NCBI GenBank assembly: GCA_009909085.1
Contig: JAAANX010000042.1
Span: forward strand, 1-43,267
Reading direction: 5' to 3'
DNA: 43,267 nucleotides
From: Cyanobacteria bacterium GSL.Bin1
GTDB lineage: Bacteria; Cyanobacteriota; Cyanobacteriia; Cyanobacteriales; Rubidibacteraceae
Part shown: positions 1 to 43,267 of the stretch, piece after piece
Layout: every line of letters starts with the position of its first letter
How positions within the stretch are numbered: position 1 is the first letter of the stretch
The notes under the pieces: model-generated
What the model was told of the DNA's origin: nothing
Seen by the model: the letters and a program-made list of their open reading frames with translations, nothing else
Database searches by the model: none
Position numbers and translations under genes: made by a program

Positions 1-120
1 GTTTCTGCCGGACGCAGCGTCCTGCCGGGTCAATTGATAGGTAAGTGCTACGCAGGAAAGCCCATTCGTGAGGATGGGAAGCCCGCGCTGTACCGATAGG
101 TCAGCGCCGGGAGATGTCAC
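1..120 (+). mobile_element. Right end of an IS200/IS605-type (TnpB) element with probable omega/reRNA hairpins
   Basis: Three stem-loops follow each other: positions 10-22 (GGACGC-A-GCGTCC), 61-78 (CCCAT/ATGGG) and 82-111 (CCCGCGCTG paired with CAGCGCCGGG, one bulge). The segment ends gagatgtcac at 120. This order (hairpin, GGGAAGCCC, GC-rich subterminal hairpin, terminal TCAC) is characteristic of the 3' end of tnpB-carrying elements, where the guide RNA scaffold overlaps the element's right end. Frame 1 is open from position 1 to a TAG at 97-99, so the tnpB C-terminus could extend into the window, but too little is visible to identify it. The sequence after 120 would be the guide in a functional omega RNA. 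Recognition is by pattern only. Confidence 0.65.
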
Positions 121-309
121 TGAAATTAAGTCCCCAGAAATGCGCTAATTATCAGCGAGGTTTAGGGCTGCAAGCTTGATTGCATCTACTCTTTAGCATT
201 TTGTGTCGCCCCGGCAGGGGTCTTGCTCGTAAATGTTGACGAACCTGTAGTGCTACATCCATTGTCTCTCCTACTTTCTAGAGATTGGACCTCAAGACTT
301 TTCTCGATT
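121..309. other. Non-coding stretch between IS end and nnr
   Basis: I see no credible reading frame. A small CCCC/GGGG hairpin lies near 210-221. No convincing terminator for the minus-strand nnr gene, which ends at 310, was found. Confidence 0.4.
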
Positions 310-1902
310 TTAATTTGGAAAGTGATAGGAGAGGGATAAAACGTCTTTAGATTGGTTGTTAACTGGGAACTGTGTTAAATATTTGGTGAGCGTAAAGGCA
401 TCCACACCCAGGTCACTATGGTCTTGACTGGCTTTGATTCCGGCTTGAGCGTGCCAAACGGCAGCAGTAGCAGTTAATTGCGCTGGCGAGATCTCTTTTT
501 GAGAGGAAGGTTGTGCCATTAATCCGCCTAATAAGCCGGTGAGGACATCTCCACTGCCCCCTCTGGCAAGGGCGGGGGTACTTTCCGGAATGACCCAAGT
601 TTCAGTTGGGCTAGCAATGACACTTCTTGCCCCTTTGAGAAGAATCGTCGCATCAGTTGCTTGCGCTGCGCTGAGCACAGTTGCCATCGGATCATTAGTC
701 GTGAGGTCGGGGAAAAGTCGTCGAAACTCGCCAGGATGAGGGGTGAGAATCGTTGGCTCAGAGCGGGATTTTAAAGCCGTGCTGGGGGTTAATTCGGCAA
801 GAGCGTTGAGTCCATCGGCATCGATGAGTAAAGGAGTTGTTGCCTCTAAAATCCCTGGTAGCAGCGATCGCGCATCTAAAGTTAAGCCGGGACCAACGGC
901 AACCGTATCATACCGCTCCCATTGTTGCGCGCTGGGAGGAAGTTGCGCGATCGCGCCATTTTCAGTTTCTGGACAATCAATAATTAAGGCTTCGGGGAGA
1001 TGGGTGACTAACATCGGTTTTAGGGAGGTGGGGGCGGCAATACTAACCATCCCGACGCCGCTTGCCCGTGCGCCTAAACCAGTGAGAATTACGCCTCCTG
1101 CATATTGGCGCGATCCAGCAATAATGAGCAAATGTCCTTGTTGATATTTATGGGTAACCAGGGGACGCGGCAGCGGCAAGAAAGAACGAGCTAAATCAGT
1201 AGTCATCTGTTTGACAACAGAAGATTTATCGGAGAGGACAGCTTGCACATTAGCGAGAGGGACGCCGAAATCTAGCCGTTCGGTCTTTCCTAAGTAAGAA
1301 AGGGCTGAGTCTTGAAAAAACGCTCGTTTCCATAACCCCAAACAGAACGTATGACTTGCCTGAATCGCAGTTCCTAACACTTCTCCCGTATCGGTATGAA
1401 GACCAGAGGGGAGATCAATACTCACCACCGGAATTGACCATTGATTAATTGTATCGACAGCAGTGGCTAAATCCCCTTCTAGCGCTCTTGTCATCCCAAA
1501 GCCAAATAACCCATCAATAATCAGATTACAGTTAGCTAAATCCTGGACCTTCTCAACAATTGGAATCCCTAAACTTTGAGCATAATCAAGATGGGCTTGG
1601 GTTAGTTCTTTTCCTTTCTGTAATGGGCGGTATAAACAGACCTGATATCCTTTAAGATGCAGTTCCCGCGCCACTACTGTCGCATCGCCCCCATTATGCC
1701 CAGGACCCACTATTACACCGACTTTTGCCACCTTAGACTGTGGATACAACGTGACAATCCGCTGTGTTACTAGTCCAGCTGCTTTTTCCATCAGTGCTGC
1801 CACCGGCATTCCCACTGCAAAGATCCGTTCTTCAATTGCAGCCATTTGCGTTGCATTGACTACAAAGTGTTCAATAGTATCTGTAGAGATTCGATCCATC
1901 AT
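310..1902 (-). CDS. nnr: Bifunctional NAD(P)H-hydrate epimerase / ADP-dependent dehydratase
   Basis: The 530 aa protein has the normal two-domain length. The N-terminal YjeF_N epimerase domain (about residues 10-225) carries GPGHNGGDATVVARELHLKG, and the C-terminal ribokinase-like dehydratase domain (about 240-510) carries HPGEF and GGSGDVLTGLLGG. The family repairs NADHX and NADPHX: the epimerase interconverts R and S hydrates and the dehydratase restores NAD(P)H using ADP. It is cytosolic housekeeping. The gene starts at ATG with a second M following, and diverges from trmH across only 23 bp, so its promoter must reach into trmH or be very compact. No defects are seen. Confidence 0.93.
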   Translation of the reverse strand: MMDRISTDTIEHFVVNATQMAAIEERIFAVGMPVAALMEKAAGLVTQRIVTLYPQSKVAKVGVIVGPGHNGGDATVVARELHLKGYQVCLYRPLQKGKELTQAHLDYAQSLGIPIVEKVQDLANCNLIIDGLFGFGMTRALEGDLATAVDTINQWSIPVVSIDLPSGLHTDTGEVLGTAIQASHTFCLGLWKRAFFQDSALSYLGKTERLDFGVPLANVQAVLSDKSSVVKQMTTDLARSFLPLPRPLVTHKYQQGHLLIIAGSRQYAGGVILTGLGARASGVGMVSIAAPTSLKPMLVTHLPEALIIDCPETENGAIAQLPPSAQQWERYDTVAVGPGLTLDARSLLPGILEATTPLLIDADGLNALAELTPSTALKSRSEPTILTPHPGEFRRLFPDLTTNDPMATVLSAAQATDATILLKGARSVIASPTETWVIPESTPALARGGSGDVLTGLLGGLMAQPSSQKEISPAQLTATAAVWHAQAGIKASQDHSDLGVDAFTLTKYLTQFPVNNQSKDVLSLSYHFPN

Positions 1903-1925
1903 AGTTAACCCCCGCCATAGGTGAA

Positions 1926-2603
1926 ATGAAACCAGTGCTTCCTCGACGTTATCATCGACTCCGCGATGTGTTGAACCGACGACAGACGGATTTAACTGTG
2001 CTTTTAGAAGATGTGCATAAACCGCATAACTTCTCCGCTATTATTCGCACTTGTGATGCCGTTGGAGTCTTTTCTGCCCATGGGATTTATACCGCAGGGG
2101 ATGTTCCGGCGTTTAGTGAAACGGCAAAAGGGAGCGAAAAATGGATCAATATTCAGACTCATCCCGATTTAGAAACGGCAGTTCGCCATCTCAAAAGCCA
2201 AAACTATACGATTTATGCGGCCCACTTGACAAAAGATGCCGTAGATTATCGCCAGCCGGACTATACACAACCGTCTTGCATTCTGTTGGGTGCCGAGAAA
2301 TGGGGTGTGAGTTCCGAAGCCATCGCACTTGCGGATCAGGCGATTTATATTCCCATGTTAGGGATGGTACAGTCTTTAAACGTCTCCGTTGCCGCAGCGG
2401 TCATTCTGTTTGAAGCACAACGACAAAGACTCGCTGCTGGATCTTATAATCACCCCTCTCTTGATCCAGAAACCTATCAGCAGGTGCTATTCCAGTGGGC
2501 TTATCCGGATTTAGCTGCTAAGTATGATGAAGTGGGAAAACATTATCCTGCTTTAGGAGAAAATGGGCAATTTCTGAGAGAGAATTTAGATGCTGAAACG
2601 TAA
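1926..2603 (+). CDS. trmH: tRNA (guanosine(18)-2'-O)-methyltransferase, SpoU/TrmH family
   Basis: This 225 aa SPOUT methyltransferase has all three family motifs: motif 1 NFSAIIRTCDAVGV (about residues 35-48), motif 2 ILLGAEKWGVSSEAI and motif 3 IPMLGMVQSLNVSVAAAVIL. In the family the trefoil knot formed by motifs 2 and 3 binds S-adenosylmethionine, and the motif 1 Arg takes part in catalysis on G18 of tRNA. A C-terminal extension after the knot (about residues 165-225) is typical of TrmH proper rather than the shorter TrmL. The ATG at 1926 is the only good start; the nearest purine stretch (aggtga) is very close to it, so translation may be weak or leaderless. Confidence 0.9.
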   Translation: MKPVLPRRYHRLRDVLNRRQTDLTVLLEDVHKPHNFSAIIRTCDAVGVFSAHGIYTAGDVPAFSETAKGSEKWINIQTHPDLETAVRHLKSQNYTIYAAHLTKDAVDYRQPDYTQPSCILLGAEKWGVSSEAIALADQAIYIPMLGMVQSLNVSVAAAVILFEAQRQRLAAGSYNHPSLDPETYQQVLFQWAYPDLAAKYDEVGKHYPALGENGQFLRENLDAET

Positions 2604-2671
2604 GATGAGGGTAATGAAGTTGGGTTGTGCTAGACACACCCTGCTTTAATGCTCTCCAGGTTGCCCAATTC

Positions 2672-4084
2672 ATGTGGATACAGTACCGTTTAGCCGTCCT
2701 CTTCCTAATCCTTCTAGTTGGCTTTTCTCTCAACAACAATCCGTTTCAAAAGCAAGATCCCCCGGTTTTGATACCGCCAACGCCAAAAGTGATTAAAGTT
2801 GAAAAATGGCAGCAACAGCTAGGGTATAGAATAGCTATCCTGCGCCAAGCGATTCCAACAGCCAGTCGTGTTGTTCTCGTTCCTGACACAGCAATTTTTT
2901 TGCAAGCAATTCAAGAGTGGAATTTACAGCGACGTTATCCGATCTTAATTGAAGACGATCAGTATACGCCCCTATTTTTAAAGCGTTTTCAACCCCAAGT
3001 AGTCATCCGATTATCGGCCGTGAAAGCATCCGGCTTTCAAAATCGAAAACGCTTAATGCAAGATGCTATTGCTGCAAGCTGGGAAACTAAAGCAAACACC
3101 CTCAAGGAGACTTGGCAACAATTAGGATGGACACCGCCGGGAGTTGTCATGACTTCCATCCATGATTCGGCTGCTGTTGCTGCTGTTGCACTAGCTGCTG
3201 ATCGCGGACAACCCTTACTGTTTTTAGAAGGATACTACGGAAATTTTAACCAAACGCTTCCTCCACGGGGTTGGAATCATTTGAAGGAGAAAGTGAATCG
3301 CTTAGTCGCAAACACCGGATACGACTATCAACACTTGGGAGATACAATTGATACGATTACTTTAGTTCGTAGCTTGCCAGTCAAATATCGCAGCCCAGAA
3401 AATCAGGAGTTATTAGCAGTAACAGATGGCTTGGGCAGAAATGAGGGAGGGGAACGGTATGCCATTGCGGGATGGATTTATGGCACTCCAGAGCGATCAG
3501 TGTATCAAGCGATGTGTGCTATTTTTTTAGATGCAGATCGGGCTTTACTGTATGATAGTTATCCCCACAGCGAAAATTGGGAAGCTTATCACTTTGGAGA
3601 AGCAAGGAAACAATTAGAAACGATTGGTCTGGCAACAACTCACATTGAACAACCTGATGCGAGTCAAATCACTTGGCAAAAGCTTACCGCTCAAGCATGG
3701 AATTATGATTTGATGTTTATGAATTCGCGAGGGGGAAAAAGTCATTTTGCCGTCGGTAATGGAAATGCAAACGTCAAAGATATTCCTGATCTTGATATGC
3801 CGATGGCAATGCACCTCATACACAGTTTTTCCGCAGCAACTGCTGATGATGTTGGGACGGTCGCGGGACGTTGGTTAGACTACGGAGTATATGCTTATGT
3901 GGGCAGTGTTGATGAACCTTATGTCACCGGGTTTGTTCCTCCGCAGGCAATGATTGCTCGTTTATCCTTGAACGTTCCCTTTTTAGTTGCAGCTCGTTAT
4001 ATTGACACTCCTCCTTGGAAAATTACAACGATTGGCGATCCGCTGCTGGTGATTAACGAAACCTATCAAAAACCGGGAGAATAA
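2672..4084 (+). CDS. Membrane-anchored or secreted protein of unknown function
   Basis: I do not recognise this family. From ATG 2672 the protein is about 470 aa and begins with an uncleaved anchor or signal segment (YRLAVLFLILLVGFSL), so most of it should be outside the cytoplasm. A GTG start at 2627 would add 15 residues before the hydrophobic stretch and is less likely. The body has a conserved-looking segment NSRGGKSHFAVGNGN, and the C-terminus ends TTIGDPLLVINE, an ending seen in some caspase-like/C25-type peptidase domains, but I see no clear catalytic Cys-His pair. It lies 2 nt upstream of the YkgJ-type gene, probably in the same transcript. Confidence 0.7.
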   Translation: MWIQYRLAVLFLILLVGFSLNNNPFQKQDPPVLIPPTPKVIKVEKWQQQLGYRIAILRQAIPTASRVVLVPDTAIFLQAIQEWNLQRRYPILIEDDQYTPLFLKRFQPQVVIRLSAVKASGFQNRKRLMQDAIAASWETKANTLKETWQQLGWTPPGVVMTSIHDSAAVAAVALAADRGQPLLFLEGYYGNFNQTLPPRGWNHLKEKVNRLVANTGYDYQHLGDTIDTITLVRSLPVKYRSPENQELLAVTDGLGRNEGGERYAIAGWIYGTPERSVYQAMCAIFLDADRALLYDSYPHSENWEAYHFGEARKQLETIGLATTHIEQPDASQITWQKLTAQAWNYDLMFMNSRGGKSHFAVGNGNANVKDIPDLDMPMAMHLIHSFSAATADDVGTVAGRWLDYGVYAYVGSVDEPYVTGFVPPQAMIARLSLNVPFLVAARYIDTPPWKITTIGDPLLVINETYQKPGE

Positions 4085-4086
4085 TA

Positions 4087-4443
4087 GTGGCTCATTGGTC
4101 TTGTATCAAGCACTGCGGTGCTTGTTGTTATCTTAACCCTGAAGAGCGACCGGAATTAGACACTTATCTAGATCCAGAAGAATTAGAACAATATTACACT
4201 TTAGTCGGTACCGATGGCTGGTGTATTCATTACCAGAAGGAAACCCGTACTTGTGGCATTTACGAAGAACGTCCGAGCTTCTGTCGGGTGAGTGTCGAGA
4301 ACTTTCAGCGAATGTTTGGGGTCAATGATGATGAATTTGATGAATTTGCTATCGATTGCTGTTGTGAACAAATTGCCAGTGTTTATGGCGAAGACAGTGA
4401 GGAAATGACGCGTTATCTCGATGCTGTGGATGAACCGCGATAG
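4087..4443 (+). CDS. YkgJ-family cysteine-cluster protein
   Basis: The 118 aa protein opens with CIKHCGACCYL (CxxxCGxCC), followed by GWCIHYQKETRTCGIYEERP and SFCRV and a CCCEQ motif near residue 97. This cysteine layout defines the YkgJ/UPF0153 group, small cytosolic proteins thought to bind Zn or an Fe-S cluster; their reaction is unknown. The start is GTG, 2 nt after the preceding stop (TAATAGTG). The 3' end overlaps the start of the next gene by 23 nt, suggesting translational coupling to the UPF0016 exporter genes. Confidence 0.82.
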   Translation: MAHWSCIKHCGACCYLNPEERPELDTYLDPEELEQYYTLVGTDGWCIHYQKETRTCGIYEERPSFCRVSVENFQRMFGVNDDEFDEFAIDCCCEQIASVYGEDSEEMTRYLDAVDEPR

Positions 4444-4828
4444 AATAGACCAGAAGATTGAAGAATTAACCGAAGCAGTGACTAAACAGCGCGATCGCGT
4501 TTCGACTCAGACCTCAGTTCCCACTCCCCCTCGCCTCTTTCACAAGGGGTTTTCCACGGTCTTTTTTTCCACATTTGTAACCATTTTTCTGGCAGAAATT
4601 GGAGATAAAACCCAGCTTGCCACCTTACTCATTAGTGCTGAATCGCGATCGCCGTTGGTTGTTTTCTTTGGGGCTGCCCTGGCGCTGATCATGACCAGTT
4701 TAATTGGTGTTCTTTTAGGGCAATGGTTGGCGAAACGGTTGTCTCCCCAACGGCTAGAAGTCATTGTTGCTGGACTGCTTCTCGTGATTGCTGTTCTCTT
4801 ACTCGGAGATGTGGTTGAGGGGGCGTAA
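4421..4828 (+). CDS. UPF0016/GDT1-family half-size cation exporter, first subunit
   Basis: The 135 aa protein has a charged N-terminal tail of about 40 residues and about three transmembrane helices. The first helix holds the family signature LAEIGDKTQLATLL (E-x-G-D-K-T). UPF0016 proteins (TMEM165, Gdt1, cyanobacterial Mnx) move Mn2+ and Ca2+ across membranes, exchanging them for H+. Full-length members have two such repeats in one chain; here each repeat is a separate gene and the partner follows 49 nt downstream. Starts at 4421 or 4430 are equally possible. It overlaps the YkgJ-type gene. In cyanobacteria similar half-size pairs have been described as hemi-manganese exchangers; assigning that role here is inference. 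Confidence 0.88.
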   Translation: MLWMNRDRIDQKIEELTEAVTKQRDRVSTQTSVPTPPRLFHKGFSTVFFSTFVTIFLAEIGDKTQLATLLISAESRSPLVVFFGAALALIMTSLIGVLLGQWLAKRLSPQRLEVIVAGLLLVIAVLLLGDVVEGA

Positions 4829-4877
4829 AGCATTCACTTTCACTTACTTAAACTCAGTTTCAGAAATCAAAACATTT

Positions 4878-5162
4878 ATGGATTGGCAATTACTTGGATT
4901 AACCTTTGTCACCGTTTTTGCAGCAGAAATTGGCGATAAAAGCCAACTCGCCGCGATCGCGCTTGGGGGCAATAGCAAGTCACCAACGGCAGTTTTTCTC
5001 GGTTGTATTGCTGCCCTTTTAACAGCGAGCTTTTTAGGCGTCATGTTAGGGGGAGGGGTTGCCCAACTGCTTCCCACTCGTCTACTGAAAGCATTGGCAG
5101 CAGTTGGATTTACCTTACTCGCGCTGAAATTATTAATCTTTGAAGAAGCCGAAGCAGACTAA
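4878..5162 (+). CDS. UPF0016/GDT1-family half-size cation exporter, second subunit
   Basis: From ATG 4878 this is a 94 aa, three-helix protein carrying AAEIGDKSQLAAIALG, the second version of the E-x-G-D-K motif. A longer frame open from 4788 adds 30 residues with no membrane character and overlaps the preceding gene, so the ATG is preferred. The protein should pair with the upstream half-size subunit in inverted orientation to form one complete Mn/Ca transporter, as the two repeats of full-length family members do. No promoter is apparent in the 49 nt gap, consistent with one transcript. Confidence 0.87.
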   Translation: MDWQLLGLTFVTVFAAEIGDKSQLAAIALGGNSKSPTAVFLGCIAALLTASFLGVMLGGGVAQLLPTRLLKALAAVGFTLLALKLLIFEEAEAD

Positions 5163-5173
5163 ACTGACTTAAC

Positions 5174-5689
5174 TTAATGGTTCTCTTGGGGGTTCCAAGC
5201 CCGGAAACTCCAGGTTAAGAGGATTCCACCAACAATAAATTTCATCAATTCTAATCCCCAGTAACCGGCGTGCAGTTCCATCATCTCAGCCGGCATGGTT
5301 CGTGCTGATTCAAACCAGTTTAAATCTAATCCTAATCCGCTCATTTGCGGAGTTAGAACATAGTTACAAATCAGTGCAATCCCGAGTAATAAACTAGATA
5401 AAATAATTGACCATTGCTGTTGCTTTTTCGGTAAAACGTGATTTTTATTGAGTACGAAAACACCACTTAAAATGATTGCAGCACAGAGTAACTCAATATG
5501 ATTAAACAAACCAAACATCGAATACCCAGCACTCGCGAAACCCGGTTGGGTCATCATTCCTGCTTCCATCAGAGAAGGAATAATTACAAAGTCTAAGACT
5601 AAACTGGCACTCAACCAAAAGCACAGGGTTATAAAAATAACCACTGACCATTGGGTGGGATTTTGCTTTTCATAAGAAATGACATCCAT
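5174..5689 (-). CDS. Small multi-pass membrane protein, DUF4149-like
   Basis: The protein is 171 aa from ATG 5689, which has GGAG/GAGG upstream on the minus strand; a TTG at 5704 would add five residues and has no better site. Four hydrophobic segments are visible (about residues 15-38, 60-80, 95-115 and 145-165), with conserved-looking patches FNHIELL and LHAGYWGLELMKF. The arrangement resembles DUF4149 and related four-helix cyanobacterial membrane proteins of unknown role. It faces the exporter genes tail to tail with an 11 nt gap and diverges from menB across about 225 bp. Confidence 0.75.
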   Translation of the reverse strand: MDVISYEKQNPTQWSVVIFITLCFWLSASLVLDFVIIPSLMEAGMMTQPGFASAGYSMFGLFNHIELLCAAIILSGVFVLNKNHVLPKKQQQWSIILSSLLLGIALICNYVLTPQMSGLGLDLNWFESARTMPAEMMELHAGYWGLELMKFIVGGILLTWSFRAWNPQENH

Positions 5690-5914
5690 TGTCCTCGGCT
5701 CCAAATGAAATCTTCCATTTTTTAGGATAACGGTTTTGAGAGAGCGTGAGGAACAAAAAATCTAAAGTATTATTGAGATTTGAAACAATGCCTCCTTCCT
5801 ATTAAGTATTGTTAAAAAATCTGGATTCTATTTAAAGACAACAGCCAATTGAGGTGAGGTAAAGTCCGGCTAGAGTTAAGATAATGAGTCTGAATTGTTG
5901 GAATAAGTTAACAA

Positions 5915-6748
5915 ATGGAAATCAATTGGCAAACCATTAAGTCTTATGAAGATATCCGTTATGAACAAGCAGCCGGTATTGCGAAACTGACCATTAATCG
6001 TCCCCATAAACGGAATGCCTTTCGCCCGAAAACCGTTTTTGAATTGTATGATGCCTTCGCTCGCATTCGGGAAGATACCAGTATCGGTGTCGTTTTATTA
6101 ACCGGTGCCGGTCCTCATACGGATGGGAAGTATGCGTTTTGTTCCGGTGGCGATCAAAGCGTCCGCGGTAAAGCCGGCTATATGGATGATGAGGGCACGC
6201 CACGGCTCAATGTTTTAGATTTACAACGTGCTATTCGTTCCTTACCGAAAGTCGTGATTGCTTTAGTGGCGGGCTATGCCATTGGTGGCGGTCATGTTTT
6301 GCATTTAGTGTGTGACCTCACCATTGCTGCGGATAACGCGATTTTTGGGCAAACCGGACCGAAAGTTGGCAGTTTTGATGGGGGTTTTGGGGCAAGTTAC
6401 CTGGCTCGCATTGTCGGGCAAAAAAAAGCACGGGAAATTTGGTTTTTGTGTCGGCAATATAGTGCTCAGGAAGCACTGGATATGGGCTTGGTGAATACAG
6501 TAGTGCCGGTTGACCAATTGGAAGCAGAAGGGATTAACTGGGCCAATGAAATTTTAGATAAAAGTCCTACTGCCATTCGTTGCCTGAAAGCTGCATTTAA
6601 TGCCGACTGTGATGGTCAAATGGGGTTACAAGAACTCGCCGGCAATGCCACCTTGCTCTACTACATGACGGAGGAAGGGAGCGAAGGAAAACAAGCCTTT
6701 CTAGAAAAACGAAAACCGAATTTCCGGGATTACCCGTGGCTTCCATAA
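5915..6748 (+). CDS. menB: 1,4-dihydroxy-2-naphthoyl-CoA synthase
   Basis: The 277 aa protein is a crotonase-fold enzyme very close to known cyanobacterial MenB. Visible landmarks are [11 protein letters not shown] (oxyanion hole), [35 protein letters not shown] and the C-terminal [11 protein letters not shown]. It cyclises o-succinylbenzoyl-CoA to 1,4-dihydroxy-2-naphthoyl-CoA in phylloquinone synthesis, which supplies the A1 cofactor of photosystem I. The length is normal. The gene stands alone; no other men genes are in the window. Upstream, gttaagataatg about 35 nt before the ATG could be a -10 region. Confidence 0.96.
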
Positions 6749-6824
6749 ACCACACAGAGCCGTTTTGCTCAGATCAATCTGGTCTGACTTATGGTTGATA
6801 TTTACCATTCTCATGGCTAAAGTG

Positions 6825-6853
6825 TTGCGTTTGTTAATAAAAATTTACATAAT
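6825..6853 (+). promoter_or_regulatory. Candidate sigma70-type promoter for the HCP gene
   Basis: TTGCGT (6825-6830) and CATAAT (6848-6853) are separated by 17 nt, 55 nt ahead of the HCP start codon. A Shine-Dalgarno-like AGAGG lies just before ATG 6908. The match is reasonable but not perfect, and no start site is known. Confidence 0.45.
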
Positions 6854-6907
6854 AGAAGCAAAAGCAGCTGAATCAAGCTCATTGAATTACGCAAGAGGTA
6901 CTAAATT

Positions 6908-7399
6908 ATGGTCGCCACTCGCAACCAATCTCTCATTTCTACTCCAATCGAAGCCGTTGATACTGCCATTACTGAGTTTCAACAGCTGACTACCGATGAA
7001 CAGTTGGCGGCACTTTGGTTCATCTACTTGCAAACAGGAAAAGCAATTACACCTGCCGCTCCGGGTGCTGCTAGATTACAACTGGCTGAAGGTTTGCTCA
7101 ATCAAGTGAAAGGAATGCCTCAGCAAGAGCAACTTCAGTTCATGCGTAATTTAGTAGAAAAAGTTAACACTCCTGAAACCCGTTCCTATGGAGTGCTTAG
7201 TGCGAATACCAAACTGGCATTCTGGTATCGTTTAGCAGAATGGATGGAAGATGGCACGGTTATTCCGATGCCTTCGGGATATCAACTGTCAGCAAAAGGC
7301 AAGCAAGTGATCGCGAAAATCGAATGGCTGGAATTTAACCAGCAAATCACCATCTTACGTCGCATCGTCGTTGATATGGGTATCGATCCCCTTGCCTAG
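6908..7399 (+). CDS. Helical carotenoid protein (HCP), homologue of the OCP N-terminal domain
   Basis: The 163 aa protein covers only the all-helical carotenoid-binding domain of orange carotenoid protein. Conserved positions match with a constant offset of 4: Tyr40 (OCP Tyr44, in WFIYLQTGK), Trp106 (OCP Trp110, in LAFWYRL) and Arg151 (OCP Arg155, in QQITILRR). The protein ends right after VDMGIDPLA, where the linker would begin. HCPs bind a ketocarotenoid; some quench phycobilisomes, others quench singlet oxygen. Arg151 retention leaves phycobilisome or CTDH contact possible. The gene has its own candidate promoter and is followed at 184 nt by a CTDH gene, the complementary half of OCP. Confidence 0.93.
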   Translation: MVATRNQSLISTPIEAVDTAITEFQQLTTDEQLAALWFIYLQTGKAITPAAPGAARLQLAEGLLNQVKGMPQQEQLQFMRNLVEKVNTPETRSYGVLSANTKLAFWYRLAEWMEDGTVIPMPSGYQLSAKGKQVIAKIEWLEFNQQITILRRIVVDMGIDPLA

Positions 7400-7418
7400 T
7401 GTAGTAATGCATTGCTTC

Positions 7419-7451
7419 GGGATGTCAGGCTGAATGATAAACTGGCATCCC
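7419..7451 (+). terminator. Stem-loop between HCP and CTDH genes
   Basis: GGGATGTCAG (7419-7428) pairs with CTGGCATCCC (7442-7451), a 10 bp stem with one G-T wobble and a 13 nt loop. No U-run follows, so it is either a weak terminator that lowers CTDH expression relative to HCP, or an mRNA-processing/stabilising hairpin. Confidence 0.45.
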
Positions 7452-7582
7452 CTACTGAGTGATTCAAATACTAATTAGTGACTTGCTCTTAACTTTTGAC
7501 CGTGTCTTCTCCCCTTTTCACACTTGGTTGAAAGTTCCCTCACGACTAATTATTCATTGTTAATTATTAATTGATACTACAT

Positions 7583-7993
7583 ATGTCCACCGCTTCTCCC
7601 TCAAGACAGCGCTTTTCCATTGCAGGGATTGATCATGACTTGGTCAAAACCTACTTCCAAACCCTGAATGATCAAGATTTCAAAGCAACTGCTCATCTAT
7701 TTGCACAAGAGGGAGAATTACACCCGCCACTAGAAGAACCGGTTGTCGGTAATAGCGCGATCGCGCAATATCTCACCACCGAAGCCGTGGGGATGACTCT
7801 CATTCCCCAAAAAGGAACCGTCGCCCGAGAAGATCAAGGAGAATATGATATCCGGGTTCAGGGCTACGTTAAAACGTCTTTATTTACCGTGAATGTCGCT
7901 TGGCAATTTTTAATCAACGCCAACAATCAGCTACAAGTTGTTGTTGTCAAGTTGCTGGCTTCTTGGGAAGAACTGGCTCAAATTCAACGTTAA
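7583..7993 (+). CDS. CTDH, homologue of the OCP C-terminal (NTF2-like) domain
   Basis: From ATG 7583 the protein is 136 aa; a TTG at 7571 would add four residues. It aligns along its length with the OCP C-terminal domain: Tyr24 (in VKTYFQTLN) and Trp107 (in NVAWQF) correspond to OCP Tyr201 and Trp288, which hydrogen-bond the carotenoid carbonyl, and LLASWEELAQIQR matches the C-terminal tail. CTDHs bind carotenoid and pass it to HCP apoproteins or form OCP-like heterodimers. The chain contains no cysteine, so the disulfide-dimer control reported for Anabaena CTDH cannot operate. It is co-directional with the HCP gene and ends 1 nt from the facing unknown gene. Confidence 0.92.
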   Translation: MSTASPSRQRFSIAGIDHDLVKTYFQTLNDQDFKATAHLFAQEGELHPPLEEPVVGNSAIAQYLTTEAVGMTLIPQKGTVAREDQGEYDIRVQGYVKTSLFTVNVAWQFLINANNQLQVVVVKLLASWEELAQIQR

Positions 7994-7994
7994 A

Positions 7995-8429
7995 TTACGC
8001 CACAGCAGTCGTTTGCCAGGATGCTTCGAGTTGGGTACGACCCAGCAATAAATCTTTTTGAGAACATTGCCAGTCAGGATGAGCTGACATCAAAAGGCTA
8101 TCTAGGCTTTCTTGATCAAAGAGGTGCCAAACAGGCGCATCATCAATATTACTTTCATAAGCGTAGCAATTGGCACTAATACAAATAATTTTGCCAGCAT
8201 TCTTGCTGTCTCCGAGTAATAAAGATTCACCGGATTTTAGCGCTCGGAAATGGCGCATGACTTGTTTAAAGGCATCAAAAGAAGCAGCGGTTAAGCCCGG
8301 AAGCGTGATGATCTGATCGCGATCGCCGTTAACTGCAATCCAGTAATTTCTTAAGGGATCAATTCCTTCTAACCAAGGAATCTGATCGTCTAGTTGATAC
8401 CGAGGGATAACAGTGAATCGTGGATACAT
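7995..8429 (-). CDS. Conserved-looking cytosolic protein of unknown function
   Basis: I do not recognise this 144 aa protein. It has no signal peptide or membrane segment, and the sequence looks like a compact alpha/beta domain (GIDPLRNYWIAVNGDRDQII near residues 22-42; KIICISANCYAYESN near 84-99). It starts at ATG 8429 and faces CTDH with stop codons 1 nt apart. A role with the carotenoid proteins is only suggested by position, and it could equally be an unrelated neighbour. The coding strand contains HIP1 sites like the rest of the genome, so recent transfer is not indicated. Confidence 0.7.
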   Translation of the reverse strand: MYPRFTVIPRYQLDDQIPWLEGIDPLRNYWIAVNGDRDQIITLPGLTAASFDAFKQVMRHFRALKSGESLLLGDSKNAGKIICISANCYAYESNIDDAPVWHLFDQESLDSLLMSAHPDWQCSQKDLLLGRTQLEASWQTTAVA

Positions 8430-8593
8430 AAGCCTAACCTTTCAAGCTCAATGAATTGCTCTTTGCAGATATTTCTACTGTCGTACACGATATAAAAAAC
8501 CTGAGAGGGAAACCATAGAACTTCATAAAACTTATCGCTCTGTTCAGGTTTATTAATCTCTGCAATTGGAAAAAGCCGCAAACATCTGCCCGT

Positions 8594-8623
8594 TTGAGGG
8601 GGATTTCCTGAACTTGGTATAAT
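8594..8623 (+). promoter_or_regulatory. Candidate promoter in the 8430-8790 leader of ndhB
   Basis: TTGAGG (8594-8599) and TATAAT (8618-8623) are 18 nt apart, about 170 nt ahead of the ndhB ATG. This is the best sigma70-like match in the 360 nt gap; the rest of the gap shows no gene. A long 5' UTR of about 160 nt is implied. Confidence 0.5.
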
Positions 8624-8790
8624 ATAAACTTTTATTAAGTATCGTCATAAAATGCAAACATTTCTTTAAGGGGAGTTTGCGATCTCAATCCAGCGCCAAC
8701 CAAGAACAAATGATGGCTCGGCTGTTATCCTAAATCTTGGTACGCTGTACTAAACAACTGTTAACTATCCGTAACTTTATATGGACTTCT

Positions 8791-10380
8791 ATGGACTTTA
8801 CAAGTAATCTTTCTGCTCAACTTAACGTAGGTCTAATCCTTCCTGAGAGCATCATTGTCATTACACTCCTGATTGTCTTAGTGGGCGACTTAATTGTCGG
8901 AAAAAACGCAGCGCGAGTCCTTCCCTATATTGGGATTGGGGGCTTACTCGCTTCGATCGTTGCGCTTTACTTGCAGTGGGATGCGGAAAATCCGATCGCG
9001 CTGTTAGGGAGTTTTAGTGCTGATGACCTCAGTATTGTTTTTCGCAGCGTGATTGCCCTCTCGACAGCGATTACAATTTTAATGTCAATTCGGTATGTGG
9101 AACAAACCGGTTCTGCCCTTTCCGAGTTCATCACAATTATGCTCACCGCAACCTTAGGGGCAATGTTCTTGTCTGGGGCGAATGAACTGGTGATGATTTT
9201 TGTGTCTCTGGAAACCCTTAGTATCTCTTCTTATTTAATGACGGGATACATGAAGCGGGATTCTCGTTCTAATGAAGCGGCTTTAAAATATCTTCTCATT
9301 GGCGCAGCTAGTTCTGCAGTATTTTTATATGGGTCTTCTCTACTTTATGGACTTTCTGGCGGAGAAACCAGTTTACCGAAAATTGCAGCAGGAATTGCCC
9401 AAATGGAAGGGGGAGAACTCACTAGCGCGATCGCGTTGGTCTTTATGATTGCCGGGATTGCTTTTAAAATTTCTGCCGTTCCGTTCCACCAATGGACACC
9501 AGATGTTTATGAAGGTTCCCCCACCCCAGTGGTTGCCTTCTTATCCGTTGGTTCCAAAGCCGCGGGATTTGCCCTTGCCATTCGTTTGTTAGTGGTCGCC
9601 TTCCCCTTAGAAGAACCGCAATGGCGTCTCATTTTCACCGCCCTTGCCATCTTAAGTATGATTTTAGGGAATGCGGTGGCTCTTGCTCAAACCAGCATGA
9701 AACGCCTTCTGGCTTACTCCTCTATTGGTCAAGCCGGATTTATTATGATTGGCATGGTTGCTGCAACCGACGCCGGATATGCCAGCATGATTTTCTATTT
9801 ACTGGTTTATCTCTTCATGAACCTGGGTGCCTTTACCGGCATTATTCTCTTCTCTCTCCGCACCGGAACCGATCAAATCACGGAATATGCTGGACTGTAT
9901 CAAAAAGATCCCCTGCTCACCCTTGGTTTAAGTATTTGTCTACTTTCTTTAGGCGGAATTCCCCCGTTAGCCGGCTTTTTTGGTAAGATTTATCTGTTTT
10001 GGGCCGGTTGGCAAGCTGGTTTATATGGTTTAGTGATTTTAGGATTGGTTACGAGTGTTATTTCAATTTACTACTACATCCGAGTCGTCAAGATGATGGT
10101 CGTGAAAGAACCGCAAGAAATGTCGGAAACCATCCAAAACTATCCCGAAATCCGTTGGAATTTACCCGGAATGCGTCCTTTACAAGTGGGGTTAGTCTTT
10201 TCGCTGGTTGTTACTTCCTTGGCGGGCATTTTGTCGAATCCTTTATTCTCCCTTGCCAATGCCTCGGTGAAAAATACAGCGATTTTGAATGCCGAAGCAA
10301 CCCGTGTTGAAGAAGCCAATGCCGATAATCGTCAAGTCTCCCTGGCTGATCTGAGCGCACCTGCTATTCTAGACAAATAA
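8791..10380 (+). CDS. ndhB: NAD(P)H-quinone oxidoreductase subunit 2 (NdhB)
   Basis: From ATG 8791 the protein is 529 aa, the usual NdhB length; the frame is open from 8737 but the extra residues are not family-like. It is an antiporter-like membrane subunit with about 14 helices and the proton-channel signature [20 protein letters not shown] and [14 protein letters not shown]. NdhB belongs to all NDH-1 complexes in cyanobacterial thylakoids, which serve respiration, cyclic electron flow and CO2 uptake. It is encoded alone here with its own leader and a downstream hairpin, as is common for cyanobacterial ndhB; ndhD and ndhF occur 25 kb away in this window. Confidence 0.96.
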
Positions 10381-10406
10381 TTATCTTCCGGTCTGGTTTT
10401 GACTGG

Positions 10407-10431
10407 GGGAATGCAGTTGAACTGTATTCCC
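10407..10431 (+). terminator. Probable ndhB terminator hairpin
   Basis: GGGAATGCAG (10407-10416) pairs with CTGTATTCCC (10422-10431) across a 5 nt loop, 27 nt after the ndhB stop. The tract that follows (tctggtttctc) is pyrimidine-rich but has no long U-run, so termination efficiency is uncertain. Confidence 0.6.
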
Positions 10432-10559
10432 TCTGGTTTCTCTCGCAATGTTTTCTAAAATGTTTCTATAGCAACAGCGCGATCGTCCCTGTAACTCTGA
10501 GACGACCGAACCGGAGTTTGTCTCAACCGTGATCTTTCAATATTTTTTTGCAAGCTGAT

Positions 10560-12752
10560 ATGGCTTATCCTCTCTACGTCGCCTTTGTTTGGCATCAGCA
10601 CCAACCGCTTTATTACTCCTCGCCAGGGCAGTATCATTTACCTTGGGTTCGCTTACATGGGACAAAAGACTATCTCGACCTCATTCTCTTATTACAGCGT
10701 TATCCAAAACTTCATCAGACGGTGAATTTGGTTCCAACGCTGATGCAACAACTCGAAGATTATGCGCAAGGAAAGGCCCGTGATCCCTATTTGGATCTAA
10801 CTTTAACTCCGGAAAAGCATTTAGATCGCGGAAAACGGCAATACATCATTAATCATTTTTTTGATGCCAACTATCGCACGCTCATTGATCCCCATCCCCG
10901 CTACCGAGAACTTTATCAGCAGCGTAAAGAACATGGTGCTGTTTGGTGCTTACACAATTGGACGCAACAAGACTATAGCGACCTCCTAGCTTGGCATAAT
11001 TTAGCTTGGATCGACCCTTTATTTTGGGATGATCCTGAAATTGCCTATTGGTTAAAGAAAGAGAAAGGCTTTACCTTAAAAGATCGGCAACAGATCTACG
11101 CTAAACAGCAAGAGATTATTCGCCAGATTCTTCCGCAACATAAACGGATGCAAGAAACGGGGCAACTGGAAATTATTACCAGTCCTTATACCCATCCCAT
11201 TCTTCCTCTACTGGCCGATACTAACGTTGCTAAAGTTGCCATTCCCGATATTATTCTGCCGGAACATCGTTTTCGTTGGCAAGAAGATATCCCGCCTCAT
11301 TTAGAAAAAGCAAAAGCCATCTATCAATCCCAATTTGATCGCTTACCGCAAGGATTATGGCCCTCAGAACAAGCGATTAGTCCACAGGTTTTGTCTGATA
11401 TTGCTGCTGCTGGGTTTAAATGGTTTTGTTCCGATGAAGCAATTTTGGGCTGGACGCTCAATCATTTTTTCCATCGCAATGAAGGAGGAACCCTTTATGC
11501 CCCAGAGTTACTCTATCAACCCTATCGTCTTCCCACTTCTCACGGCGATTTAAATGTTGTTTTCCGCGATCATCGGTTATCCGATTTAATTGGCTTTACC
11601 TACAGTAAACTGTCGGCAAAAACGGCAGCGAAAGACTTTATTGGTCGTTTAGACGCGATCGCGCAACGTTTGGGTACCCCCATCGAATATCCCTGGTTAG
11701 TCACCATTGCCTTAGACGGCGAAAATTGTTGGGAAGAGTATCTTCAAGATGGGAAACCTTTTTTAGAAACGCTCTATCAAAGCCTTAGCGATCATCCCGG
11801 CATTGAATTGGTGACTGTTTCTGAATTTCTCGAAAAATATCCCCCCACAGCCACCTTACCCAGTCAACAATTACACAGTGGATCTTGGGTCGATGGCGAC
11901 TTGACCACTTGGATTGGCGATCCGGTGAAAAATCGGGCTTGGGATTTACTCAATGCCGCCCGAGAAACCCTAGCCCAACATCCTGAAGCCAGCGAAGAAG
12001 CGTGGGAAGCCCTCTATGCAGCAGAAGGATCCGATTGGTTTTGGTGGTTTGGAGAAGGACATTCATCGAATCAAGATGCCATTTTTGATCAACTCTTTCG
12101 CAATCACCTTGCCAATATTTATCAAGCACTCCACCTCCCAATTCCCGAAGATCTCAAGCACCCCCTAGAGTCTCATCAACGGAAAAAATCCCATCCGCCT
12201 CTTAGTTTTATTCATCCCTTTATTGATGGTATTGCTGATGAACAAGACTGGGATAAAGCCGGGCGGATTGATATTGCTACCAGTGGGGCGATGCACCAGA
12301 ATAGTGATGTCAAGCGCTTATGGTATGGCTTAGATCATCTCAATTTTTATTTCCGGTTTGATTTCAAAAAAGGGGGACAACCCGGTACCAACTTACCGCC
12401 AGAGTTACATTTATTTTGGTTCTATCCGGGGGTAACTTTAATTAATAGTCAGCTTCCCTTACACAAGGTTCCCCAACATCCTCCACTCAATTATTTATAT
12501 CATCATCACCTCGGAATTAATATTGTTGAAGAAACGATTTGGTTAGAAGAAGCAACCGATCATAATCGTTGGTTTGGTCGTCGCACCAGAGCGAAGTTTT
12601 ATTTTAATGATTGTCTGGAATTATCGGTGCCTTGGGACGATTTAGGAATGTCTCCCGATATTTTTCTCAATATTATTGCTGTTTTCAGCGATCGCGCTCA
12701 GTTTCGTAGCTACCTCCCCGAACAAGAGTTTGTGGTTTTACAAATTCCTTAA
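10560..12752 (+). CDS. Glycoside hydrolase family 57 alpha-glucan-active enzyme
   Basis: From ATG 10560 the protein is 730 aa (a TTG at 10548 would add four). GH57 motifs are clear: WHQHQP near residue 14, GLWPSEQAIS with the predicted nucleophile Glu270, and ALDGENCWEEY with the predicted acid Asp386. The catalytic barrel covers about residues 1-430, followed by a helical region and a C-terminal beta-rich domain (about 555-730) that may bind carbohydrate. GH57 enzymes hydrolyse or transfer alpha-glucans, so glycogen turnover is the likely role; the exact specificity (amylase, glucanotransferase or branching) cannot be read from the sequence. No signal peptide is seen, consistent with cytosolic action. 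Confidence 0.88.
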   Translation: MAYPLYVAFVWHQHQPLYYSSPGQYHLPWVRLHGTKDYLDLILLLQRYPKLHQTVNLVPTLMQQLEDYAQGKARDPYLDLTLTPEKHLDRGKRQYIINHFFDANYRTLIDPHPRYRELYQQRKEHGAVWCLHNWTQQDYSDLLAWHNLAWIDPLFWDDPEIAYWLKKEKGFTLKDRQQIYAKQQEIIRQILPQHKRMQETGQLEIITSPYTHPILPLLADTNVAKVAIPDIILPEHRFRWQEDIPPHLEKAKAIYQSQFDRLPQGLWPSEQAISPQVLSDIAAAGFKWFCSDEAILGWTLNHFFHRNEGGTLYAPELLYQPYRLPTSHGDLNVVFRDHRLSDLIGFTYSKLSAKTAAKDFIGRLDAIAQRLGTPIEYPWLVTIALDGENCWEEYLQDGKPFLETLYQSLSDHPGIELVTVSEFLEKYPPTATLPSQQLHSGSWVDGDLTTWIGDPVKNRAWDLLNAARETLAQHPEASEEAWEALYAAEGSDWFWWFGEGHSSNQDAIFDQLFRNHLANIYQALHLPIPEDLKHPLESHQRKKSHPPLSFIHPFIDGIADEQDWDKAGRIDIATSGAMHQNSDVKRLWYGLDHLNFYFRFDFKKGGQPGTNLPPELHLFWFYPGVTLINSQLPLHKVPQHPPLNYLYHHHLGINIVEETIWLEEATDHNRWFGRRTRAKFYFNDCLELSVPWDDLGMSPDIFLNIIAVFSDRAQFRSYLPEQEFVVLQIP

Positions 12753-12763
12753 ACCTGTCAAGG

Positions 12764-13345
12764 ATGATGAATACTTATACTCTCAATTTGCAACCAATTT
12801 TAAAGCTTGATGATGAGCAATTCTTACAATTATCCCAAGCTAATCCTGACTTAAAGTTTGAAAGAAGTCAACAAGGAAACTTAATCATTATGTCGCCAAC
12901 TGGAGGTGAAACAGGAAATCGTAATGCCGAGTTAATCATTGAATTTGGACTTTGGAATCGCTGGAAACAACTCGGACAAGTATTTGATTCTTCTACTGGA
13001 TTTAAGTTGCCCAACGGTGCAATTCGTTCTCCTGATGTCGCTTGGGTCAAACAAGAACGCTGGAATCGTTTATCAATTGAAGAAAAGCGAAAATTCCCCA
13101 ATCTTGCTCCCGATTTTGTCTTGGAGTTACGCTCAAAAACCGATTCCTTAGCTGAGATACAAGCAAAACTCAAGGGGTACATTGAAAATGGAGTCAGACT
13201 CGGTTGGTTAATTAATCCCCTCGAAAAACAAGTGGAAATTTATCGTCCCGGGAAAGTAACAGAAGTTTTAGATGATCCACAACAAGTTTCTGGAGAAGAA
13301 GTTTTGCCCGAATTTACGTTAGATTTAAGTTTAGTTTGGGAATAG
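12764..13345 (+). CDS. Uma2-family (DUF820) putative PD-(D/E)XK nuclease, copy 1
   Basis: The 193 aa protein shows the cyanobacterial DUF820/Uma2 pattern: MSPTGGETGNRNAEL, GAIRSPDVAWVKQERW with the metal-binding Asp, FVLELRSKTDSL and NGVRLGWLINP. The fold is a restriction-endonuclease-like core; the true substrate of this very abundant cyanobacterial family is unknown. It starts at ATG 12764 or 12767, 11 nt after the GH57 stop and behind an aaggatg purine stretch. The next gene is a tandem copy. Lys replacement in the ELRSK/E segment differs between copies. Confidence 0.88.
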   Translation: MMNTYTLNLQPILKLDDEQFLQLSQANPDLKFERSQQGNLIIMSPTGGETGNRNAELIIEFGLWNRWKQLGQVFDSSTGFKLPNGAIRSPDVAWVKQERWNRLSIEEKRKFPNLAPDFVLELRSKTDSLAEIQAKLKGYIENGVRLGWLINPLEKQVEIYRPGKVTEVLDDPQQVSGEEVLPEFTLDLSLVWE

Positions 13346-13934
13346 AAACAGACCCATGAATACTTACACGGTGAAATTACAGCCTATTGTCAGGCTTGAT
13401 GATGAGCAATTCTTACAATTATCGCAAGCCAATCCTGACTTAAAGTTTGAAAGAAGTCAACAAGGGAACTTAATTATCATGTCGCCAACGGGAGGTAAAA
13501 CAGGGAACCGTAATGCTGAACTCATTGGTGAATTTATTATTTGGAATCGCCGGAAACAACTCGGACAAGTATTTGATTCTTCTACTGGATTTAAGTTAGC
13601 CAATGGTGCGATTCGGTCTCCTGATGTCGCTTGGGTCAAACAAGAACGCTGGAATAATCTATCAACTGAAGAAAAGCGAAAATTCCCCAATCTTGCGCCT
13701 GATTTTGTCTTAGAATTACGCTCGGAAACCGATTCCTTAACCGAGACACAAGCGAAACTTAGGGAATACATTGAAAATGGAGTTAGACTCGGTTGGTTAA
13801 TTAACCCCCTAGACAAACAAGTGGAAATTTATCATCCCGGGAAAGCCACAGAAGTTTTAGATAATCCACAACAAGTTTCTGGAGAAGAAGTTTTGCCCGA
13901 ATTTACGTTAGATTTAAGTTTAGTTTGGGAATAA
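12767..13934 (+). repeat. Tandem gene duplication (two 579-nt units)
   Basis: Units 12767-13345 and 13356-13934 have the same length and align without gaps, with long identical runs (for example the final 50 nt before each stop). The duplication boundaries coincide with the start and stop codons; the flanking DNA after the two stops is unrelated. Confidence 0.85.
13356..13934 (+). CDS. Uma2-family (DUF820) putative PD-(D/E)XK nuclease, copy 2
   Basis: This 192 aa protein differs from the preceding one at about 21 positions, with no insertions or deletions. The same landmarks are present (MSPTGGKTGNRNAEL, RSPDVAWVKQERW, FVLELRSETDSL). The start is ATG 13356, 10 nt after the stop of copy 1. 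The last 103 nt of the gene are also read antisense as the C-terminus of the facing metalloprotease gene. The close similarity in both protein and DNA indicates a fairly recent tandem duplication. Confidence 0.88.
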   Translation: MNTYTVKLQPIVRLDDEQFLQLSQANPDLKFERSQQGNLIIMSPTGGKTGNRNAELIGEFIIWNRRKQLGQVFDSSTGFKLANGAIRSPDVAWVKQERWNNLSTEEKRKFPNLAPDFVLELRSETDSLTETQAKLREYIENGVRLGWLINPLDKQVEIYHPGKATEVLDNPQQVSGEEVLPEFTLDLSLVWE

Positions 13935-14710
13935 ACATTCTTGCTCTGATCAGGAGAAACAATCTTCCAGCCTAAGCGAGTAGGTTGTTGATAAATTTTT
14001 TTCAGGGTATTGATATCGCGAGGCGAAATTGAAGGGGATTGTCGCACTTGGGAGAAATATAAGGCATCATCAGGATGCGGACTATGTCCCCAAATCCCTA
14101 AAGCATGACCGATTTCATGACGTGCTGTCGCTAGGGTATGGGCTTGGCTTTGGTGGGGGCTGATTTCGATCTTCATGCGGTGAATTAATTGTTTCCCTGC
14201 TAAATCAAACTTATAATGGGTGCGGGCATTACGAGCGCGAGAAAACCTGATTAATCCGGTTTCTGGGTTACGAGTAGTATTGAGGGGAGGGCGCGATCGC
14301 GCAATAATAATATTCGCTTCAGCGCGATTATCCACTCTTTTTAGAGGCAAATATTCATCCCATTCCGCAAGGGCTGTCGTGACTGCGTTGACCCACTCTT
14401 GCAACCGTTGATCGCTTGGAGAAGCACTCCCTAAATCAAGATAGACTTTCACAGGAAACTCAGACCAAATCAAATAACCCAACGGACTCTCTTCAACCGC
14501 TGAAAAATAATCCCCCCCTTCCAAAGCACTCTGCCATTGTGCTAAAGCAGGAGGAAGGGGATGAGATTGTAAAGGAGGAAGCGAGGCTTGGGAGGGAACA
14601 CTTTCTGCATCCACAGAGTAAAAAAAAGAAACTGTCATTGCAGCGATCAAAATCAGACCGTTCGTAACAATAGCAATGACAGTCATTTTAATAAGTGTCC
14701 GCTGGTGCAT
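13832..14710 (-). CDS. Secreted matrixin-like zinc metalloprotease
   Basis: The 292 aa protein has an N-terminal hydrophobic segment (about residues 9-30) acting as signal or anchor. It carries the metzincin zinc site RHEIGHALGIWGHS (HExxHxxGxxH) near residue 200, preceded by FPVKVYLDL and NIIIARSRPP, typical of predicted Zn-dependent proteases in cyanobacteria. Action on proteins in the periplasm or outside is expected; the target is unknown. It is the last gene of a minus-strand run, 10 nt after ycf45. Residues from about 259 to the end are encoded antisense to the Uma2 copy 2 gene and probably replace an original stop lost when that DNA was joined here. Confidence 0.82.
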   Translation of the reverse strand: MHQRTLIKMTVIAIVTNGLILIAAMTVSFFYSVDAESVPSQASLPPLQSHPLPPALAQWQSALEGGDYFSAVEESPLGYLIWSEFPVKVYLDLGSASPSDQRLQEWVNAVTTALAEWDEYLPLKRVDNRAEANIIIARSRPPLNTTRNPETGLIRFSRARNARTHYKFDLAGKQLIHRMKIEISPHQSQAHTLATARHEIGHALGIWGHSPHPDDALYFSQVRQSPSISPRDINTLKKIYQQPTRLGWKIVSPDQSKNVYSQTKLKSNVNSGKTSSPETCCGLSKTSVAFPG

Positions 14711-14720
14711 AACTTGACAA

Positions 14721-16520
14721 CTAGGCAGGATAAATCCGTAAACGTCGATTCGGTTCTTCCCCGAAACTATCGGATTTCAAGCGATAATGTTCGGCAAGTT
14801 CATGCTGCATCCGTCGGACTTTTGCCGGACGAGGGAGTAATTCTACTGGTTGTCCTTTGGGAATGACAATTTGTTCCACCGCTAACCTTGCTTCTTCTAG
14901 CGCTTCAATCTCGTCTTGATTGCTACTTTCGCTAAACATCCGCAAATCCATCCCTTCGGAAGTGGTTGGATCAAGATCGAGTAAACGCTGCAGGGTACGG
15001 CTAATTTGCGGTAAGGTATTGGATTTGACCACGTGAATCGGGACTTCTTTCGTTTTTGCCATCTGACGCAACTTGGAATGATTCTTCACCTGCGATCGCA
15101 GCGCCATCACCGCATCCGCCGAATCAATATCTTTAGTCAGTACGATGGGTAATTTGGATAATTCCAGCACCTGATCTAACAAGTTACGACTAATGCCATA
15201 GGGATAGACATAAACCGGCCAATCTTCCCCATTCGGACCCGGTGTGCGAACTTTTTCCGTTGGTCCTTCTGGTTGCTGCCAAGATTGATCCAACATCTGC
15301 TCAAATTCCGGATTGTGCGGTGGCGATGGATCAACGGGGGTCATTTGTCCTGAAGCACGCCATCCTGTGGGACGGGGCAAAACCGGATTTTGCAAGCGAT
15401 TTTTCCCATTCATTCCTGGCGGTTGACCGCCTTGGGTGGAAATTTCCACTTCCCCCTGTTCATTCGCTGACCGGACTTCCGTTACCGGATCATGTCCGCG
15501 TAAGAGTTGGTCAATGGTAACTGACACGTCTTGATGAACCACCCAACGTCGTCTTTCCAGCATTTCCACCGCAATATCAAAGGTAGGAAGGGCTTTGCGT
15601 TCTAAAACCGTTTTTTGTGAACCCCGGCGTCGCGCTTCTTCATCCCCTAAAGTAACCGCTTGAATGCCGCCAATTAAGTCGGAGAGGGTGGGGTTTTTAA
15701 TTAAATTATCCAGTTGGTTGCCGTGGGCAGTACCGACTAACTGCACCCCCCGTTCGGCAATGGTACGGGCGGCTAAGGCTTCTAATTCCGTGCCAATTTC
15801 ATCAATGACAATCACTTCCGGCATATGATTTTCCACTGCCTCGATCATTACCTGATGCTGTAATTCGGGGCTTGCCACTTGCATCCGTCGCGCCCGTCCA
15901 ATGGAAGGGTGAGGTATATCGCCATCGCCCGCAATTTCATTAGAGGTATCGATAATCACTACCCGCTTATTTAAATCATCCGCCAACACCCGTGCAATCT
16001 CCCGCAGTGCTGTGGTTTTCCCCACACCAGGACGACCGAGCATCAAAATAGACCGACCGGTCTCCACTAAATCACGAATCATGCCAATGGTGCCATAAAC
16101 GGCCCGTCCAATGCGACAGGTTAAACCCACAATTTCTCCAGTGCGGTTGCGCATAGCACTGATGCGGTGTAAAGTCCGTTCAATTCCTGCTCGGTTATCG
16201 CCACTAAACATCCCCACGCGATCGCTGCAAAATTGAAGATCTTCGCGAGTGACCGTTGCCTCACTCAGGTATTCCCAATGATTGGCAAAGCGCGCTTCCG
16301 GCTTTCGTCCCAGATCAATGACCACTTCAATCAATTCCCCGCGCTGTGGATGATGGGTCAAGTGGTTAGAAATTTCTGGCGGCAAGGTGGCGAGTAAAGC
16401 ATCCAAGTCATCAGTCACCTGCATCCGTTGAAATAAAGGTTTTTCCTTTTCCGTATTGTTTACAGCATCATGATCAAATTGATTTTGCTGATCCGATTGG
16501 CGTTGATTTTGGCTCACCAT
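14721..16520 (-). CDS. ycf45: Ycf45-type R3H-domain AAA ATPase (SpoIIIAA-like)
   Basis: The 599 aa protein has a Walker A motif GRPGVGKTT and Walker B VIVIDEIGTE in a central P-loop domain (about residues 110-340). A low-complexity linker with Pro/Gln stretches follows (about 340-440), and the C-terminal part ends in an R3H nucleic-acid-binding motif (RRMQHELAEHYRLKSDSFG). The same architecture is found in the chloroplast ORF Ycf45 and relatives. The family resembles secretion-type ATPases but the substrate is unknown; single-stranded nucleic-acid binding is inferred from R3H. It lies 8 nt downstream of ldpA and 10 nt upstream of the metalloprotease gene, indicating one transcript. Confidence 0.9.
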   Translation of the reverse strand: MVSQNQRQSDQQNQFDHDAVNNTEKEKPLFQRMQVTDDLDALLATLPPEISNHLTHHPQRGELIEVVIDLGRKPEARFANHWEYLSEATVTREDLQFCSDRVGMFSGDNRAGIERTLHRISAMRNRTGEIVGLTCRIGRAVYGTIGMIRDLVETGRSILMLGRPGVGKTTALREIARVLADDLNKRVVIIDTSNEIAGDGDIPHPSIGRARRMQVASPELQHQVMIEAVENHMPEVIVIDEIGTELEALAARTIAERGVQLVGTAHGNQLDNLIKNPTLSDLIGGIQAVTLGDEEARRRGSQKTVLERKALPTFDIAVEMLERRRWVVHQDVSVTIDQLLRGHDPVTEVRSANEQGEVEISTQGGQPPGMNGKNRLQNPVLPRPTGWRASGQMTPVDPSPPHNPEFEQMLDQSWQQPEGPTEKVRTPGPNGEDWPVYVYPYGISRNLLDQVLELSKLPIVLTKDIDSADAVMALRSQVKNHSKLRQMAKTKEVPIHVVKSNTLPQISRTLQRLLDLDPTTSEGMDLRMFSESSNQDEIEALEEARLAVEQIVIPKGQPVELLPRPAKVRRMQHELAEHYRLKSDSFGEEPNRRLRIYPA

Positions 16521-16528
16521 AAACGTTT

Positions 16529-17665
16529 TTAACAGGTTAATTCAGTTCGCGATTCACTCGTGGTAAGTGGGTTTGTCTTTGCTTGCTGTCGATTTCGTTT
16601 CAGTTGGGATACTAAAGTATCGGCTTGGCTGACAGCCTGCCATAATAATTCAGGATGATTTTCTAATTGCAAGGAAGATCCATTGCTTCCAAGTGCTGAA
16701 TTGGGGTCATAAAACTGCTCTAGAGACTCTAAAAATGAGCTTAACTGAGAACGAGCAAAGCTGCCATAAGCAATTCCTGCAACATAAGACTGAGGAAAAT
16801 CAGGAGGAACGTTGAGTAGTTTTTCAGAATGGAGTTTGGTTACGGTATGTTGATTGGTTCCTCCTGCCAGTTGCACATAGCCTGGTAAGTTGGCGTGTAG
16901 AACTTTCTGTGCTAACTTGACCGTGGCGCGCGTCGTTCCCATCCCTAAATCTCCACTCATGGGTCGGCCATCGGTTTGCCAAATTAAAGGACAAGGTAAG
17001 GGAGAAATGATTTGATAGAGTGCTTTTAAGTAGTCAATTAATTTGGGGTCATCTGGACAACTAATGGCGAGAAGTTTCAGTTGAGGCAGAATTGGCTGCA
17101 GGGACTCCCACAATTGTTGAAATTCCCTTTCTCGTCCAGCTTGGGTATGAATCTCGATCGCGTCAATGTTGAATTCCTTTAACTGTTCAACCACCGTACT
17201 CGCAGACAATTGATGCGATTGGGTGGTAATCAGTTGCGAGGGACAAACCGGTAAACAACGTCCACAACCGTAACAGCGATCAGTAATGACACCGGAGAAA
17301 TCAATGGCATTTGCCGGACAAACCGCTTCACAAGGACGGTGACAATCTATGGGACACGAATCAGGATTAAACGTCGCTTTACGAAAATGAGGGTCTTCTC
17401 CATCATTAAGACTGACCATTAACCAAGGACGACCTTGCGTCAGAAAGCCTTGCGCGATCGCGCGCTCCTGTAATGCTTCTGCAACGGATAATCCTTCCTT
17501 GGCTGCTGCTACAACTGCAGAATCGGCAGCCACATCAATGCAATCTGCACCGGCTAAGGCATAGACCAAACTGAGCTGTCTGACTGCCGGGAGATGCTGA
17601 TAACTGGCACCACAAATCAGCTTAAACCAGTGTCCTGCTTGTAAAGATTGTAAAGGGAAGTACAT
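16529..17665 (-). CDS. ldpA: LdpA, Fe-S protein of circadian clock input
   Basis: From ATG 17665 (with aggaag upstream) the protein is 378 aa; a TTG at 17731 would add 22 residues that do not look conserved. Two ferredoxin-type cysteine clusters are visible: CPIDCHRPCEAVCP and CYGCGRCLPVCP, around residues 105-150. A flavodoxin/TIM-like region (PLIWQTDGRPMSGDLGMG) follows. In Synechococcus elongatus LdpA senses cellular redox state and adjusts clock period with light, through KaiA and CikA stability. Here it heads the operon with ycf45. The 3' end (about residues 355-378) is basic and low in complexity. Confidence 0.9.
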   Translation of the reverse strand: MYFPLQSLQAGHWFKLICGASYQHLPAVRQLSLVYALAGADCIDVAADSAVVAAAKEGLSVAEALQERAIAQGFLTQGRPWLMVSLNDGEDPHFRKATFNPDSCPIDCHRPCEAVCPANAIDFSGVITDRCYGCGRCLPVCPSQLITTQSHQLSASTVVEQLKEFNIDAIEIHTQAGREREFQQLWESLQPILPQLKLLAISCPDDPKLIDYLKALYQIISPLPCPLIWQTDGRPMSGDLGMGTTRATVKLAQKVLHANLPGYVQLAGGTNQHTVTKLHSEKLLNVPPDFPQSYVAGIAYGSFARSQLSSFLESLEQFYDPNSALGSNGSSLQLENHPELLWQAVSQADTLVSQLKRNRQQAKTNPLTTSESRTELTC

Positions 17666-17881
17666 ATCGTTCACACTTCCTATGTTATAGCGATTCAGCA
17701 AAATTGGGGAGGGGGCATCAAGTTTTCTCAATGGTTACTGAAGATTGCAAATAATTTTCGATCTTAAATTTTCAGAGAAGGACCCTCGCCGCCAAATATT
17801 TTTTAATCTACAATGCAGGACTATTAAATAAAGAGGATCTCTTGCTAAACTAAACCCAATTAGCCAAAACAGAGGTTGATT

Positions 17882-18005
17882 ATGGGGATTTCCTTAAAAA
17901 AAGGAGAACGCGTCTCCTCAGAAAGATGGACAATGGCGTATGAGCGCTGTTGGTGCGGGTTATGAAGGTGGGTTACAAGCTATTCTGAATCGTTACTACA
18001 ACTAG
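17882..18005 (+). pseudogene. Relic of a TerD-family gene (internal deletion and frame change)
   Basis: The segment starts ATG with MGISLKKGERVS, the typical TerD N-terminus. After about 40 nt the sequence switches frame to DGQWRMSAVGAGYEGGLQAI and ends LNRYYN-stop, the typical TerD C-terminus. About 150 internal codons are missing. It sits directly upstream of an intact TerD-family gene, so the two were probably tandem copies and one collapsed. Confidence 0.85.
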
Positions 18006-18019
18006 AAAAACTAGAAAAG

Positions 18020-18613
18020 ATGGGTATCAACTTACAAAAAGGACAACGGATTTCACTGAAAAAAGAAGCGCCAAGTTTAAGCCGATTAATGTGTGCTTTA
18101 GGTTGGGATGTGGTTGATCGTTCCCGAGGCTTAAATTCCATGTTTAAAGCGGATTATGACCTCGATGCTTCAGTGTTGTGTCTCGATGAAAACGATCAGC
18201 TCAAAGGCAACTCGAATGTTGTTTATTTTGGCAATTTGAGTCATCAATCGGGATCAATTACCCATTTAGGAGATAACTTAACAGGTGCAGGAGAAGGGGA
18301 TGATGAGCAAATTATCGTTGATTTACCGAAAATTCCTACAGAAATTGCGAAACTCGTTTTTGTTGTCAATATCTATGATGCTGTTAAACGAAAACACGAT
18401 TTTGGACAAGTGGAAAATGCCTTTGTGCGTCTAGTTGACTTAGACAATAACCAAGAAATTGCCCGTTACACCCTTTCTGGAAATGACTATCAAGGTAAAA
18501 CCAGTATGCTACTGGCTGAGGTATATCGCCATAATGATGAGTGGAAAATGGCTGCAGTTGGCAATGGTCTGGAACTAGATGGCTTACAACAAGTGGTTAA
18601 TCATTATCTGTAA
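18020..18613 (+). CDS. TerD-family protein
   Basis: The 197 aa protein contains the full TerD fold: MGINLQKGQRISL, ALGWDVVDR, FKADYDLDASVLCLDEN (acidic Ca2+-binding loop), FGNLSHQSGSITHLGDNLTG and the C-terminal EWKMAAVGNGLELDGLQQVV. TerD/CABP proteins bind Ca2+ and are linked to tellurite resistance, phage inhibition and stress; in bacteria without the full ter operon the role is unclear. No TerA/TerB/TerC partner is present. The start is ATG 18020, 14 nt after the relic stop. The protein is slightly unusual in having Cys residues (MCALG, SVLCLDEN). Confidence 0.9.
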   Translation: MGINLQKGQRISLKKEAPSLSRLMCALGWDVVDRSRGLNSMFKADYDLDASVLCLDENDQLKGNSNVVYFGNLSHQSGSITHLGDNLTGAGEGDDEQIIVDLPKIPTEIAKLVFVVNIYDAVKRKHDFGQVENAFVRLVDLDNNQEIARYTLSGNDYQGKTSMLLAEVYRHNDEWKMAAVGNGLELDGLQQVVNHYL

Positions 18614-18659
18614 GTGAAAAATTGGCTATTGTTATCACTTGATCAATTTTTGTCTATCT

Positions 18660-18920
18660 CCACCAACTGAGTCGAACCTTACTGTTAGCAGATTTACTGA
18701 AAATTTTATCAACTATACCCCAAATCCGAATTGGACTTTACAATTTTGGATGAGATGGGTCTTTCAACTGTGGCATCAACCCCAACCAGCTCCTGAATAC
18801 CAGTTAGGTTGGGGCGATCAGAGAGGAGTTCGCCATTGCTTAGAGCGTATCCTGAGTTGCGATTTTCAAAGGGTATTGCTGTCTCACGGCGGACCGATTG
18901 AAACAGATGCACACCGTTAA
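18660..18920 (+). pseudogene. C-terminal fragment of a DUF4336 / metallo-beta-lactamase-like gene
   Basis: The reading frame from about 18660 encodes NFINYTPNPNWTLQFW, RGVRHCLERILSCDF and QRVLLSHGGPIET. These match the last third of DUF4336 proteins, where the pattern is lost phosphodiester-like loop, ERILxWDFxRV, then a HGxxI motif. The N-terminal two thirds are absent and there is no good start codon with a ribosome binding site. It is a truncated gene left between TerD and mreC. Confidence 0.72.
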
Positions 18921-19029
18921 CTTCGGGTCGCTTAGTACTTGTAATCCTCTATTTCTAGTTAGTAAAGACAATCGCTCACTCACGCTTAAAACACTCCTAT
19001 CTAGCCAATGTAACTTTTAAAAGGAGGTT

Positions 19030-19779
19030 ATGATTTCACTTCGTCGGTGGTGGGGTCGGTATGGTTCACAATTGATCTTAGTTGGATTGCTCTTGCTAAC
19101 AGCAGGAATCATTCGACAGACACAAGCTGTGCCTATTTATGAATTATATTATTGGCTAACACGCCCCATTGAAATGGCGCAAGCGAATCAACAAAGAGAA
19201 TTGACCAATGCCAGAATTCAAGAGCTGGAGCAGCAAGTTGAGGAATTACAACAACAAAATCAACGCTTAAAGGAACTCTCAGGATATCTTGAAAATCATT
19301 CGACACCGTTAAAAACCGCCCCAATTATTGGCCGCAGTGCAGATCATTGGTGGGAACAGATGGCAATTGGTCTGGGTAAGAATGAGGGGATTCATCAAGG
19401 AGATATTGTTACCGGATTAGGAGGGTTGGTAGGGCGAGTAGAACAGGTTACGCCTCACTCAAGCCTAGTCTTACTGATTAGCGATCCTAAAAGTCGAGTC
19501 GGAGCGATTATTAGTCGAAGCCGTGATATGGGATTTATTCGGGGTGAAGGAGAGCAACAAGTAGTGATGCGTTTTTTTGAAAAAGTACCCGATGTAAAAG
19601 TAGGAGATAGTGTCTTGACCTCTCCTGCAAGTCGTTTGTTTCCACCAGGAATTCCAGTGGGAAAAGTAACAGCTCTCAATTTAGATCAAGCCCCCGCACC
19701 CGAAGCAACAATCACTCTCAATGTTCCCATGGAAGAATTGGAATGGGTTTTTGTTCAACCCAAGACAAATCATGAGTAA
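19030..19779 (+). CDS. mreC: Rod shape-determining protein MreC
   Basis: The 249 aa protein starts at ATG 19030 after an excellent Shine-Dalgarno (aaaaggaggtt). It has a short cytoplasmic tail, one membrane helix (LILVGLLLLTAGIIR), a coiled coil (about residues 50-92) and the two beta domains with QGDIVTGLGGLVGRV and the SRLFPPGIPVGKV signature. MreC organises the elongasome in the periplasm, linking MreB filaments to peptidoglycan synthases. Its usual partners mreB (upstream) and mreD (downstream) are missing here; both flanks are gene relics, so the operon seems to have been split by rearrangement. Confidence 0.93.
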   Translation: MISLRRWWGRYGSQLILVGLLLLTAGIIRQTQAVPIYELYYWLTRPIEMAQANQQRELTNARIQELEQQVEELQQQNQRLKELSGYLENHSTPLKTAPIIGRSADHWWEQMAIGLGKNEGIHQGDIVTGLGGLVGRVEQVTPHSSLVLLISDPKSRVGAIISRSRDMGFIRGEGEQQVVMRFFEKVPDVKVGDSVLTSPASRLFPPGIPVGKVTALNLDQAPAPEATITLNVPMEELEWVFVQPKTNHE

Positions 19780-19788
19780 TAAGGTCAG

Positions 19789-19881
19789 CTGAGAATTCTG
19801 AATCAAGTTAAACAGCACTGGGATTCAGCTTTCCCTGGTATTCCCAGTTATCAACGTTTCGTGGAGTGGGTTCCTTCAACT
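19789..19881 (+). pseudogene. Fragment of an IS982-type transposase gene
   Basis: One open frame reads [20 protein letters not shown] and EWVPST. This closely resembles the W-xx-FPGL-x-SY-x-RFVE-xx-P pattern near residue 70 of IS982-family transposases. Nothing before or after it belongs to the transposase. It continues in frame into a tyrS fragment, so it is a scar of an insertion followed by deletion. Confidence 0.6.
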
Positions 19882-19959
19882 TTAGGTATTGACCCGACCG
19901 GAACCGATATTCACTTGGGGCATAGTATTCCCGTGCGCAAACTCCGCACCTTTCAGGAT
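19882..19959 (+). pseudogene. Fragment of tyrosyl-tRNA synthetase gene (tyrS)
   Basis: The sequence [18 protein letters not shown] plus RKLRTFQD is the diagnostic N-terminal segment of TyrRS, including the HxGH nucleotide-binding motif (HLGH). Only about 26 codons remain. It is joined on its 5' side to an IS982-like transposase fragment and on its 3' side to the end of the antiporter gene, whose TGA stop lies inside it. Confidence 0.82.
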
Positions 19960-21548
19960 GTGTTTTCTTCAACCAAGATGACAGGAATGGGACTGCTTTC
20001 TAACACTGTTTGCGAAATCGAACCAATTAAAACTTTGTCTAAGGGTTGATGTCCCCGTTTGCCAATAATAATGTCGCTGACTCTTAAAAATTGAGCGGTT
20101 TCCACAATTTCTGTCCCGACAACCCCATTACTGGTGGTAAAGCGGTAAGGAATATCAGCCAGCAGTTTTTGGCTGAGTTGTCTTAACTCATTTGTTTTTT
20201 CTTCATCGCGATGGCTAATCACATGGAGAACAATGACTTCTGCATTCGTTCTTCTGGCTAAATCTCCCGTTTTTTTCAAAACGTCTGTTGCCAGAGGAGA
20301 AGTATCAATAGCAGCAAGAAGACGAGTTTTTTCTGTAGTTGTAACTTTTGTCGGGTCAACTTCTCCTTTTTCGAGTAATTTTGGAGCAAAATGGGGAATT
20401 GCCCACGCCCCCAGAGGTGCGGTTACCAGAATGGATAATACAGCCAAAGCAAGAATAATTTCTCCCCCTTCGATACCTTGGGATAGAGGAATTGCCCCAA
20501 TGGCAGCTTGTACCGTGGCTTTTGCCGAATTTCCAGGCAGTAAAAAGAGTTTTTCTCGCCAATTCCAGTTACTCCCGACAGTGGAGAGATACCAGCCGAT
20601 ACTGCGTCCAAACAGTAAGCCTAAGCCTAAAATGGCTAAACCGGGAAGGAAAACGCTAGCTAAAACACCGAGTTTCAAACTAACGCCGAGTAAGACAAAT
20701 AAAACAATTTCGGCGACAATCCAAAGCTGATTAAATTCTACCCGTAACCGTCGTGCTAAAGGGGCATCAAATTCAATCAGGAAAAAGCCTAATGCCATCG
20801 TCGCGAGATAGCCGGAAAAATAAGGGAAGGTTTCGGCAAGGACAATTAATCCTAAGGCAAGGCTGGCAACAATGATCAGTTCATGAACCGGGTTTTGGGC
20901 AAATTTAAACTTAGCGAGAACTAGCGTAATCAGCCAAGCCATAGCATAGCCAATGATGACCCCACCAGCAATTTGTAAGAGGACTTGGAAAGGCAGTAAG
21001 GTGATAGAGTTTGCTTCTATCCCTTGTCCCAGAAAATTCAGTAAGAGGCTAAAAATGAGGAGAACTAACACATCGGATAAGGCACTCCCCGTTAAGATGA
21101 CATCAGGAATACCTTTGGTCACCCCCCACCCTAAACTTTTGAGGCGTAACATTCCCGGAACAATCACTGCGGGGGATTCTGCACTGATGACACAGCCTAA
21201 TAAAAGACCCATCCAGAGGTTAAAATCAAAAAGCAGCATGGAAAACAGCGCGATCGCGCTCATTTCGGCTAAAGCGGGTAAAACCCCCAGCCGTAACGCT
21301 ACACTCCCCTGTTGCCATAGTTTTTCTTGATCTAATCCTAATCCTGCCCGCATTAAAATCACCATAACAGCTGCCGTTCGTAAATCGTCAGCGAGAGTGA
21401 TTACAATTGGGTCAAGCCAATGGGTCAATTCTTGACCGAGGAGAATCCCCACTGCAATCATTCCCAGTAAGGGAGGCGTTCCCAGTCGGCGGACCAGTTC
21501 TCCGCCTAGAAATCCCAATAGTAAGATTAAAATAAAACTTGCGAGCAT
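19953..21548 (-). CDS. Cation/proton antiporter fused to a UspA domain
   Basis: The 531 aa protein has about 12 transmembrane helices (residues 1-405) of the Na+/H+ exchanger superfamily (PF00999-type), with the extended-loop signature [19 protein letters not shown]. It is followed by a cytosolic universal-stress-protein domain (about 415-531) with the nucleotide-binding pattern [15 protein letters not shown]. Such fusions are frequent in cyanobacteria and are assigned to Na+ or K+/H+ exchange; the ion cannot be fixed here. The start is ATG 21548, facing an MscS gene. The stop codon and last residue derive from a tyrS fragment, but the Usp domain is essentially complete. Confidence 0.9.
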
Positions 21549-21565
21549 TCGGTTTGGACAATTTG

Positions 21566-22654
21566 GTGAATTCGATTAATCCCTTACAACTCAGTATTTT
21601 CTTTTTTCTAGCAGTTGTTCTGTTTCTTAGTTCTCTTTTAATTGCTGGTTTATCCTATTTACCCTTCTTTCAAATTTCTCAAGCTCTCATCAAACGGTTT
21701 GCCCCTGGCGAAATTTATCGTAACACCAGTCCTTCTTTTAAGATTTGGCTGGTTTTAACCATTATCATTATTGCTTTCGATGCCGCCTTTTTGCGACTTC
21801 CCAGTCCTACTTGGTTGGAATGGTTAGAATTTCCTTTAGGATTGTTTGTCGCAGTTGATGTTTGTTTCTTTAGCTTTAAAGTCATTGATAAATTATTCGA
21901 GAATTATCTATTGGGGGTCGCCCTTGAAGACGAAACGAAAATTAATAGTGAACTGTTTGCCTTAGGGGAATATTTAAGTAAAGCCACGACCGTTCTTATT
22001 ATTATCTTTTGCTTTGCCCAAACCCATCAAATTAATTTGATTGGCTTACTTGCTAGTTTAGGAGTTGCAGGTGCCACCATTGCCTTTGCCTCCCAGAAAG
22101 TGATTGAAGAAATTCTTTGGAGTATTGTCTTATTAATTGACCGCCCTTTCAGTGTGGATGATTACATTCATCTTCAAGATCGTACTCTCGGTAAAGTGGA
22201 GTCTATTGGTTGGCGTTCTACAAAAATTCGTCTCTCAGGAAAAAATACATTAGCGGTCATCCCCAATAGTAATTTAGTCAAGGAAAATATTGAAAATTTA
22301 ACCCGTGCAAAACGAGTGATTTCCATGATTACCTTGACATTCTTTAGTCGTTTATCTGAGAATGAAAAAGCTCTGATTCAGGAATTTATTTTCCAAAGTA
22401 CTGATGATATTTTAGGGATTGATAGTGAGTTAACCCAAGTTAATTTTAAAGATGTTGTTGAGCGCGGAGGAGACCAATGTGTTCGGGCTGATATTATTTT
22501 CTTTATTTTAGGTGCAGCGGATACTTCCATGGAATTACGCCGAGGCTTACTCGAAATTGCCCGTGATAATATCGTGAACCGTTTAGAAATTTACGGCATT
22601 GCCTTTAACTGCGAACAAACAACCGTCGATGTTCCTCAGGAAATGACAATTTAG
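21566..22654 (+). CDS. MscS-family mechanosensitive channel, copy 1
   Basis: About 362 aa from GTG 21566. A TTG at 21539 would lengthen it by 9 residues and overlap the divergent antiporter start. There are several N-terminal helices, then the pore helix and beta domain with LLASLGVAGATIAFASQKV and the conserved DRPFSVDDYIHLQDRTLGKV and GWRSTKIRL. MscS channels open under membrane tension and release solutes on hypo-osmotic shock. The gene begins a three-gene run with a second MscS paralogue and a coiled-coil protein; the cation antiporter lies back to back, together suggesting an osmotic/ionic adaptation locus. The true start is uncertain. Confidence 0.88.
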   Translation: MNSINPLQLSIFFFLAVVLFLSSLLIAGLSYLPFFQISQALIKRFAPGEIYRNTSPSFKIWLVLTIIIIAFDAAFLRLPSPTWLEWLEFPLGLFVAVDVCFFSFKVIDKLFENYLLGVALEDETKINSELFALGEYLSKATTVLIIIFCFAQTHQINLIGLLASLGVAGATIAFASQKVIEEILWSIVLLIDRPFSVDDYIHLQDRTLGKVESIGWRSTKIRLSGKNTLAVIPNSNLVKENIENLTRAKRVISMITLTFFSRLSENEKALIQEFIFQSTDDILGIDSELTQVNFKDVVERGGDQCVRADIIFFILGAADTSMELRRGLLEIARDNIVNRLEIYGIAFNCEQTTVDVPQEMTI

Positions 22655-22690
22655 TAATCTCTGACTGTTGGTGAAAAGTGATGGTGAATT

Positions 22691-23806
22691 GTGCAGATTG
22701 AATGGGATATTCTAAAGGATGTTTTGGTATTAATGTTGCGCTTGGGATGCTTTTCTCTGGCTGCAATCGTTTCCCCATTTGTGGGTCGATTTTTACCAAG
22801 ATTAATCTGGCGGTGTTTACTGTTAACCCAACGTTATATTGCGATTGATGCCAGGCATACCTATGATCAATTTATTAAATCGTTCCAGAATTTAATTGCA
22901 ATTGCAGGAACTTTGTCTTTTCTAGCGTTAGCGTTAAACTTACTTGCCGAGTATGAAGAACTGTATAAATTTCTGGGTTTCTTTATTTATTTTGCCCTTT
23001 CCGTCACGCTGGCTTGGATTGCCCTCAAAATCAGTCGTCAATTGATTCGGCGGACAGTGATTGGTCTAGTGCAACGTTGGTTTGGGGAAGTTAATGAAGT
23101 CGTTTTAATTTTTGAAACCCTGATTTATGTTGTTATCGTAATTGCAGCAGGAATTATTTTTGCCATTGGTTTAAGACTCAATATTACTGCACTCATTGCT
23201 AGTTTAGGCATTAGTGGGGTTGCAATTGCTTTTGGGGCACAACAAACGCTGAGTCGCTTGTTTGGCACTCTTGAAATTTATTTAGATCGTCCCTATCGCC
23301 CTGGCGAATATATCCGCATTAGTTTTAATCCTTATGATGAAGATGCTTATGGTCGGATTGAATCTATTGGTTTACGTTCGACTAAAATTCGTATGGTGGC
23401 AACAAATACGATTACCATCGTTCCCAACTCATTAATGGCAGAAAAAAATATTGAAAACATCAGTCGCGGGAAAAAAATTGTTGCTATGTTATGCTTAGAT
23501 TTTTTAAGAGTTTTAGATAATGGAGAACGGGCTTTAGTTAAACAAGTGGTACAAGATGCGAGTAATGTATTTTGGGGATTTACCAAAGCAAGTATTCATG
23601 TCCAGTTTTGTAGCACTGATTATCAAGCCGGAACCCGAGCACGAATTATCTTTTTTATTTCTAGTGTGGATGAAAGTTCTCTCGGCTTGCGTAAACGCCT
23701 TCTCGAATTAGCTAATAGCGCGATCGCGCATAAACTAGCTGCTTACAATCTTAAATTTACCACTCCTGAACCTGTGGTCTATATCGACTCGCCCATGTCG
23801 CTTTAG
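22691..23806 (+). CDS. MscS-family mechanosensitive channel, copy 2
   Basis: The 371 aa protein has the same layout as its neighbour: N-terminal helices, ALIASLGISGVAIAFGAQQT pore helix, DRPYRPGEYIRI and SIGLRSTKIRMVATNTITIV. It shares domain order with copy 1 but differs throughout, so it is an old paralogue, possibly forming heteromeric or separately gated channels. The start is GTG 22691, 36 nt after the copy 1 stop. An ATG at residue 15 is an alternative. It is followed 10 nt later by a coiled-coil membrane protein. Confidence 0.9.
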   Translation: MQIEWDILKDVLVLMLRLGCFSLAAIVSPFVGRFLPRLIWRCLLLTQRYIAIDARHTYDQFIKSFQNLIAIAGTLSFLALALNLLAEYEELYKFLGFFIYFALSVTLAWIALKISRQLIRRTVIGLVQRWFGEVNEVVLIFETLIYVVIVIAAGIIFAIGLRLNITALIASLGISGVAIAFGAQQTLSRLFGTLEIYLDRPYRPGEYIRISFNPYDEDAYGRIESIGLRSTKIRMVATNTITIVPNSLMAEKNIENISRGKKIVAMLCLDFLRVLDNGERALVKQVVQDASNVFWGFTKASIHVQFCSTDYQAGTRARIIFFISSVDESSLGLRKRLLELANSAIAHKLAAYNLKFTTPEPVVYIDSPMSL

Positions 23807-23816
23807 GTGAATTGCC

Positions 23817-24266
23817 ATGAATCCACAATCTTTTTCAGACTATAACAATCCAGAAGCTTCTAGATCTCAAAACTTATCGCAAACTGTGGAAGAGTTGGAA
23901 GTAAAATTAGAGCAGTTACAGGCATCAGCACAAACATTAATTGGTGGGTTAATTGTGGCAATTCTAATTACAATTGGTGTGTCCGGATGGTTTGCCTACC
24001 GCTTAATCCTACAAGAACAAACGGCACGGCGCAAAGCTCAAGAATTTGAACAAACGGAAATTGAACTCCAAGAACAATTGGATGCTTTAGAACAACAACT
24101 GAATACACAACAGCAACAAATGGAACGCTTGCGAGAACAGATTCCTCAAAATCTCGAAAATCTAAATAGTGCCGTTGATTCTAACCAACGAGAAATTGAA
24201 CGTTTACAAGAGCAAATTCAAGAACCTGAACAATCTACTAATGGAAAAGCAACCTCAAATATGTAA
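23817..24266 (+). CDS. Single-pass membrane coiled-coil protein of unknown function
   Basis: The 149 aa protein has a short N-terminal tail with one coiled-coil stretch (QTVEELEVKLEQLQ), a single membrane helix (about residues 44-64) and a long Gln/Glu-rich coiled coil (about 70-140: EQLDALEQQLNTQQQQMERL). I do not recognise a family. It starts at ATG 23817, 10 nt after the second MscS gene and ahead of a strong terminator, so it is co-transcribed with both channels and could act as their partner or scaffold. That role is inference from position only. Confidence 0.78.
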   Translation: MNPQSFSDYNNPEASRSQNLSQTVEELEVKLEQLQASAQTLIGGLIVAILITIGVSGWFAYRLILQEQTARRKAQEFEQTEIELQEQLDALEQQLNTQQQQMERLREQIPQNLENLNSAVDSNQREIERLQEQIQEPEQSTNGKATSNM

Positions 24267-24347
24267 TATCCGCATAATTTGACAGTGATTTAAATTAATG
24301 CTATAAAAGACTTAGTTCATCTATGTGGTTTTTATGTTGCTTAAGTT

Positions 24348-24379
24348 AGTGCTGTGGATGAAACACAGCACTCTCTTTT
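24348..24379 (+). terminator. Rho-independent terminator of the MscS operon
   Basis: AGTGCTGTG (24348-24356) pairs perfectly with CACAGCACT (24364-24372) across a 7 nt loop and is followed by ctctttt. It lies about 80 nt after the coiled-coil gene. The remaining part of the 24267-24543 gap shows no gene. Confidence 0.85.
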
Positions 24380-24543
24380 GCTACCATTGCCAACCTTCAT
24401 CTTTAAGGGATCACGCCCGGTCTAATCTCTAACGTAGAAGAGAATTCATGGGATATTCTCTACAGAAACTGGCGTAGCCATTATAACCGCAAGAACTCTG
24501 GAGAAAAACTTTGATAATTATTACAAAGTATACGGTTTAGAAC

Positions 24544-24921
24544 TTATTCTTCTAATAATCCCTCTTCCTGCATATGGCTAAGTAGCCAATTAGCCATGGT
24601 GGCGCGTCGAGTTTGTCGGGGACCAAAGTCGCCAATTTTATAGCCTTTAAAGCCTAATTTTTCCTTGAGGAGTTGTTTATTGGGTTTGGCAATGGAACGG
24701 GTCAATTTGACGGTAGCAGGGCGACTTTCAATAAAATCGGGAGGCTGGGGATAAGTGTCTCGCCACTCCGGGGGAACCAAATCATTTTGCCATTCTTCCC
24801 GCTTGGAATCGTAGCGATACCCCAAATAATACCAAACCAGTTGATTGACAGTAGCATCCGAAAGTTCTTCCTGGAGAATCCCCCAAATCGTTTCTTGATT
24901 CAAAGGCGGTAAATCTAACAT
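24544..24921 (-). CDS. DUF1823 family protein
   Basis: From ATG 24921 the protein is 125 aa; the frame extends to 24957, but the extra residues do not fit the family. It has the highly conserved features of cyanobacterial/plastid DUF1823: LPPLNQETIWGILQ, ATVNQLVWYYLGYRYD, DFIESRPATVKLTRSI and LGFKGYKIGDFGPRQTRRAT. The function is unknown. It is cytosolic with no membrane segment. The gene stands alone and its upstream region runs into the leader of the cobalamin riboswitch operon, which is transcribed away from it. Confidence 0.9.
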   Translation of the reverse strand: MLDLPPLNQETIWGILQEELSDATVNQLVWYYLGYRYDSKREEWQNDLVPPEWRDTYPQPPDFIESRPATVKLTRSIAKPNKQLLKEKLGFKGYKIGDFGPRQTRRATMANWLLSHMQEEGLLEE

Positions 24922-25154
24922 TATTATCTTGTTTATCTTGTGAGTAGAAAAGAGCAAGTTTGTTCAAGACCAAATCATTAGTCGTCAATTAATCCTGACC
25001 TAATTGTATAACTGAGCTAACTTTCATCATTGATCTCAAACAAAAGTACAACTCGACTGGAATGTCAACGAAAAGAAAATAGCTCATTCCCAGACGGATA
25101 ACCCTTAAGCGATCGCGCTTCCTGACCCACAGCATGGTATAGTAATGTTTGCGC

Positions 25155-25278
25155 TTAGGTTTCGATTAAAAAAGGCAATCGAAGTAAAGGGGAAAGCTCG
25201 GTGTAGGGCCGACACTGTCCCGCAACTGTGATGAAATTTGTTTTTGCTCAGAATTTCTCAGTCAGAACACCCGCCTAA
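25155..25278 (+). ncRNA. Cobalamin (B12) riboswitch aptamer
   Basis: The conserved core is present in order: aaaggggaaagctcggtg, then the pseudo-symmetric element gtcccgcaactgtgat (25218-25233), and the B12-box-type element gtcagaacacccgcct (25261-25276). These match the conserved nucleotides of class I cobalamin riboswitches, which shut off expression when adenosylcobalamin is bound. The outer stem uses aggtttcgatt and its partner near caatcgaag. It precedes hupE, DUF2808 and cobW. The distance from the aptamer to the hupE start is about 330 nt, unusually long. The remainder of 24958-25154 has a HIP1 site at about 25110 and no gene. Confidence 0.93.
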
Positions 25279-25542
25279 GACATCTCAACCGACTAGAAGC
25301 ATTCTGCGAGGTACAGATGCGGTTTATAACCGACAATCTCTATTTTTTTAATTTCCCAGTGGCAACCAATGCTACTTGCGATGGGAACAGTCAGACCGTT
25401 ATCTTAAGCAATCTGAAGTTGAAGGAAATTGCTTGTTGAGCTCACTACGGATAGCGCGTTGGATGAGAAATTTATGAAAACTCAGCGCCAACTTCTTTGA
25501 GTGGAGAGTCCGCTTTGCACCCCAGTAGTTGATCTTCGTACA

Positions 25543-25584
25543 ACGGGGATTAAGAGCGTCTCTGGCCATGATCCCGTATGTTTT
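25543..25584 (+). promoter_or_regulatory. Possible expression-platform hairpin before hupE
   Basis: ACGGGGAT (25543-25550) can pair with ATCCCGT (25571-25577) with one bulge, and is followed by atgtttt. It ends about 30 nt before the hupE ATG. It could be a terminator or a structure masking the ribosome binding site controlled by the riboswitch. The leader between 25279 and 25542 shows no credible gene. Confidence 0.4.
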
Positions 25585-25611
25585 AACTCTAATCATAAGG
25601 AATGAATCATC

Positions 25612-26322
25612 ATGAACAAAATTCTATCTGCCATTCAGACGAATGATGAACGGTTTTGGAAGCGCTTAACCATTGGTTTACTCGCTCTGATTGCTCTACT
25701 CAGCCTAGCGCAACCGGCGGTTGCCCACCATCCGTTTGCTGGAGAAGCGCCTAACAATTGGTGGGAAGGCTTTTTATCGGGTTTAGGTCACCCTGTAATC
25801 GGCTTTGATCATCTGGCTTTTGTCATTGCCAGTGGTTTAGTCGCTGCGAATACAAAGCGGGGTTGGATGATTCCTTTAGGCTTTGTCATGGCGGCAATAG
25901 CGGGAACCGGACTTCATTTGCAAGGGGTTAACCTTCCTCTATTAGAAGTGATGATTGCGGCTTCTGTGATAGCAATGGGCGGTTTTTTAGTCCTCTTCCA
26001 AAGTCATAATGTGGTGGGTGAAAGTAATCATAATAATCAGGCAGAATCCTTTAGTTATAGCCTTTTGATTGCCTTGGGCAGCGCGATCGCGGGAATCTTT
26101 CATGGTTATGCTTATGGAGAAGCGGTTGTTGGCGCTGAAATGACCCCACTGGTTGCTTATTTAGCCGGGTTTACGTTGATCCAACTGGGCATTGCTTTAG
26201 GAAGCTATAAACTGGCGCAAACATTACTCGCCCAAGTGAGCACCCCCAGCGTTCCGCTCACGCGATTAATTGGTTGTGGAATAATGGGAATGGGAGTCGT
26301 CTTTGTCACGTCTGTCATCTAA
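25612..26322 (+). CDS. hupE: HupE/UreJ-family membrane protein, probable cobalt (or nickel) transporter
   Basis: The 236 aa protein has a signal peptide ending QPAVAHH, then about six membrane helices. Metal-binding family motifs are present: HHPFAG after cleavage, GLGHPVIGFDHLAF (HPxxGxDH) and IFHGYAYGEA. HupE/UreJ proteins are secondary Ni2+ or Co2+ transporters. Location under a cobalamin riboswitch and next to cobW points to cobalt import for B12 synthesis. The start is ATG 25612 with aaggaatg upstream. The next gene follows 13 nt after the stop, with its Shine-Dalgarno overlapping the stop codon. Confidence 0.92.
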   Translation: MNKILSAIQTNDERFWKRLTIGLLALIALLSLAQPAVAHHPFAGEAPNNWWEGFLSGLGHPVIGFDHLAFVIASGLVAANTKRGWMIPLGFVMAAIAGTGLHLQGVNLPLLEVMIAASVIAMGGFLVLFQSHNVVGESNHNNQAESFSYSLLIALGSAIAGIFHGYAYGEAVVGAEMTPLVAYLAGFTLIQLGIALGSYKLAQTLLAQVSTPSVPLTRLIGCGIMGMGVVFVTSVI

Positions 26323-26335
26323 GGAGGTCAAGCTC

Positions 26336-26908
26336 ATGCCTGTTCCGTCCATTGCTTCTGGTTTGCTTGTTTGCGGTACAGTTCTCCTGCTAGCGCCCGC
26401 GAGTTGGGCAGGAGAACGTTTAGACGGAACCGTATTTTTTGATGCACCTCCCCGCTTGGAAGAGGCGAAAACCACCTTTAATGAAACCCAAATGCGAGGG
26501 GCAACTTACTATTTCACCCTCACCCTTCCCTCTCAAGCCGGTGAACCGCTGGGGAAAATAATGATTGAGCAACGGGGTGGGGTAGATGATATTCCCTTGC
26601 GCTTAGACCAAAGCACCGCCTTTGTCGGGACTGCTAGCGATAAACAAGAACCGATCGCGCTTGCAGATGTTTCCCAAAGCGAGAATAACCGTCAAATTAC
26701 CGTGCAACTTGAAACTCCCGTGACACCGGGAACCACTTTCACCATTGGACTGCAACCGAGAAAAAATCCCAGATATGGTGGTGCTTATTTGTTTGGGATT
26801 ACTGCCTTTCCGGCAGGGGATACCGTTCAAGAATTGTATTTAGGGGTCAGACGGATCCAGTTTTACGACCGTAGCAATGATTCCAATTTCCCAATGAGAA
26901 CTCGTTGA
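26336..26908 (+). CDS. DUF2808-family secreted protein
   Basis: From ATG 26336, preceded by a strong aaggaggtc at 26321-26329, the protein is 190 aa; a TTG at 26303 opens a longer frame but ignores that site. It begins with a signal peptide (LVCGTVLLLAPASWAG) and continues with the DUF2808 beta-rich domain: YYFTLTLPSQAGEPLGKI, GTTFTIGLQPRKNPRYGGAY and FGITAFPAG. The function is unknown; it should be periplasmic or outer-surface. Its position between hupE and cobW under a B12 riboswitch suggests a periplasmic part in cobalt handling, which is inference. Confidence 0.85.
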   Translation: MPVPSIASGLLVCGTVLLLAPASWAGERLDGTVFFDAPPRLEEAKTTFNETQMRGATYYFTLTLPSQAGEPLGKIMIEQRGGVDDIPLRLDQSTAFVGTASDKQEPIALADVSQSENNRQITVQLETPVTPGTTFTIGLQPRKNPRYGGAYLFGITAFPAGDTVQELYLGVRRIQFYDRSNDSNFPMRTR

Positions 26909-26913
26909 TTGTT

Positions 26914-26938
26914 AGCTCTCAGTTGAAGGGTGAGAGCT
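26914..26938 (+). promoter_or_regulatory. Intercistronic stem-loop before cobW
   Basis: AGCTCTCA (26914-26921) pairs with TGAGAGCT (26931-26938) across a 9 nt loop. No U-run follows, so a processing or stability element between DUF2808 and cobW is more likely than a terminator. Confidence 0.4.
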
Positions 26939-26978
26939 CAAATACAAAGAATATTCAGACAAAAAAATAGGAGTAAAT

Positions 26979-28034
26979 ATGGCTGCAAAAATCCCTGTCA
27001 CCGTTGTTACAGGCTTTTTAGGTGCTGGCAAAACGACCCTGGTGCGACATTTACTGCAAAATAATCAAGGACGCAAAATTGCCGTTCTTGTCAATGAATT
27101 TGGCGAAGTGGGTATTGACGGCGACTTACTTCGCAGTTGCCAAATTTGTGATGAGGATGAACAGACCAGTAATAATATTGTGGAACTGACCAATGGCTGT
27201 TTATGTTGCACTGTGCAAGAGGAATTTTTTCCCACGATGCAAGCCCTCCTCAAACGCCGGAATGATATTGATTGCATTGTTGTAGAAACGTCTGGGCTAG
27301 CGCTACCGAAACCCCTGGTTCAGGCATTCCGTTGGCCGCAAATTCGCAATGGTGCAACCGTAGATGGGGTGGTTACCGTGGTCGATTGTGCCGCCTTAGC
27401 CAGTGGGGCATTGGTAGGAGATTTAGACGCTCTCGAAGCGCAACGTCAAGCTGATCCCAATCTAGAGCATGAAACCCCCATTGAGGAGTTATTTGAAGAT
27501 CAACTAGCCTGTGCCGATCTGGTATTACTGACCAAGGCGGATCAAGTGGATGCGGCAACACGGAAAAAAGTTGAAAAGCGGTTGAAACAAGAATTGCCAG
27601 CAGGCGTCAATATTGTTCCTTGCTATAACGGGCAAGTGCCTGCCGATATCTTACTGGGCTTTAATGCTTCGGTGGAAGAAAACTTAGACAGTCGCCCTAG
27701 CCATCATGACCACGAAGAAGAACACGAACATGATGATGATATTAATTCGGTGCAATTGATTTTAGATGAGGCTTTTGAACCAAAACCATTAATGGAACGC
27801 ATAGAAGTCTTATTTAAGGAAGCGGAAATTTATCGTGTGAAAGGCTTTGTCAATGTTCCTAATAAGCCGATGCGTCTGGTTATACAAGGGGTAGGCAAGC
27901 ACTTAGACTCATTTTACGATCGCGCTTGGCAGAAGGATGAACTTCGCCAAACGCGTCTGGTTTTGATTGGACGAAATTTAGATGAAGGTCAAGTTAAAGC
28001 CAGCCTCCTGGAAGTTGTTCCTTCTCTCCATTAA
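26979..28034 (+). CDS. cobW: CobW, G3E GTPase metallochaperone for cobalamin synthesis
   Basis: The 351 aa protein shows all G3E landmarks: Walker A GFLGAGKTT near residue 12, the metal-binding NGCLCCTVQ (CxCC), VETSGLALPKPLVQAF and LTKAD (guanine specificity). A His/Asp/Glu-rich loop (SHHDHEEEHEHDDD, about residues 236-249) is followed by the CobW C-terminal domain. CobW is thought to deliver Co2+ to the aerobic cobaltochelatase in a GTP-dependent way. It is the last gene of the riboswitch group. Its TAA stop shares the tetranucleotide TTAA with the stop of the facing DUF4870 gene. Confidence 0.94.
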   Translation: MAAKIPVTVVTGFLGAGKTTLVRHLLQNNQGRKIAVLVNEFGEVGIDGDLLRSCQICDEDEQTSNNIVELTNGCLCCTVQEEFFPTMQALLKRRNDIDCIVVETSGLALPKPLVQAFRWPQIRNGATVDGVVTVVDCAALASGALVGDLDALEAQRQADPNLEHETPIEELFEDQLACADLVLLTKADQVDAATRKKVEKRLKQELPAGVNIVPCYNGQVPADILLGFNASVEENLDSRPSHHDHEEEHEHDDDINSVQLILDEAFEPKPLMERIEVLFKEAEIYRVKGFVNVPNKPMRLVIQGVGKHLDSFYDRAWQKDELRQTRLVLIGRNLDEGQVKASLLEVVPSLH

Positions 28035-28522
28035 CGATCGCGCCGGGCTTTAAATACGCGAAGGGTTAAGGGATAGAAATACATCTGTCCCTTTTTTGCT
28101 CTTACGGCGCCATTGGGTACCAGTGCTAAACTCCAAAATGTCGTTAGGATAGCAACACCCCGCCCTGCCCAATCAATCCCATTTATTACTAGTGCAATTG
28201 CGCCCAAAGAGCTGTTCACCTCAGCACCAAAAATGGCTAAATAAATAAAAAAGCCGATTACGCCGAGAAAAAACAGCACCAAACTATAACCCACAAGGGC
28301 AATCTGGAAATTGAGAGCTTCTCGCCCTTGGAAATCGACATATTCGGATTCTTCTCGCTTGACCAGCCAAATTAAACCGGGAACAATAATATTGATTAGA
28401 GGAATGGGAAATTCTAGCCAGTACAGTGGAATCCAAATCAAGCCCGCCAGATGACAGACGATTGCCCAACGGACTTCTTCTTGTGTAACTTTTACCATTG
28501 CCGTAACCAAGGAGTTACTCAT
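28031..28522 (-). CDS. DUF4870 (Tic20-like) membrane protein
   Basis: The 163 aa protein has about four membrane helices and the central conserved motif YVDFQGREALNFQIAL, which defines the DUF4870/Tic20-like group. These are small membrane proteins of unknown role in bacteria. The start is ATG 28522. It is co-directional with and 66 nt downstream of gshB, so read-through is possible, and overlaps cobW by 4 nt at the stops, leaving no room for a terminator between them. Confidence 0.85.
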   Translation of the reverse strand: MSNSLVTAMVKVTQEEVRWAIVCHLAGLIWIPLYWLEFPIPLINIIVPGLIWLVKREESEYVDFQGREALNFQIALVGYSLVLFFLGVIGFFIYLAIFGAEVNSSLGAIALVINGIDWAGRGVAILTTFWSLALVPNGAVRAKKGQMYFYPLTLRVFKARRDR

Positions 28523-28588
28523 CTGGGTGGGAAGGTTTTAGTTTCAGCCAGATTCACTGCTAAGGTAGCATGTCTCAAGCGCTAAGTT

Positions 28589-29554
28589 TTACCCTTTCTT
28601 TTGTTGTAACCATTCCATCACTTGCTGACCCAGAGAAACATTGTTCAGGCGGTCAATTTCGCGCACCCCCGTGGGGCTAGTGACGTTAATTTCTGTTAAA
28701 TACCCCCCAATCACATCAATCCCCACAAAAAATAAACCATCGGCCAATAAAGTAGGCGCGATCGCGCTACAAATTTCTCGATCTCGCCTCGTCATCGCTG
28801 CGGGTTCCACCCGTCCGCCCACTGCCATATTGCCGCGAAACTCGCCGCTAGTGGGAATGCGATTAATAGCACCAATTGGTTCTCCTTCTAATAAAATAAT
28901 TCGTTTATCTCCCTCTTTCGCTTCCGGGAGAAAGGCTTGAATCATTACAGGTTCTCGCCCATTTTGCGTGCTAATTTCAATTAAAGAATTAAGATTGCGA
29001 TCGCGCTTCTCTAAAAATAAAATTCCTTCCCCCGCTTTCCCGGCTAGCGGTTTTAAAACAGCACCCTCTTTTCGTTCCACAAACTCGCGAATTACTTTTT
29101 TATCTTCACTGACAATGGTTTCTGGAATCACCGTTGGAAAACGCATAGCATAGAGTTTTTCATTGGCTTTCTGCAACCCCTGCGGTGAATTAATCACTAA
29201 TGTGTCAGTTGGCGTTAATAAGTCTAAGATTTGCGTTGCATAAAGATAAGGAATCGTCACCGGCGGATCGGTGCGCATAAACACGGCATCCATCTGTGTC
29301 AGCGGTTGTAACTTCCATTCTCCACACTGATACCACTCTTTCTGTGCGACCCAATGGTTATCTTGCAAACTCACAGGAGTAAGGTGAATTCGTTGGAGTC
29401 GTGCCCAAGCTTGAGATTGGACAATGCTCAAATAAGAGGCGGAGGTTGTCCAGACTTCATGACCTTGGGCTTGGGCGGCTTCCATAAAAGCAACTGTGGT
29501 GTCATGAGTTGGATCAAGTTGGAACAGTGGATCAATAATAAAGGCAAGTTTCAT
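28589..29554 (-). CDS. gshB: Glutathione synthetase
   Basis: The 321 aa protein is a prokaryotic-type GshB with the N-terminal MKLAFIIDPLFQLDPTHDTT, MRTDPPVTIPYLYATQILDL, ATP-grasp elements KPLAGKAGEGILFLE, DKRIILLEGEPIGAINRIP and the C-terminal GIDVIGGYLTEINVTSPTG with metal-binding Glu and Asn. It adds glycine to gamma-glutamylcysteine using ATP, the final step of glutathione synthesis. Length and motifs are normal. The glutaredoxin gene 4 kb away would use its product, although the two are not in an operon. Confidence 0.96.
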   Translation of the reverse strand: MKLAFIIDPLFQLDPTHDTTVAFMEAAQAQGHEVWTTSASYLSIVQSQAWARLQRIHLTPVSLQDNHWVAQKEWYQCGEWKLQPLTQMDAVFMRTDPPVTIPYLYATQILDLLTPTDTLVINSPQGLQKANEKLYAMRFPTVIPETIVSEDKKVIREFVERKEGAVLKPLAGKAGEGILFLEKRDRNLNSLIEISTQNGREPVMIQAFLPEAKEGDKRIILLEGEPIGAINRIPTSGEFRGNMAVGGRVEPAAMTRRDREICSAIAPTLLADGLFFVGIDVIGGYLTEINVTSPTGVREIDRLNNVSLGQQVMEWLQQKKG

Positions 29555-30117
29555 CTTAATTGTTTAGCCAAGTTTCAGTTTGTAAAAGATTATTAGCAAT
29601 ACATCTTTCAATGATTGTTATTATTTCAAAATTGAACTGAAATGAGCAATTAATCGCGTCTTCATTGTTATTCTCAATACTTTTCCTTTAAGCAGGGCTG
29701 CTGATTCGATGAAAATAGACAAACGAAGGAAGTTAGACCCCCTTTTATGCTTCAGCTTTATTGGTGATTCTGATCAATTATTGCAGAGCTGATTGAGGAA
29801 TTTTTAGTAAAAAAAATTGACGAGGTATAAATAATGAAATAATTTTAGACAAGCGATACACTAGAGCTGATCCGTTCATGAATCGTGACTTGACTGGAAT
29901 AGAAAGTTTAAGTTGACTAGAGATGAATGACAAGTAATGCAACCGACTGAGCGCCCTGAATCAGTTTCAATTATTCTCAAAATTGTGATTTAAATTTTTA
30001 AGTAAAAATGATATTAATTACTAAATATTTAAAATTGCTATTAAAGATTTTAAGAACTTCCTCCCGCTAAAAAAACTGATCAAATCCATAAAAAATTAGG
30101 TCTTACTGTCTCAACCA
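29555..30117. other. Long AT-rich intergenic region between gshB and the hybrid kinase
   Basis: No gene is evident in 563 nt. It must hold promoters for the divergent gshB and kinase genes. One weak candidate on the plus strand is TTGACG (29817-29822) with TAATTT (29840-29845), 17 nt apart. HIP1 is absent. Confidence 0.4.
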
Positions 30118-33100
30118 ATGAAATTCCGTTCCTTATTTCCTGCCATTTCGCTGCGCTGGTTACTATTGGTTCCTTTTCTCATCCAGATCTTGGGGGTGGT
30201 GGGGGTAATCGGATATTTATCTTACTATAGTGGGAAAAAAGCGGTTGAAGAATTAGCCCATCAGCTCTTACATAAAACCAGTGATCGTGTTACGCAAACA
30301 ACCAATCATTATTTAGACAACGCTTATGATATTAGTCAGGTGCATCTGCCACTGGTCAAATCAAGATTAGCCAACTTTGATAATTTAGATCAAATCCATC
30401 GTTATCTTATCGAGGCCCATCAAGACTTTCCAGAGATTACCAACGTTATGTTTGGCAATCCTGAAGGCGATTTTTTAACCAGTCAGCGTTCGATAGATAA
30501 GGGAATCACTGTAGTTGAGCCAACAGATGGGCAGTTCCAAGCCGGACGATCTCAGGAAAATAATCCCAGAAAATTAGACCTTTATGCCGTAACAAAAGAT
30601 AGAAGGCTCGGGCAACATTTACAGACCATCGAGCAAATTGATGTGCGCGATCGCGCTTGGTATCGTCGTGCCGTGACCACTGGACAATCAGGCTGGAGTG
30701 AGCCTTTTTTCTTGGGAACCAGCAAAGCCCTGACGATTGATGCGTATACTCCATTTTACAGTCCATTTTCAGGGGATCTAGAAGGCGTTTTTGCTGTTAG
30801 TCTAAGTTTGGAAAAATTGAATGGGTTGTTAGTGCAACAAGCAATTGGTGATACCGGACAAGTTTTAATTTTGCAGCGGGATGGGTCATTAATTGCCAGT
30901 TCAGAAGGGAGTATATCTGCTTCTGTTACCTCTGTTCCTGACCCACTCCAACCCATCGCTCAGCAGTGGCTTCCCGGTTGGGAAAATGTCCATCTCCTAG
31001 TGAGTGCTGAGGCATTAGAAGCCAAGTTTGGTCCTTTAGCAGAGATTATGACGGCTCAAGAAGCATTATTGCGAGTTAATGGAGAGGATCAATATCTGCA
31101 CGTCATGCCATACCAGAATCAGTATGGGTTGGATTGGGTTATTGTTACGATTCTGCCGCAATCACAGTTAATGACAAGCATTGAGAGCAATCGCAAATAT
31201 ACTCTTATGATTGGCGGTTTAACGATTTTTACCGTGACAAGTTTCACCCTGACGATTACCTATTGGTTGATCAAAGCCCTGGAAAATTTGAGCGATGCCA
31301 GTCGCTCCATTGCCGAAGGAAACTGGCAACACCCAATTCCAGAAAATAGCAAAATCAAAGAATTCAATGCCCTTGCCAAATCCTACAACCGAATGAGTCA
31401 AGAAATTCAGCATAGCTACGATCATCTGTGCAGGACTCTAGAAGAAATCAAAGCCACTAATCAACGGCTCCAGCAATTTTTAGAAGCGATTCCAGTAGGA
31501 ATTGGCATTATTGATGCCCAAGGGAATCCTTGCTATACCAATCAACGCGCTGTGGAGCTTCTGGGGAAAAGGGCTGTTTCTCTCAAAAAGTTGTCAGATA
31601 TCTCAGAGGTTTATCAAATTTATCTTGCTGGTACGAATCAACTTTATCCCTATGAAAAATTAGCTCTGGTGCGAGCGCTGAACGGAGAATTCGCAAGTAA
31701 TAATGATGTGGAAATTCATTGGCGCGATCAGGGGAAGCACGTCATTTCTTTAGAAACCAGGGGAACACCCATTTATAATCAAGTAGGGGAAATTGAATAT
31801 GCCGTCGTCACATTTCAAGATATTACGGAACAAAAACGGTCTGAGCGTCAGCTTTGGGAATTATCAGAACGTTTGGAACTATCCTTAGCAGCGGGTCAAA
31901 TCGGTTATTGGGAATGGGACATTGCCCAAAAGACAATTTTTTGGGATCAGCGGATGTGCAATATTTTTGCGGTTACCTATCCCCTTACATCGGATGAAAT
32001 TCGGGCGATTTGACATTCTCGCCTCCATCGTGATGATCGCGATCGCGTTTACCAACGCTTCCATCAAGCAATTGCTCAACAAACAGCTTTTGATACCGAA
32101 TTTCGGATTATTCATCCCGATGGTAGCATTCACTTTCTTAAAACTTATGGCTTGATTCGCTTCGATCGTCAGGGTAATGCCCAAAGTATGATTGGGGTTA
32201 ATTTCGATATTACAGAACTCAAAAACACACAAATTGAGTTAGAACAAAAAAATGCCGAACTGGTGCAAGCCAATCGTCTCAAAGATGAATTTTTGGCAAC
32301 GATTAATCATGAGCTACGGACCCCCCTAAACGCTATCTTAGGGATGACGCAAGCCTTAGAACAAGAAGCATTAGGAGGTATGAATTCTCGACAACACAAA
32401 ACCATACAAGTGATTCAGCGAAGCGGTTCTCATTTGCTGGAAATGGTCAACGATCTGCTAGAACTTTCCAAAATTGAATCCGGGACAAAAGAATTGCACT
32501 ATACTCCCACCTCAGTTTTTGAACTCTGTCAATCTGCAACGACAATTGTTCAACCTGAAGTTCAGAATAAGCAACTGCAATTAGAAACCAAGCTTCCCTT
32601 GCCACTGCTCAAAATTTCAGTAGAAGAGCGATTGCTGCGCCAAGTCCTAATTAATTTGCTGAGTAATGCGATTAAATTTACTCCTAAAGGGGGCAAAATT
32701 ATCCTGGAAGTAAGGTTTCCGAGCTCGAAAGGAGAGCATTGGCTTAGCTTTGCCGTTTATGATACCGGAATTGGGATTGCTGCAGAGAACTTACAGAAAA
32801 TTTTTGAACCATTTGTGCAAATTGATAGTGCTTTAAACCGGAAATATCAAGGCACAGGAATTGGACTGTCTCTGGTGAAACAAATTGTGAAATTGCATGG
32901 TGGAGAAGTTACCGTAACCAGTCAAGAAGGCATCGGCAGTTGTTTTGTCTTTGATCTCCCTTGTGTAATTGCTAGTAGTGCTTTTGAAATTCAACTCAAG
33001 TCTTGGCACAACGGAGGAAAAGCCCCTGTCATTTTAGTGGTTGATGAACATGCAGGCAATTTAATGACAGTGAGTAACTACCTCGAAGCCAGAGGATATC

Positions 33101-33384
33101 ACTTGCTCTCAGCCCATAATCAAGAAAAGGCGGTGGCACGCGCTCGCTCCTCTTGTCCCGATTTAGTGATCGTCACTTGGGAAGGGCCTGATCAATATGG
33201 GTTAGAGATGATACAGACGATTCGTGAGCAAGGGGAATTGACAAGCACTCCGATGATCGCGATCGCGCCTCAGACCTTATCCGATGAGAAAAACTGGGAG
33301 ATAGAAGTGGCTCACGCTTTTAGAAAGCCCATTAAATTACAAGAATTAGCAAAAATAATCCAAGAAACCCTACATCATCTCTAA
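30118..33384 (+). pseudogene. Hybrid sensor histidine kinase interrupted by one in-frame TGA
   Basis: A single frame of 1,088 codons is broken only by TGA at 32011-32013 (codon 632). The parts on both sides stay in frame and form one protein: helix (15-33), double-Cache sensor (about 40-345), second helix (about 362-385), HAMP, PAS (about 460-575), a second PAS (about 585-710) containing the stop, HisKA with phospho-acceptor His731 in NHELRTPLN, HATPase with GTGIGLSLV, and a C-terminal receiver-like domain. In PAS_3 domains Trp is common at the stop position (TGG to TGA). In the receiver the phospho-acceptor Asp is replaced by Thr (DLVIVTW). A 3' gene from 32152 is not independent. Confidence 0.85.
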
Positions 33385-33401
33385 CCCTCTGACGATTCCT
33401 T

Positions 33402-33662
33402 TTAAGAACTAACCATTGGATCTAATTGACCTTCTTCTTCCAGGGCATACAGCTCATCACAACCGCCAATGGAGTTATCATCAATAAAAATTTGAGGAAG
33501 ACTGCGCTTTCCGTTGGCACGTTCTGCCATTTGCTCACGGGCTGCTTCATCCCCATCAATGGTGTATTCAGTAAAAGGAATATTTTTTTGAGTAAGTAGT
33601 GCTTTCGCTCGTAGACAAAACGGACAGGAACTCCAAGTATAAATCTCGACGTTTGCTGACAT
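33402..33662 (-). CDS. grxC: Glutaredoxin (dithiol, GrxC type)
   Basis: The 86 aa protein has the active site CPFC (Cys13, Cys16) in EIYTWSSCPFCLRAKALL, the cis-Pro segment RSLPQIFIDD, and GGCDELYALEEEG for glutathione binding. It reduces disulfides or deglutathionylates proteins using glutathione. CPFC replaces the more usual CPYC. The start is ATG 33662. It converges with the kinase gene with a gap of 17 nt and diverges from tenA across about 115 bp. Confidence 0.94.
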   Translation of the reverse strand: MSANVEIYTWSSCPFCLRAKALLTQKNIPFTEYTIDGDEAAREQMAERANGKRSLPQIFIDDNSIGGCDELYALEEEGQLDPMVSS

Positions 33663-33776
33663 AGACCAATTTGTAAATGTTAGAAGTTTGTGTCGCTTTT
33701 GATCTTAACTTGTTAAGCGATTAATCATTCAATCAGTTGTTAAAATCGACTTTAGCAACTGTAAGATTAAGAAACA

Positions 33777-34406
33777 ATGACATTCAGCCAAAAACTATGG
33801 CAGCAAAACCAAGATTTAGTTGAAGCCAGTCTCAACCATCCCTTTGTCCAAGGAATTGCTGATGGCAGCCTCGATCAGCGATGCTTTGCTTTTTATGTGG
33901 CACAAGATGCCTTTTTCTTAGAATCATTTGCTCGCGCTTACAGTATTGCTGCGGCTAAAGCCTTAGATTGGGAAGGATTTAATACCTTTCATCAATTGGC
34001 AGGAGGAGTCCTCGCAGAGCTAAATCTTCATCAAAGCTACGCCCAGCAATGGGGCATCGAGATCAAGGCAGTGACGCCTTCTGTTGCTACCCGCCGCTAT
34101 ACTGATTTTCTCCTAGCAACAGCTTGGGGAAGTGAAGTCGGTCTAACCGCTTGTGCCATGACGCCTTGTCTGCGGCTGTATTATTTTCTTGGTACCCAAC
34201 TCGCTCAAAATCAAGCTGAGACTCACCAATATAGCGATTGGATTAAAACTTACAATGATGCTGAGTTCGGTCAACTGGTCGCTACCTTGGAAAGCTTAGT
34301 TGACCGGTATCTGATTAGAGAGGAAAAAGGTAACAGCACCTACCGTTATGCTTTGCAGTGTGAAAACGAGTTTTTTGCCGCTGCTTGGAACTTGCAATTC
34401 CCTTAG
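33777..34406 (+). CDS. tenA: TenA-family thiaminase II-like protein
   Basis: The 209 aa all-helical protein has FAFYVAQDAFFLESFARAY and MTPCLRLYYFLG, where the Cys aligns with the catalytic Cys135 of Bacillus TenA. ENEFFAAAW holds the C-terminal catalytic Glu. This makes it a TenA_C member. TenA_C enzymes hydrolyse aminopyrimidine derivatives of damaged thiamin for reuse in thiamin synthesis. No other thi genes are nearby. The start is ATG 33777; the stop overlaps by 4 nt with that of a small facing gene. Confidence 0.88.
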   Translation: MTFSQKLWQQNQDLVEASLNHPFVQGIADGSLDQRCFAFYVAQDAFFLESFARAYSIAAAKALDWEGFNTFHQLAGGVLAELNLHQSYAQQWGIEIKAVTPSVATRRYTDFLLATAWGSEVGLTACAMTPCLRLYYFLGTQLAQNQAETHQYSDWIKTYNDAEFGQLVATLESLVDRYLIREEKGNSTYRYALQCENEFFAAAWNLQFP

Positions 34407-34606
34407 TTCATCTCTTCCCATTCCCTTAAACGATTCTGTTGTATTTGATCAAGATCGGGCGTGGGCAATAAGCTGACAAAAAACTGATTTATTTCACTTC
34501 GGGCACGATAGCTTGTCGCAGCTAAAGGTTGGGGTAAGAAAAAATCCCCTGCTGAAATAAAGATGATTGTTAGAAGTAAAGTCAGAGTCAATGTTTGGCA
34601 ACGCAT
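34403..34606 (-). CDS. Small secreted peptide of unknown function
   Basis: From ATG 34606 (with aaaggtg upstream) the product is 67 aa; a GTG at 34618 would add four. It has an N-terminal signal sequence (LTLTLLLTIIFISAGDFFL) with a likely cleavage after PLAA, and a mature peptide of about 35 residues (RARSEINQFFVSLLPTPDLD). I do not recognise it. Stop codons with tenA interlock (TTAG), and the ribosome site plus clean signal peptide make it a credible gene. Confidence 0.6.
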   Translation of the reverse strand: MRCQTLTLTLLLTIIFISAGDFFLPQPLAATSYRARSEINQFFVSLLPTPDLDQIQQNRLREWEEMN

Positions 34607-34618
34607 GACAAAATTCAC

Positions 34619-34920
34619 CTTTTTTTAGTGGCTGACAATACAATTCTAGGTATTAAAGATAAAGTAAGCTGTTATTTAGATCACATAAAGTTTCTTGTTT
34701 ACACTGTAAAAAATTGCTTTTAATAACTACCCATTCTCTTCCTCTTTGTTAGAGATCAATCAGCGTTAGGAGAAAGGATTTAAGCATTCATTACCCAGAA
34801 AAACAAGATTTTCAGCTTCCCTTGTAATTGTAATATTAACTACATTTCTTTGTTGAGATTACAATTTTAATGTGATATAAAACAAAATATTGATTGTTAT
34901 AAATTACACATTAAAAATAA
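34619..34920. other. AT-rich intergenic region
   Basis: No gene is apparent. It carries the promoter for the small minus-strand gene and the downstream region of ndhD. The composition is strongly A/T-rich with several TATAAA-like sites, none clearly better than the rest. Confidence 0.35.
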
Positions 34921-34946
34921 AAAGGGTGAGAAATTTCTCACCCTTT
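34921..34946 (-). terminator. Perfect 26-nt palindrome, ndhD terminator
   Basis: AAAGGGTGAGAAA (34921-34933) is followed directly by its exact reverse complement (34934-34946). On the minus strand it lies 35 nt after the ndhD stop and is followed by tttattttt, the form of an intrinsic terminator. It is symmetrical, so it could also act on the plus strand. Confidence 0.82.
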
Positions 34947-34981
34947 ATCAATCACATTTTTGAAGAATTCAGAAATCCTTC

Positions 34982-36565
34982 TTACTTTTCTAAGTTTGGC
35001 GCTGTGAAAGAAAGCACTGAAGAATTAAGTTTTGCTACATCAGATGATTTGACTAAAGTTGGTACTGAATTCCGTAATCGATCTGTATAGGCAACCATTG
35101 TTGAATCATAAACCTGCGTCAAAATTTTCGGATAGAGTCCAACGCCAATAATGGGAATCAACAAACAAGCGATAATAAACACTTCTCGTGGTTCAGCATC
35201 CACTAAGACTTCATGAGACACCAGTTCTTGGTTCTCTTTCCCGTAGAAAATTTCTCGTAGCATTGAGAGCAGATAAATTGGCGTTAAAATGACTCCAACT
35301 GCCGCTAAAAAGACAACAATCACCTTAAATGTTGTATTGTAAGCATCACTGGTTGAGAAGCCAATAAACACCATCACTTCCGCCACAAAACCGCTCATTC
35401 CTGGTAAAGCAAGAGAGGCGAGAGAACAGGTGGTAAACATAGCAAAAATCTTCTGCATTTTTTGTCCCACACCGCCCATTTCATCAAGCATTAGGGTATG
35501 AGTCCGGTCATAGGTTGCTCCCACTAAGAAGAAGAGACTTGCCCCAATTAAGCCGTGAGACACCATCTGCAAGACAGCCCCACTTAAACCTAAATTGGTA
35601 AAAGAGCCAATGCCAATGAGAACAAAGCCCATGTGCGAAATCGAGGAATAGGCAATTTTTCGTTTCAGGTTGCGTTGGGCAAAAGAAGTCAGTGCTGCAT
35701 AAATAATATTCACCACCCCTAAAATAACTAGCGCTGGGGCAAAGTAGGCATGGGCATCGGGTAACATCCCCGCATTCATCCGAATTAAGGCATAACCGCC
35801 CATTTTCAGAAGAATTCCTGCCAGTAACATGTGGACAGGAGCGGTAGCTTCACCATGGGCATCTGGAAGCCAAGTATGAAGGGGAAAAATGGGTAGCTTT
35901 ACCGCATAAGCAATTAGAAAAGCGGCATAGAGCCAGAGCTGAAAGTTTAGCGCAATATCTTTGCTGACTAACGCCCGCATATCAAACGTGACAGTATCAC
36001 CATAGAAAGCCATGGTTAAGCCTGCAACCAGAATAAAGAGCGAGCCGCCTGCGGTATAAAGGATAAATTTCGTTGCGGCATAGAGGCGTTTTTTTCCACC
36101 CCAAATCGAAAGCAATAGGTAAACCGGAATTAACTCCAATTCCCACACGAGGAAGAATAACAGCATATCCTGGACGGCAAAGACAGCAATTTGTCCGCCA
36201 TACATTGCCAGCATCAGGAAATAAAAGAGTTTCGGTTTGAGCGTGACTGGCCAAGCCGCTAAAATTGCCAAAGTGGTAATAAAGCCAGTGAGTAGAATCA
36301 GAGGCATCGAAAGACCATCTGCCCCTACTGACCAATTCAAGTCCAGTTCAGGAATCCAGCTATAACTTTCGACGAGTTGTAGTTCTGGGTTCGAGAAGTC
36401 ATAGTCAAGATAAAACGCGGCTACGATCAAGGCAAAGTTAATTAAACCGATTACAAGGGCATACCAACGCACTTGTTTCCCATCTTTATCTGGGATTAAG
36501 GGAATAAAAAACGAAGCAATTAAAGGAAAAAGGATAACAGTGGTTAACCAAGGAAAATTTGTCAT
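34982..36565 (-). CDS. ndhD: NAD(P)H-quinone oxidoreductase subunit 4 (NdhD)
   Basis: The 527 aa protein is a 14-helix antiporter-like NDH-1 subunit with [19 protein letters not shown] (proton-channel Glu), [33 protein letters not shown] and [16 protein letters not shown]. Paired directly downstream of ndhF without CO2-uptake (cup) genes, it is most likely NdhD1 of the NDH-1L complex in respiration and cyclic electron flow. The start is ATG 36565. The 152 nt before it hold no clear gene and separate it from ndhF on the same strand. Confidence 0.96.
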
Positions 36566-36717
36566 AGTTTTTCAAATGAAATCAAGTGTAATTCTCATGT
36601 TTAAGGTGATAGGTGAGCGAATGACAAGGGATCGGGGAGACCAGATACGATGTACTCATCTTTTCTCCCTCTCCTATCCCCAATTGCCGATTTTTCAGGA
36701 TCCGCTTTGACAGAAGG

Positions 36718-38757
36718 TTAAATCACACTAAAGGCAATGACAAACCCGAGAACGGCACCAAAAACAATCAAAGCGTAAAATTGGGCGCGACCGTTTTCAA
36801 AGTATTTCAAGCCCTCACCACTAATAATGGCGACTAAGCCGGTGAGATTAACAGCACCATCAACCACCCGATAGTCTACTTCCAGCACTTGTCGGGCTAG
36901 GCGACGACTCCCCTGTACAAAGAGGCTGTAATAGAGTTCGTCAAAGTACCACTTATTGAGAGAGAAGCGGTAGAGGGAAGGGAATTTTTGCGCGATCGCG
37001 CTCGGATCGATTTTATGACTGGCATACATTAAAGACGCCACGGTAATGCCAATTAAAGCAATTCCCACCGAGTTTCCAGCCATAATCAAAAATTCTGACC
37101 ATTCAAACTCAGCCATCACCGCTTTCACTTCTTCTAGAGTTTCCCCAGGGGCATAAACAAACTCCTCAAAGAAGTTTTCCCAGGGCTTACCAATCCAACC
37201 AATAGCAAGAGAGGGAATTGCCAGAATGATTAAAGGTAAGGTCATGCTTAACGGCGATTCATGAGGGGTTTCACTGTGATGATGTTCATCGGCTCCAGGG
37301 TCGGATTCCAGTTCTCGGGTATCCATAGCACCCGGACCAAACGCGGGTCTAAGAGAAGCCAAAATCGACTCGTCATTCCCACGAAATTGACCTTCAAAAG
37401 TCATGAAATACATCCGGAACATATAAAAGGCCGTTAAGCCAGCGGTTAGCCAACCAATAAACCATAAAGCTGGATTGGCACTAAAGGCTTGACTTAAAAT
37501 CTCGTCTTTAGACCAGAAGCCGGCAAAGGGAGGAATTCCACAAATGGCTAACGTTCCCACCAGAAACGTTAAAGAGGTAATGGGCATATATTTCCGTAAG
37601 CCTCCCATCAAGCGCATATCTTGAGCCAGATCGGGATTATGACCCACCACTTCTTCCATGCCATGAATGACCGAACCGGAACATAAAAACAACATGGCTT
37701 TGAAGAAAGCATGGGTCATCAGGTGGAAGAGACCCGCCGTGTAACCGCCAACTCCCATTGCCATTACCATATATCCCAATTGGGAAATGGTGGAGTAGGC
37801 TAATCCTTTTTTAATATCATTTTGCGTCAGCGCGATCGTTGCGCCCAAAAACGCTGTAAATGCCCCCGTCCAAGCAATGATACTCATGACAGAAGGAATG
37901 GCTTCAAACACTGGATACATCCGCGCAATTAGGAAAACACCGGCTGCAACCATTGTCGCCGCATGAATCAGTGCCGAAATCGGCGTTGGACCTTCCATAG
38001 CATCGGGAAGCCAGACATGAAGAGGAAATTGCGCTGATTTCGCTACCGGACCGAGGAAAACTAAGATCCCAAATAAAGCCGCCAAACTGGCGCCGATAAT
38101 ACCAGACTCAACAAGGGTTTCCAATTGTAATCCCATCTCGGTAAATTCAAAAGTACCGGTTGCCCAATAGAGTCCGAGCATTCCGAGGAGAAAACCAAAG
38201 TCACCGACACGGTTAACGACAAAAGCTTTCTGACAAGCATCAGCAGCCGCTTTGCGGTCATACCAAAAGCCAATCAGTAGGTAAGATGCCATCCCCACCA
38301 ATTCCCAGAAAATATAAATTTGCACTAAGTTGGGACTAACCACTAAGCCCAACATGGAAGAGGCAAATAAGCTCAAATAAGCATAAAAGCGCACATAACC
38401 TGCATCATGAGCCATATAGCCATCGGTATAGACCATGACCAAAAAAGCAACAGTGGTTACGACGCTCAACATCACCGTGCTGAGAGGGTCAATGGTATAA
38501 CCCATGGTTAATTTAAAATCTCCCGCTGCTGCCCATTCAAAGGTGCGCAGAAACGTTTCATGACCATTAATTTGACTCCAGAGCAACGCGAAAGATAAAA
38601 CCATGGTTGCCCCAGTCAGAGAGACAATAAAAATAGCTGCGGGTTGACGCAGACGACTGGTGACTTGGTTAAAGGAAATCAGCCCAGTGCCAACAATCAT
38701 CGCGCCGACCAAAGGCAGAACCGGAATTAGCCAAGCATATTGATACAGTTGTTCCAT
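36718..38757 (-). CDS. ndhF: NAD(P)H-quinone oxidoreductase subunit 5 (NdhF)
   Basis: The 679 aa protein is the NuoL-like subunit with FWELVGMASYLLIGFW, FPLHVWLPDAMEGPTPISAL, AYSTISQLGYMVMAMG and CGIPPFAGFWSKDEIL. It includes the C-terminal lateral helix and anchor (about residues 545-679), typical of NdhF1. It drives proton translocation in NDH-1 of thylakoids. A His/Asp/Glu-rich loop near residue 490 (DPGADEHHHSE) could bind metal or be a simple hydrophilic loop. The ATG at 38757 is preceded on the minus strand by a leader of about 90 nt with a hairpin. ndhD follows after 152 nt. Confidence 0.96.
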   Translation of the reverse strand: MEQLYQYAWLIPVLPLVGAMIVGTGLISFNQVTSRLRQPAAIFIVSLTGATMVLSFALLWSQINGHETFLRTFEWAAAGDFKLTMGYTIDPLSTVMLSVVTTVAFLVMVYTDGYMAHDAGYVRFYAYLSLFASSMLGLVVSPNLVQIYIFWELVGMASYLLIGFWYDRKAAADACQKAFVVNRVGDFGFLLGMLGLYWATGTFEFTEMGLQLETLVESGIIGASLAALFGILVFLGPVAKSAQFPLHVWLPDAMEGPTPISALIHAATMVAAGVFLIARMYPVFEAIPSVMSIIAWTGAFTAFLGATIALTQNDIKKGLAYSTISQLGYMVMAMGVGGYTAGLFHLMTHAFFKAMLFLCSGSVIHGMEEVVGHNPDLAQDMRLMGGLRKYMPITSLTFLVGTLAICGIPPFAGFWSKDEILSQAFSANPALWFIGWLTAGLTAFYMFRMYFMTFEGQFRGNDESILASLRPAFGPGAMDTRELESDPGADEHHHSETPHESPLSMTLPLIILAIPSLAIGWIGKPWENFFEEFVYAPGETLEEVKAVMAEFEWSEFLIMAGNSVGIALIGITVASLMYASHKIDPSAIAQKFPSLYRFSLNKWYFDELYYSLFVQGSRRLARQVLEVDYRVVDGAVNLTGLVAIISGEGLKYFENGRAQFYALIVFGAVLGFVIAFSVI

Positions 38758-38816
38758 ATAATTTAAGCCTACTGATAGTAGTGATTACACCCTAGTTAAT
38801 CGATAACAGAGGAGAG

Positions 38817-38848
38817 TTTCCACCGTCTTGGGGAAGACTGAGTGGAAA
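38817..38848 (-). promoter_or_regulatory. Stem-loop in the ndhF leader
   Basis: TTTCCAC pairs with GTGGAAA and GTCTT with AAGAC around a GGGG loop, with one bulge. It lies 60-91 nt upstream of the ndhF start on the minus strand, so it probably sits in the 5' UTR. Confidence 0.4.
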
Positions 38849-38980
38849 TACCGTTAACAATTGTGACATATTCAGTTGAGCACATTGTCGCGATTTTGCT
38901 CTCGCCATGAAGGATTTTTAGCTAAAATGCCATCATAATTTGTTAAGAAACGTTTAATTAATGATTAGATCACTGCTATT

Positions 38981-39016
38981 TTGCCATTGATCAGTGCGAT
39001 CACTGATGAGTGGCAA
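38981..39016 (+). promoter_or_regulatory. Long imperfect inverted repeat upstream of the 39070 gene
   Basis: TTGCCATTGATCAGTG (38981-38996) and CACTGATGAGTGGCAA (39001-39016) are complementary except at two positions, around a 4 nt loop. It could be an operator or an RNA hairpin; the rest of the 38758-39069 gap shows no gene. Confidence 0.45.
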
Positions 39017-39069
39017 AGGCGGCAATTAATTTGTCACAGTGAGGAGAAGCTACGATTAGGAGCAAAATC

Positions 39070-39402
39070 ATGGAAAAGCCAGAACAAAACGAACCCATTT
39101 GGGAATATAAAGTCGTTCATCTTAATATTAAAAATACAGAAACTCCCAATGCTGAAGCAGCGAGTTCAGCAACAAAAGGAACGTTTAGCCCCGAGTTTCT
39201 CAAGCAAGAATTTCCAGATATTTATAGCGGACAAGGAGCCTCTAACCATCCGGCGCGTCAATTACAAGATGCTTTAAACCGCTTAGGGAAAGAGGGATGG
39301 GAATTTTTTGAAATTCACGAAGTTGGTTCTCTAACCATGATGTTTTTTAAACGGCTACAACCTCAATCGCCAGATCACTCTGAAACACAGAAAAATGTTT
39401 AA
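39070..39402 (+). CDS. Small DUF4177-like protein of unknown function
   Basis: The 110 aa soluble protein starts IWEYKVVHLNI and has LQDALNRLGKEGWEFFEIHE and LTMMFFKR, the pattern of DUF4177-type domains (a small beta-alpha-beta module). An insert of about 45 polar residues separates the first strand from the helix. The start is ATG 39070; aggagcaaaatc precedes it. The function is unknown. It stands alone, transcribed divergently from ndhF. Confidence 0.75.
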   Translation: MEKPEQNEPIWEYKVVHLNIKNTETPNAEAASSATKGTFSPEFLKQEFPDIYSGQGASNHPARQLQDALNRLGKEGWEFFEIHEVGSLTMMFFKRLQPQSPDHSETQKNV

Positions 39403-39580
39403 TCGCATTGCCTTACCAAGCGATGATTAACTGGTTTGTCTTGGCAGCAATCATTAAATTGGCTTTTTTATTAACTTGAGTTTTACATTTTTGAATTAAC
39501 GATTGTTTTTATTGATTGAATTAGACTCTCCTGTTAACTGTAGAGTTTAGGATGAGAACAAAGCATGACCCGTTCAACTC

Positions 39581-39715
39581 ATGAACCCTTCTCATCAGCG
39601 TTCGCAACATTCTTCTTAAAGTCATCAAGGACACCACAATCATCAACATCATCATGACCCAGCGGTTTTTAAGCAACGTTTCTTCATTTGCTTAGTTAGA
39701 AATGATTCAAATTAG
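39581..39715 (+). pseudogene. N-terminal relic of a copper (CopB-like) P-type ATPase gene
   Basis: Frame from ATG 39581 gives MNPSHQRSQHSS, a TAA stop at 39617-39619, then SHQGHHNHQHHHDPAVFKQR and FF. The His-rich start followed by HHHDPAxFKxRF is the typical beginning of CopB-type heavy-metal P-type ATPases, just before the first membrane helix. The rest of that gene (over 600 codons) is gone. It is next to metal-type regulators and an RND fragment. The remainder of the 39403-39743 gap shows nothing else. Confidence 0.7.
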
Positions 39716-39743
39716 AAGATTGGTGAATTTTTTTATTTATTAA

Positions 39744-41081
39744 TCAGATAATAATCGGTAAGCAAACTGTAAAAATACTACCTTTTCCTAATTCACTTTT
39801 GACTTTGATCTTACCTTGATGCGCCAGCGCGATCGCGCTCGCAATGGCTAGCCCTAAACCCGAAACCCCTCTATCCCTTGAACGGGCTTTATTGACGCGA
39901 TAAAAGCGATCAAAAATGAGGGTTTGTTCCTCTTTTGGAATGCCAATCCCTGTATCGATCACCTCAATCAAAGCCTTATTATGTTCTTGCCTTAAAACTA
40001 AAGTGACTTTTCCTCCTTTTAAGGTATGTTGAATGGAATTAATGACTAAATTCGTGACTAAACGATACAATTTTTCTTCCTCTCCCCTTACTTTTAAAGG
40101 TTGAGTAACTTGCATTTGAGCAATTAAGTTAATCTCTTCTCTATAGGCAAAAGCAGAAAATTCCTCAGCAATATCAGTAATTAAATCATTGAGAATAACT
40201 GTTTTTTCTAATAACTGATCATCGTTTGTTAATTGTCGTTCCATCCGACAAAGCATTAATAAATCGGCAACCAAAGCGGAAAGACGTTGGTTCTGTCGTT
40301 TAAGGGTGTGGAACGTTTCTCGGCTGTCTTTTTCGGTTAAAGTTGGTAACATTAAAGAAGATTCAATCGTTGCGCGAGTCGCAGCTAAAGGCGTTCTTAA
40401 TTCATGGGCTGCATCAGCCGTAAATTGTTGAATTTGTTGGTAGGATTGGTAAATCGGTGCCATTGCTTTTCCCGCCAACCACCAACTCGCAAACATGACG
40501 AAAACAATGAGAATCGGCAATCCTAATACAATAATCCATTTGACATTTGCAACATAATTATCAAAAGCCTCTAGGTTTCTTCCGATTTGAAGATAGCCCC
40601 ACGGTTGATTATTTTGGGTATGTAATTCTAGATAAATTTGCCGATAACGAATGCCATTAATATCCCTTAGATTTTTCCATTGTTGTTGATTATAATTGAT
40701 TGATAAACCTTCTGGTTGTATGCCTGCTAGGGCGACTAACTCCCCAGATAAACCATAGAACTGTAAATAGTAATGATCTTGTTGCAGTGCCCCCGCTAAT
40801 TGAGGGTTATTGTGAGTACAACTGGTTGTTTCTACACACAAAGTTGGGATTAGATTCTTAACCCGTTTATTTAATTGTCCAGGTTGTTCTAAAATCGGTT
40901 CTAAACTGTCATGAATTGTCCCGGCAACGGTTTCTAATTCTTGATTAATACTAATGCGATGGGCGTGCGCGATCGCTTCATAAACGCCTAATGCCGATAC
41001 TCCTAAAATTAAACTTAAAACTCCGGCATACCACCTCGCTAATCGCCATCTGGTTTCTGTAAATAATTTGTTGTTATACAT
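39744..41081 (-). CDS. rppB: Two-component sensor histidine kinase, RppB/NrsS type
   Basis: The 445 aa protein has two membrane helices (about residues 17-38 and 181-202) bordering a periplasmic sensor with TLCVETTSCTHNN (paired Cys), a HAMP-like region, HisKA with DAAHELRTPLAAT and HATPase with DTGIGIPKEE and GLGLAIASAIALAHQG. It is close to cyanobacterial RppB/NrsS kinases, which respond to Ni2+ or redox state. It is co-directional with its regulator rppA, but 800 nt of toxin/antitoxin and relic DNA lie between them. The ligand is not determinable here. Confidence 0.88.
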   Translation of the reverse strand: MYNNKLFTETRWRLARWYAGVLSLILGVSALGVYEAIAHAHRISINQELETVAGTIHDSLEPILEQPGQLNKRVKNLIPTLCVETTSCTHNNPQLAGALQQDHYYLQFYGLSGELVALAGIQPEGLSINYNQQQWKNLRDINGIRYRQIYLELHTQNNQPWGYLQIGRNLEAFDNYVANVKWIIVLGLPILIVFVMFASWWLAGKAMAPIYQSYQQIQQFTADAAHELRTPLAATRATIESSLMLPTLTEKDSRETFHTLKRQNQRLSALVADLLMLCRMERQLTNDDQLLEKTVILNDLITDIAEEFSAFAYREEINLIAQMQVTQPLKVRGEEEKLYRLVTNLVINSIQHTLKGGKVTLVLRQEHNKALIEVIDTGIGIPKEEQTLIFDRFYRVNKARSRDRGVSGLGLAIASAIALAHQGKIKVKSELGKGSIFTVCLPIII

Positions 41082-41133
41082 TTACATTGTCGTCTAATTT
41101 CTCTTGATTTCATCCTTTCAAAGAATTTAAAAA

Positions 41134-41256
41134 TCATGGAAATAACTCCAAATATTTAAAATAGTCTGATTGAATTAAATTAAAATGTCTTCTATCTAAA
41201 GTTAAAATTTTTCTAATTTGATAACGTTCTGCTAAATAAATAGTGGTTGGTTTCAT
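41134..41256 (-). pseudogene. C-terminal fragment of a PIN-domain toxin gene
   Basis: The 40 aa frame reads TIYLAERYQIRKILTLDRRH and FNLIQSDYFKYLELFP-stop. It matches the last part of PIN-domain (VapC-like) ribonucleases, where ILTLDRRxF carries a conserved Asp. The other two thirds are missing. It lies 77 nt after the antitoxin-like gene and ahead of rppB. Confidence 0.65.
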
Positions 41257-41339
41257 GGATTTTAAATTTTATATTCTGTTAGGAATCTTAAATCAGTTGT
41301 CAATTTCTGCATTTTATACTCTCTTTAATTCCCCTATCT

Positions 41340-41612
41340 CTATCGTTCTCTTTCAATCAATTCACCTTGTAGGTATTTATGTAAAATTTCTTGACTTAAA
41401 TTAGGAATAGATTGACCAAGTTGTTCAGAGAGTTCTTGAAATTTTTGACTATCTTCTACAGATAAAGTCACTTCTATTTTTTGCTGATTGATTTGATGAC
41501 TAGCATAAGTTTGATAACGCTTCATTTCTTGAGAGAGATTTTCAACACTTTCCCATTCTTTTTTTTCAACACTTTCTAACAGTTCTTTTTCTTCAGGATT
41601 GAGAGAATTCAT
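41340..41612 (-). CDS. Probable antitoxin of a BrnT-like toxin/antitoxin pair
   Basis: The 90 aa protein has an acidic helical N-terminus and a C-terminal half (KIEVTLSVEDSQKFQELSEQ and SIPNLSQEILHKYLQ) reminiscent of ribbon-helix-helix or BrnA-type antitoxins. I cannot name its family with certainty. The start is ATG 41612, 7 nt after the upstream toxin-like gene. Order toxin then antitoxin is the one seen in brnT-brnA pairs. Confidence 0.68.
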   Translation of the reverse strand: MNSLNPEEKELLESVEKKEWESVENLSQEMKRYQTYASHQINQQKIEVTLSVEDSQKFQELSEQLGQSIPNLSQEILHKYLQGELIERER

Positions 41613-41619
41613 GATGTGA

Positions 41620-41892
41620 TTAACCTCCTAAGTATATTTTGGTCATTTTTCGACTAGGAATAATGGTTTTGAGAAATATCTCTAAATCATTTTCGACAAA
41701 GGGAACTAGATAAACATAATTATCTATTTTAACAATAAAAATCTTTTGACTGGGATATTTGTCAGAGTTATAGTGTTTAATAACATCGAGGAGATTTCCT
41801 TGTTCAATCGCTTGAATAATATTATCAAAGGTAATTCCTCTTTTTTGTTGCAGTTGTTGGTTTTTCTCCCTATTCCAATTAAAGGGTTTCAT
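41620..41892 (-). CDS. BrnT-like toxin
   Basis: From ATG 41892 the protein is 90 aa (41898 adds two residues). It has FNWNREKNQQLQQKRGITFD at the N-terminus, then KIFIVKIDNYVYLVPFVEN and a C-terminal SRKMTKIYL. The pattern F-x-W-xx-x-K-x-x-x-x-x-x-x-GI-x-F is typical of BrnT-family RNases, which cleave mRNA and are inhibited by a downstream antitoxin. Its start lies inside the last codons of rppA on the same strand, so it is translationally coupled to the response regulator. Confidence 0.72.
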   Translation of the reverse strand: MKPFNWNREKNQQLQQKRGITFDNIIQAIEQGNLLDVIKHYNSDKYPSQKIFIVKIDNYVYLVPFVENDLEIFLKTIIPSRKMTKIYLGG

Positions 41893-42586
41893 TTTCATTG
41901 ATTGCTAAACGATAGCCTAATCCATAAATGGTTTCAATTAAATGTTCACAACCATATTCCGATAATTTCTTCCGTAACAATCGCATTTGTGCTGCGACGA
42001 CATTACTCATGGGTTGTGAACCTAATTCCCATAATCGCTCTAAAAGTTGTTCTCGATTTAAGATTTGGTTAGGATGTCGCATAAAATACTCTAATAATTG
42101 AAATTCCTTACTGGTGAGAGGAATAACTTTTGTTTCACCAGATGTCTCTGTGCATTTCACCGTATTTGTGCCATAATCTAACTCAAGATTGCCGACTTTT
42201 AGCGTTTGCGGTTGCAGTTGAGGGGATCTTCTTTGTAAAGCTCTGAGTCGCGCTAATAATTCCGCCATACCAAACGGTTTCACTAAATAGTCATCCGCCC
42301 CAGCATCTAACCCCATTACCTTATCTTCCATGGTATCCTTTGCGGTCAACATGAGAACAGGTAAAGGATTATTTTGATGTCTTAAACGTTGAAGTAATTC
42401 CAGTCCCGATAACCCTGGCAATAACCAGTCAAAGATTGCCAAATCATACTCTAAAAAAGTGTCTTCTAAATAATCCCATGCTTCCTCACCATTTAAAACC
42501 CAATCGACTATATAATTGTGTTGGTTGAGGGTTCTTTTAATTGCACGCCCTAAATCGGGTTCATCTTCAACTAATAAGATTCGCAT
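41879..42586 (-). CDS. rppA: OmpR-family response regulator, RppA/NrsR type
   Basis: The 235 aa protein has a receiver domain with VEDEPDLGRAI, phospho-acceptor Asp53 in DLAIFDWLLPGLSG and KPFGMAELLAR. A winged-helix DNA-binding domain (about residues 128-225) carries LTSKEFQLLEYFMRHPNQIL. It resembles RppA/NrsR of cyanobacteria, which control metal efflux or photosystem genes. The kinase rppB is downstream on the same strand beyond the inserted toxin/antitoxin pair. The overlap with the toxin start is 14-20 nt. The start is ATG 42586. Confidence 0.9.
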   Translation of the reverse strand: MRILLVEDEPDLGRAIKRTLNQHNYIVDWVLNGEEAWDYLEDTFLEYDLAIFDWLLPGLSGLELLQRLRHQNNPLPVLMLTAKDTMEDKVMGLDAGADDYLVKPFGMAELLARLRALQRRSPQLQPQTLKVGNLELDYGTNTVKCTETSGETKVIPLTSKEFQLLEYFMRHPNQILNREQLLERLWELGSQPMSNVVAAQMRLLRKKLSEYGCEHLIETIYGLGYRLAINENETL

Positions 42587-42723
42587 AAATTATGCCATTT
42601 TCTTTCGATCAATGATAAAAACTTGTAGGGTTTGCCTTGGCTACCGTACTTTATAGCTGATTGTCCATTATTAGTGACTTGATCTGTTTCAAGGTTATAC
42701 CAACTTAAAAAGTAGATGTTTAT

Positions 42724-42740
42724 GGTGGGCAATGCCTACC
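42724..42740. repeat. Short palindromic element downstream of the RND fragment
   Basis: GGTGGGCAATGCCTACC forms GGTxGGC/GCCxACC with a 3 nt loop. It resembles the GTGGGCAATGCCCAC type element that is scattered in cyanobacterial genomes. It may serve as a weak terminator for the minus-strand RND gene ending at 42752. Confidence 0.4.
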
Positions 42741-42751
42741 CTACATTTAAT

Positions 42752-43201
42752 TCAGAGTTTATTACTGTAACTTGATTGTTCCAAAATGGGATTAGTAGCT
42801 GTTGATGGTTGGATCTTATTTTTTACGAAGTTACTAATGTCATCAACAAAGGTATAAACGACAGGAATAACAATTAAAGTTAATAACGTTGATACCGTTA
42901 ATCCGCCTAAAATAACCGTAGCAATGGGAGAATAAGCATCCATTCCTGTTTCGGGGTAAAAGGCAAGTCTAAATACCACAATCATTGTGGTTAAAGTCGT
43001 CATGAAAATCGCTTTTAAACGTACGGGTCCCGCTTCTCGAATCGCTTTACTTCTGGGAATACCTTCTTGACGTTTTGTTAAAATTAGTTCTAGTAACAAG
43101 ATTGCGGAAGAAACGGCAATTCCTGAGAGGATAATAATGCCTAAAATCGAAACAGTGGATAAAGTTTGTTGTAAGGATTCAGGGATAAGGGTTGACAGGA
43201 G
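42752..43201 (-). pseudogene. Truncated RND heavy-metal/multidrug exporter, C-terminal 149 aa
   Basis: The minus-strand frame is open from an in-frame TGA at 43202-43204 down to 42752. Its sequence has SILGIIILSGIAVSSAILLL, KRQEGIPRSKAIREAGPVRL, KAIFMTTLTTMIVVF and YSPIATVILGGLTVSTLLTL, the last three membrane helices of AcrB/CusA-type proteins. About 900 N-terminal residues are missing because homology ends near 43175-43200 and a foreign segment begins. RND exporters expel metals or drugs through an envelope-spanning complex; here the fragment is inactive unless the rest lies elsewhere. Confidence 0.85.
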
Positions 43202-43267
43202 TCAAAAAAGGGTTAAGCTGAAGCCATGATGATGAGCCAAGAGCACTCGTTCCCCAAGGCGGAAGAA
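43196..43267 (+). mobile_element. Probable insertion sequence, left end and start of its transposase
   Basis: From about 43196 the sequence no longer fits RND coding. A plus-strand frame starts at 43226 with three successive ATG codons (MMMSQEHSFPKAEE) and is still open at the window end. The position, cutting an exporter gene, and the compact lead-in (caggagtcaaaaaagggtt) fit an IS end with its transposase starting 30 nt inside. The family cannot be named from 14 residues. Confidence 0.5.

Follow-up and report, generated by a model that had tools for sequence, protein, structure and literature searches.

A cobalamin-riboswitch operon with hupE, cobW and a locally added DUF2808 gene in a cyanobacterium, and a short ORF at the initiation hairpin of its leader

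We analysed a 43,267-nt stretch of DNA (the window) on contig JAAANX010000042.1 of Cyanobacteria bacterium GSL.Bin1. The results show an operon composed of a B12 riboswitch, a short leader ORF, hupE, a DUF2808 gene and cobW, all on the plus strand. The explanation that we moderately favour for the whole is a B12-repressed operon for cobalt uptake and delivery, in which DUF2808 would be a recruit that does not bind cobalt and the riboswitch would act on initiation of the short upstream ORF (uORF), with a relay to the genes behind it. The gene order, its conservation, the hairpin element and the open uORF frame are established in the sequence analysis. The features are the following.

25140-25292, plus strand: cobalamin riboswitch aptamer RF00174 (cmscan, 53.4 bits, gathering score 31.5, full model)
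25299-25320, plus strand: initiation hairpin GCAU(U)CUG-CGAGGUA-CAGAUGC, from comparison across leaders, with the Shine-Dalgarno GAGG in its loop
25317-25439, plus strand: short leader ORF (uORF), 40 codons and TGA, with its start codon 5 nt past GAGG
25343-25349, plus strand: T7 run after a weak hairpin, terminator-like, inside the uORF
25612-26322, plus strand: hupE (PF04955 HupE_UreJ, E 2.7e-35)
26336-26908, plus strand: DUF2808 gene (PF10989, E 1.4e-48)
26979-28034, plus strand: cobW (TIGR02475 equivalog, 509 bits, cut-off 332)

The aptamer is the sole Rfam match above the gathering score in the window. An earlier note on this DNA had described an operon hupE-DUF2808-cobW under a B12 riboswitch with a well-kept aptamer core; the Rfam, Pfam and TIGR02475 matches and the gene order bear this out. 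Position 25155, where the piece read in that note starts, falls within the aptamer. That reading contains neither the initiation hairpin past the aptamer nor the 40-codon ORF that comes before hupE. The gap between hupE and DUF2808 is 13 nt, taking the ATG at 26336 as the DUF2808 start (the ORF list has a TTG at 26303), and the gap between DUF2808 and cobW is 70 nt. Promoter-like and terminator-like sites between 24900 and 28200 were fewer than in shuffled sequence (2 vs 4.6 and 3 vs 3.7, respectively), and the whole genome contains one match to hupE, three to DUF2808 and three to the B12 riboswitch.

HupE carries the sequence HPVIGFDH, an instance of the HPxxGxDH motif, and its mature N-terminus is by inspection HHPF, while CobW shows a CLCC motif, also by inspection. 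Sequence and context indicate that HupE is probably a cobalt importer. That the metal would be cobalt and not nickel is suggested by the riboswitch and by the family relative G118, in which the cluster site holds neither riboswitch nor hupE and the genome has no hupE match: its sole B12-riboswitch match stands upstream of a CbiM gene, behind which come CbiN-, CbiQ- and CbiO-like ORFs. A second CbiM occurs in G118 and in none of the other eight family genomes. By lacking riboswitch and hupE at the cluster and having a riboswitch-led CbiM, G118 offers a natural test of the cobalt role of HupE. Going by family and literature, HupE would import Co(II) across the inner membrane, and CobW, a GTP-dependent chaperone, would bind Co(II) in the cytosol and pass it to cobaltochelatase. 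Cobalt units that combine a riboswitch-controlled HupE with CobW are already known. The earlier note had read a complete cobalt route here; its importer and its cytosolic delivery stand on the family assignments and on published support in the excerpted part of PMC7689651, and the periplasmic cobalt part given to DUF2808 is not supported.

DUF2808 lies in the hupE/cobW cluster in all nine genomes of the window's family, and the aptamer in eight of them, G118 being the exception. It adjoins cobW in every one of the eight genomes in which the contig continues, including G118, where it stays beside cobW without riboswitch and hupE, and G123, where DUF1636 takes the place of hupE (a literature search linking DUF1636 with cobalamin found nothing). 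The G121 copy is frameshifted, which may be an assembly error, and the hupE and cobW frames of that genome are open. Cluster proteins share 40-74% identity with the window protein, and dN/dS against the window gene of 0.15-0.29, at dS near or above 1, indicates that DUF2808 is under purifying selection.

In our 117-genome survey, 2 of 103 DUF2808 matches (5 of these rows are below the cut-off and some are fragments) have a riboswitch, hupE or cobW at a distance of 3 kb or less, and both belong to the window's genus. The same survey, in which RF00174 was scored with stricter filters in 49 genomes and the CobW rows joined were the 45 above the cut-off, gives a riboswitch within 3 kb for 15 of 31 hupE genes and four genomes with riboswitch, hupE and cobW without a DUF2808 neighbour. 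An alignment query returned 31 DUF2808 loci (the single window protein as query found none), and none of 30 homologues outside the family has hupE or cobW in the fetched flanks. Four Moorena loci have a CbiM gene 3.4-3.9 kb from DUF2808 with GDT1-type cation antiporter genes between (by Pfam for L109), and one paralogue carries a fused caspase domain. In the DUF2808 tree, the window's genus contributes five operon genes, which form one group with SH-aLRT 100; the operon genes from G122 and G123 are placed nearby, as is the broken copy from G121, on an unsupported backbone, so that a single origin is neither shown nor excluded. The search in other cyanobacteria that had been suggested earlier thus finds DUF2808 mostly away from cobalamin genes, close to contradicting the proposed association. 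The idea that DUF2808 marks cobalamin loci in general was rejected, its homologues outside the family lying away from hupE, cobW and B12 riboswitches. This distribution indicates that DUF2808 is a local addition to a known cobalt unit, taken up in one cyanobacterial family.

The DUF2808 N-terminus is by inspection a signal peptide (...ASWA|GERL), and the predicted structure is a beta sandwich with mean pLDDT 89. The mature window protein contains no His and no Cys, the seven operon proteins likewise lack Cys and contain 0-2 His each, and among 31 aligned proteins no column conserves His or Cys, with His in at most 5 of 31 per column. Judging from its sequence, DUF2808 is therefore unlikely to bind cobalt; an all-carboxylate metal site may exist, and E70 is kept in 29 of 31. 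YcnI is among the best structural neighbours (Z 12.0, rmsd 2.5, 117 aligned, 11% identity), with unrelated Ig-like chains at Z 9-10. Foldseek ranks a collagen-binding domain first by E-value and YcnI second, the Ig-like matches carrying no functional indication; no DUF1775 Pfam match was found, PF10989 being alone at E <=0.001. YcnI sits in an operon with metal transport. DUF2808 may share the Ig-like beta sandwich of this copper-binding DUF1775 protein, although such folds are common; it differs in having no conserved His.

The earlier suggestion that DUF2808 may be a cobalt-binding periplasmic component, here one feeding HupE, now appears very improbable. It could draw on the signal peptide, the likeness to YcnI, purifying selection, the constant place in the family cluster and the CbiM genes of the Moorena loci. 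The missing ligands and the homologues far from hupE and cobW argue against it, as do the persistence of DUF2808 without hupE in G118 and G123 and the frameshifted G121 copy, possibly an assembly error, beside intact hupE and cobW. An accessory of the cobalt system that binds no metal, for example a scaffold for HupE, CbiMNQO or an outer-membrane receptor, would fit the retention of the protein in the cluster at 40-74% identity and its place beside cobW in G118, where a riboswitch-led CbiM replaces hupE; we hold it to be rather unlikely, since four genomes have the unit without a DUF2808 neighbour and the domain also occurs caspase-fused and near unrelated genes. Nearly an even chance is given to DUF2808 being a passenger, in which case an envelope gene of unrelated function would have come into the operon and persisted there: its homologues are scattered and it is a cluster member in one family only, whereas the unbroken adjacency to cobW, even in G118 and beside DUF1636 in G123, argues against mere passage. 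Its presence in all nine family clusters and the purifying selection keep some link to the conditions of the operon possible. As we read it, DUF2808 would be a secreted Ig-like protein made under the same conditions as the operon, most likely with an envelope or protein-binding role. The guess about DUF2808 has become a testable statement, namely that it is probably not a cobalt carrier.

The hairpin begins seven bases 3' of the aptamer and, as in riboswitch-controlled uORFs, holds Shine-Dalgarno and start codon just past the aptamer. Of 76 riboswitch leaders, 60 contain its core CTGCGAGGTACAGAT with at most 3 mismatches; these leaders are the best 76 of 90 listed RF00174 rows (the 14 weakest were left out, and leader L136 was taken in without an Rfam scan). 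The inner three pairs are kept in 162/162 cells over 54 distinct windows, the search pattern itself favouring these pairs; the outer three, outside or partly in the pattern, are kept in 124/162 cells, a number matched by 5 of 2000 column shuffles. The folding energy of 25255-25360 (106 nt around the hairpin) was no better than that of shuffles (z -0.09), and a leader fold backed by free energy was dropped. Support for the pairing hence comes from comparison between leaders and not from folding energy. The 16 leaders without a match include both metE-remnant leaders of the GSL.Bin1 genome, and the metE leader of G119 (L101, L140) likewise lacks the element. The L5-like loops of the aptamers differ between leaders, in contrast to the nearly invariant loop of the hairpin, so that a classical L5-L13 contact is not demonstrated.

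In this operon, the start codon in the hairpin opens the 40-codon uORF and not hupE, which begins 172 nt past the uORF stop. All eight family leaders of the cluster have a short ORF of 19-55 codons in the same position, and the cbiM leader of G118 has one of 23 codons there. What B12 controls first in this operon is probably a tiny leader ORF. Gene names in the leaders were read from sequence except where a Pfam match is cited. In 26 of 67 element leaders the start codon opens a long ORF, being the start of hupE in seven genomes (G093, G076, G036, G027, G011, G105, G005) and, as read from sequence, of cbiM in G085 and others; six element leaders have no ATG/GTG in the tested range. Short ORFs follow the element in 33 leaders, a count that excludes two matching CbtB (one above and one below the Pfam cut-off). 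Of these, 31 are open for at least 17 codons, compared with 3 and 12 when read in the two alternative frames, where the +1 control is biased because ATGA puts an immediate stop there; with relatives merged, the numbers are 19 of 21 vs 3 and 6. Dinucleotide shuffles of 28 leaders, a set with both CbtB cases and without seven leaders added later, gave 14.1 open short ORFs expected vs 26 observed.

We tentatively propose, at somewhat less than even odds, that many cyanobacterial B12 riboswitches share the near-invariant hairpin (CUGCGAGGUACRGAU) and that it has two uses: it would either start the controlled gene directly or start a uORF that relays the B12 signal independently of its peptide. Translation of the uORF, mostly of 17-45 codons, would then carry the signal over some 10-512 nt to hupE, cbiM, TonB-plug receptors, DUF1636, cobW or metE; the gap from uORF to next long ORF is about 10-512 nt in 32 leaders, measured to the longest ORF, so that the true gene start may be further on. 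Doubtful to us is that the short ORF is untranslated, its frame being open by chance and the hairpin sequence being retained for its role in the RNA, such as contact with the aptamer or processing of the mRNA. The uORF peptides show little sign of conservation between distant leaders, purifying selection on them was rejected with no third-codon-position excess in six of seven compared pairs, and summed length in 11 leaders is weakly above shuffles (p 0.04), all of which would agree with an untranslated ORF. Against this, the same element starts long ORFs elsewhere, few of the ORFs are shorter than 12 codons (2 of 28 vs 10.3 expected from shuffles), and the seventh pair, G002/G066, does have a third-position excess (4, 4 and 10 changes by codon position).

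Returning to a translated uORF with a relay, we infer the B12 response, the uORF translation and the relay to the operon from these sequence patterns. The riboswitch would probably act on translation initiation, with bound B12 letting the hairpin hide the Shine-Dalgarno in its loop. As the initiation site starts the uORF, and hupE lies well past its stop, the B12 signal would have to be relayed. The likeliest relay in this window would be that ribosomes translating the uORF keep the weak hairpin and its T run from terminating transcription; the terminator scan did not list the T7 run among its sites. Cyanobacteria are not known to possess Rho. T runs of at least 5 within 30 nt past the element occur in 11 of 33 uORF leaders vs 2 of 28 others; with 22 uORF leaders lacking an early T run, a single relay does not fit all. 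In a folding model of 32 leaders, opening the uORF exposed the next start no more than opening a shuffled uORF (mean gain 0.010 vs 0.019), which disfavours simple structural coupling of uORF and next gene start. If the relay is true, bacteria would have a general riboswitch-uORF relay that does not depend on the peptide, part of the cyanobacterial B12 regulon (cobalt uptake, outer-membrane receptors, metE) would be under easily overlooked short ORFs, and reporter constructs without them would mislead.

A literature search of limited depth did not find the uORF arrangement at cyanobacterial cobalamin riboswitches, the one paper returned for the combined subject being on fungal TPP riboswitches. 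Set against known systems, the operon resembles cyanobacterial B12-riboswitch HupE as described in excerpted parts of PMC7689651 and PMC4284471, with an HPxxGxDH HupE downstream of a cobalamin riboswitch, and differs from those descriptions by DUF2808 and cobW after hupE and a short ORF before it. Its CobW is like that of late cobaltochelatase in PMC7689651, being above the TIGR02475 cut-off and having the CxCC motif; that paper reports CobW as usually beside cobN, whereas here it is beside hupE and DUF2808. The M. tuberculosis ppe2 and metE B12 riboswitches come with uORFs, according to an excerpt of PMC11260477, and ppe2 likewise has a riboswitch-controlled uORF start in a hairpin that holds the Shine-Dalgarno. 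The ppe2 uORF, as described in that excerpt, is partly conserved and overlaps ppe2 by AUGA, while the cyanobacterial uORFs have a gap of about 10-512 nt, unconserved peptides and several different downstream genes.

The earlier note had proposed an operon in which a B12 riboswitch is followed by HupE, DUF2808 and CobW. This order is borne out, with all features on the + strand and each exceeding the cut-off of its family:

25140-25292, + strand, cobalamin riboswitch aptamer (family match over the curated cut-off, alignment)
25612-26322, + strand, hupE (match over the family's curated cut-off)
26336-26908, + strand, DUF2808 gene (match over the family's curated cut-off)
26979-28034, + strand, cobW (match over the family's curated cut-off)

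A convergent gene for a DUF4870 protein comes after cobW. The whole genome (4.82 Mb, 210 contigs) holds three B12-riboswitch matches, three DUF2808 matches and one hupE match, that of the window. The gap between DUF2808 and cobW contains an 8-bp perfect inverted repeat read from the sequence, AGCTCTCA...TGAGAGCT (26914-26938), without a T run, and a candidate operon terminator, a ten-pair hairpin and then T residues, lies directly after cobW (28068-28097); across the operon region, terminator-like sites are no more frequent than in shuffled sequence. The two other B12 riboswitches of this genome, G000 (loci L138, G000:C145:4000-14000, and L139, G000:C39:1-6000), lead copies of one locus where, as read from sequence, metE is reduced to a fragment and adjoins a desaturase-like gene, while the relative G119 retains full-length metE (L140, Pfam).

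The earlier note had further claimed a complete cobalt route, of which the importer and the cytosolic delivery stand on their families and on published work. That work describes cyanobacterial HupE controlled by a B12 riboswitch as a transporter of cobalt and assigns to CobW the supply of Co(II) to the late cobaltochelatase (PMC7689651; PMC4284471; PMC2667541), and we regard a cobalt role for both genes as a sound inference. From the match positions of the riboswitch and of hupE, CobW and DUF2808, joined across 49 cyanobacterial genomes, we found a riboswitch within 3 kb of 15 of the 31 hupE genes, and hupE followed within 0.25 kb by cobW, without DUF2808, in four genomes (G070, G027, G045, G033). 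The comparison within the family Rubidibacteraceae adds a natural experiment on the role of hupE. A search for hupE in the family member G118 found none; at the homologous place both riboswitch and hupE are missing, and DUF2808-cobW adjoins a gene identifiable by sequence as the DUF1823 gene that also flanks the window operon. The only B12-riboswitch match of G118 lies before CbiM, followed by cbiN-, cbiQ- and cbiO-like ORFs (read from sequence), and G118 is the only one of the nine family genomes with two CbiM matches.

We also recorded several features of HupE proteins. An HH pair stands at the N-terminus after the likely signal-peptide cut in 20 of 23 HupE with an HPxxxxDH-type motif (the window's, L040-L054, L091, L092, L094 and L096 among the loci), a count that leaves out another 13 loci in which the pattern used did not find the motif. 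The N-terminal Met-His of CbiM/NikM is a metal ligand, to which this HH may be a parallel. Ten HupE_UreJ matches (L055-L059, L061-L065; 62-86 bits) have no HPxxGxDH motif and no B12 riboswitch within 3 kb, and perhaps serve a different function. The family member G117 carries a second hupE (L141, 3288-5212), then an 81-residue ORF and a CobW-like gene with 37% identity to the window's CobW, a set perhaps for another metal.

The third part of the proposed route, DUF2808 as a periplasmic cobalt binder, fared less well. The mature window protein lacks both His and Cys, the seven operon DUF2808 proteins have at most two His each and no Cys, and no column of 31 aligned proteins holds more than five His; the sole near-invariant acid is E70 (29/31). 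Judged by these residues, cobalt binding by DUF2808 is unlikely. Structure prediction confidently yields a beta sandwich (mean pLDDT 89). Among solved structures, the highest structural Z scores belong to the copper protein YcnI (12.0) and to TTHA1873 (11.8), a little above the 9-10 that many Ig-like chains reach, and the Foldseek E-value order places a collagen-binding domain first.

DUF2808 is present in 48 of the 117 genomes surveyed in the phylum, and when it was sought near B12 riboswitches in other cyanobacteria, as the earlier note had suggested, only two of the 103 listed matches had a riboswitch, hupE or CobW match at most 3 kb away, and both belong to the window's genus. Another two have one within 10 kb, in G008 (riboswitch 8.4 kb, cobW 6.8 kb) and G085 (riboswitch 4.6 kb, other strand). 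Scanning named genomes with an alignment of the operon-type DUF2808 gave 31 loci, 30 of them outside the family: hupE and cobW were absent from the flanks retrieved for these 30 (5 kb at most, less in some), a B12 riboswitch was absent from all 29 that were scanned for one, and four Moorena loci had a CbiM gene 3.4-3.9 kb away (Pfam check for L109). In contrast, all nine family genomes hold DUF2808 in this cluster. Six have the full order (G000, G054, G117, G119, G122 and G121, the last with a frameshifted DUF2808), G120 has riboswitch and hupE with the contig end inside DUF2808, G118 has DUF2808-cobW, and G123 has riboswitch-DUF1636-DUF2808-cobW.

Elsewhere, nine DUF2808 homologues (L109, L111, L112 and L114 from Moorena; L108, L115, L122, L124, L136) are divergent from a small membrane ORF, which in L109 scores just under the DUF4149 cut-off; GDT1-cluster genes are near in eight of the nine, and the four Moorena loci also have a CbiM-cluster gene at a slightly greater distance. 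A second copy in the window's genome (L005, 496-1953; G000:C34) forms the C-terminal domain of a protein with a caspase domain, and a related long ORF occurs in G118 (L073). Published work lists the caspase and DUF2808 combination among cyanobacterial orthocaspases (PMC8283722; PMC7475262), describes the Synechocystis member Sll0470 as often near pntA (PMC6560206) and reports an Anabaena member in an exoproteome study (PMC10957091).

Compared with four relatives, the window's DUF2808 gene shows dN/dS values of 0.15, 0.18, 0.19 and 0.29, above those of hupE (0.11, 0.15, 0.16) and cobW (0.04, 0.05, 0.06; fourth value not computable), all rough values because dS is near or above 1. These values indicate selection on the DUF2808 gene, and this extends to the comparison of the window with G118, which has lost hupE. 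We read DUF2808 as a secreted binding domain of a general kind which came under B12 control in one family. The operon as a whole belongs to the known cobalt units controlled by B12, and DUF2808 is its secreted passenger or accessory, specific to this family.

The more interesting feature, absent from the earlier note, is a conserved initiation hairpin that starts a short ORF here and in many other leaders. In the alignment of six family leaders, a block after the aptamer, CTGCGAGGTACAGATG at 25304-25319, is as invariant as the aptamer core; it is the single match in the window at up to three mismatches (0.14 expected; at least one match in 14 of 100 shuffles). We fetched leaders for 76 of the 90 RF00174 matches from 49 genomes, and 60 carry the 15-base element (at most three mismatches, in the range from 30 nt upstream to 160 nt downstream of where the aptamer ends). 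Seven added family leaders brought this to 67, among which 54 different 22-base windows occur. The three inner pairs around the loop CGAGGUA hold in all 54, a count favoured by the search pattern, and the middle one varies from T-A to T-G to C-G; the outer three pairs hold in 124 of 162 cells, a value reached by 5 of 2000 column shuffles. The loop carries GAGG, a Shine-Dalgarno sequence. With a start codon sought 4-13 nt after GAGG, a long ORF (at least 100 codons or open to the stretch end) opens in 26 of the 67 leaders, including hupE in seven genomes (G093, G076, G036, G027, G011, G105, G005), a TonB-plug protein (Pfam), and cbiM, DUF1636 and cobW genes (read from sequence), which makes the element a likely initiation site.

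In 35 leaders the start codon opens a short ORF, and in six none was found. Two of these short ORFs, of 61 and 63 codons, match CbtB, a small subunit of a cobalt transporter; one match passes the Pfam cut-off and one falls below it, and both ORFs were left out of the count that follows. This leaves 33 leader ORFs (uORFs) of 8 to 55 codons, the window's having 40 (25317-25439). The next long ORF, placed for 32, begins about 10-512 nt past the stop; the genes there are hupE, cbiM, TonB-plug receptors, DUF1636, cobW and metE-like genes (with a Pfam check of three TonB-plug genes and one CbiM gene, the others read from sequence). At least 17 codons are open in 31 of 33 uORFs, against 3 and 12 in frames +1 and +2 from the same base; with close relatives merged, the figures are 19 of 21 against 3 and 6. 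In dinucleotide shuffles of 28 leaders (two CbtB included), 14.1 were expected to reach 17 codons and 26 did, while 10.3 were expected below 12 codons and 2 were observed; summed length in 11 leaders was weakly above shuffles (p 0.04). Among equal-length uORF pairs, an excess of third-codon-position changes was absent in six of seven and present in one. Taken together, lengths and third-position counts suggest that an open frame, rather than a peptide, is kept.

How a uORF might act on the next gene can be proposed for some leaders only. Folding models with the uORF opened did not free the start region of the next gene. Of 33 uORF leaders, 11 have a run of at least five T no more than 30 nt from the element, against 2 of 28 others. 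In the window the run is T7 (25343-25349), preceded by a hairpin that overlaps the first codons of the uORF; in G122 a hairpin immediately precedes T5. A ribosome started on the uORF would keep such a terminator-like hairpin from forming, which would convert control of initiation into control of transcription. B12 riboswitches are described with an L5-L13 kissing loop (PMC9600662). The leaders studied here differ in that the hairpin loop is nearly invariant whereas the L5-like loops vary, and by eye we saw no clear complementarity. The nearest precedent comes from the B12 riboswitches of M. tuberculosis ppe2 and metE, which have uORFs (PMC11260477).
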